Shown piece after piece: positions 1 through 53,802 of a DNA stretch of 53,802 nt. Under the pieces are notes generated by a model. That model ran no database searches and was not told the origin of the DNA. It worked only from the letters and a program-made list of their open reading frames with translations. Position 1 is the stretch's first letter. Each line of letters starts with the position of its first letter. The position numbers and the translations under genes are program-made. This stretch comes from a virus. Location of the stretch: positions 1 through 53,802 of IMG/VR virus record IMGVR_UViG_3300024344_000017; one strand, given 5' to 3'.

Positions 1-163
1 CCAACCTTCCCACAAAGGGTCTTGTGTATCGTCAAAACCATCTAGAAACAAAGTATATGTAGTAGGCATTAGCGTCCTACCTGTGTGTTCTTCTGCTGTT
101 ACTCTCGCTGTTTCAATAAAAGGTCTTATTACCCTTTCGTCTGTGCTATCTTCAACACGCAGA
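1..163. repeat. Terminal direct repeat, left copy (genome circularises here)
   Basis: Bases 1-163 match 53640-53802 except at one position (A at 37, C at 53676). The repeat lies inside the head-tail connector gene and joining the two ends restores one open frame, so it is most simply an assembly overlap of a circular or circularly permuted genome of about 53,639 bp. A true 163-bp packaging repeat is possible but would be unusual in the middle of a structural gene. Confidence 0.9.
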
Positions 164-231
164 TACTCTTTCACCTCTTGTAGAGAAAGAGGCTCTTGTG
201 TTGGTGCTGTTGTTACTTGTAATCCTGCCAT
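1..231 (-). CDS. Head-tail connector protein, N-terminal part (continues at 53639)
   Basis: This is the 5' part (77 codons) of a gene cut by the window edge; it continues in frame from 53639 downward to the stop at 53214, giving a 218-aa protein. The N-terminus contains PLSLQEVKEYLRV followed by an acidic segment and IETARVTAEEHTGR, the pattern of the HK97 gp6-like / Phage_connect_1 family, which forms the ring below the portal. The ATG at 231 overlaps the stop of the upstream gene as TAATG, indicating coupled translation. The shorter frame starting at 53708 (ATG of MPTTYT) is an internal methionine, not the real start. Confidence 0.88.
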   Translation of the reverse strand, partial: MAGLQVTTAPTQEPLSLQEVKEYLRVEDSTDERVIRPFIETARVTAEEHTGRTLMPTTYTLFLDGFDDTQDPLWEGW

Positions 232-446
232 TATCCGAATACCTGTGCTATAACTTGTGTGCTTATAATCAAAACATATATGCCAATTATCATAGCTTCA
301 ATTCTAACGAACTTTTGACTACCTGCTTCTAAGCGTTTTTCAATATTCTCATACCGCATGGCACAAATCTGCTCATGCTGCTCTAACGCATTAGCTACTG
401 CATTATCAGTTTGCGTCTGTTTCTTCTTCGCTTGGCGGTTGTTCAT
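231..446 (-). CDS. Small membrane protein
   Basis: A 71-aa protein with a polar, lysine- and glutamine-rich N-terminal half (predicted helix, residues 1-48) and one hydrophobic segment near the C-terminus (about residues 50-68, IEAMIIGIYVLIISTQVIAQ). It would be a tail-anchored inner-membrane protein. It overlaps the upstream gene by 41 bases and its stop is TAATG with the connector start, so it belongs to the late operon. I do not recognise a family. The single C-terminal membrane helix and small size would allow a lysis accessory role, but it lies far from the spanin and endolysin genes, so no function is assigned. Confidence 0.65.
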   Translation of the reverse strand: MNNRQAKKKQTQTDNAVANALEQHEQICAMRYENIEKRLEAGSQKFVRIEAMIIGIYVLIISTQVIAQVFG

Positions 447-720
447 CAGCCTCTACTTCCTCAGTCGTTTCATCATCTGATTCCAATAGAGGTTTAATCG
501 CCTCTAAATAATGCCTCTGCAGTATTTCGTTTTTCTCTACAGCAAACTCTAAATTTGCTCTCGTATTCATCGTTTCTTTGCTTATTATGTCTAATTTAGT
601 GTATATTACTTTTGCTTCATCAGACATATCTGCGACTTTATAGATATCTTCATTGCCATTATCATCATTTCTCAACACTAAAGTTCTTTCGTCTTTCATT
701 TCATTGTTAGCTTCTGCCAT
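406..720 (-). CDS. Hypothetical acidic phage protein (DUF6447-like)
   Basis: A 104-aa soluble protein with a glutamate/aspartate-rich C-terminus (about residues 79-104). The middle (KVADMSDEAK, then a helical stretch ending LQRHYLEAIKPLL) resembles a small protein family common in marine phages that I recall as DUF6447; no function is known. Start at 720 has a good ribosome site (AGGAG, 6 bases upstream). It sits between the last fibre gene and the small membrane protein in the late operon. Confidence 0.7.
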   Translation of the reverse strand: MAEANNEMKDERTLVLRNDDNGNEDIYKVADMSDEAKVIYTKLDIISKETMNTRANLEFAVEKNEILQRHYLEAIKPLLESDDETTEEVEADEQPPSEEETDAN

Positions 721-779
721 ATTATTCTCCTTTCTAGGTTTTTGAGCATATTAGAGTATATCATACCATTTGTAATCTA

Positions 780-2708
780 CTAAGCATCCTCAAGTGTTTT
801 GATTCGTGTTTCTAGTGCATCGTTCTTAGCACTTAATTCTTGAATACATTTAACTAAAATGGGTATTAATCCACCTTGTTTAATACCTTTTTTCATATTA
901 GGTTCTTCATCATGTCTAGCTATATTGTTTTCTACTATTAAAGCTGGAAATACTGTTTCAAGTTCTTGTGCTATAAAACCAATGTGTTTATGTTGTTTAA
1001 CAGGGTGATAATCTGATTTCCATTTGAAATTTCTAACCTTCAGATTCATAACATCAGATAACTTGCTAGTAGCATCTACGATGTCTGTTTTTAAAGTTTC
1101 ATCAGAGGACAGAGTACCAGCATCGGATGTCCATACATCTCCATCAGTAAAGACTTGCATCCTTGCAGCAGAAGAATCATCACATTTCAGAAATACTTGG
1201 CTATTATTATCGGAAGATACAGCCGAAGTATCTATAAGCAATCCTTGCGGTTGATCTACAGTGCTTCTATCATTACTAAGCAACATGGCATAGCCATTGG
1301 AATCACCGAATACTCTTAATATTTGATCTTCGTGACCTGCCTGCGCACCAGTTCCAATACTTAAATGACCGCCTTGACTCATAGCATAAGTTACTGTTCC
1401 TGAAGGTCTAAAACTTAAAGCGTCACCTGAACCTGCTGAAACAGCATCATCATTATAGATTTCCCACTTTCTGTTTCCGTTTTGATAAATTTCAAAACCA
1501 GTATCGTGTCCATCTGCTGAATTATCTGCTCTAATGTAGCTACTTGCTGAACCGCCTTTTGCGTGAAGCGTAGTGCTTGGGGAAGCTGTCCCTATACCGA
1601 CCAGTCCGTCAGACTTAATAAAGAGTCTTGTAGCAGATGCAGCAGCATCCCAAATATAAAAATTTTGTCCTGAGTTAGCAAGTTGAAACTCACCATCTGT
1701 AACATCGCTATCTTTGAAAGATAATAATGGTTGTGTGCCTGAAATCTGCACAACTGGTGAAGCACTACCCCAATCTGTGGCACTAGGAGAATTGGTTCCT
1801 ACGCCTACTAATGGACCATTTTTAACTACTAAATCATCACTCATTGTAGAACCACCAGAGAACATGAATCCTAATGAATCATTGACTCTCATTCTTCCTA
1901 TAGTGCTTCCATTACCTTTAAATAATATTGCTGGTACTTTACTTCCTGCTGTAGTATCTAAATCTTCAACAACAATCATACAATCTTCATCAGATGTATC
2001 TGAATTACCCTCTATGTGTAATTTAGCATCTGGGGAAGTAGTTCCTATACCAACAAAACCAGTAGAAGTAATACGCATTCTTTCAGTACCATTATTAGTA
2101 CCAAATCTCAAATCTTCGCCATCAAACTTCAATGCGACATAATCACTAGCGTTTCTATCATAAGATTGAATATAGTTTAAAGAAGCCCCCATTGAAAATT
2201 CAATACCGCTTTCTCCATCGGTATGTTGAACTACAAATTTAGTTGCTGGACTTGTTGAATTTACACCGAAATTAGCACCTAATACGCTTATATCACCTGC
2301 ACCATCAAACTCAATTCTTTCTGCACTGTCACCAATACCTATAGAAGTATCGTCGCCCATGACTATGTTGCCTGTCATAGTTCCACCTGCTAGTGGGAGT
2401 TTTGCTGCTATAGAGTTTGTTACTGTAGTAGAGAAGTTAGCATCATCTCCCAATGCTGCTGCAAGTTCATTTAGGGTATTTAATGCACTAGGCGAACTAT
2501 CTACTAGGTTAGATATTGCAGTAGATACAAAAGCGGTTGTGGCAATCCTAGTAGTGTCATTACCTGCACTCTGTGTAGTAGTTGTTGGGTTTCCTGCTAA
2601 CGCAACATCATCAGCTACTTTATCGCCAGTAACAGCGTTATCTGCAATAGCTGCTGTCAGAATGTTCGCATCTGCTATTACTTTTGATGTTATCTTAGTA
2701 TTTGCCAT
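780..2708 (-). CDS. Tail fibre with C-terminal S74 intramolecular chaperone
   Basis: A 642-aa fibre. The N-terminal about 110 residues (GNPTTTTQSAG, TTAFV, LNTLNELAAALGDDANF) are shared with the fibre at 3063-4676 and probably form the attachment and early shaft region. The middle is low-complexity Gly/Ser/Thr/Asp repeats of trimeric beta fibres (for example VGIGTTSPDAKLHI and VGIGTASPSTTLHA). The C-terminus (from about residue 535, SSDETLKTDIVD ... IGFIAQELETVFP) is a Peptidase S74 / endosialidase chaperone domain that trimerises the fibre and cleaves itself off at the Ser-Asp dyad; it ends in a coiled coil (RIKTLEDA) identical to that of the 2325-aa fibre. Likely binds the host surface. Confidence 0.9.
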   Translation of the reverse strand: MANTKITSKVIADANILTAAIADNAVTGDKVADDVALAGNPTTTTQSAGNDTTRIATTAFVSTAISNLVDSSPSALNTLNELAAALGDDANFSTTVTNSIAAKLPLAGGTMTGNIVMGDDTSIGIGDSAERIEFDGAGDISVLGANFGVNSTSPATKFVVQHTDGESGIEFSMGASLNYIQSYDRNASDYVALKFDGEDLRFGTNNGTERMRITSTGFVGIGTTSPDAKLHIEGNSDTSDEDCMIVVEDLDTTAGSKVPAILFKGNGSTIGRMRVNDSLGFMFSGGSTMSDDLVVKNGPLVGVGTNSPSATDWGSASPVVQISGTQPLLSFKDSDVTDGEFQLANSGQNFYIWDAAASATRLFIKSDGLVGIGTASPSTTLHAKGGSASSYIRADNSADGHDTGFEIYQNGNRKWEIYNDDAVSAGSGDALSFRPSGTVTYAMSQGGHLSIGTGAQAGHEDQILRVFGDSNGYAMLLSNDRSTVDQPQGLLIDTSAVSSDNNSQVFLKCDDSSAARMQVFTDGDVWTSDAGTLSSDETLKTDIVDATSKLSDVMNLKVRNFKWKSDYHPVKQHKHIGFIAQELETVFPALIVENNIARHDEEPNMKKGIKQGGLIPILVKCIQELSAKNDALETRIKTLEDA

Positions 2709-2726
2709 ATTTATCTCGTATTTAAT

Positions 2727-3053
2727 TTATGCGTTTGGTGTTATCTCATAATCTCCAGACCTAGAATCTATGGTGTTTTCTAGTTCTGATTTCATTTCAT
2801 TTATTCTTGTAGTACCTACTCTTGCTTCTATCCAAGACTGTAATGTTGATTTTGTGATGTCAGTTATTTCAGAAAAAGTATCGGACGACACACCTTGTTC
2901 TAAATCAAAATCTAAACATCCCCCTACTTCAGCAGACTTACCATCTTTAGTTCCAGTAATAGTCCATTCTATGGTTTGAACAAGGTCTTTTTGTTTACTC
3001 TCTATATTATAAGGGGTTATTTTGATTATTTTTATGTTCCACGTGTATTCCAT
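2727..3053 (-). CDS. Hypothetical fibre-linked protein
   Basis: A 108-aa protein starting MEYTWNIKII, with a central segment of the form VQTIEWTITGTKDG and a helical, acidic C-terminal half. Short proteins of this kind occur next to tail-fibre genes in many marine phages (I recall the label DUF7936), function unknown. Excellent ribosome site (AGGAGGT) 4 bases before the ATG; that site includes the stop codon of the upstream fibre gene. Probably a small structural or assembly protein, but this is guessed from position alone. Confidence 0.7.
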   Translation of the reverse strand: MEYTWNIKIIKITPYNIESKQKDLVQTIEWTITGTKDGKSAEVGGCLDFDLEQGVSSDTFSEITDITKSTLQSWIEARVGTTRINEMKSELENTIDSRSGDYEITPNA

Positions 3054-3062
3054 ATCTACCTC

Positions 3063-4676
3063 CTATGACCAAGCTACTGTTAAGTCTTTCATATCTGTTT
3101 CGTGGTCTGACGAGTTGTCGCCTGCTTTAGTTATTCTATAAAAAGCTGATGGGTGTGTATAAGAAGGTATATCAATATCAAAGTAAAAACCTTGAGCCCC
3201 CTCCGAACCATAAGTTACAGAATGTGAACCTCCTGATCTTATGACAACTGCCTCACCTATATTTATACCACTATTTTGATACCCAGACAGCATAGCGTGA
3301 CAAAATGCTCCGTTGTAACCTGATAAATAAACTTCTACTTGAAAACTACCATATCCAATATTAGATGCTCCATTATTACAATTAGGAACTGTTATTCTAA
3401 AGCTACCAGAGTAACCACCTGACTTGCCGCTTGTGCCAAAGTATGTCCAGTAATTGGATTGGAAAGCAGCTGTATGAAAATCGGTTGCATTTTCAGTTCC
3501 ATTTATAAGCAAGCCACCGCTTTGTACTTGTAAACCTGCCATATTGGTTGGAACAGTTGAATTACTTGCAACCATTACAAAACCATCAGAAGTAATACGC
3601 ATAGCTTCATCTAAAGTTTCATCATTTTGTGAGATTGCAAAAGTCATTGCAGCAGAACTATCACTATCATCAGCACTTTCTTTTACTACTGCTATACCGC
3701 CACCTAAACTTGGGTTATCTTCATCATCAGGTATTTTAAAAGCCAGTCTTGGACCCAAACCTGCAACACCATTTGCCCCACTTGAAGCATAAGCTAAAGC
3801 TAGAGTTAAAGTATCATGTGGTGTTGATTGTGTATCATCAGCAGGATTAGAACTCATTAAAATTTTGTTATTTCCTGCATCTACATGAAACATATGTGTA
3901 GAGCCATTAGATTCAATTCTAAAGTCAATATCATCACTATTCTCATTAAAGATAAAACCATTACTGCCAAGACTTGCAATAGTATTACTTGCTTGTCTAA
4001 GAGCTAGTATTTGTCCTGCTCCACCTGTTGATGTTCTACCCAACTGCATAGCTGTTGAATCAGAAGATACTTGTAGTTCTGGAACTGTAGCTGAATTTTT
4101 TAATGCTATTCCTGTTTGATCTGCGAAGTTTGATACAGGGTTAGTAACAGTATTGCCTAAAAGAATGTGACTATTAAATGTAGCTGTTCCTGCATCTGAC
4201 ATATCAAGGGTAAGGGCAGTAATACCTGTTCCACCATCTTCGCCTTTAAATACAACGCTACCATCATTTCCTGCATTGTAAATATCTAAATTAGCACTAG
4301 CTTTGCTTAATATTGCAAAATTTGTACCACCATCTTTTAGTATTACATCTCCACCATCTGCATCAAGAATAATATCCCCACCAACATCTAGTGTTAAATC
4401 ACCTGCATGAGAAATATTACCAGTCATCGTGCCACCAGATAATGGCAATACTGTGCTAAAGAATGAGGCATTGTCATTCATAGCTGCTGCTAACTCATTT
4501 AGTGTGTTTAAGCTAGATGGTGCAGAGTCAACCAAGTCTGATACCGCAGTAGTAACAAAAGCAGTAGTCGCAACTCTTGTTGTGTTGTTTCCTGCTGATT
4601 GTGTAGTTGTAGTAGGATTACCTGCTAAAGCTACATCATCTATTATTTGTTCACTGCTTACTTTAGTATTCGCCAT
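3063..4676 (-). CDS. Tail fibre lacking the S74 domain
   Basis: A 537-aa fibre. Residues about 10-75 (DDVALAGNPTTTTQSAG, TTAFVTTAVSDLVDSAPS, LNTLNELAAAMND) closely match the N-terminal part of the 642-aa fibre, and LPLSGGTMTGNI is shared too, so the two are paralogues. The middle is Asp/Gly-rich fibre repeat (DADGGDVILKDGGT also occurs in the giant fibre). Unlike the other two, the C-terminus has no S74 domain; it ends in a different globular region (about residues 390-537) with a beta-rich pattern that may be the receptor-binding tip. Confidence 0.85.
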   Translation of the reverse strand: MANTKVSSEQIIDDVALAGNPTTTTQSAGNNTTRVATTAFVTTAVSDLVDSAPSSLNTLNELAAAMNDNASFFSTVLPLSGGTMTGNISHAGDLTLDVGGDIILDADGGDVILKDGGTNFAILSKASANLDIYNAGNDGSVVFKGEDGGTGITALTLDMSDAGTATFNSHILLGNTVTNPVSNFADQTGIALKNSATVPELQVSSDSTAMQLGRTSTGGAGQILALRQASNTIASLGSNGFIFNENSDDIDFRIESNGSTHMFHVDAGNNKILMSSNPADDTQSTPHDTLTLALAYASSGANGVAGLGPRLAFKIPDDEDNPSLGGGIAVVKESADDSDSSAAMTFAISQNDETLDEAMRITSDGFVMVASNSTVPTNMAGLQVQSGGLLINGTENATDFHTAAFQSNYWTYFGTSGKSGGYSGSFRITVPNCNNGASNIGYGSFQVEVYLSGYNGAFCHAMLSGYQNSGINIGEAVVIRSGGSHSVTYGSEGAQGFYFDIDIPSYTHPSAFYRITKAGDNSSDHETDMKDLTVAWS

Positions 4677-7600
4677 CTATGCGTCCTCTAATGTTTTGAT
4701 TCTTGCTTCTAATTCTTGGATTGCTTTAACAAGCATAGGTACTAAGAATTTTTCCCTTACTGTTAATGGGTTTTCAATAACTTTATCATCTACCTTTACT
4801 GATGAACCATCACCAAAAGACTCTACGATATCAGGGGAAACCTTTTGTACCTCTTGTGCTACAAAACCATATAGTGTTTTATCATTTTCCGATTCTGAAA
4901 AATTGTCTATCCAATTAAATTTAACAGGGTTTAGATTTTTAATCGTTTCTAATGAATTATCTAAAGAAGTAATATTCTTTTTGAGTCTTTCATCTGATGC
5001 GTTATAAATATTTGTTCCTGTTGGCGCACCTATGTTTCCAGAGCCATCAATAGTCATTCTGTGACCAGTATTGTCTGTGAAAAACTTTAGACTACTAATA
5101 CCACTACTAAATGCTCTTATATAAGGACCATCACTAGCATCATATCCAATTTCACAAGCTCTATTATTATTACCCTCACCACTTACTCTTATTGAAGCTG
5201 TACTACTACCATGATAAACGTGAAGTTTTTCTTGTGGTGATGAAGTTGATATACCCACGTTTCCATTATTAGCAATAGTCATAGCTGTAGCTGGTGCGCC
5301 ATTGTCTGATACTTGGAAAAGTATTTCCCCTTTACGAGAGCCACCGTCACCAGAGCCTTGTTGCATTTTTATATTAGCTACTGATTGGTCTGTTGATGCA
5401 CCATCTGTATTGAATGTAATATTTGCACTTCCTTCTGAGCTTCCTGAGTCTGCAAATAAAGTTTGTGTTAGTGCTGTGCCAGCACCGCTTAACTTTGCAT
5501 CACCTACTGTATCAATCTTGAATCTTTCTGTGCTACCACCTGTGCTAACCACAAAGTTAGCTTGAGCTCTAATAGCTAGATCAGCAGCAGTGCCACTTGC
5601 TATAAGGGCTTGAGAATCACCTATATAACCAGTAAGTGAACCCGCACCTCCACTGTCACTTAGTTGAAGTTCTATATATCCACCATCTCCATGTGTGCTT
5701 TCAACAAGCATCGGAGAATTAGTTGATGTATTAATATGTAAAGAAGCTGCAGGACTTGTGGTTCCTATACCAACATTTCCACCATTTTTAACAGTAAGTA
5801 AAGTATTATAAGTATCGTCGCCATAGGCAGTATCTTGTGCACCAACATCTATAGTAAAAGCAGCATCTACATTTTCTTGTGCTGCTATTCTCCAGTTATA
5901 ATGATTTCCTGTAGTGCCGAAATAAAGCTCAGGAGAACCATTGTTGATAGCTACATCATCTGTAAAAGTTGCTGATGTTGCCGTAATACCTGCATTAAAA
6001 GTAGCTGCTCCTGCTTCTGACATATCAAGAGTAAGAGCATCAACAGCAGAACCATTATCATCTCCTCTCAAGATTAAATCATTGTCTGTTACATTAGATT
6101 TAATAATAAAACTAGATGAGGCATGTCTAAACTGACCAATAGCTGTTCCACCATCTTTAAACCAGATATCACCACCATCTGCATCAAGAGTAATGTCTCC
6201 TGCTACATCTACTGTTAGGTCTCCAGAAGATAAATCTATCTCTGTGCCAGATATAGTTAGGTTGCCTTTGACTATGTTTCCTGCGAATGTTGCGTTTTCA
6301 CTACTATCAAAGGTCAAAGCTACTGCATCTGCTGCAGAAGTAATACTGACCGCTGTAGCCATGATATCGTCAACATCTGCTTTTTTGAGTGCGCTATCTG
6401 TAGCATCAAGAATCATCATCTTGTCGCCAGATACTGGTGTTACTTCAGTTAAGCCTGAGATTACATTCGCATTAAGGTGAGCAGCATCTATTGAGCCATC
6501 TGTATAGTGTTCACTATCTACTGCGTTGTCTGCAAGTTTCGCACCTGTTATGGCATCTGCTGCAATCTTCCCTGTCGTGACATTAAGGTCAACTAGCTTG
6601 GCGGTTGTGATAGTGTCGTCAACTGGCACATTTATATCTGTTTGTGTAAATGTATTTACTTCTAAAATTGCACCATTTGCAGGTGCTGTGTCCATAGTTA
6701 AAGTAGTACCGCTTACTGCATAATCTGTTTTTTGTTGATAGACACCATCTAAGAATACCTGTGTATTCTTTTCATCTACTGGTGCTATGGTTAAAGTAAA
6801 CGCAGTTGTTGAGCCATTACAAGTGAACTGGTCATTGTTTAAGTTGCTACCTGATACTGCTGCTCTGACAGAATAAACGATAATCCTTGTGCCACTTGGT
6901 GGTGCTTCATCAAGTGTTAGGGTAGTCCCATTGAGCGTATAATCATTAGGATTCTGGAATACCCCACCGACAAATACGAATAAGTTATCTTCACTATTTG
7001 GTGTTTGACTTAATGTGAACGCTGTTGTTGAGTTATTAGCTGTTGTGTAGTTATCAACAGAGAATGTGTTAGTACCGCCACCACCAATCTCGCCCCAAGC
7101 ATCTGTATATCCTTCAAAACGACCTAGTGTAGTGTTATATCTGAATACACCTGCTGCTCCAGTAGGTCTTTGTGCAGTAGTTCCTTTTGCTATCAAAATA
7201 CCATCTGTGGCAGTTCCGACATCTAATGTATAACTTGGCGATGCAGTTTTTACACCTACTCTATTGTTTGTTGTATCTACCTTAAGAACATTGGTATTGA
7301 CTGTTAAATCATTAGTTATTGCCAATGATGTTAATGTTCCAAGACTAGTAACATTTGTTTGTGCTGCTGTTTGTAATGTTCCTGTTAAGTTTCCTGAGAA
7401 ACCTGTTGATGTTAGCAGTCCAGTAGATGGGTTATAGGTTAAACCAGTATCAGTTTCTGCGCCTTGCGTCCCAGTAGCACCATCTACGAATACTGGATAA
7501 ACTGTTTCGTCTGTGCTGTTATTAGCACTAACAGTTATTGAAGTGGCTAAAGCTGCAGTTCCTGAGGTGTCTTGGTTTAGCGTAGCGATTACGAAGTCTA

Positions 7601-10600
7601 AGGTATTATCACTATCATCATAAGATACAGTAATCCCTGTTTCCGTATTTGAACCTACCATCGCACCGACTGTGTCGGCTATGGTTTCAGATAAAGTAGT
7701 ACCATTGATAGTTAAAGCATCTGTTTCTAGTGTGCCATCTATATCAACATTTCCAGAAATATCTAAAGTCGCTGCAACTAATTCACCGCCTATCGTTAAA
7801 TCACCGCTTGATGGGTTGTAAGTAAGTCCTGTATCTGTTTCTATTCCTTGCGTTCCTGTCGCACCATCAACAAAGGTCAAATAAACAGTTTCATCAGTAG
7901 AATTATTAGCAGAAGCTGTAATGTTTGTCGCTTCTGTTGATAATGCTACCGCTATATTGCTAGTTCCATCAAAGCTAGTGCCACCAATGGTTCTCGCTGT
8001 TGCTAATGCTGTTGCTGTAGCTGCATTTCCTGTCGTATCTTGGTTCAATGTTCCAATAACGAAATCAAGCGTGTTATCAGAGTCTTGATATGTGACTGTA
8101 ATGCCTGTTTCGGTATTAGAGCCAACCATACCGCCTATGATGTCGGCAATCCTTTCTACATTGATAGTGACATCACCGCTTGATACTGAGAAATCAGTAC
8201 CATCAAATGTGGCTACACCTGCATTAGTTTCTGTTGCAAGTTCTGCTGCGATAGTTATTGTGTCGTCAGATACAGTAGTATCAATACCTTCGCCACCTGT
8301 AAATGTTAATGTTCCGCCTGTTGCGAATGTGTCGTTAGAACCGCTATCTGCTGATAAAGTAAATGATGTTGATATATTGTTGGTAGAAATTGATGTAATT
8401 CTACCTTTTGCATCTACAGTCACTGCAGGGATAGCTGTAGCAGTCCCATAAGAGCCTGCAGACGCTCCTGAATTAGAAAGTGCTACAGCACCACTACTTA
8501 CACTGAAATCGCTTCCAAATGAAGCAATCCCTTTGTTTGACGATGTGGCATCTTCTCCTGCTATCGTTAGAGTTCCTGAACTTTCTGTTATATCTACACC
8601 TTCACCTGCTGTGTAGGTTATTGTTCCGCCTAACGCAATCGCTGTGGTGTTACTACCATCAGAAACAGTTATTGCTGAATTTGCTAATTTGGCATTAGCT
8701 ATAGAACCTGCCAACATAGCGTTAGTTATATCGCCAGAGCCTATAACCAAATCTATGGTTCCATCGCCATCTTCATATGTTGCTGTGATACCAGTTTCAG
8801 TATTACTACCGAACATAGCACCTACTGTATCTTGCACAACCTCAGATAAATCTATATTGGCAGTACCATCAAAACTGACACCATGAATTGTTCTGGCAGT
8901 TTCAAGTGCTGTAGCTGTCGCTGAGTTTCCTGTTGTGTCCTGATTGAGTGTGCCGATTACTAAATCAATGGTATTGTCGCTGTCTTGGTAAGTTGCAGTA
9001 ATTCCAGTTTCTGTGTTGGAACTGAACATTGCACCGACTGTATCTGATATAACTTCAGACAGGTCTATATTAGCCGAACCATCAAAGCTAACACCATGTA
9101 TAGTTCTCGCTGTTTCTAAAGCAGTAGCAGTAGTAGAATTACCAGTTAAAGCACCTACTAAAGAAGCTGCATAAAATGTTTTATTAGAAGATAATCTAGA
9201 GTTTCCATTGTCCCATGTTATAGTCGGTTTTCCGCTAGAAGCACCAAACTCTAGTCCTGCGCCATCTGTATTAGCTAATGTGGTAGCACCTTTGCCTACT
9301 CTGATGGTTAAATCTTCTACTGTAAGCGTTGAAGTGTTTAGTGTTACTGTATCTCCATTTACAGTTAAATCACCTGTTACTGTTAAATCATTTCCAATTG
9401 TTACATCATCAGGTAGCGAGATAGTCACTGCTGCAGTTTCTGAACCTGAGCCTGAAACAGTTATCTCGTTTGAGGTACCTGCTATCGTGGCAATATAATT
9501 ACCAGTTGATTGTGTTCCTAGTGCGACAGCATTGTTTGCAATTTGATCTGTGCCTATAGCATCGTCTGTAATGTTTAAAGTGATAGCTGCATTTTCAGAG
9601 CCTGAGTTAGCTACAGTTATATGTGAATTACCTGCATCAGCTATAGTTGCGACATAATTTCCTGTGGTATCAGTACCTAAAGCTACCGAATCCGCTGCGA
9701 CTGTTAGTGCAATAGATGTATTGCCTAAATTAGTCATAGTGCCTGAGCCAGTAACATCTCCTGTAAATGTTAGTGTCGGGTCAGCTACATTGAAGTCTAA
9801 AGTGCCATCACCATCTTCATAAGTGACTGCTATGCCTGATTCAGTATTAGAACTGACCATCGCACCAACAATGTCTTGAACTCTTTCTGCATTAAGTGTT
9901 ACATCGCCACTAGAAACTGTAAAATCTGTTCCATCAAAAGTAGCTATACCTTTGTTAGTTTCAGTAGCATCTTCAACACTAACTGTTATCGTGGCATTCT
10001 CTGAACCGCCACCAGAAACATCAATACCTTCACCTGCGGTCAAATCAGCTACATAATTTCCTGTTGTGTCTGTTCCTAATGCTATTGAGTTAGCTTGTAT
10101 TGTGGTCGTTATTGTTACATCACCAAGATTGGTCATAGTCGCACTACCTGCAACATCACCGCTCAAGGTTATAACTGGGTCACTAACATTGAAGTCAAGT
10201 GTTCCATCGCTATCTTCGTATGTTACTGCGATACCGCTTTCGGTGTTGGAAGATACCATTGCACCGACTAAATCTTGTATTCTTTCTGTTTGTAGTGTTA
10301 CTGCACCGCTAGATACAGAGAAGTCAGTAGCATCAAAACTTGCAATACCTTTATTGCTGTCTGTTGCATCTTCTGCGCTTATGGTAATCGTAGCTGTTTC
10401 TGAGCCACCGCCACTTACATCTATGCCCTCTCCTGCTGTAAGGTCGGCTACATAGTTTCCAGTAGTATCTGTGCCTAAAGCAACTGAATTAGCTTGTATG
10501 GTTGCTGTGAGCGTTCCTGAAGCCAAATCAGTTATTGTTACTGAACCACCTAAATCTCCTGCTAGAGTTATAGTGAAGTCAGCAACATCAAAATCTAATG

Positions 10601-11654
10601 TGTTGTCTGAATCTTGATAAGCTACAGTTATACCGCTTTCGGCATTACTGCTTACCATAGCACCTACAGTATCAGATATAAATTCGTCTAAAGCTGTTCC
10701 ATCAACAGTTATCGCATCAGCTTCTAAAGTTCCATCTATATCGGCATTGCCTGATACATCTAATGAAGCTGCATCTAATTCGCCAGTTAAGGTTATATTT
10801 CTAAATCCTGTTATGTCTTTATCGCTATCTACCGCAAGGACTTTAGAGGCAACTACTGTTCCTAGAGTTGTGCCATCAAGATAGTTTATTTCTGTAGTTG
10901 ATAGAGTCGCTCCATCAAGTATTTCTAATTCTGCTTCATTTATATCGGCACTACCTATAACGAAACTCGTTCCAGTTATTGCAGTACCTGTTATGGTAGT
11001 CCCTGTTATAGCTGCTGCTGTATTTGCACCTATTATTGAGTTATCTATAGCTGAACCAGTTATAGTTCCGCCATCTAAATCAGGGTTATTTATATCACCT
11101 GTGTTTATAACTGGTGATGTAAGTGTTTTATTCGTTAATGTTTGTGTTCCTGTGAGCGTAGCTACAGTGCTATCAATACTTATAGTGACTGCGTTGCTTG
11201 AACCTACTGATGCTAGACCAGTACCGCCTGCGATAGTCAATGTTTCAGAGTTTATTGTTACGCTTTGCGCACCACCTGTATCGCCTTGAAAATTAACTGC
11301 TTGTGCTGCATTTTGAACATCTACATAAGATTTAATTGATTGTTGTGTAGCTAACCCAGTATTACTGTTGCTACCCATATTATCTTCGTCATAAATCTGT
11401 GTTACTGATGCACCACCAGATGTGAACTGTAGATTGTATAGTTTAGCTGTTAGGGATTGTGATCTTGTTGATTGACTATCTTCCCATTGCGTATTAGCGT
11501 GGTCATATACAAGCAAAGAACCAGAAGTTCCTGCTGTTGATGTGGCAACACTTCTACCTAGAATAGTATTCGGACCTGCTACACCTTGAGTTCCTGCTGT
11601 TACTACAGATATATTACTGGTATCTGTTATTGTTATAGAGTTTACAGTGCTCAT
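4677..11654 (-). CDS. Giant repetitive tail fibre with S74 chaperone domain
   Basis: At 2325 aa this is the largest gene. About residues 300-1400 carry repeated modules: seven copies of a motif of the form (V/I)GxM(V/F)xSNxExGIxxxYxDxDxTxD, and repeats of TDTTGNYVADLTAGEGIDVSG and ATALETARTIHGVSFDG (two copies). About residues 1490-1620 contain two copies of a beta module ending in DNLFVFVGGVFQ or NTQVFLDGVYQ. The end (from YNASDERLKKNI, about residue 2215) is a Peptidase S74 chaperone domain with its Ser-Asp dyad, followed by the coiled coil ELEARIKTLEDA. Start overlaps the previous stop as ATGA. Likely a long trimeric receptor-binding fibre. Confidence 0.9.
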   Translation of the reverse strand: MSTVNSITITDTSNISVVTAGTQGVAGPNTILGRSVATSTAGTSGSLLVYDHANTQWEDSQSTRSQSLTAKLYNLQFTSGGASVTQIYDEDNMGSNSNTGLATQQSIKSYVDVQNAAQAVNFQGDTGGAQSVTINSETLTIAGGTGLASVGSSNAVTISIDSTVATLTGTQTLTNKTLTSPVINTGDINNPDLDGGTITGSAIDNSIIGANTAAAITGTTITGTAITGTSFVIGSADINEAELEILDGATLSTTEINYLDGTTLGTVVASKVLAVDSDKDITGFRNITLTGELDAASLDVSGNADIDGTLEADAITVDGTALDEFISDTVGAMVSSNAESGITVAYQDSDNTLDFDVADFTITLAGDLGGSVTITDLASGTLTATIQANSVALGTDTTGNYVADLTAGEGIDVSGGGSETATITISAEDATDSNKGIASFDATDFSVSSGAVTLQTERIQDLVGAMVSSNTESGIAVTYEDSDGTLDFNVSDPVITLSGDVAGSATMTNLGDVTITTTIQANSIALGTDTTGNYVADLTAGEGIDVSGGGSENATITVSVEDATETNKGIATFDGTDFTVSSGDVTLNAERVQDIVGAMVSSNTESGIAVTYEDGDGTLDFNVADPTLTFTGDVTGSGTMTNLGNTSIALTVAADSVALGTDTTGNYVATIADAGNSHITVANSGSENAAITLNITDDAIGTDQIANNAVALGTQSTGNYIATIAGTSNEITVSGSGSETAAVTISLPDDVTIGNDLTVTGDLTVNGDTVTLNTSTLTVEDLTIRVGKGATTLANTDGAGLEFGASSGKPTITWDNGNSRLSSNKTFYAASLVGALTGNSTTATALETARTIHGVSFDGSANIDLSEVISDTVGAMFSSNTETGITATYQDSDNTIDLVIGTLNQDTTGNSATATALETARTIHGVSFDGTANIDLSEVVQDTVGAMFGSNTETGITATYEDGDGTIDLVIGSGDITNAMLAGSIANAKLANSAITVSDGSNTTAIALGGTITYTAGEGVDITESSGTLTIAGEDATSSNKGIASFGSDFSVSSGAVALSNSGASAGSYGTATAIPAVTVDAKGRITSISTNNISTSFTLSADSGSNDTFATGGTLTFTGGEGIDTTVSDDTITIAAELATETNAGVATFDGTDFSVSSGDVTINVERIADIIGGMVGSNTETGITVTYQDSDNTLDFVIGTLNQDTTGNAATATALATARTIGGTSFDGTSNIAVALSTEATNITASANNSTDETVYLTFVDGATGTQGIETDTGLTYNPSSGDLTIGGELVAATLDISGNVDIDGTLETDALTINGTTLSETIADTVGAMVGSNTETGITVSYDDSDNTLDFVIATLNQDTSGTAALATSITVSANNSTDETVYPVFVDGATGTQGAETDTGLTYNPSTGLLTSTGFSGNLTGTLQTAAQTNVTSLGTLTSLAITNDLTVNTNVLKVDTTNNRVGVKTASPSYTLDVGTATDGILIAKGTTAQRPTGAAGVFRYNTTLGRFEGYTDAWGEIGGGGTNTFSVDNYTTANNSTTAFTLSQTPNSEDNLFVFVGGVFQNPNDYTLNGTTLTLDEAPPSGTRIIVYSVRAAVSGSNLNNDQFTCNGSTTAFTLTIAPVDEKNTQVFLDGVYQQKTDYAVSGTTLTMDTAPANGAILEVNTFTQTDINVPVDDTITTAKLVDLNVTTGKIAADAITGAKLADNAVDSEHYTDGSIDAAHLNANVISGLTEVTPVSGDKMMILDATDSALKKADVDDIMATAVSITSAADAVALTFDSSENATFAGNIVKGNLTISGTEIDLSSGDLTVDVAGDITLDADGGDIWFKDGGTAIGQFRHASSSFIIKSNVTDNDLILRGDDNGSAVDALTLDMSEAGAATFNAGITATSATFTDDVAINNGSPELYFGTTGNHYNWRIAAQENVDAAFTIDVGAQDTAYGDDTYNTLLTVKNGGNVGIGTTSPAASLHINTSTNSPMLVESTHGDGGYIELQLSDSGGAGSLTGYIGDSQALIASGTAADLAIRAQANFVVSTGGSTERFKIDTVGDAKLSGAGTALTQTLFADSGSSEGSANITFNTDGASTDQSVANIKMQQGSGDGGSRKGEILFQVSDNGAPATAMTIANNGNVGISTSSPQEKLHVYHGSSTASIRVSGEGNNNRACEIGYDASDGPYIRAFSSGISSLKFFTDNTGHRMTIDGSGNIGAPTGTNIYNASDERLKKNITSLDNSLETIKNLNPVKFNWIDNFSESENDKTLYGFVAQEVQKVSPDIVESFGDGSSVKVDDKVIENPLTVREKFLVPMLVKAIQELEARIKTLEDA

Positions 11655-12004
11655 CTACTTGTGTTTCCCCTAACGCTATAAGTTCCTTCCATAATTCTAT
11701 AAACATTACCACTGGAATTGCCTATCTCCAAGTCATAGTGACCATCGCCAACTGATAATGCTGCTGTTTCTGATGGTGTTAGGGTTAGAGTTACTGTTCC
11801 TGCAGTACCGCCTAAAGCGATTCTGCTATTAGCAACTGTGAGTGTTAGTGTTGTCGTGCTGCTTTCTGGATTGTCTCTTAAATCCATTTCTGCAGAATTG
11901 TAGCCAGTAAGGTTAACTAAAGCGTCGTCAGAGTCTTTGAGCGTTAGCGTCTGCCCAAATGTTGCTCCTTGTTCTATTATAAAATGATGATAACCTGCAC
12001 TCAT
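11651..12004 (-). CDS. Ig-like structural protein preceding the giant fibre
   Basis: A 117-aa all-beta protein. It begins with an aromatic segment (MSAGYHHFIIEQGATFGQTLTL), then shows a two-part pattern, DLRDNPESSTT and TLTPSETAALSVGDGHYDLEI, typical of small immunoglobulin-like or baseplate-upper-protein-like domains found beside phage fibres. It is joined to the giant fibre gene by an ATGA overlap, so the two are translated together. A fibre-adaptor or virion decoration role is likely, but is inferred from fold pattern and position. Confidence 0.7.
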   Translation of the reverse strand: MSAGYHHFIIEQGATFGQTLTLKDSDDALVNLTGYNSAEMDLRDNPESSTTTLTLTVANSRIALGGTAGTVTLTLTPSETAALSVGDGHYDLEIGNSSGNVYRIMEGTYSVRGNTSR

Positions 12005-12079
12005 TAAAACATATTCCTATAGTTTGCGTGGTATCTACCATCTCAAAGCATCTGCTTGTGTTTATCTTACCACTTTTTA

Positions 12080-12451
12080 CTATGAAGATGCTTTCTTTGT
12101 GCTTTTCTTCGCAGTCTTTTTTGTGGTTTTCTTCTTAGTTGTTTTCTTAGCGGTTTTTGGTGCTTCTCCACCTTCCCACGCTTCATTTACATCAGGTGTG
12201 TCAGGGTTATCGCCTACTAATTGTCCTTTATCATTTCTTGCTCTAACAGGCTCTGCTTGTTCTACATCAGAAGTGTTTTCTACTTTCACTTCCATCGCCC
12301 ATTGATTTTCAACAAATGCTGACATTAATTCTTTTTGCCAGTCCTCTTTTGCTTCTACAATTTCATTATGAACATATAGTTTTGTATCTGTGCCTGTTTT
12401 ATTAGCCGAACCAACTTTTGGGACAACAATTTTATAACTTTTACCTGCCAT
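12080..12451 (-). CDS. Virion-associated candidate with histone-like lysine tail
   Basis: A 123-aa protein whose first about 95 residues form a mixed, acidic domain (KIVVPKVGS, WQKELMSAFVENQWAMEV) and whose last about 26 residues are almost only Lys, Thr, Ala and Ser (KTAKKTTKKKTTKKTAKK), like a histone H1 tail. The tail could bind DNA or the negatively charged capsid interior. It lies downstream of the capsid genes and an apparent terminator, in the late operon. Family not recognised; the DNA-binding idea is inference from composition. Confidence 0.7.
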   Translation of the reverse strand: MAGKSYKIVVPKVGSANKTGTDTKLYVHNEIVEAKEDWQKELMSAFVENQWAMEVKVENTSDVEQAEPVRARNDKGQLVGDNPDTPDVNEAWEGGEAPKTAKKTTKKKTTKKTAKKSTKKASS

Positions 12452-12469
12452 AAAAATCCTCCATTAAAA

Positions 12470-12500
12470 TGAGAGGGTAGGAATACACCTACCCATCTCA
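12470..12500 (-). terminator. Intrinsic terminator after the capsid gene cluster
   Basis: A strong inverted repeat: GGGTAGG (12475-12481), 6-base loop, CCTACCC (12488-12494), extended by TGAGA/TCTCA with one bulged base. On the minus strand it is followed directly by ATTTTAATGG, a short U-run. It falls between the gene at 12513 and the one at 12451, so it would reduce transcription after the abundant head proteins. Confidence 0.7.
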
Positions 12501-12512
12501 AAGTTAAAGCAT

Positions 12513-12977
12513 TTAAGCATCATGTGCTGTAAAAGCATTGTCTGCACTATGTCTAGCATCTCCTCTAACAATCATAGCACCCAAAGGTGTTCCGTTAGAA
12601 TGAGTTCCAGTTTTAGCGAGGACGACTCTCAAATACCTCTTACCGCCAACATAACCTACTCGGTATATTTCACCTGCGGTATCAGGGTTTCCACCTGCAG
12701 TACCATCAAGTTTAAGGAATATACCACCAGCAGAGATAGTGCCATCTACGATATCTGCTTGTGCGCAGTCAGTGTATGTGGAGTTATCATCAGAATGCTC
12801 TAATGAAACTTCAAAATATACTGAACTAGAGAGAGTATCTCCTTCCGCACCAACTTCTACCATAGCAGTTGCACTTTCGTACCCTTGTAGGTCAACGCCA
12901 GTACCATTAGCTGCTGCAGTTTTAACTGCGTTGATAATGCTGACAGCAGGATTGATATTATTTGATAAATCTTTCAT
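12513..12977 (-). CDS. Capsid-linked protein, decoration candidate
   Basis: A 154-aa protein directly downstream of the major capsid gene and upstream of a strong terminator, the usual place for an abundant virion protein. The sequence is beta-rich and glycine-rich, with paired phrases such as VYFEVSLEHSDDNSTY, DTAGEIYRVGYVGGKRYLRV and a C-terminus rich in Ala/His. Similar proteins next to HK97-type capsids are usually called hypothetical or head-decoration proteins. No enzymatic motif is seen. Confidence 0.7.
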   Translation of the reverse strand: MKDLSNNINPAVSIINAVKTAAANGTGVDLQGYESATAMVEVGAEGDTLSSSVYFEVSLEHSDDNSTYTDCAQADIVDGTISAGGIFLKLDGTAGGNPDTAGEIYRVGYVGGKRYLRVVLAKTGTHSNGTPLGAMIVRGDARHSADNAFTAHDA

Positions 12978-12989
12978 ATTTCACCTACC

Positions 12990-14204
12990 TTATGTTGAAC
13001 ATTTTTGTTTAACGATAGCCTCAGCTTGAACCACTTGACCACCAACTCGCCTTCTTGCAACATATCTAACATTGCCTGAAGTAGCTTGTGTAAATGGGTC
13101 ACGCAAGACCGCCATGCTGACTCTGTCAACAATCATGTATGCTCTACGGAAATCACCGAATGCTACTGGATAGGTATTGCTACCCTCAGATGGCATATCA
13201 GTCGCTTCCACATAAGCATGACCGAGAACAGTATTAGTCACTCCGCCTTGCAACGACATTCCTGCTTGGAATACATATTGCCCTGCGGTGTCTTTCAGCT
13301 TTCTGATGCTAGAAAGTGAAGTTCTGTTGAAAACAAATACTCCATTTCTTGCGTACTCAGACTTGATGCCATGCACCAAACTGATTAGACCATCAGCAGT
13401 AAGAGCAGCAGCACTACCTGAAACGACTTCACCAACATCTCCATTGGTCATAAATCCTTCTGGTTTTCCTACAGCGTCACCACTAACGAATGCTGCACCT
13501 TCTGCTTTTGCCATTTGTTCAGCAAACTCAGACTGCATTTCAGCTTCTAGGTCAAAAACTGTGTCTTCAAGGTCTTGTTCAGAAATGTCCACAAGTGCAT
13601 AATGCTCATGTGCAGGGATTTCTTCTAATCCTACTTGCCAACCAGTTGTTTCACTTCTTGTTCCGCTTTCTGCGACCCAAGATGCTGAGAATTGTCCAGT
13701 TCTTTTAGGGACTTGGATGCTTCTCTGACCTGTTGAGCGGATTCTAGCTATAGTCCTAATAGGCGAGATTTCTGTTACTGTTTTGAGCAACTCTCTCACA
13801 TATTCAGGCGGTGCTAAATATCCACCAGTTGTATCGTTAGATACAGTTAATGCTTTCTTCTCTATGTCCGTCAGTCCTTCCAGACCTTTACGACAATAGA
13901 CTTCAAAAGCCGAACAAGTATCGTCAACAGATTTAGTATCATAGGCTGATTCTGGTCTTTTCATCACAGTTTCAAGCTGTTCTACCTTTTCTGCTACACC
14001 CTCTTGTTGCGATTTGGTGCTGTCAATTTGTGCTTTGACATCTTCCAACGAATCAAGTTTTGACTCTATCTTCGCTAGTTTCTCATCAAGCATTCCATCG
14101 TTAACACCTTTTTCAAGGTTCTCAAGTTTCTCGTCATTTGCTTTTTTGAATTCCTCAAAAGCCTGACCAAACTCTTGCATAACCTTTTTCACATCTTCCG
14201 ACAT
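12990..14204 (-). CDS. Major capsid protein, HK97 fold
   Basis: A 404-aa Phage_capsid family protein. Residues 1-95 are a charged coiled coil (EEFKKANDEKLENLEKG ... LDSLEDVKAQID), the scaffold-like delta domain normally removed by the prohead protease encoded just upstream. The shell domain follows: GGYLAPPEYVRELLKTV, PIRTIARI, AHEHYALVDISEQDLEDT (E-loop/spine region) and AEGAAFVSGDAVGKPEGFM, all characteristic of HK97-type capsid proteins. Length is normal. Starts after a GGAGGC ribosome site, 11 bases after the protease stop. Confidence 0.95.
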   Translation of the reverse strand: MSEDVKKVMQEFGQAFEEFKKANDEKLENLEKGVNDGMLDEKLAKIESKLDSLEDVKAQIDSTKSQQEGVAEKVEQLETVMKRPESAYDTKSVDDTCSAFEVYCRKGLEGLTDIEKKALTVSNDTTGGYLAPPEYVRELLKTVTEISPIRTIARIRSTGQRSIQVPKRTGQFSASWVAESGTRSETTGWQVGLEEIPAHEHYALVDISEQDLEDTVFDLEAEMQSEFAEQMAKAEGAAFVSGDAVGKPEGFMTNGDVGEVVSGSAAALTADGLISLVHGIKSEYARNGVFVFNRTSLSSIRKLKDTAGQYVFQAGMSLQGGVTNTVLGHAYVEATDMPSEGSNTYPVAFGDFRRAYMIVDRVSMAVLRDPFTQATSGNVRYVARRRVGGQVVQAEAIVKQKCST

Positions 14205-14214
14205 AATTGCCTCC

Positions 14215-15195
14215 TTATGATGTATTTTTAAGGGTTAATGTTAAGTTTTTTAAGGCATCTACCAATTCAGCACTTGATTCTATAACATCTAGCGTCTCGC
14301 TATGTGTAGTAAAGTCAAACGCATCGTGAACTGCTTTTGCAGCCACTTTCGCTTCTGAACGAGATAACGAGAAAGCATCTCGCATTCCATTTTCCCATTC
14401 TCTAATAGTCACCTCTGTTCCTTTCACACTACGAATCTTCGCTTGAGGATTCATAGGGAAAGTCACTAAAGAGATTTCCATTAAATCTACTTCTCCGATT
14501 AAGCGTTTGTTTGTCCGCTTATCGTATGAAACTTCTTCAGGGTTTGCTCTAAATCCAATAGACATTGCATCTAGTGCACCCATTTTTAATAATTCGTATG
14601 CTTCCTGACCTGCCTGTGTTTTAAGTGCCAATGTTCCTTTTACATAAAGACCATTATCATCTTCTTTTATAGAGTCAAAGACACCGATAGGCATATCGGA
14701 CTTATGTTGATATAAAAGTTTTACTCCTTTTACACCTCTTTTGCGCAAACTTTTTTTGAAAGCACCAGTCTTAATGACATCATTGCCTAAATCTGTGTTT
14801 TCAAAAACAGACGCATATCCCTCAAACTTACCATATTCTTCTTCATCGCCTTCCTCATTATACGCTTTGATATCAGACTGGAATTCTATGTAATCGTTTT
14901 CTTCGGATTTTTGTTTGGGTTTTTTAGGTTTATAACCTTCTACTTCACGACCTGTTAATTCTGTATATGCTTCGTGTGATTCACATGGCATATATACAGT
15001 GTTGCCATCTTCGTCGTGCGAATGAGTACCATCGCAACCTATTTCTTGCGCTCTTTCCTCTGCTTCACTTTCCGTAGTGAATACATCTTCTCTTATTTCT
15101 TCTTTCGTATCATTCTCAATAGAACCTTCTTCCGAAGTGAACAAGTTTGTTCTGACAGCGAGTATATTCTCGGCTTCTGTATATTCAGTAGTCAT
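14215..15195 (-). CDS. HK97-family prohead protease with extra N-terminal domain
   Basis: A 326-aa protein. Residues about 103-290 form the U35/S78 prohead protease: FEGYASVFENTD, LYQHKSDMPIG with catalytic His164 and ALDAMSIGFRA with catalytic Ser212. It cleaves the capsid delta domain inside the procapsid. Residues 1-100 are an extra acidic segment holding EAEERAQEIGCDGTHSH and YMPCESHEAY, a Cys/His-containing motif often found fused to portal or protease proteins in phages, possibly metal-binding. Gene order portal, Mu F, protease, capsid is classical. Confidence 0.92.
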   Translation of the reverse strand: MTTEYTEAENILAVRTNLFTSEEGSIENDTKEEIREDVFTTESEAEERAQEIGCDGTHSHDEDGNTVYMPCESHEAYTELTGREVEGYKPKKPKQKSEENDYIEFQSDIKAYNEEGDEEEYGKFEGYASVFENTDLGNDVIKTGAFKKSLRKRGVKGVKLLYQHKSDMPIGVFDSIKEDDNGLYVKGTLALKTQAGQEAYELLKMGALDAMSIGFRANPEEVSYDKRTNKRLIGEVDLMEISLVTFPMNPQAKIRSVKGTEVTIREWENGMRDAFSLSRSEAKVAAKAVHDAFDFTTHSETLDVIESSAELVDALKNLTLTLKNTS

Positions 15196-15236
15196 ACGCT
15201 ATCCTCATTTGCTTACATATAGTAATGCATTGTTAA

Positions 15237-16082
15237 TCATAGCACAATATCTTGCGAATCTGCATAAACAATTACACATCTACAATTCACATTGTTTTTT
15301 GCGCCACCATTTGGGTCACCTGCATGCATCATCGCAGTTCCACCCACTTCAAATGGTTCGTCCATTTGTCTTATTTGCCCATTTGCATCAATATGTGCAG
15401 ACCTTGTTCTCAAGTCGCTAGTTGCAACCCACTTTTTCATCATATTGATATCTAAATCTTTTTTCAATATTTCATGATATTGATGATTGGCGAAAGAAGC
15501 TGCGTTATGTGTTTCTGTCCTTGCTATGAGTGCTGCTCTACTTCTCCCTATAGGTAATACTTTATCGCTAATTTTTTCAGCTAATTGCGTTAGACTCAAC
15601 CCTTCCTCTCTGCCTTCTGTTATAATTCTTTCTATTCGCTTCGCCATAGATACGGATATGTTAGTTAAATACAATAGTCTGTTTCTATTATAAATATCAA
15701 TTAAATCTTCAATATCCATGTTTCGTCCGAATACTAATGCTTCTTCTGATTTCTTGATTTTGTCGTAATTGTTTTCGTTCATAGAGAATATAGTTCTATA
15801 AACTTTTTTGTAATGCATATACATAACAGGCAAAAGTTCCGCATCTAAATCTCTTGTGGCTGTATCAACATCGTATAGGTTGAATTCTTTTATTAGATAC
15901 GCTTGTGTGTTTACGAACTTACTGAACACCGCTCTGATTTGTTTGAATGCCAATCTTTCTAAGTTTCTCCTTATTACATTTTGACGGACAAATTCTTTTC
16001 GTGTGTTTATTCTGCCTTGTCTAAAGTCCCGCAATCCTTTGTGTTCATTCCTGTGGACTATTTTGAGATTTGTTTTTGGCAT
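15237..16082 (-). CDS. Mu F-like head morphogenesis protein
   Basis: A 281-aa minor head protein. The C-terminal half has the Phage_Mu_F signature: ALIARTETHNAASFANHQ, KKWVATSDLRTRSAHIDANGQ, and a terminal NNVNCRCVIVY. The N-terminal half is basic and helical. The family (SPP1 gp7 and Mu gpF relatives) binds the portal and is packaged in the head in a few copies. Its end lies 41 bases before the protease start, and its start abuts the portal stop. Confidence 0.92.
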   Translation of the reverse strand: MPKTNLKIVHRNEHKGLRDFRQGRINTRKEFVRQNVIRRNLERLAFKQIRAVFSKFVNTQAYLIKEFNLYDVDTATRDLDAELLPVMYMHYKKVYRTIFSMNENNYDKIKKSEEALVFGRNMDIEDLIDIYNRNRLLYLTNISVSMAKRIERIITEGREEGLSLTQLAEKISDKVLPIGRSRAALIARTETHNAASFANHQYHEILKKDLDINMMKKWVATSDLRTRSAHIDANGQIRQMDEPFEVGGTAMMHAGDPNGGAKNNVNCRCVIVYADSQDIVL

Positions 16083-17780
16083 TTAAGATGATTCGGCTTT
16101 GCTTTCGTTTTCTATCTGGTCTCTTTTCTTTTTTGACCAACTATATCCTGCATCACCACCCCACAATGCCCATGCTATTCTTCCATTAGATGGATAACCT
16201 TTTTCTCCTTGTTTAAATCCTTCTGCTTGTTTATCTACTTCATGTCTTGAGAAAAAACTATACATTCGTTTTACTGTGTCTGGTGATAGGTTTTGTCTTT
16301 TCACTAACTGACTGGCTCTGGTTGAGCCTACATTAGTTCCGCCTCTGCCAAACTCTTTCCGCCAATCTAATCCTCTTTGTGCTTCTTCCGCCATACTTGC
16401 TGTCGGTTTAAAGTCAATATCTGCTATAGCTTTTGAACCAACAATACCATCCCAAAACTTGTCATCTTCCACTTCATCATAATCTTCTAAATCTTCTTCA
16501 TTGTCAGGTATCTCTGGTTCAGGCGGACTATCACTTCCTAATGGGAACAAAGAAGCGTTTATATATATCTCGTCTCCCCCATCTATTGGACTTAGACCAA
16601 TTTGCTCTCTAGCTTCATTCCTAGTCATAATGCCTTCTCTTACAGCACTAGTAATGTTTTCGTATGTTTTCCTTTTCCTTTCTGCTAATGCAGGAATAGA
16701 TTCAGTATCAAATTCTATGTAATACCTTTCGTCAAACATAGGCAACAACCATTCGTTTAGGTCAGACTCTAAAAGTCTTATGTGTGGTATTATCGTTTCT
16801 TCATACAATGCTAGTCTGGCTTCTGCTACATTCGCATAAGTTTGTGCATCAGGCACACCGACTAACTGACTAGGCACACCAAAACACATAGCAATATCTG
16901 TAGCACTCATGTGTTTTAAGTTAATGAAATCCATATCTTTAGGAGATAATCCCATCTCTTTCCAGTCAAAATCTCCTTCAAGAAGCATTGGTCTGCCTGC
17001 ATTAGATGTCCCACTAAACCTGTTATTCAAATCAGTTAGTAATTGTTGTCTTTGTGATTCGCTTAGATTAACTGAATAACCTGCATCGTCTTTTGGTTTA
17101 AATACAACAGCACCACTAGGTCTTGCGCCATTGTTTAACAAGTTGATGTTGTGACGACTAGATAAATTGTGTTGGTCAACTTCTACTGCTGCTGCTGATA
17201 AAGGTGAACACCCATAATAATCATCTGTTGGGTTCCATAGCTTGATGTGTTTCAAGTCGCTTTCGCCAGTATCTGGATTTACAGGGTATGTATTGACTAC
17301 TTTTCCATTGATGATGTAGTCGTATCTCTGCGGTATAGGGTTTCCGCTTCCTTTTATTTGAACTCTATCAGGTCTTAACAAATGCAGTTCTCTAGGTCTG
17401 CCACCCTCTGCACCGCTTTTAATGATATAAGCATTACCGCTTAATAATAGATAACCAAATATGGCTTGGAAAAATTCGCTGTATGATTGTAATGGGTTAG
17501 GTTTGTGGAGCAAATCAATAACTGGGTGTTGCTCTATAACATCGTCTGCTACTTTTAAATTGAAATCTACTGAACTTGCGCCTTTTGCTATTTCGTTAAC
17601 ACATCTATATACAATAGCGTTCTTTTTATATCCTTCTTCCGCAAGGTCTTTGTATTTATATTCTTTGCTGCCATCACTAACACCAAAGAAACCTACCATG
17701 CTGCCTTCTCGCTTCTGTTCTGCCATTGGTCTGTTGAGCAGTCTCTGCATAAAAGTTCGGTTGTCTTTTCCTTCTGCCAT
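16083..17780 (-). CDS. Portal protein, HK97 family, with C-terminal fusion domain
   Basis: A 565-aa protein. Residues about 30-420 match HK97-type portals (YKKNAIVYRCVNEIAKGAS, LLLSGNAYIIKSG, LLEGDFDWKEMGLSPKDM, FGVPSQLVGVPDAQTY). This dodecameric ring is the packaging channel. After an acidic linker (about 425-450) there is an additional domain (KPTASMAEEAQRGLDWRKEF ... YPSNGRIAWALWGGDAGYSW), a module of unknown function found in several phage portal or protease genes; it extends the protein beyond the usual about 400-aa family length. Confidence 0.93.
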   Translation of the reverse strand: MAEGKDNRTFMQRLLNRPMAEQKREGSMVGFFGVSDGSKEYKYKDLAEEGYKKNAIVYRCVNEIAKGASSVDFNLKVADDVIEQHPVIDLLHKPNPLQSYSEFFQAIFGYLLLSGNAYIIKSGAEGGRPRELHLLRPDRVQIKGSGNPIPQRYDYIINGKVVNTYPVNPDTGESDLKHIKLWNPTDDYYGCSPLSAAAVEVDQHNLSSRHNINLLNNGARPSGAVVFKPKDDAGYSVNLSESQRQQLLTDLNNRFSGTSNAGRPMLLEGDFDWKEMGLSPKDMDFINLKHMSATDIAMCFGVPSQLVGVPDAQTYANVAEARLALYEETIIPHIRLLESDLNEWLLPMFDERYYIEFDTESIPALAERKRKTYENITSAVREGIMTRNEAREQIGLSPIDGGDEIYINASLFPLGSDSPPEPEIPDNEEDLEDYDEVEDDKFWDGIVGSKAIADIDFKPTASMAEEAQRGLDWRKEFGRGGTNVGSTRASQLVKRQNLSPDTVKRMYSFFSRHEVDKQAEGFKQGEKGYPSNGRIAWALWGGDAGYSWSKKKRDQIENESKAESS

Positions 17781-19088
17781 TTAACTTATTCTCCAATTTA
17801 CTTGTCCTTTTGATTTGCTTAATTCGGATAAACCCCAAACCATCGCATCTAATCTGTCAGGACTAGTTTTTATATCTCCTGTGTAAGTGCACATCTGCGA
17901 CTCTAACTCAGGAAAACTACCAACATGGTGAACTCGCTTCTGCTCATATAATGCTGCTATTGGTTCTGCTCTTACTAGCTTACCTCTAGTAGCATGGACT
18001 GACCTGTAGGGAATATCAGTATCTATATTCCTCAATAGTCTTTCCACCAAGTCGCCACCATTGTTCACTTCTGCGACAACTCTATCTGCTTCCCACTCAT
18101 AATAGGCTCGTACTGCCATTCTACCCCATTTATCTGCAGAATACTTCCCTGATATATCTTCTAATACATAATATTCATTATTTGCATCTTTGCCAACTAC
18201 AATTATACCAGTCTCATCGCTATTTTCATTCGCTGTCACTGCAGGGTCTATCGCTACTATTATGTTAGTTAATTCTCTTTCTTCATTTGCACTCAATCTT
18301 GTTTCGTCTATCATATCACTTCTCCACAAAGCACCTTCAAGATTATCTACTATTTCTGCATAAAGTTCTTGGCGACCCATTGTTGTGCCTTCATATCTTT
18401 CTTTAAGCATCGCCAATGCACTTTCAGCTAGGTTTTCTTCATTCTCAAATGTGTTTCCTTTAGTAACATGAACATCATCTCTCTCAACTAACTCTTTAAT
18501 CAGCTTTGTCGGTTTAGGTGTTGTGGTAATTACGCATTGTGGATTATTGCCAAGACGAAGTCCGAACATTAACTGGTCAAATGTTTCTGGATATCTCCAA
18601 GCTGCTAACTCATCACACCATGCTCTATGGAACTGAGGACCACGCAATCTATCAGGTTCTTGTGCTGCAAATCCTGATATTTTAGAACCATTGAATAATC
18701 GTATTTCAGATGTTGATGATGAATAACCTTTGTAATCTCTAGACTTGGCGAAACATTCTTTGGGTATGATAGATAACAAACCACTAGGACCACCGAAACA
18801 TACTCTACGCAAGTCACCATGAGTTGGTGCAACTACAGCACATTGACTGTTTGGATTTCTTAATGCATACAATACAATGTCTTGTGCGCCTGTCCTAGTT
18901 TTACCCCAACCACGACCTGCTAGTATTAGCCATATATAATGATTCCCTTCAGGTGCTACTTGTTTTGCTCTAGCAGTCTTCAGCCAACTAGTGTAAAGAC
19001 TTATCGTCTGCTTGTTGCTTTGTTCTTGCAACTTCGTCAAGCAATTCCATAGCATCTCTGAAGGCTCTTTCTTCAGTGATGTTTGCAT
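17781..19088 (-). CDS. terL: Terminase large subunit
   Basis: A 435-aa packaging motor. ATPase half: Walker A LAGRGWGKTRTG (about residues 54-65), the adenine-binding/coupling region VVAPTHGDLRRVCF, Walker B-like HRAWCDELAAW. Nuclease half: IIVAIDPAVTANE (first acidic residue), DRVVAEVNNGGDL and PDRLDAMVWGLSEL (last acidic residue). The ATG at 19088 overlaps the small subunit gene by 101 bases; the ATG at 19055 (MLWNCLTKL) is an alternative with a shorter overlap, and neither has a clear ribosome site. Confidence 0.95.
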   Translation of the reverse strand: MQTSLKKEPSEMLWNCLTKLQEQSNKQTISLYTSWLKTARAKQVAPEGNHYIWLILAGRGWGKTRTGAQDIVLYALRNPNSQCAVVAPTHGDLRRVCFGGPSGLLSIIPKECFAKSRDYKGYSSSTSEIRLFNGSKISGFAAQEPDRLRGPQFHRAWCDELAAWRYPETFDQLMFGLRLGNNPQCVITTTPKPTKLIKELVERDDVHVTKGNTFENEENLAESALAMLKERYEGTTMGRQELYAEIVDNLEGALWRSDMIDETRLSANEERELTNIIVAIDPAVTANENSDETGIIVVGKDANNEYYVLEDISGKYSADKWGRMAVRAYYEWEADRVVAEVNNGGDLVERLLRNIDTDIPYRSVHATRGKLVRAEPIAALYEQKRVHHVGSFPELESQMCTYTGDIKTSPDRLDAMVWGLSELSKSKGQVNWRIS

Positions 19089-19557
19089 TTAATTCCACAT
19101 TATGTGTTGTTTCTCCTAACGCTAATTTTGCCAGTCTTTGTGCTGAAAGTGCAGCATTAGCTAAAGCATTTATTTGTGAAGGTATGAAACCTTTCTTGCC
19201 ACCATTTATATCATCTGTGTTCTTTCTTATGTTCTGACCTACAGTAGCCATAAGTGCTTTTGCCAAATTGAGACTAGTATTGTCAAACTTCTTTGATTCT
19301 TCGGTTAGGTTTTTGCTACGCTCTACATCTAGTTTGTGTAAATACTCTGCTTGGAATTGTTCTTTTTCATGCTTCCAGTTTTCTTTGTTAGCTACCCTGT
19401 AAAGTGTTGATTTTGCTACCTTATGTTTCTTGTGCAGTTCTTCTAAGGTAAATACCACTCTTGCGCCACTATCATCTGTAATACCTTGCACAAACTCATT
19501 CCTTATTTTGAGTTTTAGCGTGTCAGTTAGTTTTAGATTTCTAGTTTTTTTGGTCAT
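18988..19557 (-). CDS. terS: Terminase small subunit
   Basis: A 189-aa protein with a helix-turn-helix near the N-terminus (FTLEELHKKHKVAKSTLYRVA, about residues 36-56, followed by WKHEKEQF), then a long helical segment suited to ring formation. Position immediately upstream of, and overlapping, the large terminase gene supports DNA-recognition subunit. It is the first gene of the minus-strand late operon, preceded by a promoter at 19579-19607. Confidence 0.88.
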   Translation of the reverse strand: MTKKTRNLKLTDTLKLKIRNEFVQGITDDSGARVVFTLEELHKKHKVAKSTLYRVANKENWKHEKEQFQAEYLHKLDVERSKNLTEESKKFDNTSLNLAKALMATVGQNIRKNTDDINGGKKGFIPSQINALANAALSAQRLAKLALGETTHNVELNANITEERAFRDAMELLDEVARTKQQADDKSLH

Positions 19558-19578
19558 TTTTTCTCACTTATTCTCACA

Positions 19579-19607
19579 AATATAATGCAGAATGGTATAT
19601 AAATCAA
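19579..19607 (-). promoter_or_regulatory. Candidate late promoter for the structural operon
   Basis: On the minus strand: -35 TTGATT (19607-19602), 17-base spacer, -10 TATATT (19584-19579), with predicted start near 19572, 15 bases before the terminase ATG at 19557. It lies in the divergent region facing the plus-strand early promoter at 19627-19669. No ATTCC-type operator overlaps it, so it may be controlled differently from the early promoters. Confidence 0.5.
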
Positions 19608-19626
19608 AATATAACACATTAAACTT

Positions 19627-19669
19627 ATTCCGAACAGGGTTTTCTTTTTGCATATATTTAGGTTATGCT
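19627..19669 (+). promoter_or_regulatory. Operator plus early promoter 1
   Basis: Operator copy ATTCC-GAACA-GGGTT at 19627-19641, then a -10 TATGCT at 19664-19669 and only a poor -35 (TTTTCT around 19640-19645). Operator centre is about 42 bases upstream of the predicted start (about 19676). The weak -35 fits a promoter needing an activator. The transcript leads into the 87-aa gene at 19695. Confidence 0.6.
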
Positions 19670-19694
19670 TAATCTGTAAATTGAAGGAGTTAAA

Positions 19695-19958
19695 ATGAAA
19701 AAATTAATCTACACACAATGTTATCCAGTTGAAGTCAGTCAAAAATTAATGAGCAATGTGCCTGTGGTTGTTAGCTACTACGCTTTCAGTTCTTCTACCG
19801 AAATGCGAATAAATGTTCGTGATAACGCTCACGAGGTTGTGCATGTTGAAAAGTTTGCAAAAAACTTAACACAAACCGAATGTAAAGCTCATTTCAAAAA
19901 AATACTAAAAGAAGATAAAGAATACTGTAATAGTTATTCCGAAAAGGGTTGTTTTTAG
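19695..19958 (+). CDS. Hypothetical early protein
   Basis: An 87-aa basic protein, no recognisable domain (motifs VVVSYYAFSSSTEMRINVRD and a C-terminal KKILKEDKEY). Strong ribosome site GAAGGAG 6 bases before the ATG. First gene of the plus-strand early transcript. The last codons overlap the next operator-promoter (ATTCC at 19936), so promoter and coding sequence share bases. Early position suggests a host-takeover or regulatory role; nothing in the sequence proves it. Confidence 0.7.
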   Translation: MKKLIYTQCYPVEVSQKLMSNVPVVVSYYAFSSSTEMRINVRDNAHEVVHVEKFAKNLTQTECKAHFKKILKEDKEYCNSYSEKGCF

Positions 19959-19977
19959 ATCAAAAATATGTTATGAT
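19936..19977 (+). promoter_or_regulatory. Operator plus early promoter 2
   Basis: Operator copy ATTCC-GAAAA-GGGTT (19936-19950), -35 TTGTTT (19949-19954), 17-base spacer, -10 TATGAT (19972-19977). The operator centre is about 41 bases upstream of the predicted start (about 19984) and its 3' edge touches the -35. The leader ends in TTGAAGGAAATAAAATG, nearly the same leader as at 19681 and 33427. Confidence 0.7.
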
Positions 19978-20013
19978 ATGTCTTGTAATAAATAATAAAT
20001 TGAAGGAAATAAA

Positions 20014-20181
20014 ATGAAAACAATGAATCTCTACGCTTTAGGTGAAACCCCAATAGCTGAAAAAACTACCGAAGAACTTATTGACACTCTAGTAAGCATC
20101 GCTCTTAAAGGTGCTACCGATAAAGGCGATATGTTCTTGTTGTTTCGTGTTGAAGAAGAACTAAAAAAGAGGTGTGCGTAA
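20014..20181 (+). CDS. Small early protein (55 aa)
   Basis: A 55-aa acidic helical protein starting MKTMNLYALGETPIAEKTT and ending EEELKKRCA. Clear ribosome site GAAGGA 7 bases upstream and its own operator-promoter at 19936-19977, which strongly favours a real gene despite the small size. No family recognised. The stop lies in the loop-side strand of a hairpin. Confidence 0.65.
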   Translation: MKTMNLYALGETPIAEKTTEELIDTLVSIALKGATDKGDMFLLFRVEEELKKRCA

Positions 20182-20193
20182 GCGCACTTCTTT
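20168..20193 (+). terminator. Hairpin after the 55-aa gene
   Basis: GTGCG (20174-20178), loop TAAG, CGCAC (20183-20187), extendable by AGAGG/TTCTTT with one mismatch and G-U pairs. The T-rich stretch TTCTTT is part of the stem, not a free U-run, and the ribosome site of the next gene (AGGAG) follows at once. It may be a weak terminator or an element protecting mRNA or limiting read-through. Confidence 0.4.
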
Positions 20194-20204
20194 AGGAGTA
20201 TAAA

Positions 20205-21014
20205 ATGAAGATAATAAAAAATACCTCTGGCTTTGAAACCAAAAAACTGAAATCACTTTACTGTTATATCCATGCTTTAATGTCAAAAGCTGAAGGACGA
20301 CTACCGCAATGGAAAACACTTAAAGTAGAAATAAGGTCTAAGTCTTTTGGGTATAGTGGTCGTGCCTATCTTGGAAAAGTTTTTGGAACTGGTTGGGATA
20401 TGTTCTTATCAATGAGTAATAAATTGAGCATTGAGGAAATAAGCCAGTTGTTTGCCCACGAACTAATGCATAGCTACGGATATGAACATAACCAATATCG
20501 TACTAACCCACTTGATGACAAACAAATTGAATTGATTAAGAGTAAATACAATGTTGAAGATTTACTAATAAAAGATTCGCCTAAAGAAACGCAAGTCAAT
20601 GTTGTAGCTAAAAACTATAAACAGCTAAAACTACGAAAAGCTAACTTGCTCAAAAAACAAAAACAGTATCAGTCTAATCTAAAGCGTATTGATAACAGTA
20701 TGAAAAAGGTTGAGCGTTCAATAGCACAGTATGAAAAGAAATACGACAATGAACGATTGGTAGCCGAGCGTGTGCCAATGACCCAACGCAAAAAAGGTAA
20801 ACACCCAAAACAAGTATGCAAAGAATTGTGTGAGAAACATGATTGGCTTCATATCTATCACGATGATTGGTTTGAAGACGAATTAGTCATTGAAGTCTAT
20901 GACAAAGATAACTATGACGATAGTAATGGAGTTGATTGGGACGATAGATACGAAACATGGAAACAAGCAAAAGAAGTAGCGTTGAAACTAATCAAGGAAA
21001 AGAACAATGCGTAA
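20205..21014 (+). CDS. Zinc metallopeptidase-like protein with coiled coil
   Basis: A 269-aa protein. Residues 85-95 read HELMHSYGYEH, a full HExxHxxGxxH zinc-binding motif (three histidines plus catalytic Glu86) as in metzincin- or archaemetzincin-like peptidases. The region before it (YLGKVFGTGWDMFLSMS) fits the beta strand at the active-site edge. Residues about 130-175 are a lysine-rich coiled coil (KQKQYQSNLKRIDNSMKKVE). The last 70 residues are acidic. Substrate unknown; similar phage zincins are common and may cut host or virion proteins. Ribosome site AGGAG at 20195. Confidence 0.72.
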   Translation: MKIIKNTSGFETKKLKSLYCYIHALMSKAEGRLPQWKTLKVEIRSKSFGYSGRAYLGKVFGTGWDMFLSMSNKLSIEEISQLFAHELMHSYGYEHNQYRTNPLDDKQIELIKSKYNVEDLLIKDSPKETQVNVVAKNYKQLKLRKANLLKKQKQYQSNLKRIDNSMKKVERSIAQYEKKYDNERLVAERVPMTQRKKGKHPKQVCKELCEKHDWLHIYHDDWFEDELVIEVYDKDNYDDSNGVDWDDRYETWKQAKEVALKLIKEKNNA

Positions 21015-21309
21015 ATTAGAAACTTGGGAAGTAGCTATACAAAGGTTTACAGAAACCGCAAATAAAGAATTCGGTGAGGACTACGATAAAATTCCTAGTA
21101 GGGAGTTATCTTCCTCAAGAATGGGTGGTTGGCTAATCAAAGACACTGAAGACATGATGATTGGCTTTGTGCCAATACTTGGTCATGTGAATGTTTATGA
21201 TTACGAACCACAAACGAGTGAAACTGTTAAAGAAAACAGATATTACTCAGCTTTGGCAGAAGAAAACGAAAACCAGTCAAGACAATGGGAGAACATTGAA
21301 GATGAATGA
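21007..21309 (+). CDS. Hypothetical early protein
   Basis: A 100-aa acidic protein overlapping the peptidase gene by 8 bases and the next gene by 8 bases, so it belongs to the same transcript. Readable features are an N-terminal helix (RKLETWEVAIQRFTETANKE), a central beta segment (DTEDMMIGFVPILGHVNVYDYE) and a glutamate-rich end. No family recognised. Confidence 0.65.
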   Translation: MRKLETWEVAIQRFTETANKEFGEDYDKIPSRELSSSRMGGWLIKDTEDMMIGFVPILGHVNVYDYEPQTSETVKENRYYSALAEENENQSRQWENIEDE

Positions 21310-21571
21310 TGATAAATTGAAGATTGAGCATAACATTGAAATGCCTTATTCAAAGCATGGTGGCAAAAACAAAAAGTGGGACAACATAAGAAAAACCATT
21401 TTGTTAATGCAAGTAGGCGATAGTGTCGCCTTTACTAATAGGCATGAGGCTATGCGCTTTAGGACTAGGGCATACACAATGAGCAAGACACAGGAAGTCA
21501 CAGGTAAATGGGTTATAAGGACATTGCATGATGCTGAACCAGTAGCTTGGCGAGTATGGAGAGTAGAATGA
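21302..21571 (+). CDS. Hypothetical early protein
   Basis: An 89-aa basic protein. I start it at the ATG at 21302 (MNDDKLKIEH), which overlaps the previous gene by 8 bases, in preference to an upstream in-frame ATG at 21191 deep inside that gene. The central part (LLMQVGDSVAFTNRHEAMRFRTRAY, with a following TQEVTGKWVIRTL) resembles small DNA-binding-like phage proteins that carry the phrase 'mxxGdSf.f...a..fr..ay', function unknown. Confidence 0.65.
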   Translation: MNDDKLKIEHNIEMPYSKHGGKNKKWDNIRKTILLMQVGDSVAFTNRHEAMRFRTRAYTMSKTQEVTGKWVIRTLHDAEPVAWRVWRVE

Positions 21572-21726
21572 CAAGATTGCGTGTAAAGAACAAATGTATT
21601 TTTGGAGCATTCTTGGGTTATACCGATGAAACAAAAAAGAAAGTGCGGTTTCTTGACGAAGAAACAAATGAAATCGTGGTCTATAAATCAAACCGAGTAG
21701 AGAAAACTTATGATAAATGGAACTAG
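21568..21726 (+). CDS. Small early protein (52 aa)
   Basis: A 52-aa basic protein, MTRLRVKNKCIFGAFLGY..., starting at an ATGA overlap with the previous stop. It looks like a small beta barrel (VKNKCIFGAFLGYTD, KKVRFLDEETNEIVVYKSNRVE). The stop (TAG at 21724-21726) is one base before the next operator. Translational coupling supports it; family unknown. Confidence 0.55.
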   Translation: MTRLRVKNKCIFGAFLGYTDETKKKVRFLDEETNEIVVYKSNRVEKTYDKWN

Positions 21727-21727
21727 T

Positions 21728-21768
21728 ATTCCGATAAGGGTTTTCTTTATAGAGTAAGGAGTTATACT
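21728..21768 (+). promoter_or_regulatory. Operator plus promoter of the replication genes
   Basis: Operator copy ATTCC-GATAA-GGGTT (21728-21742), weak -35 TTTTCT (21741-21746), -10 TATACT (21763-21768). The predicted start (about 21775) falls on or next to the initiator ATG at 21775, so transcripts from this promoter would be leaderless or nearly so. An AAGGAG at 21756 lies 13 bases before the ATG and would only be present on read-through mRNA. Confidence 0.6.
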
Positions 21769-21774
21769 TAAATT

Positions 21775-22419
21775 ATGTCTATAAAATGTCTTAATCAAGC
21801 ACTAAACCAACAAGGACTAACACCAACAAAGAAATTTATATTAGTAATACTAGGCAATTACGCTGACGAACAAGGCACTTGCTATCCATCTTACAGACAC
21901 ATAGCAGATATAGTCGGACTTGCCGACACCAAAGGTGTTCAAAGAGCCATAAAGGAATTTGAGCAAATGGGTTTGCTATACATAGAGCATCGTAAAGCTG
22001 AAAATGGCGGAAACACTAGCAATAGATACCATTTGCGGTTAGGTGAGGGTGTAGAAACCCCCAAGGGTGCAAAAGCGTGGAAGGAGAGGGTGGAGAAACC
22101 CACCAATACTAAAGATAATACTAAAGATAAATATAATGATGCGTTTCTAGAGTTTTGGTCTTTATATCCAAGAAAGCTAGGAAAGAAGATGGCTTATAAA
22201 TCGTTTATCAAGTTTGATGAAAAACATTACAACAAGATTGTTTATGGTGCAGGTAGATTTGCAGAAAGTCAAAAAGCGACAGAAGTAAGATTTATACCGC
22301 ACCCTACAACATGGTTGAACCAAGAGAGATGGCTTGATTGGTTCATAACTGATGAGTATGGGTATGTAATACGACCTAAAGAAGATAAAACCAAAGGAGC
22401 AAATCAGCTTGCAGGATAA
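21775..22419 (+). CDS. Replication initiator, lambda O-like
   Basis: A 214-aa protein. Residues 1-85 are a winged helix (LTPTKKFILVILGNYADEQG, YPSYRHIADIVGLADTKGVQ, FEQMGLLYIEHR) of the HTH_36 / phage replication protein O type, which binds origin repeats. A basic, poorly conserved linker (about 85-125) is followed by a C-terminal domain (FLEFWSLYPRKLGKKMAYKSF ... PHPTTWLNQERW) seen in phage replisome-organiser proteins, expected to load the helicase. The linker-coding DNA contains direct repeats and an AT-rich stretch, a candidate origin, as in lambda O. Confidence 0.82.
   Translation: MSIKCLNQALNQQGLTPTKKFILVILGNYADEQGTCYPSYRHIADIVGLADTKGVQRAIKEFEQMGLLYIEHRKAENGGNTSNRYHLRLGEGVETPKGAKAWKERVEKPTNTKDNTKDKYNDAFLEFWSLYPRKLGKKMAYKSFIKFDEKHYNKIVYGAGRFAESQKATEVRFIPHPTTWLNQERWLDWFITDEYGYVIRPKEDKTKGANQLAG
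22045..22140. other. Candidate replication origin inside the initiator gene
   Basis: Two near-identical 16-bp repeats, GAGGGTGTAGAAACCC (22045-22060) and GAGGGTGGAGAAACCC (22086-22101), 41 bases apart, each an internal inverted repeat (GGGT...ACCC). They are followed by AATACTAAAGAT repeated twice in tandem (22105-22128) and an AT-rich run to 22140 (31 of 36 bases A or T). Iterons next to an AT-rich region within the initiator gene is the arrangement of the lambda origin. Confidence 0.5.
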
Positions 22420-22431
22420 CAGGAGAGTAAA

Positions 22432-24129
22432 ATGAAGCAAGAAACACCAGAAGAACATGGTATAAAATTGAAGAAATATGACTACGGAACACAAAAGGTT
22501 AAGTGTCCACAATGTCAACCACCACACAACATGAAAGACAATCCTTTATCGGTGACCATCAATGAAGAAGGAACAGTTTGGTTCTGTCATCATTGCGACT
22601 GGAAAGGCTCATACTATAAAAACACAGATAGGTATTATGTGCCAAAGAAACCTGTATATCAAAAACCTATAACACCGAAATTGAGCAAGAATCAAAGAAT
22701 GTATGATTACTTCAACAAGCGTGGCATAACTAATACTATCGTTGATGAATTCAAAATCTTTGATGAAAAAGGGTGGTATGGATTTCAGTATTTCAACTTG
22801 AACAATGAATTAATCAACATCAAATACCGAAACGAAAACAAAGAGTTCAGGCAAACGCAAGGTGCAGAACAGATACTTTACAATTATAAAAATGTAGCAA
22901 AACAAGAAGTGGTGGTATTCACTGAAGGCGAGATGGATGTATTGAGTATTGCTGAAGTAGGCTACCAAGCTACAACATTGCCTAATGGTGCACCAAAAGA
23001 AGCTAAATTCAACAAAAACGATGCTAGATACAAAGCATTAGCTAATTGCCCTTTAGATGCTAAGAAGATTATATTGTTCACTGACAACGATGTTGCAGGA
23101 AAAGCATTACACAAAGAGTTGCTACACAGGTTCGGTAAAGATGTTTGTTGGTTTGTTAGAATGCCGAAAGACTGCAAAGATGCAAACGACATACTAAACA
23201 TACATGGTGCGGTAGAGTTAAAACGAATACTAGACGAAGCTGAACCATACCCAATAGATGGTCTATATACCGCTAACGACTATTATTCTCAGATACAAGA
23301 CCTTTATGATGGGAATTATGAAAGACCTATAGAAATAGGCATGAAAGGTCTAGATGATATATATAAGATTATGACTGGGACATTCCACACGATAACAGGC
23401 ATACCAAATCATGGTAAAAGTATTTTCCTAGACCAAATACTGCTTAAATTGGCTATCAATCACGATTGGAAGTTCGCAGTCTTTTCGCCTGAACACTCAA
23501 CCAGTATGCACATACGCAGATTAACGCAAATGTTTACGCAGAAAGGTTTTGACATCGGCTTTGATAACAGAATGGATAAAGATGACTTAAACAAAGCATT
23601 AAAGTTTATACATAAACATTTCTATTTTATAGAAACCAGAGATAGTGTGCCGACTATAGATACTATATTAGATATAGCTAAGAGTAGTATCTTCAAGTAT
23701 GGCATAAATGGTTTAGTCATTGACCCTTATAACGAAGTTGACGCAAAACGCACAGGAAACGCTAGAGAAGATGAGCATATAAGAGATTTTATTTCACTAT
23801 GTAAAAGATTTTCAAGGATATACGAAATAGTGACATGGGTGGTCGCACACCCTACCAAGTTGCCTAAGAGTAATGATGGTGGCTATTTACCGCCTACTGC
23901 CTATGATATTAGTGGTGCAGCACATTGGCACAACCAAGCTGACGCAGTATTAACAATTCATAGAGATTTTGACGAAAACACTACTAGCGTTATAACAAGG
24001 AAAATAAGGGAACAAGACTTGTATGGTAAAATCGGTGAGGCAAAGTTCCAATACAATTTCAAAACTAGGGATTTCCAACCATACGAAAAAAAGATTAGCG
24101 ATACAGATTGGGCAAAAGAGTCATGGTAG
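22432..24129 (+). CDS. DNA primase-helicase, T7 gp4-like
   Basis: A 565-aa bifunctional replication enzyme. N-terminal zinc ribbon with CPQC (Cys25, Cys28) and CHHC (Cys52, Cys55) recognises primer sites; a TOPRIM segment follows (VVVFTEGEMDVLSIAE, about 160-175; IILFTDNDVAGKAL, about 213-226) for primer synthesis. The C-terminal RecA-like helicase has Walker A TGIPNHGKS (about 321-329), Walker B-like GLVIDPYNEVD and the histidine switch region IVTWVVAHPTKLP. With no phage polymerase in the window, it must work with the host replicase. Ribosome site AGGAG. Confidence 0.93.
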   Translation: MKQETPEEHGIKLKKYDYGTQKVKCPQCQPPHNMKDNPLSVTINEEGTVWFCHHCDWKGSYYKNTDRYYVPKKPVYQKPITPKLSKNQRMYDYFNKRGITNTIVDEFKIFDEKGWYGFQYFNLNNELINIKYRNENKEFRQTQGAEQILYNYKNVAKQEVVVFTEGEMDVLSIAEVGYQATTLPNGAPKEAKFNKNDARYKALANCPLDAKKIILFTDNDVAGKALHKELLHRFGKDVCWFVRMPKDCKDANDILNIHGAVELKRILDEAEPYPIDGLYTANDYYSQIQDLYDGNYERPIEIGMKGLDDIYKIMTGTFHTITGIPNHGKSIFLDQILLKLAINHDWKFAVFSPEHSTSMHIRRLTQMFTQKGFDIGFDNRMDKDDLNKALKFIHKHFYFIETRDSVPTIDTILDIAKSSIFKYGINGLVIDPYNEVDAKRTGNAREDEHIRDFISLCKRFSRIYEIVTWVVAHPTKLPKSNDGGYLPPTAYDISGAAHWHNQADAVLTIHRDFDENTTSVITRKIREQDLYGKIGEAKFQYNFKTRDFQPYEKKISDTDWAKESW

Positions 24130-24142
24130 TAAGGGAGGAAGC

Positions 24143-24358
24143 ATGAATAAAACATTAGAAGCAGTAAGGGAAGCTAGTATATCTATAGCTTGTTTGTTAG
24201 ATGATGTTGCAGTTAATGATAGTAGTGAACTAAACTTATCTGAATTGCAAAAAGATATAGAACACATACAGGACAAGATAACGATTATAGAAAACTTTTT
24301 AGAACCTTTTGTAATTGAAGAATTTGAAAACATGAAAACGACAAACGAGGAAGCATGA
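24143..24358 (+). CDS. Hypothetical helical protein
   Basis: A 71-aa acidic, all-helical protein (ISIACLLDDVAVNDSSE, LQKDIEHIQDKITIIENFLE) that could form a coiled coil. Start chosen at 24143 after an AGGGAGG ribosome site; the in-frame ATG at 24023 lies inside the helicase gene. Last gene of this plus-strand transcript, converging with the hypermodification operon. No family recognised. Confidence 0.6.
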   Translation: MNKTLEAVREASISIACLLDDVAVNDSSELNLSELQKDIEHIQDKITIIENFLEPFVIEEFENMKTTNEEA

Positions 24359-24370
24359 ACATATTTTATT

Positions 24371-24913
24371 TTAATGACTGGATATATCTAGCCAATCATT
24401 TAGTTCTTTCGCCAAAGACTCAGTTTCTTTCGGTGTGTTCAAAGAATAATGTTCTATGTTTTTAGCTAGTCTTTGATTAGTGCATATATTGTTTATCTTT
24501 GTTATTCTTGATTTCTTGAATTTTTCTGATTGATTGTCGCCTCTGTGATTATGCCTAAAGTCTAGCGTTTCAGGTATATTCTCTAACACTATAATTCTTG
24601 TGTCATAAGAATTACATAATTTCTCTAAGTTTGTGCCAGTAAATAACCTATCACCCTCAAACAGTATGTTCTTTTCAAACTTATCTATGTATTTATCAAA
24701 GTCGCTTTGAACCGCCATAGAAAGTTTATCTGTCCCTGCGAACACTTCTTGTCTTTCGTATATACCTAAAATACTGATATTCCTTTTAGTTTCAACATAT
24801 CCACGCAACAAACCATACTTAAATTTTGTTTTCGGTTGTATAAACCCCAATAAAGACCTAACTAGTGTTGTCTTACCAGTTGCAGGGACACCGCCTATAG
24901 CTACGCATTTCAT
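24371..24913 (-). CDS. P-loop kinase, predicted 5-hydroxymethyluracil DNA kinase
   Basis: A 180-aa P-loop protein with Walker A GGVPATGKTT (residues 7-16), a base-recognition-like region (LGIYERQEVFAGTD) and Walker B NILFEGDRLF. Its ATG overlaps the end of the pyrophosphorylase-like gene (ATGA). P-loop kinases in such operons phosphorylate hydroxymethyluracil in DNA before a second enzyme replaces the phosphate with an amine or amino acid (known for the putrescinyl- and related thymine phages). Function here is inferred from context; a generic nucleotide kinase is the alternative. Confidence 0.7.
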   Translation of the reverse strand: MKCVAIGGVPATGKTTLVRSLLGFIQPKTKFKYGLLRGYVETKRNISILGIYERQEVFAGTDKLSMAVQSDFDKYIDKFEKNILFEGDRLFTGTNLEKLCNSYDTRIIVLENIPETLDFRHNHRGDNQSEKFKKSRITKINNICTNQRLAKNIEHYSLNTPKETESLAKELNDWLDISSH

Positions 24914-25890
24914 AATGTTCCATACTCCAATGTTCCTGTATCTAAGAAAACCTCATATAATTCTTTCCTTATAGCTTTGCTTTCATGTAATGGTTGTTCA
25001 AGCGTTTCTTCTCTTGCGTCCCAAAACACTTGCCAATCTATACCTGCCCAATCATCAGCTTCTACTTTCTTAATTTCTTCTGCTTGTCTATCTAGATAAT
25101 ACCCTAAATATCTACCTTGTTTTTTTCTAAATATCTTTTTGAAGCTACACAAAAGAGTTTCCATTTGGTATAAATCCATATCCACTTTGTATTCTTTTCC
25201 AATTTCTTCTCTAATTCTTAATGCCTGTATTTCTAAGTGCTGTGTAGTTATAGGTTTTAGTTTTTTATTAATAAGTTCATCGTGGCACAAAGCATATAAC
25301 AATCCATTACGATGCGACTTGCTACCGCTATAATCAGATAGTTTTAAGTTATCAGGTAAGACATTTACACCCACACAATCTTTCAATGTTTGCAAATAAT
25401 ACCAAGTAGAGTATCTGCCGAACTTGTGCATATTGAGAATTATGCTTTGCCAAACGAAATCAAAAGACTTTTCTTGTAGCTTATCAAACCTATGTCGCTG
25501 TGTTTTCTCTGGGTTATTGTGCATAATCCATCGTTTATAACTGGCAAATTGGTCTGGTAAATGCCCTTTATTCCATTTCGTGTCAGTTTGATAACGCAAC
25601 CTGTGATAGTTTTCATTGTTCCATTTTTTTAATCTGTTTTGGTCAACCAACTCAAAATCAGGGAACTCATTCCATATAATCCAAGCTGTAGGCAAATGAT
25701 AAGTAGTGCCATATATCCAAGCTATCCAATACTTTTGTTCTATATTGTGCTCATACCTGTCAAATAAATAATTCAACAACCACAATGCAGGGTCGCAGTC
25801 TTTGTGTTCTATAGACCAAACGCACCATTCTTTGAATGCTAATTCTCTATTTTCCTGCAACCTATAATCCACGATACCCTGACTCATCAA
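24910..25890 (-). CDS. Putative thymine pyrophosphorylase / amino acid:DNA transferase
   Basis: A 326-aa helical protein with many aromatic residues (CDPALWLLNYLFDRYEHN, YWIAWIYGTTYHLPTAWIIW, FGRYSTWYYLQTLKDCVG, YSGSKSHRNGLLYAL). This pattern and the neighbours recall the alpha-glutamyl/putrescinyl thymine pyrophosphorylase families (aGPT-Pplase), which displace a phosphate or pyrophosphate from activated hydroxymethyluracil in DNA and attach an amine. Overlaps its neighbours on both sides (29 and 4 bases). I could not confirm an active site by eye, so the call depends partly on the operon. Confidence 0.6.
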   Translation of the reverse strand: MMSQGIVDYRLQENRELAFKEWCVWSIEHKDCDPALWLLNYLFDRYEHNIEQKYWIAWIYGTTYHLPTAWIIWNEFPDFELVDQNRLKKWNNENYHRLRYQTDTKWNKGHLPDQFASYKRWIMHNNPEKTQRHRFDKLQEKSFDFVWQSIILNMHKFGRYSTWYYLQTLKDCVGVNVLPDNLKLSDYSGSKSHRNGLLYALCHDELINKKLKPITTQHLEIQALRIREEIGKEYKVDMDLYQMETLLCSFKKIFRKKQGRYLGYYLDRQAEEIKKVEADDWAGIDWQVFWDAREETLEQPLHESKAIRKELYEVFLDTGTLEYGTL

Positions 25891-26419
25891 ATACTTTTAT
25901 ACAACCGCCTCGCCCATTTTTATAAACAGCAGAATTGATAACAGGGTCTTTTATGTCATATATACCATCAGAGAAAGTTTTACCTGCTATAAGGAACATT
26001 GATAACTGACTTTTAGATTTTTGCTCACCTAACATTATGAAACCTATATTCTTATAAAAATCTACCGCTTCAGGCTCTGCTGATACTCTGAAATATCTAG
26101 CTTTATTTTGAATGGCATACAAAAGACTGTAATTGCAGAGTTTCCTAGCTACACCTTTCCTGCGATGTTTAGCAAAAGTGTGTAGTAGTTGTAAATTAGC
26201 TACTTTTGGCTCTTTTTTAGATATGGTTGTTATAATCGCACCACACAATTCGTTATCTTCTGAATAACCAACACACCTGTTCCAATACTTACCCATGTTA
26301 GCTTTAGAAACGAATGTATGTGCAAATTTATCAGCAACATCTTCTGTAATTGATTCACAGAATGCTTTTTTACTACACCTTGATAAACTCACGAACTTTA
26401 TTGCCTCTGCTTTTATCAT
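25862..26419 (-). CDS. GNAT-family N-acetyltransferase
   Basis: A 185-aa protein with the GNAT core: NELCGAIITTISKK (beta 2-3), LQLLHTFAKHRRKGVARKL (beta 4 and the acetyl-CoA loop R/Q-x-x-G-x-A), then ARYFRVSAEPEAVDFYKNIG and FIMLGE, the usual C-terminal signature for residues around an N-acyl acceptor. It probably acylates an amino group on the hypermodified base or a precursor. Start at 26419 chosen to limit overlap with the amidoligase gene; 26440 is also in frame. Neither has a clear ribosome site. Confidence 0.78.
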   Translation of the reverse strand: MIKAEAIKFVSLSRCSKKAFCESITEDVADKFAHTFVSKANMGKYWNRCVGYSEDNELCGAIITTISKKEPKVANLQLLHTFAKHRRKGVARKLCNYSLLYAIQNKARYFRVSAEPEAVDFYKNIGFIMLGEQKSKSQLSMFLIAGKTFSDGIYDIKDPVINSAVYKNGRGGCIKVFDESGYRGL

Positions 26420-27248
26420 GTTTGGTCTTTTGCCAACCATTGTATTCTTTAATATCCCACACGAATGGTGGGAATTTATAGTCGTAAGAACTCAATATCT
26501 CATATACATTGGGTCCATCATTCAGTGCAGCATCAATGAAGTTTTCAGCAAATTTGAATTGGTCATGTATTTCCCTTTTGTTAGTTGTAGAGCGAAAGCA
26601 CCTAAATTCAATAGTTTCAGTATGTTTTAAACAATAAGTATTGATTGCATATCTGAAAGGTCTGCCCATAGAAACACCATCTTTTCCTGCAGCGTGTAAT
26701 TTAATGTAATGTTCAAAGTTTTCAGCTAAATTTATAATGTTGTTGCACATATATGGTGGCATTTCTCTACCGCCATCATATTTAAGATACATCTTGGCTC
26801 CTTTTGACTTTTGCATAGCTATTCCTGCATCGTAGAAGTTATAAAGCGTAGCTATAGTAAGTGCTTGGTTAGACATAATGTATTTGGTTAGTCGTTTCAA
26901 CGCTTCTATGTCGTTTATCAATTCAGGCACATGAACATGAAGGTGACCATGATTAACACAAGCAGCAGTCGGTGTGTCGCCCTTCTCAACGAAAAAATTG
27001 AACAAATCCATAATAAGTTCTACTTGTTCTTGCCAAGTAGCTGTGGGTTTTGTATTTATCTCACCGCCCATGTGTGGAGTTTCACCTAATGGGTCACATG
27101 CAACATATTGAAAAGGTTCTATAATGTTTACTATATCGGTTTCAGCATATTCCCATTTACCAAACTTTTCAGGTATCTCATGTTTCCTGTTTATATCACC
27201 CCATTCAACCTCATATCCCCATGTAAATTTCTTTTTGTCGTAATTCAT
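26373..27248 (-). CDS. Amidoligase family protein (Amidoligase_2-like)
   Basis: A 291-aa COOH-NH2 ligase of the amidoligase type. Readable family motifs: TWGYEVEWGD near the N-terminus, MGGEINTKPT, ACVNHGHLHVHVPE (catalytic/metal-binding centre) and ETIEFRCFRSTTNKREI near the C-terminus. Such ATP-dependent enzymes form amide bonds and are predicted members of phage base-hypermodification operons. The ATG overlaps the stop of the amidotransferase gene by four bases. Likely couples an amino acid or amine on the base; the substrate is inferred. Confidence 0.8.
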   Translation of the reverse strand: MNYDKKKFTWGYEVEWGDINRKHEIPEKFGKWEYAETDIVNIIEPFQYVACDPLGETPHMGGEINTKPTATWQEQVELIMDLFNFFVEKGDTPTAACVNHGHLHVHVPELINDIEALKRLTKYIMSNQALTIATLYNFYDAGIAMQKSKGAKMYLKYDGGREMPPYMCNNIINLAENFEHYIKLHAAGKDGVSMGRPFRYAINTYCLKHTETIEFRCFRSTTNKREIHDQFKFAENFIDAALNDGPNVYEILSSYDYKFPPFVWDIKEYNGWQKTKHDKSRGNKVREFIKV

Positions 27249-27910
27249 TGTAAATCCTCAATAACATCTCTAATTCTTATTTGTTTTAAAGCGTTATTCT
27301 GTATAACATAATCAACACAAGACTCGGTTTTTTCTATTCCGAACCCACTAATACCTGCTCTTTCCAATATATCTTTAGTACTTGCTATGAATGTATCTTT
27401 GTTCGTTTGTGCATAATATAAAGGTCTTTGTTCGTTTCTAAAGAAATGCATAGAAGCTGTGCCTCTTGCATCTATAACTACTGCTGACATAGAACCTTCT
27501 AACCACAAAGCATGAGATTGGTTTTCCCATGCACGCAAGATAATTTCACTATCGCATTTCGTTTCAAATTTGTAGTTGTAGGTATCTTCCCATGTGCTAG
27601 GGTCTGCCTGTGTTATCACACCATTATGAACAACAGCTATATCTTGACTAACTATGGGTTGATTCCACTCAATATCGGAAGTGCTATAACGACAATGCGC
27701 TATCAGCATTTTTGTATATATATTATCAGGTATATCAAATGCATCAGCTGATTTAGGCAAAATGAAATGTTTTATTTTATTAGCATCTTTGTAGTCTATA
27801 TAAGCTAGTCCAGTAGCGTGTTTGCCTCTTATCATTGACTGGTCTAATAGTTTTCTAAATGAATCTATATCTACTCCATCGTTATTATGGACACCTATAA
27901 CTGCACACAT
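27245..27910 (-). CDS. Class II glutamine amidotransferase (Ntn hydrolase)
   Basis: A 221-aa protein starting MCAVIGVHN: Cys2 becomes the N-terminal nucleophile after Met removal. Further family motifs: RGKHATGLAYID, AHCRYST (glutamine binding) and VVHNGVITQA, as in the amidotransferase domains of PurF, GlmS and AsnB, but with no synthetase domain. It should hydrolyse glutamine to release ammonia, passing it to a partner, probably the amidoligase whose gene overlaps by four bases. Confidence 0.85.
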   Translation of the reverse strand: MCAVIGVHNNDGVDIDSFRKLLDQSMIRGKHATGLAYIDYKDANKIKHFILPKSADAFDIPDNIYTKMLIAHCRYSTSDIEWNQPIVSQDIAVVHNGVITQADPSTWEDTYNYKFETKCDSEIILRAWENQSHALWLEGSMSAVVIDARGTASMHFFRNEQRPLYYAQTNKDTFIASTKDILERAGISGFGIEKTESCVDYVIQNNALKQIRIRDVIEDLQ

Positions 27911-27918
27911 ATAATCCT

Positions 27919-28839
27919 CTACTTATCTATTAGACTTTCACCCTTTTGTCTAGTTTGTGCTCTTTCTATTTCCGCATCTGCGTCTAAACAATGGTGCATT
28001 TTTTCTCTGTAATAACAAACGATTGATATTCTTTCGTATGCTAGTTTTGCTTTAGTTTCTGTATTAGCGTGGTATTCGTGAACATTGAAGAAACAAACAT
28101 CGCCTGAACGAACATCAAACGCTACTCTGTATCTTGGTATTACTGTGTAAGCACCTTCATATTGACCTGCTTCTAATACAGCTAAATTTCCTAAACCTTC
28201 TGCATAATCTCCTGCATCTACATGCAATGCAGTTCTGAAGTTTTTGTTAACAGTTATAGTCGTGAATACAGTATCTTTGATAAGAAAATCTTTGCTTGTT
28301 TTTTCTGCCATAGCTTTTTGATTGGCATATCTTTCAGGACAGGCTTCTGCAAAAAGTTTATCTATATAGTGTATGTATGGATAAGCGTCTTTGAACTGTT
28401 GAAAATTCTTTTCATACCAAGATGTTTGTCGGCAGTAAGGAAACCTAGCGTTCCTATCAAAAAACCCTACAACACCTGAGTTTACTGTATTGGCTCTTGA
28501 GGTATTGCTCAAAGTTCCATCTTTTTTGATACCGCTAAACCTTATTTTACTTAAATCGCCTATGTCCCAATCGGTTTTGGTTTGTTCAGATATTATTCCG
28601 CCTGCAGCACCTCTGTTGTTAGTTGGCGCAGCAGCATTTCTTAATGCTTTCCATGCATCTTTGCATAAACTAGAAGGTATTTTGTTTTTTCTGAAAAAAA
28701 ATAATGGCTCACCATTTTCACCATAGGCATCACAATCATCTCTTATGACTGTGTCGTAGTCTTTTTCTGTTATCCACTCTCCTTTACGCTTTGCTATCTC
28801 TTGTTTTGTGTAGTGTGGTTTTAAATTATAAACTTTCAT
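27919..28839 (-). CDS. TET/JBP-like 2-oxoglutarate/Fe(II) dioxygenase
   Basis: A 306-aa protein. The C-terminal half has a double-stranded beta-helix dioxygenase pattern: FRTALHVDAGDYAEGLG with the iron-binding His-x-Asp, LEAGQYEGAYTVIPRYRVAFDV, FFNVHEYHANTE with the distal His, and YERISIVCYYREKM with an Arg for 2-oxoglutarate. These match TET/JBP-type enzymes, which hydroxylate thymine or 5-methylcytosine in DNA. With kinase and transferase genes next door and no methyltransferase, thymine is the more likely substrate. Overlaps the ParB-like gene by 14 bases. Confidence 0.82.
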   Translation of the reverse strand: MKVYNLKPHYTKQEIAKRKGEWITEKDYDTVIRDDCDAYGENGEPLFFFRKNKIPSSLCKDAWKALRNAAAPTNNRGAAGGIISEQTKTDWDIGDLSKIRFSGIKKDGTLSNTSRANTVNSGVVGFFDRNARFPYCRQTSWYEKNFQQFKDAYPYIHYIDKLFAEACPERYANQKAMAEKTSKDFLIKDTVFTTITVNKNFRTALHVDAGDYAEGLGNLAVLEAGQYEGAYTVIPRYRVAFDVRSGDVCFFNVHEYHANTETKAKLAYERISIVCYYREKMHHCLDADAEIERAQTRQKGESLIDK

Positions 28840-29452
28840 CTTTATAACACTTCTCCACAGCCATATATATTGTGTCTGTGAGGTTTTCTTGACCCCACTT
28901 TTCTTTCAATCCTGCGACCATTTCCTGAAATACTGGCTCTGTTTCTTGTGTTAAAAAGATATTGACCATACGGACATTGCTCGTTTGTATATCGTCAAAG
29001 TCAGCAATATTAGTTTCTGTTATTATTTCTTCTGGTTCTGTGAACTCTATTAAGTTTTCAGTTAATTTTTCTATTTCTCTAAAATCAAATCCAGTTAAAT
29101 CCATATCAAAATTAGCTTCTGCTAGTTTCGCAAATTCTTCTGATAACATTTCTGTGTCCCACTCAGACGAGTCTTGGCTTTTGTTGTCCATTATCCTGTA
29201 AGCAGTTTTTTGTGCTTCTGTCAGACCTTTTGCTATATGAACAGGTACTTCTTCCATTTCCAACAATCTTGCAGCTTTAATTCTAGTGTGCCCTGCTAGT
29301 ATCACATTTTCTTCATCTACGATAATCGGCACTTTCCAACCGACTTCTTTGATGCTCATAATAACTTTCTCAACAGACTCTTTATTTATACGAGGGTTAT
29401 TCTCATATTCTTTTAATGCCTCTGTTTTCATCATTTGAACATCGTATGCCAT
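28826..29452 (-). CDS. ParB-like nuclease-fold protein (methylase half missing)
   Basis: A 208-aa protein. Start at 29452 follows GGAG 7 bases upstream and avoids an upstream in-frame ATG inside the HTH gene. Residues about 1-100 hold the ParB N-terminal fold: LKEYENNPRINKESVEKVI, VPIIVDEENVILAGHTRIKA, LEMEEVPVHIAKGLTEAQK, YRIMDNKSQDSSEWD. In many phages this segment precedes a DNA methyltransferase; here there is no methylase, and a TET/JBP gene follows instead. A DNA-targeting role for the modification complex is plausible. Confidence 0.8.
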   Translation of the reverse strand: MAYDVQMMKTEALKEYENNPRINKESVEKVIMSIKEVGWKVPIIVDEENVILAGHTRIKAARLLEMEEVPVHIAKGLTEAQKTAYRIMDNKSQDSSEWDTEMLSEEFAKLAEANFDMDLTGFDFREIEKLTENLIEFTEPEEIITETNIADFDDIQTSNVRMVNIFLTQETEPVFQEMVAGLKEKWGQENLTDTIYMAVEKCYKDESL

Positions 29453-29453
29453 A

Positions 29454-29663
29454 TTATTTCTCCAAATAAAAATCATTGGGCGACACTTGTTCTTTGGTCG
29501 CTATGTAGATTATGTTTAATTCCTTCTTTCTAGGTATGCGTTGACCTAGAATGTATTTAGCTAATGTGCCTTGTGGTAGCGTGTGCCCTGTTTGCTCTTT
29601 CACTTCTTTTATAAAGGCAGACTGGGTGTATTTATTGTCTTTTAAATATTCTGTTAAAGTCAT
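29454..29663 (-). CDS. Small Cro/XRE-type transcription regulator
   Basis: A 69-aa helix-turn-helix protein (EYLKDNKYTQSAFIKEV, then GTLAKYILGQRIPRKKELNI), about the size of Cro. It is the first gene of the hypermodification operon and sits beside two copies of the ATTCC-N5-GGRWT inverted repeat, so it is the best candidate to bind them. That would make it an autoregulator of its own operon and, from the operator positions, a possible activator of five plus-strand promoters. The binding assignment is inference. Confidence 0.78.
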   Translation of the reverse strand: MTLTEYLKDNKYTQSAFIKEVKEQTGHTLPQGTLAKYILGQRIPRKKELNIIYIATKEQVSPNDFYLEK

Positions 29664-29679
29664 GTTTTCACTTGCTTAT

Positions 29680-29694
29680 ATTCCAATAAGGGAT
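29680..29694. promoter_or_regulatory. Operator O2 (ATTCC-AATAA-GGGAT)
   Basis: Inverted repeat with one mismatch, centred at 29687, just downstream of the predicted start (about 29713) of the minus-strand operon promoter. A protein bound here would block elongation into the HTH gene. It is also about 47 bases upstream of the plus-strand start. Confidence 0.6.
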
Positions 29695-29699
29695 TATAC

Positions 29700-29727
29700 T
29701 TGCTTTATTCCTAAATGGAATTATAGT
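29700..29727 (+). promoter_or_regulatory. Promoter for the recombination genes
   Basis: -35 TTGCTT (29700-29705), 16-base spacer made almost entirely of operator O1, -10 TATAGT (29722-29727). Predicted start near 29734; the first gene starts at 29774 after TGAGGAGAATAAAATG. Confidence 0.55.
29707..29721. promoter_or_regulatory. Operator O1 (ATTCC-TAAAT-GGAAT), perfect inverted repeat
   Basis: The only perfect copy of the operator. It fills the spacer of the plus-strand promoter and overlaps the -10 and start of the minus-strand promoter, so binding should shut both. Confidence 0.65.
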
Positions 29728-29748
29728 TAAGAACATTAAATTCGTCAA
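29720..29748 (-). promoter_or_regulatory. Promoter of the regulator / hypermodification operon
   Basis: On the minus strand: -35 TTGACG (29748-29743), 17-base spacer, consensus -10 TATAAT (29725-29720). This is the best sigma70-like promoter in the window. Its -10 overlaps the -10 of the plus promoter, so polymerase can use only one at a time. Predicted start about 29713, inside operator O1. Confidence 0.7.
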
Positions 29749-29773
29749 ATGATATTAAAATGAGGAGAATAAA

Positions 29774-30565
29774 ATGAACGATCCATTTCAAATTCATGAA
29801 ATAGAACACCTTTCCCCATCGTCTATCAATACTTTTATTGATGATGTGCCTATGTGGATAATGCGTTATCTTTTTAAGTACAGACATGGTGGAAATCCTG
29901 CAATGTGGAGAGGAACTGTCGTTGACCACGCTGTAGGGAACTTGTATGGCTATAATGAGAAGAATAAGCACCTAACCATACCTGAAGCGTTAAAAGAGTC
30001 TGAGAGAGAGTTTAAGACGCTTAAACACTACTGTAAAAAAGAATACCCTTCACAAACGATAGACGACACAAAATATAAGCGTGAAGGAGCAACAGTAAGC
30101 ACTTATGCAAAAACTGCGCTAGATTTCTATAAGAAGATGGGTAAACCTACTGCTTATCAGAAACAAGTAAACCTATTCATTGAAGATATACCTGTTCCAA
30201 TTATGGGTTATATAGACCTTCAATACCAAGACATTATTAGGGATATAAAGACCACAGGTCGTTTGCCTAGTAAAGTATCTGACGCTCATGCTAGACAGGT
30301 TTCTGTCTATGCTAAAGCAGAAGGATGTTCGCCAGTATTAGACTATGTCTATGTTTCATCTAAGGGAAACGAAGTTGTTACTAGACCTGTTGATAATGTT
30401 GATGAACATATAAATGTGGTAAGAAAAGTATCATTAGCAATAATGAATTTCTTATCTTTTTCAAATGATAAATATGTTTTAGCACAATCTGTTTATCCAA
30501 ATTTTGACGATTGGAAATGGTCAGAAGATGAAATCAAATTCGCTAAAACAATATGGAGTAAATAA
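29774..30565 (+). CDS. PD-(D/E)XK exonuclease (RecB/lambda-exo-like)
   Basis: A 263-aa nuclease. Motifs in order: LSPSSINTFIDD at the N-terminus, RGTVVDHAVG (His52, metal-binding region), MGYIDLQYQDIIRDIKTTG with Asp148 and Asp157-x-Lys159 (the D...(D/E)xK active site), and Gln175-x-x-x-Tyr179 (ARQVSVYAKA). This is the PDDEXK_1 / RecB-family pattern. Followed one base later by an annealing-protein candidate, it probably resects DNA ends in a Red-like recombination pair. Strong ribosome site GAGGAG. Confidence 0.85.
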   Translation: MNDPFQIHEIEHLSPSSINTFIDDVPMWIMRYLFKYRHGGNPAMWRGTVVDHAVGNLYGYNEKNKHLTIPEALKESEREFKTLKHYCKKEYPSQTIDDTKYKREGATVSTYAKTALDFYKKMGKPTAYQKQVNLFIEDIPVPIMGYIDLQYQDIIRDIKTTGRLPSKVSDAHARQVSVYAKAEGCSPVLDYVYVSSKGNEVVTRPVDNVDEHINVVRKVSLAIMNFLSFSNDKYVLAQSVYPNFDDWKWSEDEIKFAKTIWSK

Positions 30566-30566
30566 A

Positions 30567-31244
30567 ATGAACGATACATTATTAAATTGTATAAGTGAGA
30601 TAGCTAACCTTACCAACGCTGATAAGGTTAATATCAAAGGCAAGTTCTACACTACTGTTGACACTAGGGTAGATATTTTTAGAAAACATTTCGGCACGAA
30701 TGCTTTTGTTCTAACCGAAATAGTCACTGACGACCTAGAGCGTGTTGTTGTGAAAGCTACAATATCGGTTAAAAACGATGGTGTATATCACGAGATAGGA
30801 ACTGGTTTTGCAGAAGAATTCAGAGGTGTAGGAATGGTCAATAAGACATCTGCCTTAGAAAACTGCGAAACATCTGCTATCGGCAGAGCATTAGCTTCTT
30901 GTGGTCTTGGTGGTGGTGCGTATGCTTCCTCTTTTGAAGTTGACAATGCTATTAATAACAAAGAAGAAGCACCTGACCTTTCTAGTGGTTATGTGTTAAG
31001 ACGACCAAGCGGAACTGTATTGCAACATTGTGTTGATGAAAAGTTGTTCCTTAAGACTTTGAGAGAGTTTTTAGGCGACCCAACAAATGACGAACACAGA
31101 GCATTATATGAAACTAATGCTAGTGAGATACAAAAAGCGTCCGAACACGCTACATTAAAGAAAGATAAAGATGCCTATGCAAAACTCATCTCTCTTTATG
31201 ATGATGCGAACCAAGCACCAGAAGAAAATGAACAAAGCAAATAG
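30567..31244 (+). CDS. Single-strand annealing protein candidate (Rad52/Erf-like)
   Basis: A 225-aa protein. Start at 30567 (MNDTLLNCISE), one base after the exonuclease stop; a longer in-frame reading from 30504 lies inside the exonuclease gene. The core (VVVKATISVKNDGVYHEIGTG, then KTSALENCETSAIGRALASC and GLGGGAYASS) is the ...SALExCETSAIGRALA... signature common to phage annealing/ssDNA-binding recombination proteins. Pairing with an exonuclease supports that role; exact family membership is uncertain. Confidence 0.72.
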   Translation: MNDTLLNCISEIANLTNADKVNIKGKFYTTVDTRVDIFRKHFGTNAFVLTEIVTDDLERVVVKATISVKNDGVYHEIGTGFAEEFRGVGMVNKTSALENCETSAIGRALASCGLGGGAYASSFEVDNAINNKEEAPDLSSGYVLRRPSGTVLQHCVDEKLFLKTLREFLGDPTNDEHRALYETNASEIQKASEHATLKKDKDAYAKLISLYDDANQAPEENEQSK

Positions 31245-31500
31245 CATAACTGATTATGTGTTTTTGTGTATGCGAGATGGTTCTTGGTGGACTTTTTGGG
31301 ATTTGCAAAGCGTTATAAACGACAAAACTGGCAAATTCTATGGAGAACCCTCTATATCTGCAGCTATACGAGATTTAAGGAAACAACCTTATAGAGTCAA
31401 GTATAGTTTGCCGATGTTGAGGGAAATTGTAGAAAAAAAAAGAATAACTGGTAAGAAAGGTTATAAATATAGACTTATAGTAGGAGAAGATTATGTCTGA
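31228..31500 (+). CDS. Small winged-helix-like protein
   Basis: A 90-aa basic protein, start at 31228 (MNKANSITDYVF), overlapping the previous gene by 17 bases. The order SWWTFWDLQSVINDKTGKFY, EPSISAAIRDLRKQPYRVKY, then GYKYRLIVGEDYV resembles a winged-helix DNA-binding fold (recognition helix followed by a beta wing). Probably a regulator or recombination accessory; no named family recognised. Confidence 0.6.
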   Translation: MNKANSITDYVFLCMRDGSWWTFWDLQSVINDKTGKFYGEPSISAAIRDLRKQPYRVKYSLPMLREIVEKKRITGKKGYKYRLIVGEDYV

Positions 31501-31915
31501 TAAATTTGAAATGAAAAATAATACTGGTAGTTTCTTTCACGAAACTAGCGTCACTGTGCCACGCAAGGGTAAATTCAAACTAAACGAAGTGGAGCGTTAT
31601 GGTGCTATTCTTAAGTATGAGGATAGGAATGGCAACGAAAAATACGAACTAGTTCAATCTTTGGGACTATTGCATTACAACGCACCAGAAGATAAACAGC
31701 ATGAACGCACCCCAGATATTGGCGGTAAAATTACGCTTATTGACTCTGTTGATGAAAATAGCAAAGTGTTTAAGTGTGGCGGATATGCCAACCAAACACA
31801 GCAAGGTGTTGATTTCACAAAACTGTTATTCACACCTTACGATAGTGAAGGCAATTTGCAAATACCAGACCGCAAAGACAACGATGGAAATGTAGATAAA
31901 AAACCTGCATTCTGA
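31493..31915 (+). CDS. Hypothetical protein, ssDNA-binding-like context
   Basis: A 140-aa protein with alternating beta strands (GSFFHETSVTVPRKGKFKL, GAILKYEDRNGNEKYELV, GGKITLIDSVDENSKVFKCG) and an acidic, Asp/Asn-rich tail (about 118-140). Beta-barrel look, acidic tail and position beside an annealing protein and nucleases would fit a single-stranded DNA-binding protein, but there is no recognisable OB-fold signature. Overlaps the genes before (8 bases) and after (1 base, TGATG). Confidence 0.55.
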   Translation: MSDKFEMKNNTGSFFHETSVTVPRKGKFKLNEVERYGAILKYEDRNGNEKYELVQSLGLLHYNAPEDKQHERTPDIGGKITLIDSVDENSKVFKCGGYANQTQQGVDFTKLLFTPYDSEGNLQIPDRKDNDGNVDKKPAF

Positions 31916-32253
31916 TGAGTATAGAAACTGAGTCATGGATGCACCAAATAAGGTCTTTGGCAGAACCAATACAACAAGCGGAATATGAAGTCTTTGAAGC
32001 AGAAGCTAATGTAAAGAAAACTATAGCTAGATTAAAGCTAGAAGCAACGCACAAAGGCAAAACCACAGTATCTGCACAAGAAGTGTATGCTGAAAATACA
32101 GAACAGCTTCATGCAGCAAGATTAAATGTTGGTCTTAAAAGAGGGCAATTAAGTGGGTTAAAGGTTAAACTAGATGCTATAAAAATTGGTTTTGAAGAAT
32201 GGCGAACTAAAATGGTAAACCATAGAGAAGAAAAAAAGAGGTATGGTGCATAA
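31915..32253 (+). CDS. Hypothetical coiled-coil protein
   Basis: A 112-aa protein that is almost wholly helical: residues about 10-50 and 60-110 are heptad-like (QQAEYEVFEAEANVKKTIAR, NVGLKRGQLSGLKVKLDAIK). It starts at a one-base overlap with the previous stop (TGATG). Located inside the recombination cluster; role unknown. Confidence 0.6.
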   Translation: MSIETESWMHQIRSLAEPIQQAEYEVFEAEANVKKTIARLKLEATHKGKTTVSAQEVYAENTEQLHAARLNVGLKRGQLSGLKVKLDAIKIGFEEWRTKMVNHREEKKRYGA

Positions 32254-32262
32254 CTGATATAA

Positions 32263-32598
32263 ATGAAACCTAGTAGCGCAAAGGCGAAAGGAAGATTATT
32301 GCAACAATGGTTTGCAGATATGTTAGTGCGTGTCCTGAATATAAACCCAGAAGATTTAGAATCACGACCTATGGGTAGTGGCGGTGAAGATATCATACTA
32401 GGTGTTGAATCACGCAGAAAATTCCCTATGAGTATTGAGTGTAAGAACCAAGAAAGAGTTAATGTTTGGGAAGCGTATAGCCAAGCTGAAACTAATTGTA
32501 AGGGTTATGAACCTTGTTTAGTTATCAAAAGAAATCGCCATAAACCTTTAGTTGTTGTAGATGCTGAATTTTTTGTTGAGTTATTTAACGAAAAATGA
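32263..32598 (+). CDS. Holliday-junction-resolvase-like PD-(D/E)XK nuclease
   Basis: A 111-aa protein with the short resolvase layout: SSAKAKGRLLQQWFADML at the N-terminus, GSGGEDIILG (first acidic), FPMSIECKNQERVNVWEA (E-x-K), then EPCLVIKRNRHKPLVVVD. This is typical of archaeal Hjc-like and phage putative Holliday junction resolvases. It would resolve branched DNA before packaging. Followed by the HNH gene with a 4-base overlap. Confidence 0.75.
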   Translation: MKPSSAKAKGRLLQQWFADMLVRVLNINPEDLESRPMGSGGEDIILGVESRRKFPMSIECKNQERVNVWEAYSQAETNCKGYEPCLVIKRNRHKPLVVVDAEFFVELFNEK

Positions 32599-32915
32599 AA
32601 GGCAGAAATCCAACAGTAGCAGAAAAGAAACACATGGACTCGGTTAGAGAACTTGGTTGTATAGTGTGCAGACTACAAGGAAAAGGCATAAGACCTTGCG
32701 AAATACACCACATTGAAGGCAAAACCAAACCTAACGCACATTTCTTAGTATTGCCTTTATGCTTTGAGCATCATCGTATGGGTAGCGACAAAGAACCTAT
32801 TAGCAGACACCCTTATAAAAAAAGATTTGTAGAAGCGTATGGGACAGAGCAAGAATTACTAAAACAAGTAGAAGAATTGCTACAAATAGATTATGCCGAC
32901 ACATTACCTTTTTAA
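32595..32915 (+). CDS. HNH / Ref-like nuclease
   Basis: A 106-aa protein with CIVCRLQGKGIRPC (Cys pair), CEIHHIEGKTKPNAHFLVLP (catalytic His-His), CFEHHRMGSDKEPIS, and FVEAYGTEQELLKQVEELL. This matches the C-terminal nuclease domain of P1 Ref (RecA-dependent nuclease) and related phage HNH proteins. Overlaps the resolvase gene by 4 bases (ATGA). Confidence 0.75.
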   Translation: MKGRNPTVAEKKHMDSVRELGCIVCRLQGKGIRPCEIHHIEGKTKPNAHFLVLPLCFEHHRMGSDKEPISRHPYKKRFVEAYGTEQELLKQVEELLQIDYADTLPF

Positions 32916-32954
32916 ATACTTGCTGAAATTACTTGTTAAAATAAGCTAATTATT

Positions 32955-32995
32955 ATTCCGAAAAGGGTTGTTTTTTATCTAAAACTTGTTATAAT
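32955..32995 (+). promoter_or_regulatory. Operator plus promoter 4
   Basis: Operator ATTCC-GAAAA-GGGTT (32955-32969), -35 TTGTTT (32968-32973), 16-base spacer, -10 TATAAT (32990-32995). Predicted start about 33002; operator centre about 40 bases upstream. This start excludes the ATG at 32998 as initiator for the next gene. Confidence 0.72.
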
Positions 32996-33030
32996 ATATG
33001 TATATAAAACATAAAATGAAGGAAAATAAA

Positions 33031-33375
33031 ATGACTAAAATTAACGATAAAATGAAAGATAAAATGAAACTAGCTGAACTTCGTTTGCGTAAGAAAATGA
33101 ATAAAATAGAAGTTATTCTAGAAGCTAGAGATGAAAATGACCCAATACTTTCTAAGTATATAAACATGGGTTTTGTTAATACTCCAGAAGAAGTTGACAC
33201 TCTAATTGATACTTATGCAGAGCAGTTTCTACTTTTGGTTGAGCAAAATAGCGACTTGATGTGTGATTTCGGTATGGAGATTGAACATCTAACACCATGC
33301 CCTGTAATACAGAACTGGGAAGGAAGTCATGCTATTTTGGTTAAATACCCTAATGGAAATGTTGAGATACTTTAA
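33031..33375 (+). CDS. Hypothetical protein with own promoter
   Basis: A 114-aa protein starting MTKINDKMKDKMKLAELRLR (a lysine-rich helix) followed by an acidic region (VDTLIDTYAEQFLLLVEQNS). Start at 33031 follows GAAGGAAAATAAA and is downstream of the predicted transcript start; the in-frame ATGs at 32998 and 33016 are upstream of, or too near, that point. The stop codon TAA overlaps the next operator. No family recognised. Confidence 0.65.
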   Translation: MTKINDKMKDKMKLAELRLRKKMNKIEVILEARDENDPILSKYINMGFVNTPEEVDTLIDTYAEQFLLLVEQNSDLMCDFGMEIEHLTPCPVIQNWEGSHAILVKYPNGNVEIL

Positions 33376-33416
33376 TTCCAAAAAGGGTTGTTTTTAGTAT
33401 AGATAAATGTTATAAT
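33375..33416 (+). promoter_or_regulatory. Operator plus promoter 5 (ardC promoter)
   Basis: Operator ATTCC-AAAAA-GGGTT (33375-33389), -35 TTGTTT (33388-33393), 17-base spacer, -10 TATAAT (33411-33416). Operator centre about 41 bases upstream of the predicted start (about 33423). Leader TTGAAGGGGAATAAAATG leads directly to the ArdC-like gene. Confidence 0.72.
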
Positions 33417-33442
33417 ATAAGTATAAATTGAAGGGGAATAAA

Positions 33443-34321
33443 ATGAAAAAAAATGAAGTGTTCAAAAAAATCCAAACTAAGATTTTAGAACTGATGGAAA
33501 CTGAAGGTACTAATTGGACTAAATCTTGGCTCGGTTGTGGTCGTCCGACCAACGCTATAACTAAAAGACAATACAGAGGTATGAACCACTTTTGGTTATC
33601 AGTTCAAGGTTTCACATCAAACGAATGGGCAACTTTTAAACAATGGTCTAATGCAGGTCACAAAGTTAAGAAAGGTTCAACTGCCAGTCATGTCGTTTTT
33701 TGTGAAGTAAAAGACAAAAAGAAAGAATGGCTTAATGAAAAAGAAAGGGCAGAATTTCTTGAAACTGGCAAATTGCCTAAATACTGGCTTTGGAAAGTAT
33801 TCCCAGTATTCAATGCAGACCAAATAGATGGTTATGTTTCAGACAACATTGTTGAAAATCAAAAAACAGAACTAACTATTGATGAAGCATCAGAAATACA
33901 ATCTTTCATAGATAACTGCAACGCTGAAATAACTCATGGTGGTGATGTAGCTTGTTATATACCTAGTAGTGATAAAATCAATATGCCTGAAATGAAGTCT
34001 TTCTTTTCTGATGTTGATTACTTTTCCACCCTACTGCACGAACTAACTCATTGGACTAGAGAAAAGGGCAGAACTAATAGACAAGACAAAGACCTTGAGT
34101 ATGCTCAAGAAGAACTGGTCGCCGAAATTGGTTCAGCTTTCCTTTGCCAGTTGCTTGGTGTAGAAAAAACTGTAAGACCCGACCATGCTCAATACCTAAA
34201 CGCTTGGAAAGAAAGAATAGCGGATAGTGAAAAAGCAATGATAAGTGCTTTCAGCGATGCACAAAAAGCAGTAGATTTTTTAACTAATTTACAAGAGAAA
34301 AAAGAGAGAGAGGCTGCATAG
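33443..34321 (+). CDS. ArdC-like antirestriction protein with zincin domain
   Basis: A 292-aa protein. N-terminal ssDNA-binding (DUF1738/ArdC-N) domain: ILELMETEGTNWTKSWLGCG, NAITKRQYRGMNHFWLSV, FKQWSNAGHKVKKGSTASHV. C-terminal metallopeptidase: FSTLLHELTHWTREKG with the HExxH zinc motif and YAQEELVAEIGSAFLCQLLG with the third ligand (Glu). ArdC protects incoming DNA from host restriction. Start at 33443 is set by AAGGGG; a reading from 33428 would need a TTG. Under its own operator-promoter, so expressed early. Confidence 0.88.
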   Translation: MKKNEVFKKIQTKILELMETEGTNWTKSWLGCGRPTNAITKRQYRGMNHFWLSVQGFTSNEWATFKQWSNAGHKVKKGSTASHVVFCEVKDKKKEWLNEKERAEFLETGKLPKYWLWKVFPVFNADQIDGYVSDNIVENQKTELTIDEASEIQSFIDNCNAEITHGGDVACYIPSSDKINMPEMKSFFSDVDYFSTLLHELTHWTREKGRTNRQDKDLEYAQEELVAEIGSAFLCQLLGVEKTVRPDHAQYLNAWKERIADSEKAMISAFSDAQKAVDFLTNLQEKKEREAA

Positions 34322-34330
34322 CCTCTCTTT
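34305..34330 (+). terminator. Terminator-like hairpin at the ArdC stop
   Basis: AGAGAGAGGC (34305-34314), loop TGCATA, GCCTCTCTTT (34321-34330): a 10-bp stem, including one G-U pair. The ArdC stop codon (TAG) starts in the loop. Only a short T-run follows, so read-through into the next genes is likely; it may act as an attenuator. Confidence 0.5.
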
Positions 34331-34349
34331 ACTCTTGGGGGAGAATAAT

Positions 34350-34655
34350 ATGATTATGAACAAACTCTTAGAAATCCAGTCTATCATAGAAGATAGAGCA
34401 ATACCAAGCGACATGAATGACGAACAGTTGCCCTTCTATTTTTCTGAATCTAAAGACCAATACATCAACATACTTTTTATGGACTCTGTGCATTTGCTCA
34501 GAAGTTTCGCTAAAACATTGCAAGAAGTAGAAAGATTGAGGGAAGAAAACTGCGAATTGCAAGGTATGAATAGTGAAATACCACAAGAAGAAAAGGAAAC
34601 ACTAGTTCAAATATGGGATTTATTAAACAAAGAAAAAACAAGGAGTGCAAAATGA
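34350..34655 (+). CDS. Hypothetical helical protein
   Basis: A 101-aa acidic helical protein with a probable coiled coil near residues 50-75 (FAKTLQEVERLREENCELQG). Start at 34350 (MIMNKLLEIQ) after GGGGGAG. Ends with an overlap of four bases with the next gene. Family unknown. Confidence 0.6.
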   Translation: MIMNKLLEIQSIIEDRAIPSDMNDEQLPFYFSESKDQYINILFMDSVHLLRSFAKTLQEVERLREENCELQGMNSEIPQEEKETLVQIWDLLNKEKTRSAK

Positions 34656-34843
34656 CTATACCAGTAATATCTTTTAATAAACAGGTTCGTACCGACCTTG
34701 AAAACAAATATGGTATAACTAGGGACACACTTATAAAAGATGTGCAGAAACTAATGAATAAAGAAGATTATGAAACATGGGTTAACGCTTTTAAATACCC
34801 TAATCGCATAGTGCTTCGTGTTATAGATGGCGGTGTTTTATGA
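34652..34843 (+). CDS. Small hypothetical protein (63 aa)
   Basis: A 63-aa protein (MTIPVISFNKQVRTDLENKY...). Start at 34652 is an ATGA overlap with the previous gene and has an AAGGAG 6 bases upstream, preferred to an in-frame ATG at 34613. Has a helical core (TRDTLIKDVQKLMNKEDYET) and ends with a strand (NRIVLRVIDGG). Overlaps the next gene by 4 bases. Confidence 0.6.
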   Translation: MTIPVISFNKQVRTDLENKYGITRDTLIKDVQKLMNKEDYETWVNAFKYPNRIVLRVIDGGVL

Positions 34844-35151
34844 GTATTTCAGAATACGAATTATTCAAACGACTTGACGCTGAGTTTGATGATGTTAATT
34901 TCAGCACATATCCAGTAAGCAAACCTACATCAGAAATAATGGTCAGCTTTCCTGTAGAAAACATTGCTTCTATACGAAAAAGTGTCCCTACTTACGATGG
35001 CTACCAAGAAATACTAGAGCGTGTAATAGGCATTATAATAAATGAAAAGTTAGATGATATGGTTGAAGATAGTTTAGTAACAAAGGTGCGTATCTTTGAA
35101 GACGAAATATCTACAATGCTATCAGGACGATATGACGATGTTGATGAATAA
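34840..35151 (+). CDS. Hypothetical acidic protein
   Basis: A 103-aa acidic protein (MSISEYELFKRLDAEFDDV...; IIINEKLDDMVEDSLVTKVR). Starts at an ATGA overlap. No recognisable domain; part of the small-gene run after ArdC. Confidence 0.6.
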   Translation: MSISEYELFKRLDAEFDDVNFSTYPVSKPTSEIMVSFPVENIASIRKSVPTYDGYQEILERVIGIIINEKLDDMVEDSLVTKVRIFEDEISTMLSGRYDDVDE

Positions 35152-35326
35152 TACTTACTTGGAATTACCGCAATTCATTTATGACAAAAAACAAACGCAT
35201 GAGTCTAATTTTCAAGTTTGGTATGACATGAATTGTTGGGAAAAAAAAGGATTTAATGAAGATGTTTATACTACAAAAGAAGCAAGAAAGGTTTTTAATT
35301 CTCTTTATAGTAAATCTTTATTTTAA
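35132..35326 (+). CDS. Small hypothetical protein at the transcript end
   Basis: A 60-64-aa protein. ATGs at 35132, 35138 and 35144 are all in frame; 35132 has AGGA four bases upstream, so it is chosen. Core: QFIYDKKQTHESNFQVWYDM, ending NSLYSKSLF. Its stop overlaps the stop of the converging minus-strand gene at 35323, so no spacer terminator exists between them. Confidence 0.5.
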   Translation: MTMLMNNTYLELPQFIYDKKQTHESNFQVWYDMNCWEKKGFNEDVYTTKEARKVFNSLYSKSLF

Positions 35327-35574
35327 TTTTTGACAGAAGTCAGAGATGGCTTTGATTGTTTGCTTTCAGAACTGTATTTAATGTTGAGACCTGCAAGTGT
35401 GCATAGACGATTTTTCTCATCAAGACCTTTGTCTGTTATAGCGTAGATATTATCTTTTTTTTCAGCGAACCCTAACTGCACAATCTCCAACAACGCTTCA
35501 TCAGGTACTTCCTCTTTGAACATTACAGAAAGTATCGCACCTAATCTTTTGTTTTGTTTTTTACTTAATGCCAT
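35323..35574 (-). CDS. Small winged-helix-like protein, end of the late operon
   Basis: An 83-aa basic protein. KKQNKRLGAILSVMFKEEVPDEA, LLEIVQLGFAEKKDNIYAIT and DKGLDEKNRL read as helix, helix, wing, helix: a small winged-helix pattern. It lies last in the minus-strand late operon, 3 bases after the endolysin region. Could be a regulator; no family recognised. Confidence 0.55.
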   Translation of the reverse strand: MALSKKQNKRLGAILSVMFKEEVPDEALLEIVQLGFAEKKDNIYAITDKGLDEKNRLCTLAGLNIKYSSESKQSKPSLTSVKN

Positions 35575-35577
35575 GCC

Positions 35578-36021
35578 TTAAACATCAATCCATTCCTCAC
35601 CTTGAAACATTAAAGATTCAGCTTCCCTTCTCCTAATCAAACCATCTAAAGTGTTGCCACCTGCTTTATTCCATCTACGCATTTCTGATGGGACTTGCTC
35701 GTATTTGCCTTCATTCAATACTTTAAGCATAGTAGATGCTTTCAGATTTCCTACACCTAGATTGAATGTCCATGCCACTAAAGCGTCAAACTGATTTTGT
35801 GATAAATCTACTGTTACGCTGTCATTAACATATTGTTCAAATTCCTCTATATCTTTATCTAACATAGCTTCTGCCATGTCTTGTGAAATAGACATGCCAT
35901 CTGTAACATCTGCTGTATGCCCATATCCAATTGTTAAAACATCTGCGCTACACAAATAGCTTTCCAGACGACACCCTTCAAACTTCTTAATTAAAGATAA
36001 ACCTTCTTGACTACATTTCAT
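35578..36021 (-). CDS. Endolysin, GH24 phage lysozyme
   Basis: A 147-aa lysozyme. Residues 6-40 give EGLSLIKKFEGCRLESYLCS and ADVLTIGYGHT, with the catalytic triad Glu15, Cys24 and Thr30 at the spacing of T4 lysozyme Glu11-Asp20-Thr26 (Cys in place of Asp is common in this family). C-terminal helices: QFDALVAWTFNLGVGNLKAS, GLIRRREAES. Start at 36021 has a G-rich ribosome site; a longer in-frame reading from 36147 lies inside the nuclease gene. No signal peptide, so it needs a holin. Cuts the peptidoglycan sugar chain. Confidence 0.92.
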   Translation of the reverse strand: MKCSQEGLSLIKKFEGCRLESYLCSADVLTIGYGHTADVTDGMSISQDMAEAMLDKDIEEFEQYVNDSVTVDLSQNQFDALVAWTFNLGVGNLKASTMLKVLNEGKYEQVPSEMRRWNKAGGNTLDGLIRRREAESLMFQGEEWIDV

Positions 36022-36022
36022 T

Positions 36023-36394
36023 TTAATAATCCCCCCAGACTTTTGATTTTTTTCCGCCATAATACTCAACTGCGTGTCCTTCTTTAATAAGTATTTGGCA
36101 AATATCTTCGCCATCAGTCGTGTGAGGTATGCCAAGTATTCTCCCATACTTGCCTTTACCTAATGAAAGTAATTGTAGGTTTTCTCCACATAACTCTATC
36201 AGTCTCGCTTTAGCTTCTAGACCTAGCTTTTTCTCTGCTAAATCTCTTGTTCTTGATTCTGGTGTATCAATGCCATGTAATCTAACCCTCTGTTTAGATA
36301 GCACGACATTGAATCCCAAATCTATATTCACATCAATGGTATCACCATCAATCACCCTATCTAGAGTGCAATTATAATAATAGGGTTTCGCCAT
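36023..36394 (-). CDS. Staphylococcal-nuclease-like protein
   Basis: A 123-aa SNase-fold nuclease. Motifs: DRVIDGDTIDV (Asp16-Gly-Asp18-Thr19, calcium site), VRLHGIDTPESRTRD (Arg38, Asp43, Thr44, Glu46) and KYGRILG (Arg85), which correspond to the catalytic Arg, Asp, Thr, Glu and Arg of micrococcal nuclease. No signal peptide is evident. It may degrade host DNA for nucleotides or act at lysis. Lies between the holin candidate and endolysin, almost abutting both. Confidence 0.88.
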   Translation of the reverse strand: MAKPYYYNCTLDRVIDGDTIDVNIDLGFNVVLSKQRVRLHGIDTPESRTRDLAEKKLGLEAKARLIELCGENLQLLSLGKGKYGRILGIPHTTDGEDICQILIKEGHAVEYYGGKKSKVWGDY

Positions 36395-36576
36395 TATTTT
36401 TTATTGGGTGGCAACATTTTTGCCTTACCGATATTGAGAGCAAGAATTTCTATTCCTTTATACAGCTTACCCAAAAGGTCATCGTCTTTCGGTGTAGGTG
36501 TCATAGCTGCTATGAAACTTGCAGCGCATACAATAGTGGTAATGATTGATACAATATTAATAATTATGTCAAGCAT
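36394..36576 (-). CDS. Small membrane protein, holin candidate
   Basis: A 60-aa protein with one N-terminal hydrophobic segment (about residues 3-25, IIINIVSIITTIVCAASFIAAM) followed by TPTPKDDDLLGKLYKGIEIL and a basic end (KAKMLPPNKK). A single short membrane helix with a positively charged tail beside endolysin and spanins fits a small holin or pinholin. The candidate at 42719-43096 competes for the role. Overlaps the nuclease gene by one base. Confidence 0.6.
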   Translation of the reverse strand: MLDIIINIVSIITTIVCAASFIAAMTPTPKDDDLLGKLYKGIEILALNIGKAKMLPPNKK

Positions 36577-36614
36577 ACTTTTCTCCTATTTTTGCCAAAT
36601 CATATCCGAAAATA

Positions 36615-37013
36615 CTAATTATTTCCAGTTTCGTCCACTTCGTCTTGTTTGTCGTATTCTCTATAGTATTTGATAATTGATATTATGTTATTAGTGTATC
36701 TAGTAATTTCTGCCATATTTGTAGAGAGATTTTCGTATTGTTGTGTGGTTAATGCGTAGTATGGTCTCGCAGGTGCTTTACCTTCATCTACTAAAGCAAG
36801 ATACTCTGCCATCAATTCAGGTGTGAGTATTTCAAACTCTACATCAACCAACTGCATCTCTAAAGGCATTGGTGGGTGATACATCGGCGGTGGTTCTGCA
36901 ATAGTTCTGACTTCTACTGGCGCAACTGATTTAGGTATTAACGAACAACCGCTTATCATAAAAGTGGCAAGTAATGTGCTAATTACTATTTTCTGCATTT
37001 TCTTTTGGTTCAA
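36615..37013 (-). CDS. Outer-membrane lipoprotein, o-spanin-like
   Basis: A 132-aa lipoprotein: hydrophobic N-terminus ending in the lipobox MISGC (Cys23), then a proline-rich stretch (AEPPPMYHPPMPLEM), then a helical C-terminus. It overlaps the i-spanin gene by 35 bases, as spanin pairs often do. With the i-spanin it would fuse inner and outer membranes after endolysin action. Confidence 0.75.
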   Translation of the reverse strand: MNQKKMQKIVISTLLATFMISGCSLIPKSVAPVEVRTIAEPPPMYHPPMPLEMQLVDVEFEILTPELMAEYLALVDEGKAPARPYYALTTQQYENLSTNMAEITRYTNNIISIIKYYREYDKQDEVDETGNN

Positions 37014-37392
37014 ACATATCTGGATTAGTCAATTCTATCAGATTTTCCATTACTTTTGCAGATGCTCTATTAACTCTAGTTTCTATCAGCTTCGGTTTCA
37101 TCAAAGCAAGATTGTTTAAATCGTGCCTAGCGAATTTGTTTCTTAGTTCTGTTACTGCCCTTTGTGCCTCTGATTTCTCTGCATTGAGTTCGTCTAACTG
37201 TGCTTCGTGTCTTTGTTGGTTCTCTAAATAATTCTTTATAGACTCGTTTTGTTCTTCTATTTTACCTTCAAGAACAATAGCATTACCACGCAAGACAGAT
37301 AACTGTTCACTTAGATATTTAATATACATACCTGAAGCACTTGCAGTTATTACCAACAGACCGCCTAATATCAGACTTAACTTAAACCCCAT
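36979..37392 (-). CDS. Inner-membrane spanin-like protein (i-spanin)
   Basis: A 137-aa protein with an N-terminal membrane helix (LSLILGGLLVITASASGMYI, about residues 5-24) and a long periplasmic coiled coil (VLEGKIEEQNESIKNYLENQ to QRAVTELRNK, about residues 38-108). The C-terminal segment ARHDLNNLALMKPKLIETRV is like the conserved end of phage i-spanins. Overlaps the cyclase gene by 11 bases and the o-spanin by 35. Confidence 0.8.
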   Translation of the reverse strand: MGFKLSLILGGLLVITASASGMYIKYLSEQLSVLRGNAIVLEGKIEEQNESIKNYLENQQRHEAQLDELNAEKSEAQRAVTELRNKFARHDLNNLALMKPKLIETRVNRASAKVMENLIELTNPDMFEPKENAENSN

Positions 37393-39151
37393 ATATCCTC
37401 ACAGTATTCGCTTTTCCCTTAACTTTAATATCATTAATATATCTTAAGTCATATTGACTTACATTTGCAGTATTTTCACCGATTAATATATCTTCTTTTT
37501 GTTCTTTCGTAGCACTTTCCAACCTTGCTGCTAGATTAACGCTATCTCCTATAGCTGTGTAATCAAATCTTGTAGCACTACCCATATTGCCAATAACTGC
37601 ATCTCCTGTATTTATACCAATGCCTATAGCAATTTCTGGGAGTCCTTCTTCTAACAACTCTTTGTTTAACTCTTTCATGTTATCTATGATTTGAAACGCA
37701 CAAACGATTGCATTATCTTCATGGTTTTTTTGGTCTAAAGGTGCATTGAATACTGCCATCATGGCATCACCGATATACTTATCTACCATACCACCAGTTT
37801 GTTGCACCGCTTTTTGTTGTGCTGTTAGTGCTTTGTTCATAATATATGTCACTTGTTCAGGCGGTAATGACTCTGACATACTTGTGAACCCTCTGACATC
37901 AGTAAATAGAAAAGTCGCATATCTTTTTTCTCCGCCCAATTTCAACAATTCAGGATTAGATTGCAGTCTTTTTACTTGTTTCGGGTCTAAATAATGTTCA
38001 AATTGTTTTTTAATTTGCTGTCTTAGTAGGTATTGCTGTCTAAAATTGAGATAAAATGCTACTGAACCTGCTATAAATTGGGTTATGAGCGTGTAAGAAA
38101 CATCTATTAGTATGCCTTCTTTAGCAGTATAAACCCCATAAGAGCCTGTTAGAGCCATTATAACTACAAATGATACTAGACCTGAGGTAATGCCTAAAGA
38201 CCTCACTAAGAGCCATATAAGACCTACAGAGAGCAAATATATACACAACTCCAACGCTAAACTATAATCAGGTATATAAGGACTGTTTTGTATCAACAAA
38301 GACTCAGCTAGTGCTGCTTGTATATAATGAGGCTCTAATAATCCAACTGGAGTAGCTACTTGTGGCATTATGCCTTTAGCAGTGACACCTACGAAAACAA
38401 ATTGACCTGCGACCTGCATATCTTTCAAAGATGTTTCATGTGGAACAACCCAAGAAACCCATTTTCTTCCCATACTATCTGTTTTAACAGGCGGAACACC
38501 TTTCACAGTTATTTCTTGTATGCCATTTTGATTAGTTTTGATTATGTATGTATCAGAACCAGTCAACGATTTAAGGACTTGTGTTCCAAAAGAAGCTAAC
38601 CAACCATCAGGAGTCCTATATAACATAGGTATTCTCCTAACTAGATTGTCTATGTCTGCAGGTGCAGATGCTATGCCTTGTAAGGTGTAATCGGTTATTG
38701 GTTCTACATTTTCAACAGTTCCTGCAGAAAGATAGCCACCTATATCTTCTCCTAGAATGACAGTACCAGTAGTTTGCGGATAGTTTTGATTGTTGTTTTC
38801 AAACAAAGCAATAACTGATGGTGATAGACTTAAAGCATTGCTGAACTCTACATCACCACCCATTCTATCTTTGTGTGGGAAACCTATAACCCAACCGACA
38901 CCCATAGCACCTTTGTCTAATAACTGTTGATGTATCTCTGCTAATCTTTGTCTCGGTAAAGGATAACCACCTTCAGCATCAATATCTTCTTCAGTTAAAT
39001 TGAGTATTGCGAAATTACCTGATGGCATAGGTGTTTCTACCAAAGCGTCAAAGGTTTTTAGTTTTATGGTTTCGGTAATACTAGATTGGAATATAAATGG
39101 CAGTGATAATACTGCTAACAATAATAATCCTTGTGAATACTTATTATTCAT
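37382..39151 (-). CDS. CHASE2-domain membrane adenylate cyclase (class III)
   Basis: A 589-aa sensor enzyme, unusual in a phage. Residues about 8-24 membrane helix; 25-290 extracytoplasmic CHASE2 domain (LKTFDALVETPMPSGNFAIL, VGWVIGFP, IDNLVRRIPMLYRT); three membrane helices (about 297-318, 323-341, 347-369); short linker; class III cyclase 405-589. The catalytic site looks intact: metal Asp418 (FTDVRGFTSMS) and Asp462 (KYIGDAMMAVF), adenine-specifying Lys458 and Thr532 (FDYTAIGDSVNLAARLE), Asn539 and Arg543. It would make cAMP in response to a periplasmic signal. Located directly downstream of the FecR gene. CHASE2 cyclases beside FecR proteins are known in bacteria. Confidence 0.93.
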   Translation of the reverse strand: MNNKYSQGLLLLAVLSLPFIFQSSITETIKLKTFDALVETPMPSGNFAILNLTEEDIDAEGGYPLPRQRLAEIHQQLLDKGAMGVGWVIGFPHKDRMGGDVEFSNALSLSPSVIALFENNNQNYPQTTGTVILGEDIGGYLSAGTVENVEPITDYTLQGIASAPADIDNLVRRIPMLYRTPDGWLASFGTQVLKSLTGSDTYIIKTNQNGIQEITVKGVPPVKTDSMGRKWVSWVVPHETSLKDMQVAGQFVFVGVTAKGIMPQVATPVGLLEPHYIQAALAESLLIQNSPYIPDYSLALELCIYLLSVGLIWLLVRSLGITSGLVSFVVIMALTGSYGVYTAKEGILIDVSYTLITQFIAGSVAFYLNFRQQYLLRQQIKKQFEHYLDPKQVKRLQSNPELLKLGGEKRYATFLFTDVRGFTSMSESLPPEQVTYIMNKALTAQQKAVQQTGGMVDKYIGDAMMAVFNAPLDQKNHEDNAIVCAFQIIDNMKELNKELLEEGLPEIAIGIGINTGDAVIGNMGSATRFDYTAIGDSVNLAARLESATKEQKEDILIGENTANVSQYDLRYINDIKVKGKANTVRIYGV

Positions 39152-39165
39152 TTTTCTTATATTAG

Positions 39166-39194
39166 ATTATACATTTTATTGATTTTCTTTTTAA
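39166..39194 (-). promoter_or_regulatory. Candidate promoter of the cyclase gene
   Basis: On the minus strand: weak -35 TTAAAA (39194-39189), 17-base spacer, consensus -10 TATAAT (39171-39166). The predicted start is about 8 bases before the ATG, leaving almost no leader. The 45-base gap between FecR and cyclase is the largest in this cassette. AT-rich DNA makes chance matches common. Confidence 0.35.
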
Positions 39195-39196
39195 CA

Positions 39197-40315
39197 TTAA
39201 GAACCTTGTTGTATTTTGATAGTAGTATCACTACCGCCATTAACCTTGATAACATTAGAAACACCATCTTGTATAAAAATAATTGTATATGCACCACTTC
39301 CATCTACATCTACCCTTGCATTACTGCTGACATTTCTTCTGAAACTTATCATCTGTCCTGCAATAATCGTAGTTATCTGCGTATCAGGGTCTTGCCCTAC
39401 TAATGTTCCAGTTATATTTATGCCAGTAGCTTGTGCCAAAACATCTTCTTCGTCATCAATAGCTAAAGCGTCTAAGATATTTAACAAATCCTCAAGGAAA
39501 TTCACATCAAGGTAGTTTATATCCAATTCTGTAAATTCTAAGTCTGCCTCATTGTCCAAAAAATCTTCTGCTAAAAAATCTATATCTAAGTCTGCGAAGT
39601 CCAAATAATCAGCACTACCTGTAGAAGCACTAGCATCTATCATTTGTTCTGTTTGTGCAGGTGGGTTCACTATAAGCATATTGTCTATGAGTTCTAGAGT
39701 TAAATCTAATACGACTGGCGCAGATGGTGAAGTTTCAAACATTGTAGCAGTCGTGGCTTCATAAGGTTTATTTAAGATTACGCTACCCATAGCGGTAGAT
39801 ACCTCTATCTCTCCTGAGGAAATCCCATTAGCATCTGGCAATAAGATAATTAGACTACGACCTAGTTCATCTACAGTAGTAGTAAAATCTGTGCCACGAA
39901 TTGCTATGTTTGCAGTAGGTGTTTTTAAGATGATATTGCGTTTATCTATCTTATTTAGAGAGCCTGTTATAAAACGAGCAGTTCCACTAGCGAAATTGAT
40001 TGCCATTTTCGCTTTGCTAGGGTCTGGGTCATAGATGTATTCGTCTATAACTAAAGAAGAATGTTCAGTTAGCCTAACTACTGAGTCATCTTCAAACTCA
40101 ATAGCAATCCTGCCATTACTGGTTCTTACATCGTCATAACTTTGTATTCCAAAATTTACTGCAGGAATAAAATCGTCCCCACGAATAACTTTTGTATATC
40201 CTTTTAGTTCGCTAACTTGACCTATATCTTCAGCAAGAGGTACTTGTGCCTTGATCGTTTTGCTGAATACAGACAGTGCCATTACTACCAATAGAAATGA
40301 CTTTAAGCCAGTCAT
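39197..40315 (-). CDS. FecR-domain exported protein
   Basis: A 372-aa protein. Start at 40315 gives a clean signal peptide (MTGLKSFLLVVMALSVFSKT, cut near Ala23); upstream in-frame ATGs lie deep in the previous gene. Residues about 60-195 are a FecR domain: DDVRTSNGRIAIEFEDDSVV, SGTARFITGSL, IILKTPTANIAIRGTDFTT. No cytoplasmic sigma-binding helix is present, so this is the stand-alone periplasmic or surface type, not the iron regulator. Residues about 265-325 are very acidic (EDFLDNEADLEFTELDINYL). Overlaps the curlin-like gene by 86 bases; next gene is the CHASE2 cyclase. Confidence 0.87.
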   Translation of the reverse strand: MTGLKSFLLVVMALSVFSKTIKAQVPLAEDIGQVSELKGYTKVIRGDDFIPAVNFGIQSYDDVRTSNGRIAIEFEDDSVVRLTEHSSLVIDEYIYDPDPSKAKMAINFASGTARFITGSLNKIDKRNIILKTPTANIAIRGTDFTTTVDELGRSLIILLPDANGISSGEIEVSTAMGSVILNKPYEATTATMFETSPSAPVVLDLTLELIDNMLIVNPPAQTEQMIDASASTGSADYLDFADLDIDFLAEDFLDNEADLEFTELDINYLDVNFLEDLLNILDALAIDDEEDVLAQATGINITGTLVGQDPDTQITTIIAGQMISFRRNVSSNARVDVDGSGAYTIIFIQDGVSNVIKVNGGSDTTIKIQQGS

Positions 40316-40940
40316 TATCCAATGTTGACGCTTGGTCAATATTAAATGTTCTGTTTCCGCCTGTATGGTCAAGATAGAAGTATCCGCCTGCATACCCATC
40401 TCCGTCATAAGTTATCGTATTATCTGAACCATCTATATCCATAAAGTTCGTCGCTCCATCTACATCTATAGCTGCTGTAATAGAGTTATCTGAACCTTGC
40501 ACAGTCCAGTCTAAGTCTAATGTTTCAGCCAATGCTGCTATTGCATGATTTAAGGTGAATGTGTTTGAACTTCCAGTAACATTTACTTGCAGATTTGACG
40601 AGTCCGCACTAAAAGTGTTCGTAGGGTCTGTTTGCATATTGAATACATTGCTATCACCAGTAAATTCAAAGAACCCAGTGTAGCTATCTGCCCATATATC
40701 ACCGAGGAATTTGTTTGACGAGCCAATCTGATTTATGTCTAGCAACATAGTTGTGCCATCTAAATCTAAAGCAGTCATAGAACCAGCTTGTGCGTTCGCA
40801 CCACCTATAATGTTTCCACTTCCCATTTGTTCTATATCTATGTTGGAAGTAGCACCACTTTGATCTATAAAGACTTCATTATCAGCTGAATATACAGACG
40901 AAACACAAAGCACCATAAACAACGCTATTATTTTCTTCAT
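40230..40940 (-). CDS. Curlin-like secreted repeat protein (CsgA/CsgB type)
   Basis: A 236-aa protein with a signal peptide (MKKIIALFMVLCVSSVYSA). The mature part has imperfect curlin repeats of the form (V/I)xxxQxGxxN: FIDQSGATSNIDIEQMGSGN, LDINQIGSSNKF, LQVNVTGSSNTFTL, WTVQGSDNSITAAID, FNIDQAS, VCIQQNDQGT. Repeats are more degenerate and Asp-rich than E. coli CsgA. Two Cys flank the C-terminal repeat. It would cross the outer membrane through CsgG and could form an amyloid fibre or a soluble adhesin. Start at 40940 follows GGAG 9 bases upstream; overlaps csgG by 4 bases. Confidence 0.82.
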   Translation of the reverse strand: MKKIIALFMVLCVSSVYSADNEVFIDQSGATSNIDIEQMGSGNIIGGANAQAGSMTALDLDGTTMLLDINQIGSSNKFLGDIWADSYTGFFEFTGDSNVFNMQTDPTNTFSADSSNLQVNVTGSSNTFTLNHAIAALAETLDLDWTVQGSDNSITAAIDVDGATNFMDIDGSDNTITYDGDGYAGGYFYLDHTGGNRTFNIDQASTLDNDWLKVISIGSNGTVCIQQNDQGTSTSC

Positions 40941-41725
40941 TTTTTCACGCTCCAAAGATTTGCGTCTATACCTTCACGAATTGTTTGGAGTACTGCGGTT
41001 TCTATCGCTGCTTGGAGAGCAATATTGACGGATTCGTTTTCTGTCATACCATTCTCTACTTCAACTAACTCTGTGTCGTTTGCCACAAATCTAAATATGT
41101 CTTGGCTAACTCCAACACTTAATATGTTTTTGGTCACCAAAACTTCAGTTAAAATGCGACCAGTAGATACCGATACTGTGCGTAATGATACTATAACTGT
41201 ATCTTGTCTATACTCTTTGGAACTTCCTATCCCTAAATATCTTGCACCAAATCCGCCTGATTTAACATTGCTCTCATATCCTACTACACTTCCTTCCATC
41301 AGTAAACCTGCAAATCGCAATGGCTTTAGCTGTTGATCTTCTTCAAATGATTCCCTTGTGCTTCTTATTATTTGTCGTTCTCTGGTTAAATTATCTAAAC
41401 CAGTTCGCTCTACTACATGGAAAAAACCACTATGATGTAATGCTCTTATTAGATAGGTCTGCGGTGCTTGAGTTATTGCTGTGCTGAATGTGGCGAATTG
41501 ACTGTTACTTCTTCTTTGTCCAGTATCGTCTTTGAATGAGGTTCCGTATATTGCTACAGTAGGTTTTGTAATCGGCACACCTACTTCTGCTAACTCTCCT
41601 ATTAAAAGAGCATTGATTGTAGCTTCTGTTTTCTTTGGTACTTCTTGTATTTTACCATTGATAGCGCAGCTAGAAAGTAAAACTACCGATAGGAATAGTG
41701 ATAACTGTAACACCACCTGTCTCAT
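40937..41725 (-). CDS. csgG: CsgG-like curli secretion channel lipoprotein
   Basis: A 262-aa protein. Start at 41725 gives a signal peptide with lipobox LLSSC (Cys20); an upstream ATG at 41755 would add 10 residues. It follows E. coli CsgG closely: FKDDTGQ, VVERTGLDNLTRERQIIR, MEGSVVGYESNVKSGGFGAR, YLGIGSSKEYRQDTVIVSLR, VSVSTGRILTEVLVTKNILS. In the constriction loop (RRSNSQFATFSTA) the Phe of the E. coli pore (Phe56) is kept as Phe80, but the adjacent Asn is Thr and Tyr51 is not obvious. Forms a nonameric outer-membrane pore for curlin subunits. Gene overlaps csgF by 56 bases. Confidence 0.95.
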   Translation of the reverse strand: MRQVVLQLSLFLSVVLLSSCAINGKIQEVPKKTEATINALLIGELAEVGVPITKPTVAIYGTSFKDDTGQRRSNSQFATFSTAITQAPQTYLIRALHHSGFFHVVERTGLDNLTRERQIIRSTRESFEEDQQLKPLRFAGLLMEGSVVGYESNVKSGGFGARYLGIGSSKEYRQDTVIVSLRTVSVSTGRILTEVLVTKNILSVGVSQDIFRFVANDTELVEVENGMTENESVNIALQAAIETAVLQTIREGIDANLWSVKK

Positions 41726-42182
41726 CGGTAATTGTGAGCGTAATATAATCTCCATCTGTCGTATAACTTATTGTGTTTCCTTCTAATGTTATAGTGCCTT
41801 CTGCACTGGGAGTTTCTCCAAACAAGTTTTCAACAAGCTGTCTGGATAGCTGTGCGTATATACGACTCTCAAGGTTGCGAATGAAACGAGCCAATGTAGT
41901 GTTCTCCGCTTCTCTCTTTAATTCTTCTTGATATGCTTTTATTTCATCTTTAATTGCCTGTTTGCGATTAAATTCTTGATTTTCAATAGTTAAATAATGA
42001 GAACTGGTTCCTACGCCAGAAAAACTAGGACTTTTGAACCTGAATACCATTTCATCGGCTAAAGCAGATTGTATTGATGAAATAAAGACAGCAAAAATTA
42101 TAAACGATATGCCTATAACACCGAACCAATATTCTACTTTTCTATCAGCTTCTATTTGCTTTTTTGTCCTGTTTTTTCTCAT
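41670..42182 (-). CDS. csgF: CsgF-like curli assembly factor
   Basis: A 170-aa protein. A 20-residue basic N-terminal extension precedes a hydrophobic signal (about 20-42) that ends in ALA, the likely cleavage site, so mature CsgF begins DEMVFRFKSPSFSG. This matches the E. coli CsgF N-terminus (TFQFRHPNFGG), the part that inserts in the CsgG channel and forms its second constriction. The C-terminal part (GTITLEGNTISYTTDGDYIT, TLTITDETGGVTVITIP) matches the CsgF tail (NVTDRKTGQTSTIQV). It overlaps csgG in the same order as the channel complex; the long n-region is unusual. Confidence 0.9.
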   Translation of the reverse strand: MRKNRTKKQIEADRKVEYWFGVIGISFIIFAVFISSIQSALADEMVFRFKSPSFSGVGTSSHYLTIENQEFNRKQAIKDEIKAYQEELKREAENTTLARFIRNLESRIYAQLSRQLVENLFGETPSAEGTITLEGNTISYTTDGDYITLTITDETGGVTVITIPIGSFTF

Positions 42183-42423
42183 TTTCTAACTTTTTTTCTT
42201 CTTTCAACTCCAATACTGTATTCACTTTCTGTTGTAATCTTATCATATCTTGGTCTAATAAGCGTAATTGGTCAGTTAATCTTATGATAGTGGTTTTCAT
42301 TTCCTGCACAGCAGGGTCTATTTTATTGGTTATGGTTTGCCAAACAAAATAAACGAAATACCCTAAACCAACTACCATAACTACAGGAAATCCGAAATCC
42401 TGCACTAGTTTAACGATATCCAA
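42145..42423 (-). CDS. Small membrane protein A upstream of csgF
   Basis: A 92-aa protein: one N-terminal membrane helix (about 10-30, FGFPVVMVVGLGYFVYFVWQ), then a cytoplasmic or periplasmic helix (MKTTIIRLTDQLRLLDQDMI) and a Lys/Glu-rich tail (LKEEKKLENEKKQDKKANRS). It resembles the neighbouring 97-aa protein in layout (helix, then a similar helical part, DMIRLQQKV versus DMIRIDTSV), so the two look like tandem duplicates. BhlA/holin-like small proteins have this form. Overlaps csgF by 38 bases. Confidence 0.65.
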   Translation of the reverse strand: MDIVKLVQDFGFPVVMVVGLGYFVYFVWQTITNKIDPAVQEMKTTIIRLTDQLRLLDQDMIRLQQKVNTVLELKEEKKLENEKKQDKKANRS

Positions 42424-42424
42424 T

Positions 42425-42718
42425 TTAGTCCCTACGAGCGTCTATCTTACCATCTTCAACAAAATTCTCTGCTCTTGCTATTCTGCTTAAGTCAGGCGAC
42501 AGATTTAATGCACTTGATACGCTTGTATCTATTCTAATCATATCGTTATTCATTATAGATGCTCTGGTTATCAACATTTTAGATATACCCTCAACAGTCT
42601 TTATCTCTGATACCAAACCATCCATTAGCTGTCGCATAATAAGAAATATAAAATATCCCATTATAAGACCACTTGCTATCGGCAAACCTAACTCAGTAAT
42701 TAGGTCAAATGCTTCCAT
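42425..42718 (-). CDS. Small membrane protein B, paralogue of the 92-aa protein
   Basis: A 97-aa protein with an N-terminal membrane helix (about residues 10-32, LGLPIASGLIMGYFIFLIMR) and a helical tail (ISKMLITRASIMNNDMIRID). The layout and the DMIR segment match the downstream 92-aa protein. It abuts both neighbours (2 bases, 1 base). Holin-like by size and topology, function not shown. Confidence 0.6.
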   Translation of the reverse strand: MEAFDLITELGLPIASGLIMGYFIFLIMRQLMDGLVSEIKTVEGISKMLITRASIMNNDMIRIDTSVSSALNLSPDLSRIARAENFVEDGKIDARRD

Positions 42719-43096
42719 TTAATCTTCGCCTTTGAATTTCTTGCTTTGTCCAGAAGTTCCTGCATATATACCAAAGACTGCTGCCATTGCACCTACTACG
42801 ATAGATACTAGACCTGCTTGTTCTAGATTCGGTTCGTTTAAGTCCATAAACCATATAACCACCTTATAAAGCAGTACGATATAAACACTAACGAAAATTC
42901 TAGGGAATATGCGCCACGCATCTACTGTCTTTGCTAAATGAACCCATTTCTCGTATGGGTTTACACTAGCTGTATTAGGTGTAACATCAATATCCAACTC
43001 TAACTTTCTTTTCATAGGCTGCTGCGTTGTTTCAGGATTAGAAGATTTATATGTTCCTGCCATATTTTCTTCTGGATTTTGTATTTCATCACTCAT
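42719..43096 (-). CDS. Membrane protein with two helices, alternative holin candidate
   Basis: A 125-aa protein: polar N-terminus (residues 1-60), amphipathic segment (DAWRIFPRIFV), then two membrane helices (about 67-84, VSVYIVLLYKVVIWFM, and 93-113, AGLVSIVVGAMAAVFGIYAG) and a basic end. The helical hairpin at the C-terminus is seen in phage proteins often labelled holin. Located between tail genes and curli cassette rather than with endolysin, so the assignment is uncertain. Confidence 0.65.
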   Translation of the reverse strand: MSDEIQNPEENMAGTYKSSNPETTQQPMKRKLELDIDVTPNTASVNPYEKWVHLAKTVDAWRIFPRIFVSVYIVLLYKVVIWFMDLNEPNLEQAGLVSIVVGAMAAVFGIYAGTSGQSKKFKGED

Positions 43097-43331
43097 AATT
43101 TACCTCGCTTATCAAAACGACAACACCACTTATGTCGTCATATCCAAATTTTATCAAACTCTGCTGATATTCCATAGCGTCATCTAAACTCATTATTTTT
43201 GTAGTGGGTTCTATTTCAGGCTCGTAAGGTTTTTCTAATAATTCAGCCACAGATACTGTATCGTTTTCATGTATTGTGAATTGAACATAATGACCTTCGT
43301 GAACCCATGTCCCTGCGAAACAAACAGACAT
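43089..43331 (-). CDS. Hypothetical protein after the tail-tip genes
   Basis: An 80-aa acidic protein. Start at 43331 is a TAATG overlap with the preceding chaperone-like gene, the same coupling seen at several other junctions here, so it is preferred over the ATG at 43358. Reads MSVCFAGTWVHEGHYVQFTI, then EPEIEPTTKIMSLDDAMEYQ. No family recognised; overlaps the next gene by 8 bases. Confidence 0.6.
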   Translation of the reverse strand: MSVCFAGTWVHEGHYVQFTIHENDTVSVAELLEKPYEPEIEPTTKIMSLDDAMEYQQSLIKFGYDDISGVVVLISEVNYE

Positions 43332-43567
43332 TAGGTCGGCTTTGTGGGATATGCCCATGTAACACTAGTATCTGTATATGGACTTACTTTATCTTCATCA
43401 ACATCACTCGCCCATTTTTGTGGCAAATCTCTCAATGCCTGTCTGTAAGTCGCCCATTCTGCTTTTTTGGTATTTGACAGTTGACAATCGGGCATTTGTG
43501 TCCAATCACTTGCTTGTAGCAGTCTATCTCGCTTTGCTCTGAACTCAATCCAATGTGATTTACTCAT
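43331..43567 (-). CDS. Phage tail assembly chaperone-like protein
   Basis: A 78-aa protein with RAKRDRLLQASDWTQMPDCQLS and KKAEWATYRQALRDLPQ, the pattern of Phage_tail_APC (PF16778), a tail-fibre or tip assembly family often encoded next to the J-like protein. The start ATG overlaps the stop of the 1112-aa tip gene (ATGA). Confidence 0.8.
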   Translation of the reverse strand: MSKSHWIEFRAKRDRLLQASDWTQMPDCQLSNTKKAEWATYRQALRDLPQKWASDVDEDKVSPYTDTSVTWAYPTKPT

Positions 43568-46500
43568 GCGTTCAATCCTGTAACAGTAATTGTTCCATCT
43601 ATAATTCCTTGACCTATAGTATGACCTGCACCGCTTACATCATCTAATCCACCAAAAACCCAAATGTAATATTCTGTGCTGCCTGACAAACTTACAATGT
43701 CTGTCAGTAGATATGGTGCACCAGAATTAGAGCCACCTATTGAAGTGCCTCTTGTAGTAACATAATCACTAGCAGTTGCTGAAGTATAAGCAGTTGAAGA
43801 ACTTGTTGCTCTCATTGCAAAAGAAAACATAGACTCTGACTGGCTTCCAAAACTTCCTACTGGGTTTACATGAACCATTACAATGAATTTCTTAGTGCCT
43901 GAGAAAGCTGCAGTCGTAAAGTTGAAACTGAAAAGCACAGGACCATTGGCATTGGCAGTCAAACCACCCATGACATTACCAGCAGTCACATCTGGGTCTG
44001 TTGAAGTAGTGGTAGTATCAGATATGTGGAATGGTGCTGTGTCCAAAAATAAACTGCTGCTATGGTTATTAACACTGGTCATTTGCACATCATTTCCGCC
44101 TGTTCCATTAATAGTTCCAATAGAACCTGAGTTAGCAAAAGCAAAAACATCATGATTGTTTAGTTTCAAACCACTTGCAGAAGCAGTTAAACTTGTGCCA
44201 TTCAAGTTCAATGTAGTTGCTGCAACCGAACCTGCTGTAATAGAACCTGCTGTTATCGTGCCCATATTTGCAGAAATAGCAGATAAAGTAGATACATCAA
44301 TTTCAGTAGCAGTAATGCTATCTGCTGCCATATTAGATGCAGTAATAGTATCTGCTGCTATTTGGGTAGCAGTTATAGTTCCAGAAGCTATGTTCCCTGC
44401 GACTATGGTTGTTGAGGCTATTTCAGTAGTAGTTATCGTTCCTGCAAGTATCTCAGTTGCTGTTACAGCATTTGCTACTATAGAATCTGAATTTACAGCA
44501 TCTGTTGCTATCAGGGCATTTGTTACTTGGTCGTTTGCTATAGCTGCTGTTAGCACCGCATCATCTGCAATTTTTGCTGCTGTAATCAAATCATCTTCTA
44601 TGTCAGCGGTTTTAACTGCTGTGAAGTTGCCTGAAGCTGAACCTGTATAACTTGAATTGACATCGCTATGATTTATAGCTTTTACCCAATAATAATAAGT
44701 AGTACCTGCTGTTAAACCATTATGTAATCCATCTAACCATGTTGAGACTGCGTTAGGTGCACCATATTGCGTATGAACTAAACCATCGCTATCGCTACTC
44801 GGTGCGGAGTTAGATGTTTTCCTATATATTTTTACTGCCTTTAAATCAGAGTTATTAGGGTTTGTGTAAGTAATTATTATGTTCAATGCTTTGCTTGTAG
44901 ATGCTGATAAGCTACTTGGTGCGTCAGGTGCACCACTTGCTGCGGTTATCGTCACATTCACAGCAGATGTATAATCTGAATACACTCCTCTTTGACTTAC
45001 ATGACGAGCCTTCACATTATATGTTTCGCCTATTGAAACATTAGGCAGATAAGCTGTGCTAGTTCCTGCACCTACAGTAATAGACCGATATAAAGAATCT
45101 GCTTCCCCATTTAGTTTGTAAGCTACCTCTGTCCCAAACAAATAAGGTGATGTGCTGTTTGTCCATGTAGCTTTGATGTTTACTTTTGAAGATGTGCCAT
45201 CTTTAACCAGTATCTGTGCTGCTGCTAAACTGGTTGGTGCTGATACAGTATAGTCACCTGTAGGAACTTCGCTTACTGCACCCTGAGTTATCGGTGTTAC
45301 ATATTCGTTTGAAGCGAAATCGTAAGTAGCTGCATCAATCTCTTTTACGACCAATCTAACCATTGCTACAGGTATTTCGCTATTTTCCTGCATACCAAAC
45401 TCTAGTTGTGTGCTCATAACCTCAAACATCTTACTAGTCCATGAGAGCCTTTCATTAGTTATATAGACAAAGTCGCATGGCTGAACTCTTAAATATTTAG
45501 TAGTCACTAAGAGAGAAACTTGTAATGTCTTTCTTTGATGCTGTAATGCTATTTTAGATAATCTTTCTGCGGTAGTGACTGTATTGGTATACGGAAGCTG
45601 AACTTCCATTCTCTTTTTGTAATTGAGATTGCTCTCACCACTAGGTGTATCTTCAGTAAGAAAGGTGGAACTAGTTATTTCAGGACTGTCTGTTCCTACA
45701 TAATTGTTATTTTTATCAACGAATAAAGATTTTACTGAGTTGAATAATTCATTTGATTGCGTATTCTTTGTAATATCTATAGGTGCGAGTATTTCATCAT
45801 CTGTTATGGTCAATGAAGGTGTTTGCGTAGCTGCTACGAATATATTGAATTTACCATTCGTGAAAGTCATTTTACCGCCACAAGAACTTAATAAACCTTC
45901 ACAAATACCCAATCCATTAGCAGACATATTTGTGAAACCATTAGCAGTGTATCTTTCTTCAGTAACACCACCTAAAGTGACAGATTGCTCACAAGTATTA
46001 GCTGCAGACATAAAACCACCTGCGTTAGCAGTTAAATTCAATTCATCTGATGTAGCTTTTATGCCATGTGTTGTATCTGCTAAATAATCTAATAAACATA
46101 ATGCAGGGTTGTCAGTCCAAGCGTAAGTAGATGCTGTGCCTAGTCTATGTGAGCCACTACCACCTACTGTTGAATCAAGTCTCGGATCATAAATCTTTTT
46201 ACCTTTAACTAAGAATGTTATTTTAGGTACTGAGGGCATTTTTTCTGAGTCGTATATCATTTCCATGTAAACATACGCACAGGTTTTTAATTTGAAATTA
46301 TCGTCTATAACTGTTGAGCCATGTGTAGTTCTTGCTAATGCATCGTAGGAAGTTTGTGAACCATCATTGATGGTGAACCTTATCAACCTACCGCTACCGA
46401 AATTATTATCGTTATCTGTATTCGTAAAATCTGAGTTAGTGACTGTATGTATTTTATCATCTGTCCCTGCACCACTAGAAGTTGCTGATGTTGTTGTTGC

Positions 46501-46902
46501 AGTCGTTTCATTCAAATTTATAGAAACTAATTCTTCTATTTCATGTCCTGCTAAAACAAAAACCATAGATAACTTATTGTTATCAGTACCAGTAGTTCTC
46601 ATAAATGTTATCGTAGAACCTACTCTAGATAAGCCATATATAACTTGTCTTGCGTGTATTGCGCCTCTAGTAGATGTTTTAGTACCAAAGTTTGCCTGAT
46701 TTGCCTCTATGCCTTTAGAGGTCATCATACCGATACCTGCTGCTACTAGCGTCGTGGCAAAAGTAAGTACTGCCATACTAGCTGCCACAGAAAGAGAGCC
46801 GATAGTAACACCTGTTACTGCGATACCTGCTGCGCCCATAGTCGCCACTACCGCAAAAACAATTACTGCTGCGATAAGTGCTTGTTTTATCGCTTTAGCC
46901 AT
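43564..46902 (-). CDS. J-like tail tip / central fibre protein
   Basis: A 1112-aa protein. Residues about 1-70 are hydrophobic and Ala/Gly-rich (AAVIVFAVVATMGAAGIAVT), which can be a membrane-interacting segment as in other tip proteins. The next part (about 75-540) is the tail-hub region (VIYGLSRVGSTITFMRTTG, KITFLVKGKKIYDPRLDS, CDFVYITNERLSW). Two fibronectin type III-like domains follow (about 560-760, each with TYNVKAR or TYYYWVKA motifs). Residues about 770-900 are short repeats (TITTTEIAS, GTITATQIAADTITAS), a beta-helical stalk. Contacts the host receptor; likely needs the small neighbours for assembly. Confidence 0.88.
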   Translation of the reverse strand: MAKAIKQALIAAVIVFAVVATMGAAGIAVTGVTIGSLSVAASMAVLTFATTLVAAGIGMMTSKGIEANQANFGTKTSTRGAIHARQVIYGLSRVGSTITFMRTTGTDNNKLSMVFVLAGHEIEELVSINLNETTATTTSATSSGAGTDDKIHTVTNSDFTNTDNDNNFGSGRLIRFTINDGSQTSYDALARTTHGSTVIDDNFKLKTCAYVYMEMIYDSEKMPSVPKITFLVKGKKIYDPRLDSTVGGSGSHRLGTASTYAWTDNPALCLLDYLADTTHGIKATSDELNLTANAGGFMSAANTCEQSVTLGGVTEERYTANGFTNMSANGLGICEGLLSSCGGKMTFTNGKFNIFVAATQTPSLTITDDEILAPIDITKNTQSNELFNSVKSLFVDKNNNYVGTDSPEITSSTFLTEDTPSGESNLNYKKRMEVQLPYTNTVTTAERLSKIALQHQRKTLQVSLLVTTKYLRVQPCDFVYITNERLSWTSKMFEVMSTQLEFGMQENSEIPVAMVRLVVKEIDAATYDFASNEYVTPITQGAVSEVPTGDYTVSAPTSLAAAQILVKDGTSSKVNIKATWTNSTSPYLFGTEVAYKLNGEADSLYRSITVGAGTSTAYLPNVSIGETYNVKARHVSQRGVYSDYTSAVNVTITAASGAPDAPSSLSASTSKALNIIITYTNPNNSDLKAVKIYRKTSNSAPSSDSDGLVHTQYGAPNAVSTWLDGLHNGLTAGTTYYYWVKAINHSDVNSSYTGSASGNFTAVKTADIEDDLITAAKIADDAVLTAAIANDQVTNALIATDAVNSDSIVANAVTATEILAGTITTTEIASTTIVAGNIASGTITATQIAADTITASNMAADSITATEIDVSTLSAISANMGTITAGSITAGSVAATTLNLNGTSLTASASGLKLNNHDVFAFANSGSIGTINGTGGNDVQMTSVNNHSSSLFLDTAPFHISDTTTTSTDPDVTAGNVMGGLTANANGPVLFSFNFTTAAFSGTKKFIVMVHVNPVGSFGSQSESMFSFAMRATSSSTAYTSATASDYVTTRGTSIGGSNSGAPYLLTDIVSLSGSTEYYIWVFGGLDDVSGAGHTIGQGIIDGTITVTGLNA

Positions 46903-47311
46903 CTACTCGCCACCCTCTTAGAGCTAGTTCTGTCGGTTTGACTTCTATACCATCATCTGAAGGTGCTAATATAGCACTACCATCGTATATACCTGCTAAC
47001 TCACTTTCTTCTTTAAAAATAACTAAATCACCGCACTGCAAAAACATCGGTTTGATTTTCTTTAGTTTCTTAAGTTTTGCTGCTTTATCAATAGCTTTTC
47101 CTAGTGTTCCACCATATTCTTTAATTGCTTCCATAGCTGATGCTTCGTCTTTCCATTTAAGTGATTTTGGTATCAAGTTCTCTCCTGTTATAGCTTTTAT
47201 ACAAGCGTCAGAGAAAAGACAACAATCCCACTTACCCCATACGAAAGGTTTATGATAATTTTCTTTTACGAATTCATTAAATACAGGTTGCCAATCTATA
47301 ATTTTTTTCAT
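46895..47311 (-). CDS. NlpC/P60-like tail peptidase (DUF6950-like)
   Basis: A 138-aa protein with FVWGKWDCCLFSDACIKAIT, holding a Cys in the WDC motif typical of the catalytic Cys of this small tail peptidase family, and later CGDLVIFKEES and DGIEV. These proteins sit next to DUF2163-like genes in gene-transfer-agent and siphovirus tail modules and may open peptidoglycan during DNA entry. Overlaps both neighbours (4 and 8 bases). Confidence 0.8.
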   Translation of the reverse strand: MKKIIDWQPVFNEFVKENYHKPFVWGKWDCCLFSDACIKAITGENLIPKSLKWKDEASAMEAIKEYGGTLGKAIDKAAKLKKLKKIKPMFLQCGDLVIFKEESELAGIYDGSAILAPSDDGIEVKPTELALRGWRVDG

Positions 47312-47937
47312 CGCATCTGCCTACCACGACCATTACTCTCACCACTATCACTACTAGAAGTATCGTCATTTGAAGGTCGTCCCCAATCTAATTGTTTGTC
47401 TTGTATAGCCATGACATATTTAAACCCTGTGTCTGAAGTGTCTATAATTTGTTGAGACGCTTGTGTATAACGCAAATTGCATGGTCTGTTTAAATCTACT
47501 AGTCTGTTCTCGGCATTGACTACAATAGTCATGCCAGTCGGTGTATCATTCACTGATAGATTGGTTATTCTGCCTGAAAAAAGAGTTATCTCGCCTGAAC
47601 TGACATTACTGCCGCCACTCAAATAACCCATATATAGGAATATCTTTCTGTTCTGTATATCTTCAGACAAAGCTAAATTCAATACAGTTTCGTTCATTCC
47701 AGAAAGAGAAAAGCTACAGTTAGTGCTTTTCATTTCTAAGGTATCTTCAATATCACCTACATTAAGCAAATCACCTGCGCCAGTATAGGTTTCGCTGTTT
47801 ATTGTTATGTCATCAATACCTGTCCAGACTCTAATTGTGTCTGAATCAAATTGTGCCTTTACTGCAAAAAATAGTAATTGATGTTCTGCGCCAAGACGAT
47901 TTATTATATTGGCATCTATACCAGTTCTTGAAGCCAT
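47308..47937 (-). CDS. DUF2163-like tail hub protein
   Basis: A 209-aa protein: LLFFAVKAQFDSDTIRVWTG, FSLSGMNETVLNLALSEDIQ, KIFLYMGYLSG and ITLFSGRITNLSVNDTPTGM follow the pattern of the DUF2163 proteins (baseplate/hub, GTA gp13-like). C-terminus (about 185-209) is Ser/Asp-rich and then Arg-rich. It lies between the distal-tail protein and the NlpC/P60-like gene, the conserved order. Confidence 0.75.
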   Translation of the reverse strand: MASRTGIDANIINRLGAEHQLLFFAVKAQFDSDTIRVWTGIDDITINSETYTGAGDLLNVGDIEDTLEMKSTNCSFSLSGMNETVLNLALSEDIQNRKIFLYMGYLSGGSNVSSGEITLFSGRITNLSVNDTPTGMTIVVNAENRLVDLNRPCNLRYTQASQQIIDTSDTGFKYVMAIQDKQLDWGRPSNDDTSSSDSGESNGRGRQMR

Positions 47938-48818
47938 TAGGTATTACTCGCTGCAATGTCCTCAACCGCATGTATAGACAAACTATAGGTACTTGCTCTA
48001 TCTGCCTTCCAATTAAAATTAGATTCAACTAACCTAAACAATCCTTTTGGACTGCTAAACATGACAAAATATCCATCAGTTAAGTCTTTTCTAAGTCTTG
48101 GCTGAGTTTTAACTGCTATGCTAGTTCCTGACTGCGTAGCATCTTCTGTTACTAACAAAAGCTGAAAAGGTTGATGAGATGTGCTGTTGCCACTCAAAAC
48201 ACCTAAATAATCGCCTTTTTTGACAGTTCCTGTTCCAGAACTAACGCTAGTCAATGCTAAACCTGTAGCACCTGCTATATTCTGCCTTACTGTGCAACTA
48301 GCTGTATTACTCTCTGTAGTTAATGTAGTCCCTACTACGATTGTTGTGTTGTTAGTTATAGAACTTATTTTATGTGTGCCATTATTTACTTCATTTGTAG
48401 CACCAGTAATATGTATAAAATCACCTGCTATCAAGCTACCGAATATAGCTGTTCCTGCAGTTATCGTAGAACCGCTAAATGAAAGAGTTTCACTTGTATC
48501 ATCTACCCTGCGTGAAGCAGTCATGTGTGTTTGATTATAAGTTCCTTGATTAGTTTTCGCATCAGGGTCGCTTAATTGAAAAGAGTTTACAGGACCTTTG
48601 CACTCTGCCAAAAATGCCTGCCACTCAACGACTTGTGTTCTACTCATGGGTGGCAAAGTTAGCTGCGCTCTCCAATAAGTATTGGCAAACTCTTGTGTGT
48701 ATTGCTGACCAGTAAATGGACTAACTGTTGTTCCTATTGTTCTTATTAACTCCCATTCACTTTGCATAAAACCTACATTTGTAGGCATTGTTACTATGTT
48801 GTTTGTGCTAGTTGTCAT
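47937..48818 (-). CDS. Distal tail protein, DUF2460-like, with inserted beta domain
   Basis: A 293-aa protein. N- and C-terminal parts (ANTYWRAQLTLPPMSRTQVV, FQLSDPDAK; then SPKGLFRLVESNFNWKADRA) are the two halves of a distal tail or DUF2460-like fold. Between them (about 110-205) is a Thr/Ser-rich insertion that looks like an extra immunoglobulin-like or beta domain (ITNNTTIVVGTTLTTESNTA). It starts 4 bases inside the tape measure stop. Confidence 0.7.
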   Translation of the reverse strand: MTTSTNNIVTMPTNVGFMQSEWELIRTIGTTVSPFTGQQYTQEFANTYWRAQLTLPPMSRTQVVEWQAFLAECKGPVNSFQLSDPDAKTNQGTYNQTHMTASRRVDDTSETLSFSGSTITAGTAIFGSLIAGDFIHITGATNEVNNGTHKISSITNNTTIVVGTTLTTESNTASCTVRQNIAGATGLALTSVSSGTGTVKKGDYLGVLSGNSTSHQPFQLLLVTEDATQSGTSIAVKTQPRLRKDLTDGYFVMFSSPKGLFRLVESNFNWKADRASTYSLSIHAVEDIAASNT

Positions 48819-50806
48819 GTGCCACCTAATAATCCTTTTCTATACGCACCACCTCTAGCTGCTGCTTCAAATACTGCCATTTTGGATGTTTCTGCGATTT
48901 GTGGTAGCATTTTTTGGACTTCTGCTCTAGCAGTAGCACCTACACCCAAAGCAAAGTTATTGTTTTGAACAACAGTAACACCACCACCGCCCATAGCATT
49001 CCTGCTATTCATATTGTTTAAAACTGTTCCACCAGTGTTCGGCATAAATATCTCTGGACCACGCTCTCCTACCAATACTGGTCTGTTAGCTTGTATAGTC
49101 CCACCACCTGCTGCTCCACCAGTACTCAGACCTGAGCCAGTTCTCGGTGCAGATATACCGAATGAACCCAATATAGCATCAACAATAGGTTGTATTACTA
49201 AGAGTTTCATAAAAGTAGAGATAATAGCTGCTACAATCTGTTTGCTCATATCTTTGAATGTTTCTAAAGCGTTTTGTCCTTCCATCAAAGCATTAACAAA
49301 GTTATCAGCAAAATTGTCCGATATTTGTTTTACTCTTTCTCCTATCTCAGCCATTGCTTTACCAACTGGACCAGTAGCCTCTAAAAATTCTTGATAAAGG
49401 GCATTCGCTTGTTCTTGTGATATAGTCCCATCAGCAAGTGCTGCAGTTAGCAAGTCTTGTGCTTTTGTCATATCTTCAATACCTACTGTCCCTGCTTCTA
49501 TTTCACCTCTCAAATCTGTTAGAGTTTTTAATCTTTCTTTAATTGCATCATTCCCTTCTGTAATAGTAATAGTCATTGGGTCTTTTCCATCTTCTTCTGG
49601 GAGAAAACTTTGACCTAAACCTTCAAATGCTGCATTTATTTCGGTCATAACATCTTCTATAGCACCTAGTATTTCATCTCTGAATGCATATATTGTTCCT
49701 GCACCTGCAACTACACCGACACCTGCTGCTGCTGCTGCGACAGGGTTCAACATAGCAGTCGCCATCAAACCTATCAAAGCGGTTCTAGTCGCAACGATTG
49801 CTTTCCTAGCATTAGTCATCGCTACCGCTAAAGTGCCCATAGCAGATGCTAGTGCACCAAATATAGCTTTAGTCACCATAACAGTTGCTATTACACCTAA
49901 CGCTTGAAGTCCTAGTATTACTTTGCCGATGTTTTCGTCCATCGCTTCTAGTACTGAGTTCAAAGTATCTACTGCTTTCGCCATAGTCATACCCAACATT
50001 TCAGCTAAACCATTTTTACCTGAAGTGTCAGCCAATACATCTTGAAATGTAGTAGATAATCTAATCAACGATTGATTTAGACCTGCTTCACCAACCGCAT
50101 TCTGAAATATACTGACTTTATCTGTTAAGTTTGAGAATGAACCTGTTAAAGTGTTTAGTCGGTCTGAGATAGCAGTTTCAAAATTTACTTCTCCTACCTT
50201 TGTTACGAAATCAATAACATTTTCAGTAGTGTTCTTGAAAGTTTCTTCTATAGTTCCTGCAACACCTTTCTCACCAAATCGCAGAGTAATCATGTCTCCT
50301 GCTCTTTCTCCAGTAAAACCCATTAACTGTAGGGATTCCATACTGGTAGTAGATGCTCTGAATATAGCTTTCGCCATTTCATCTATAGATTTATTTTGTG
50401 CTGCTGCTACATTACCGATACCTTCCATTTGTTTCCGTGTCATGCTGACACCAAGTCGCCTAAATTCAATGAAGGCTCTTGTTACTTCTTCAATTTGGAA
50501 TGTTGTGGTTTTTGTGAAATCTAATATATCTTCAAACGCTTTATTAGTTTCTTGTAGGTCGCCTGTGTTGGCTTGTATTGTTGCTCTTAAATCCTCAAAA
50601 GTTCTAGAGGTGGTGACGACACCTGATACAAATTTTGCTAAACCTACTCCTGCTAATACTTTTGATAGATTAGAAAAGGTGAGTAGTGATGCTCTTGCGC
50701 TTTTATTTACAGAACCTAATTGCTTATTTACTTGGTTGAGACCTTTCCTCAGACCTGCTGTTTCTGCTCGTATCTCTACTATTAGTTGATCAACTGGTGT
50801 AGCCAT
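48815..50806 (-). CDS. Tail tape measure protein
   Basis: A 663-aa protein with an N-terminal helical segment (LRKGLNQVNKQLGSVNKSAR), a tail-length core (FEDILDFTKTTTFQIEEVTRA, FRRLGVSMTRKQMEGIGNVA), two hydrophobic Ala-rich stretches (about 290-375) and a C-terminal part (AGGGTIQANRPVLVGERGPEIFMPNTGG) typical of lambda-type tape measures. By the 0.15 nm per residue rule the tail would be near 100 nm. Its ATG overlaps the chaperone extension stop as TAATG. Confidence 0.92.
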   Translation of the reverse strand: MATPVDQLIVEIRAETAGLRKGLNQVNKQLGSVNKSARASLLTFSNLSKVLAGVGLAKFVSGVVTTSRTFEDLRATIQANTGDLQETNKAFEDILDFTKTTTFQIEEVTRAFIEFRRLGVSMTRKQMEGIGNVAAAQNKSIDEMAKAIFRASTTSMESLQLMGFTGERAGDMITLRFGEKGVAGTIEETFKNTTENVIDFVTKVGEVNFETAISDRLNTLTGSFSNLTDKVSIFQNAVGEAGLNQSLIRLSTTFQDVLADTSGKNGLAEMLGMTMAKAVDTLNSVLEAMDENIGKVILGLQALGVIATVMVTKAIFGALASAMGTLAVAMTNARKAIVATRTALIGLMATAMLNPVAAAAAGVGVVAGAGTIYAFRDEILGAIEDVMTEINAAFEGLGQSFLPEEDGKDPMTITITEGNDAIKERLKTLTDLRGEIEAGTVGIEDMTKAQDLLTAALADGTISQEQANALYQEFLEATGPVGKAMAEIGERVKQISDNFADNFVNALMEGQNALETFKDMSKQIVAAIISTFMKLLVIQPIVDAILGSFGISAPRTGSGLSTGGAAGGGTIQANRPVLVGERGPEIFMPNTGGTVLNNMNSRNAMGGGGVTVVQNNNFALGVGATARAEVQKMLPQIAETSKMAVFEAAARGGAYRKGLLGGT

Positions 50807-51018
50807 TAGTCAGGGTATAACTCCATTAGATTTTGAAGTCCTTCTTTATCCATCGGCTGCTTTTCTTCTGCTGCGTGGAATTCTATAAACCCATTCATAG
50901 CACAGTTCAATTCTATAACTGAGCAATTCCAGAATTCTGTCGGAGCCATGCCTATCATTCCCATGCAAATCTCCATATATCTCCTGATTGGCAGGGTATC
51001 TTCAACCTTTACTCCTTT
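50806..51018 (-). CDS. Tail assembly chaperone extension, -1 frameshift product
   Basis: An uninterrupted -1 frame continues from the upstream chaperone past its stop, ending at TAATG with the tape measure start. It encodes about 70 residues (KGVKVEDTLPIRRYMEICMG, MAPTEFWNCSVIELNCAMNG, then a short acidic end), with the MAPTEFW..S..EL motif of the GTA-type second tail chaperone (TAC_2, rcc01693-like). With a slip at the A9 run (51016-51024) the fused product is 183 aa. No good independent ribosome site is visible; a weak internal ATG at about 50971 is the alternative. Confidence 0.8.
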   Translation of the reverse strand, partial: KGVKVEDTLPIRRYMEICMGMIGMAPTEFWNCSVIELNCAMNGFIEFHAAEEKQPMDKEGLQNLMELYPD

Positions 51019-51356
51019 TTTTTTCCTGTTTCTTCTCCTTCTTCGCCTGAATCAGTCGTAAGTGATTGTGTTAAAAGTTCAGCAACTACTCTAGCTGCTT
51101 CAACTATACCTACTTCTCCTACTATTTTTTTTACATCATTTACTTGAATGTCTTGTCCACCACCACGCAATGCAGGTGTAAGAACATTTATAATGTCTGA
51201 CATCATGATATCTGCTTCAGCCATTCGTGTTGCGAGTTTGATTATTCCGCAACCACAAGACTGTTCTATTTGTATTATAGAATCAACAGTTAGTCTAGCT
51301 TTATAGCTTTTGCTACCTAATGTAACATCAACCTGTGCTTTCATTGGATTTGTCAT
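51009..51356 (-). CDS. Tail assembly chaperone (GTA gp10-like)
   Basis: A 115-aa protein: QVDVTLGSKSYKARLTVDSI, IQIEQSCGCGIIKLATRMAE and DIINVLTPALRGGGQDIQVN, the GTA_gp10 pattern. It folds the tape measure during tail assembly. Ends TGKKKE then TAA; the A-run before the stop is a slippery site, so a fraction of ribosomes should make the 183-aa extended form. ATG at 51356 or 51344 (MKAQVDV) is possible; overlaps the previous gene by 29 bases. Confidence 0.85.
   Translation of the reverse strand: MTNPMKAQVDVTLGSKSYKARLTVDSIIQIEQSCGCGIIKLATRMAEADIMMSDIINVLTPALRGGGQDIQVNDVKKIVGEVGIVEAARVVAELLTQSLTTDSGEEGEETGKKKE
51015..51021 (-). promoter_or_regulatory. Programmed -1 frameshift site A-AAA-AAG
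   Basis: The codons GGA AAA AAA AAG GAG TAA end the chaperone. Within them, A AAA AAG is the heptamer used in E. coli dnaX. After a -1 slip the frame reads AAA GGA GTA AAG and continues to the tape measure gene. Frames were checked: stop lowest bases 51009 and 50806 are in different frames, as a -1 shift needs. Confidence 0.75.
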
Positions 51357-51582
51357 CTGACTCTCCTAGTTTTTTCGGACTCCCCATTGGAAGTTCTAAT
51401 TTTATTTTTATTATATTATCTCTTTTGTCAACAAAAGCTGATAACACCTTAAAAGACTTGCCTTCCACCATAACGCTAGTCGGCTTATCTTTATACACAT
51501 TAGGCATCTCTAGGGAATCTTTCTGCATAAACGCAGTAATTCCTTTGTTGCCCTCTTTAACAGTGACCTTTTTCCACGCCAT
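51328..51582 (-). CDS. Hypothetical tail-region protein
   Basis: An 84-aa basic protein (MAWKKVTVKEGNKGITAFMQ, then SVMVEGKSFKVLSAFVDKRD). Lies between the tail tube gene and tail chaperone, overlapping the latter by 29 bases. A small beta-rich protein likely used in tail assembly; no family recognised. Confidence 0.65.
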   Translation of the reverse strand: MAWKKVTVKEGNKGITAFMQKDSLEMPNVYKDKPTSVMVEGKSFKVLSAFVDKRDNIIKIKLELPMGSPKKLGESDDKSNESTG

Positions 51583-51592
51583 AAGTTATTCC

Positions 51593-52000
51593 CTATGCTG
51601 ATGTAAAGGAAACTGCCCCAGAAGATTCTAAAGACACGCTATATGTCGCCTCGCCATTATACTCTCCTGCGTACTCTAATGATGTGACCATAAATGCACC
51701 TGCATAAGTTCCAAAGTCTGGAATTATGAGTTGGAACAGCTTAAAAGCTGTAGCATTCATAGCATCTTTTAGAGTAGTTTCAGACGCTGCATCTGTAAAT
51801 ACACCACTTCCTGATACAGAAACTGAGTGTATTCCACCATCAGCTAACAAAGTACGATTCCCTGAAGAATCTTTGTTAGTGACATCAACCGCTTCGTCAT
51901 TGAGAGTTATGGAAGTAGAACGCAATCCACCAACAGTAGCATAAGTACTACCACTAGTGTTTATTTTGAGCAGTAGTTCCGCTCCTTTCTGTGCTGCCAT
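51593..52000 (-). CDS. Major tail (tube) protein
   Basis: A 135-aa protein: KGAELLLKINTSGSTYATVG, GLRSTSITLNDEAVDVTNKD, FTDAASETTLKDAMNATAF, YSVSLESSGAVSF. This is the pattern of TP901-1 / HK97-type tail tube proteins, which stack as hexamers. Gene order (DUF3168, tube, chaperone, tape measure) is the usual one. Ribosome site GAGGTAA before the ATG. Confidence 0.88.
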   Translation of the reverse strand: MAAQKGAELLLKINTSGSTYATVGGLRSTSITLNDEAVDVTNKDSSGNRTLLADGGIHSVSVSGSGVFTDAASETTLKDAMNATAFKLFQLIIPDFGTYAGAFMVTSLEYAGEYNGEATYSVSLESSGAVSFTSA

Positions 52001-52021
52001 AATTTACCTCACTTATATATA

Positions 52022-52423
52022 TTAACCTAATAATATTGCACGAAATCTCATGACACCATGTCTTGTAATCCCATCTGGGTCTCTCATTATATCACTAAAT
52101 TCCCATCTTAAGTTAATCAGATTGAAACCAGTAACACTCAAACTACTATCATGCAACAAAGTATGTATTCTGTCCATAATATTCTTCGTTTCTTTACTAC
52201 CTTTATATTCAGACCATACATGGATATTTACCGAACTATCTGCACCATTTACATCTTTTGTTCCATAATCTATCGCACTATCTTCACCTATTGCTACAAA
52301 AGGATAGCTAGTGCTTTCAGGGACATCGTCATATACAGAAGCAGAATAAGTGCTAGTTAGCGTAGAGTCATTGCTCAAAGCTGTATATACTGCTGTTTGT
52401 AAAGCGAATTGTCCGACACTCAT
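52022..52423 (-). CDS. Tail terminator / completion protein (DUF3168)
   Basis: A 133-aa protein (ALQTAVYTALSNDSTLTSTY, VYDDVPESTSYPFVAIGEDS, NIHVWSEYKGSKETKNIMDR) of the DUF3168 family (lambda gpU-like, head-tail joining). It caps the tail and links to the head connector. Overlaps the next gene upstream by 4 bases. Confidence 0.88.
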   Translation of the reverse strand: MSVGQFALQTAVYTALSNDSTLTSTYSASVYDDVPESTSYPFVAIGEDSAIDYGTKDVNGADSSVNIHVWSEYKGSKETKNIMDRIHTLLHDSSLSVTGFNLINLRWEFSDIMRDPDGITRHGVMRFRAILLG

Positions 52424-52884
52424 CTTCTTAACACTCCTTCTGATTTGAATATTTTTACTATTTGTTTAGAAGATTTACTCAATGCAGGTACTAAAAAAGG
52501 TCTTTCACCCATATTTGATGTGCCAAATTCCAAATGTTTAGCATAATTTCCACCAGAACCATCACTTGCGTATGCCATTATTTTGCCTACTAAATTCTTA
52601 CCTTCTTCTTCTACCGATACAGTAATACCACTTATAAGCGTACCAGTATCTGTTGCAGGTGCTTGTCCTTTGGCTGATGCTCTGTGTGTTCTTCTTGGGT
52701 TATATTTTTCATACACTTCACCAGTTTTTGCACCACTAGCTATGCTAGTTATAGCTTCGTTTCTCACTACTAACACACAACGACCTAATGCTTTAGATAT
52801 TTTATTAGGCGCATCCTTGACCAGTCTTTTGTGCATTTTCCTTTGGAATTCTTCTAAATTCTTTATCCTTGCGCCATTTTGCAT
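52420..52884 (-). CDS. HK97 gp10-like tail component
   Basis: A 154-aa protein: MHKRLVKDAPNKISKALGRC, YEKYNPRRTHRASAKGQAPA, ATDTGTLISGITVSVEEEGK and GGNYAKHLEFGTSNMGERPF match the HK97 gp10 family (minor tail or head-tail connector). Its ATG overlaps the previous stop by one base (TAATG at 52884). Confidence 0.9.
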   Translation of the reverse strand: MQNGARIKNLEEFQRKMHKRLVKDAPNKISKALGRCVLVVRNEAITSIASGAKTGEVYEKYNPRRTHRASAKGQAPATDTGTLISGITVSVEEEGKNLVGKIMAYASDGSGGNYAKHLEFGTSNMGERPFLVPALSKSSKQIVKIFKSEGVLRR

Positions 52885-53213
52885 TATGAAACTACTCCCT
52901 CAACACACGAAAGGAGAAGGAATCTATCTCTTTCTTCAACATTTAATATGGATTTGATGTTAAATGTCCTGCTGTCATAAACAATCCTGTAGGCAGCGTC
53001 TATGTCGCTCCTATGCCTAATATAGATGTCATGTGTAACATCATCTTGTATTTTCCCTTGTCTGTAAGACTCTTTACCGCTTTTTGGGATTATATTTGCC
53101 CAAATATCAGCTACTCTAGACCATGCTTGTGTTCTTCCGCCACCTGCATCAGTTGTGTTTGTTGCAGATTGTATTTGAACTCTATATCTCATTTTACCGA
53201 TAGAGTTCGCCAT
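52884..53213 (-). CDS. Head-tail adaptor / head closure protein
   Basis: A 109-aa protein (MRYRVQIQSATNTTDAGGGR, WANIIPKSGKE, DIYIRHRSDIDAAYRIVYDS, RFLLLSCVEGV) of the Phage_H_T_join / SPP1 gp16-like head-completion family. Directly follows the connector gene and is one of the four small head-tail genes in conserved order. Confidence 0.88.
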   Translation of the reverse strand: MANSIGKMRYRVQIQSATNTTDAGGGRTQAWSRVADIWANIIPKSGKESYRQGKIQDDVTHDIYIRHRSDIDAAYRIVYDSRTFNIKSILNVEERDRFLLLSCVEGVVS

Positions 53214-53802
53214 TTATCCAACCGCATCGTATATAGAAGAACCTAGACCGCTATGTATGACAAAAGGTGCATATAAACCTTTAATCTGTGGTGGCAATGG
53301 TTGAACAGCTTCATACATATCGCCTCTGTGTTCGTAAAGATAAGCAATGTGTTGTAGCATTCCCATTCTGATAGGTTCAGGCACAGTAAAACTATTAGTA
53401 TATCCTGCGACATAAACCACTTTTATTGCATTTGCTACTCTCAATGCTGTAGGAAATGTTTCGCCATTACGCAAAACTATTCTTGCAGGCTCTCTAACGC
53501 TATCAACATAGTATTTAGTACTTGCAAAGGTAGTTTCTGTATCTGCATCATTGAAAGTGCTAACAGATGTTACGCTTGTTACAGGTGATTTCGGTAAAAC
53601 TATCTTCCTTTTGTAGTAATTCAAGTATGGACCAGTTCTCCAACCTTCCCACAAAGGGTCTTGTGTATCGTCAAACCCATCTAGAAACAAAGTATATGTA
53701 GTAGGCATTAGCGTCCTACCTGTGTGTTCTTCTGCTGTTACTCTCGCTGTTTCAATAAAAGGTCTTATTACCCTTTCGTCTGTGCTATCTTCAACACGCA
53801 GA
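53214..53802 (-). CDS. Head-tail connector protein, C-terminal part (start at 231 after joining)
   Basis: This is the 3' part of the connector gene; its start is at position 231 on the other end of the window. Residues are NYYKRKIVLPKSPVTSVTSV, KYYVDSVREPARIVLRNGET, RVANAIKVVYVAGYTNSFTV, RMGMLQHIAYLYEHRGDMYE, a typical gp6-like connector C-terminus. Total 218 aa after joining. The ATG at 53708 is internal. Confidence 0.9.
   Translation of the reverse strand, partial: LRVEDSTDERVIRPFIETARVTAEEHTGRTLMPTTYTLFLDGFDDTQDPLWEGWRTGPYLNYYKRKIVLPKSPVTSVTSVSTFNDADTETTFASTKYYVDSVREPARIVLRNGETFPTALRVANAIKVVYVAGYTNSFTVPEPIRMGMLQHIAYLYEHRGDMYEAVQPLPPQIKGLYAPFVIHSGLGSSIYDAVG
53640..53802. repeat. Terminal direct repeat, right copy
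   Basis: Second copy of the 163-bp end repeat. The only difference from the left copy (53676 C versus 37 A) falls in the third base of a Gly codon of the connector gene (GGG here, GGT on the left) and is silent. This looks like natural population variation or a read error rather than drift in a functional terminal repeat. Confidence 0.9.

Follow-up and report, generated by a model that had tools for sequence, protein, structure and literature searches.

Comparative sequence evidence for a programmed −1 frameshift in the tail assembly chaperone genes of a marine virus

Introduction

A −1 slip in the tail chaperone gene is a well-known trick of phages, and the protein pair considered here is best known from gene transfer agents. 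The heptamer of phage lambda is G GGA AAG, and the programmed −1 frameshift that yields gpG and gpGT was reportedly described by Levin in 1993 and by Xu, Hendrix and Duda in 2004.

In the lambda system, a small share of ribosomes gives rise to the long form, and the resulting ratio, about 30:1, is important. The short form has the tape measure protein as its binding partner, and the T part has the tail tube protein (PMC5009743). Frameshifting in an HK97-related tail chaperone cluster was measured at 6–7% (PMC3711429). Outside the tail module, E. coli dnaX combines an A AAA AAG heptamer with an upstream Shine-Dalgarno-like element and a downstream hairpin, and its shift shortens the product (PMC3711429). 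The tail chaperones 1 and 2 of RcGTA are encoded by separate genes, g10 and g10.5 (PMC11409702).

The locus described here belongs to IMG/VR virus record IMGVR_UViG_3300024344_000017, of which positions 1 to 53,802 were analyzed (hereafter the window, 53,802 nucleotides); all coordinates refer to the window. An initial annotation of the sequence had proposed a programmed −1 frameshift in its tail assembly chaperone gene.

The tail chaperone locus

The chaperone gene with its A9 run and −1 extension was confirmed, as was the junction with the tape measure gene; all lie on the minus strand, which the initial annotation had left unstated (Table 1). The chaperone gene is preceded by genes for a tail completion gp17 family protein and the major tail tube protein and by an 84-aa ORF that has no family match, and is followed by tape measure, distal tail protein and tail fibre genes. 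As in lambda-type tail chaperone loci, two reading frames sit between the genes for the major tail protein and the tape measure.

Table 1. Features of the tail chaperone locus, in window coordinates
Feature	Position	Strand	Basis or remark
Major tail tube protein (Phage_tail_2, PF06199)	51593..52000	−	E 6.4e-39; PHROG major tail protein
Tail assembly chaperone 1 (Phage_TAC_11, PF11836), 115 aa, normal-reading product	51009..51356	−	Pfam; PHROG
AAGGAG, Shine-Dalgarno-like, candidate stimulator	51035..51040	−	Anti-SD duplex energy
Slippery run A9G, with A AAA AAA and A AAA AAG in zero frame	51015..51024	−	In-register heptamer in 39/39
−1 frame extension, tail assembly chaperone 2 (Phage_TAC_6, PF09550)	50806..51015	−	Pfam; conserved in relatives
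Internal ATG in extension, possible alternative start, not conserved	50974..50976	−	AGGAG 4 nt upstream
Tape measure protein	48815..50806	−	Start overlaps extension stop (TAATG); Pfam, PHROG

The 115-aa ORF matches PF11836 (“GTA-gp10”) with 59.9 bits (E 2.6e-16, curated cut-off 27.8), and its PHROG match is a tail tube/tail protein. The extension comprises 69 codons, GVKVEDTLPIRRYMEIC...LMELYPD, followed by a TAA (50808–50806) that shares its final A with the start of the tape-measure ATG (50806), a one-base overlap. The TAC_2-like motif that the initial annotation had recognized in the extension is replaced by PF09550, Phage_TAC_6, at 31.9 bits against a Pfam cut-off of 23.4. With both members over their curated cut-offs, the pair is of the gene-transfer-agent “tail chaperone 1/2” type, PF11836/PF09550. 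In a Pfam scan at E 0.1, TAC_11 and TAC_6 were the only chaperone families matched, and none of the others, lambda G/T included, was found.

The likeness to lambda gpG/gpGT lies in the position of the locus, in the combination of a short chaperone with a −1 fused long form, in the canonical heptamer near the stop, and in the G GGA AAG used by some marine relatives; the window differs in its protein families and in its A9G site. The system works like that of lambda through another chaperone family: the window genes fall in PF11836/PF09550 and match no other chaperone family, and no sequence homology to lambda G/T was found, which the mechanism does not require.

The slippery site and candidate stimulators

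The 3′ end of the chaperone ORF reads GAA GAA ACA GGA AAA AAA AAG GAG TAA, with the stop TAA at 51011–51009. The GG-A9-GG run that had been described just before this stop is indeed present at 51026–51014, and the A AAA AAG that it was said to hold occupies 51021–51015. Taking either of the overlapping heptamers as the slip point gives an identical fused protein of 183 aa (114 + 69), reading GKKKGVKVEDTLPIRRYMEIC... through ...LMELYPD to TAA. The A9/T9 run by itself is unremarkable in this AT-rich window, which holds two such runs against 2.45 expected from mononucleotide shuffling. Because a run of this kind is expected there, the window alone proves little, and it is the relatives that decide. 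A second in-frame A AAA AAA, within an A8 run at 51125–51132, also occurs in the chaperone gene; a −1 slip at that position runs immediately into a stop.

The AAGGAG is separated by 10 nt from the first heptamer downstream and by 13 nt from the second, and is predicted to form a duplex of −8.8 kcal/mol with the anti-SD sequence, a value not equalled elsewhere in the gene. Anti-SD pairing of comparable strength is found in most relatives, though not in all, and the Glu/Gly-rich C-terminus may favor AAGGAG-like sequence by composition. Downstream RNA structure in the window is not significant (z about 0 to 0.7), and an Rfam search returned no match; several relatives have downstream structure with z of −3 to −4 over 75 nt, which is not a shared feature. 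The site resembles that of E. coli dnaX in its A AAA AAG heptamer and upstream Shine-Dalgarno-like element, but differs in that dnaX has a downstream hairpin and a shift that shortens its product (PMC3711429).

Conservation of the heptamer in marine relatives

Scans of viral contigs yielded 39 distinct marine viral sequences, the window included and some of them near-copies; a search of genome contigs with the fused alignment found no relative, and a literature search on the PF09550/PF11836 names gave nothing useful. The extension lies in the −1 frame in all 39 sequences, near-copies included, and every one of them has a canonical zero-frame X XXY YYZ heptamer within the overlap. Elsewhere in these genes, heptamers occur at 0.004 per codon; for overlaps of 5 to 19 codon positions, this corresponds to about 0.05 expected per sequence. 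The in-register heptamer is therefore not due to chance. Although the stop may be TAA, TAG or TGA and its distance from the heptamer start ranges from 10 to 28 nt, the frame relation remains constant.

The type of heptamer also changes. A AAA AAG is found in most of the marine sequences, A AAA AAA is the sole heptamer in four (L046, L048, L049, L051), and G GGA AAG is present in nine of the 37 rows of a fused-protein tree. Three changes between A-run and G-type sites are needed on this tree, which includes the junction columns and has weak deep branches; at least two are forced by well-supported branches. One supported pair, L055 and L068, differs in heptamer type. Elsewhere the run is shortened, to A7 in L002–L004 and to A6 in L041 and L043, leaving a single heptamer in each.

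These changes bear on whether RNA polymerase, rather than the ribosome, slips on the A9, giving mixed mRNAs in which one added A opens the −1 frame and the fusion arises by transcription. In some bacteria an A9 run is long enough for the polymerase to slip, Thermus dnaX having nine As (PMC3711429), and A9 is kept in many of the relatives. However, the long homopolymer that transcriptional slippage would call for is not kept by all members: the shift persists with A6 or A7 (L041, L043, L002) and with GGGAAAG (nine sequences), as expected of ribosomal slippage and not of polymerase slippage. Because the run shrinks to A6–A7 or becomes GGGAAAG, ribosomal slippage is favored over any need for polymerase slippage, which we consider a very unlikely source of the fusion, although some polymerase slippage may occur at the A9 of the window.

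Fusion or a separate start

The initial annotation held that the extension has no clear independent start. This claim needed testing because of the in-frame internal ATG, which is preceded at 4 nt by AGGAG. A separate gene beginning at this ATG or at a non-standard start would dispense with the fusion; the AGGAG of the window, the separate genes with start–stop overlaps carried by gene-transfer-agent relatives, and public records that annotate the chaperone parts separately would all be in keeping with such an arrangement. Against it, the AGGAG is confined to the window, most relatives having AAAAGA in place of AGGAGA; the Met is replaced by Phe or Tyr in L040, L055 and L068; and the ATG falls inside the conserved domain.

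The six LPxxRY codons, which lie past the slip site and ahead of the first in-frame ATG, are also conserved in the −1 frame. Codon differences, synonymous to nonsynonymous, number 774:242 in this frame, against 37:725 and 82:721 in the alternative frames, tallies that are pair counts over related sequences and show direction rather than a formal test. They indicate that purifying selection acts in the −1 frame on the codons from the slip to the first ATG. Only one of the 39 sequences, L043, has a −1 frame start codon (ATG, GTG or TTG) in the stretch from the preceding stop to LPxxRY, namely a GTG overlapping TGA. The extension is thus without a conserved start of its own, as in the lambda-type arrangement. 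The earlier claim holds for a conserved start; in the window itself, a separate short product from the ATG is possible, though not as the conserved mode. With −1 frame codons conserved upstream of the ATG and the heptamer universal in the marine phages, a separate gene without fusion is likewise very unlikely.

Least credible is a sequencing or assembly error, to which homopolymers are prone, since independent, diverged contigs with varied run lengths and heptamers share the same −1 relation.

Comparison of sequences supports well a programmed −1 frameshift in the window, and the initial proposal is upheld by the heptamer in 39/39 sequences, the switches of type, the selection in the −1 frame and the lack of a conserved start. 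How the genes are laid out, and the support from evolution for reading in the −1 frame, are directly visible in these sequences.

Proposed mechanism

Ribosomal slippage as the cause, its efficiency, and the roles of both products are inferred. It is very probable that a minority −1 slip on A9G gives a 183-aa chaperone 1/2 fusion beside the 115-aa product, with lambda-like roles. Most ribosomes would read normally and produce the 115-aa chaperone. A few would slip −1 on A9G, with tRNA-Lys re-pairing on A AAA AAG or A AAA AAA and the upstream AAGGAG probably aiding the slip, and would then read 69 more codons, so that chaperone 2 is joined to chaperone 1. If the division of labor follows that of lambda gpG and gpGT, the short form would serve as a coat for the tape measure protein, and the long form, which is rare, would bring in the tail tube subunit.

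Named phages and gene transfer agents

The same junction carries G GGA AAC in register in Desulfofustis phage LS06-2018-MD02 and Caudoviricetes sp. ctuI7215 (OP947159, MW202777), and likewise in IMG/VR relatives of the former. In both named records (L023, OP947159; L024, MW202777), the extension is annotated as separate, with an internal start, despite the in-register G GGA AAC before the stop. Ordinary gene callers miss the extension or, as in these records, assign it a false start, and this tail module should therefore be re-annotated.

A cellular comparison set comprised 37 PF09550 loci from Pseudomonadota genomes. As in RcGTA, whose chaperone 1 is in PF11836, these relatives keep the two-gene order of the window. 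Unlike the window, none of the 37 has an A- or G-type heptamer, and in 20/37 the ATG, GTG or TTG of the second gene overlaps the stop (ATGA, GTGA or TTGA; the NTGA pattern), which fits the separate g10 and g10.5 of RcGTA. Thirteen loci have neither heptamer nor NTGA overlap. Six of these (L101, L127, L133, L134, L136, L140) carry, in register at an FPW motif, C CCT TTC or a similar sequence. These six are chaperone pairs of alphaproteobacterial type in which no start precedes the second domain; their C CCT TTC/T sequences are possible independent −1 frameshift sites.

That one chaperone pair is expressed in two modes appears to us as likely as not: an infrequent −1 fusion would serve marine phages and some others, and coupled NTGA genes would serve gene transfer agents and alphaproteobacterial prophages. 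If true, such a switch would mean that the two proteins need not be physically fused so long as the second is available on its own. Gene transfer agents, by their contrast with these phages, allow fused and separate chaperones to be compared in nature.

Other features of the window

A near-identical direct repeat is present at both window ends (1–163 and 53640–53802), with a reading frame shared between the ends, and the record has the appearance of a complete genome, circular or permuted. Genes for an amino acid:DNA transferase (ADDT) and a Tet_JBP oxygenase, at 24910–25890 and 27919–28839, suggest hypermodified phage DNA. An ArdC-like anti-restriction protein, including a zincin-like metallopeptidase domain, is encoded at 33428–34321. 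A curli-type block at 37382–42182 comprises CsgF, CsgG, a curlin-like repeat protein, a FecR-domain protein and a CHASE2-adenylate cyclase; relatives of CsgG are present in Pelagibacter phage HTVC008M and in Methylophilales phages.
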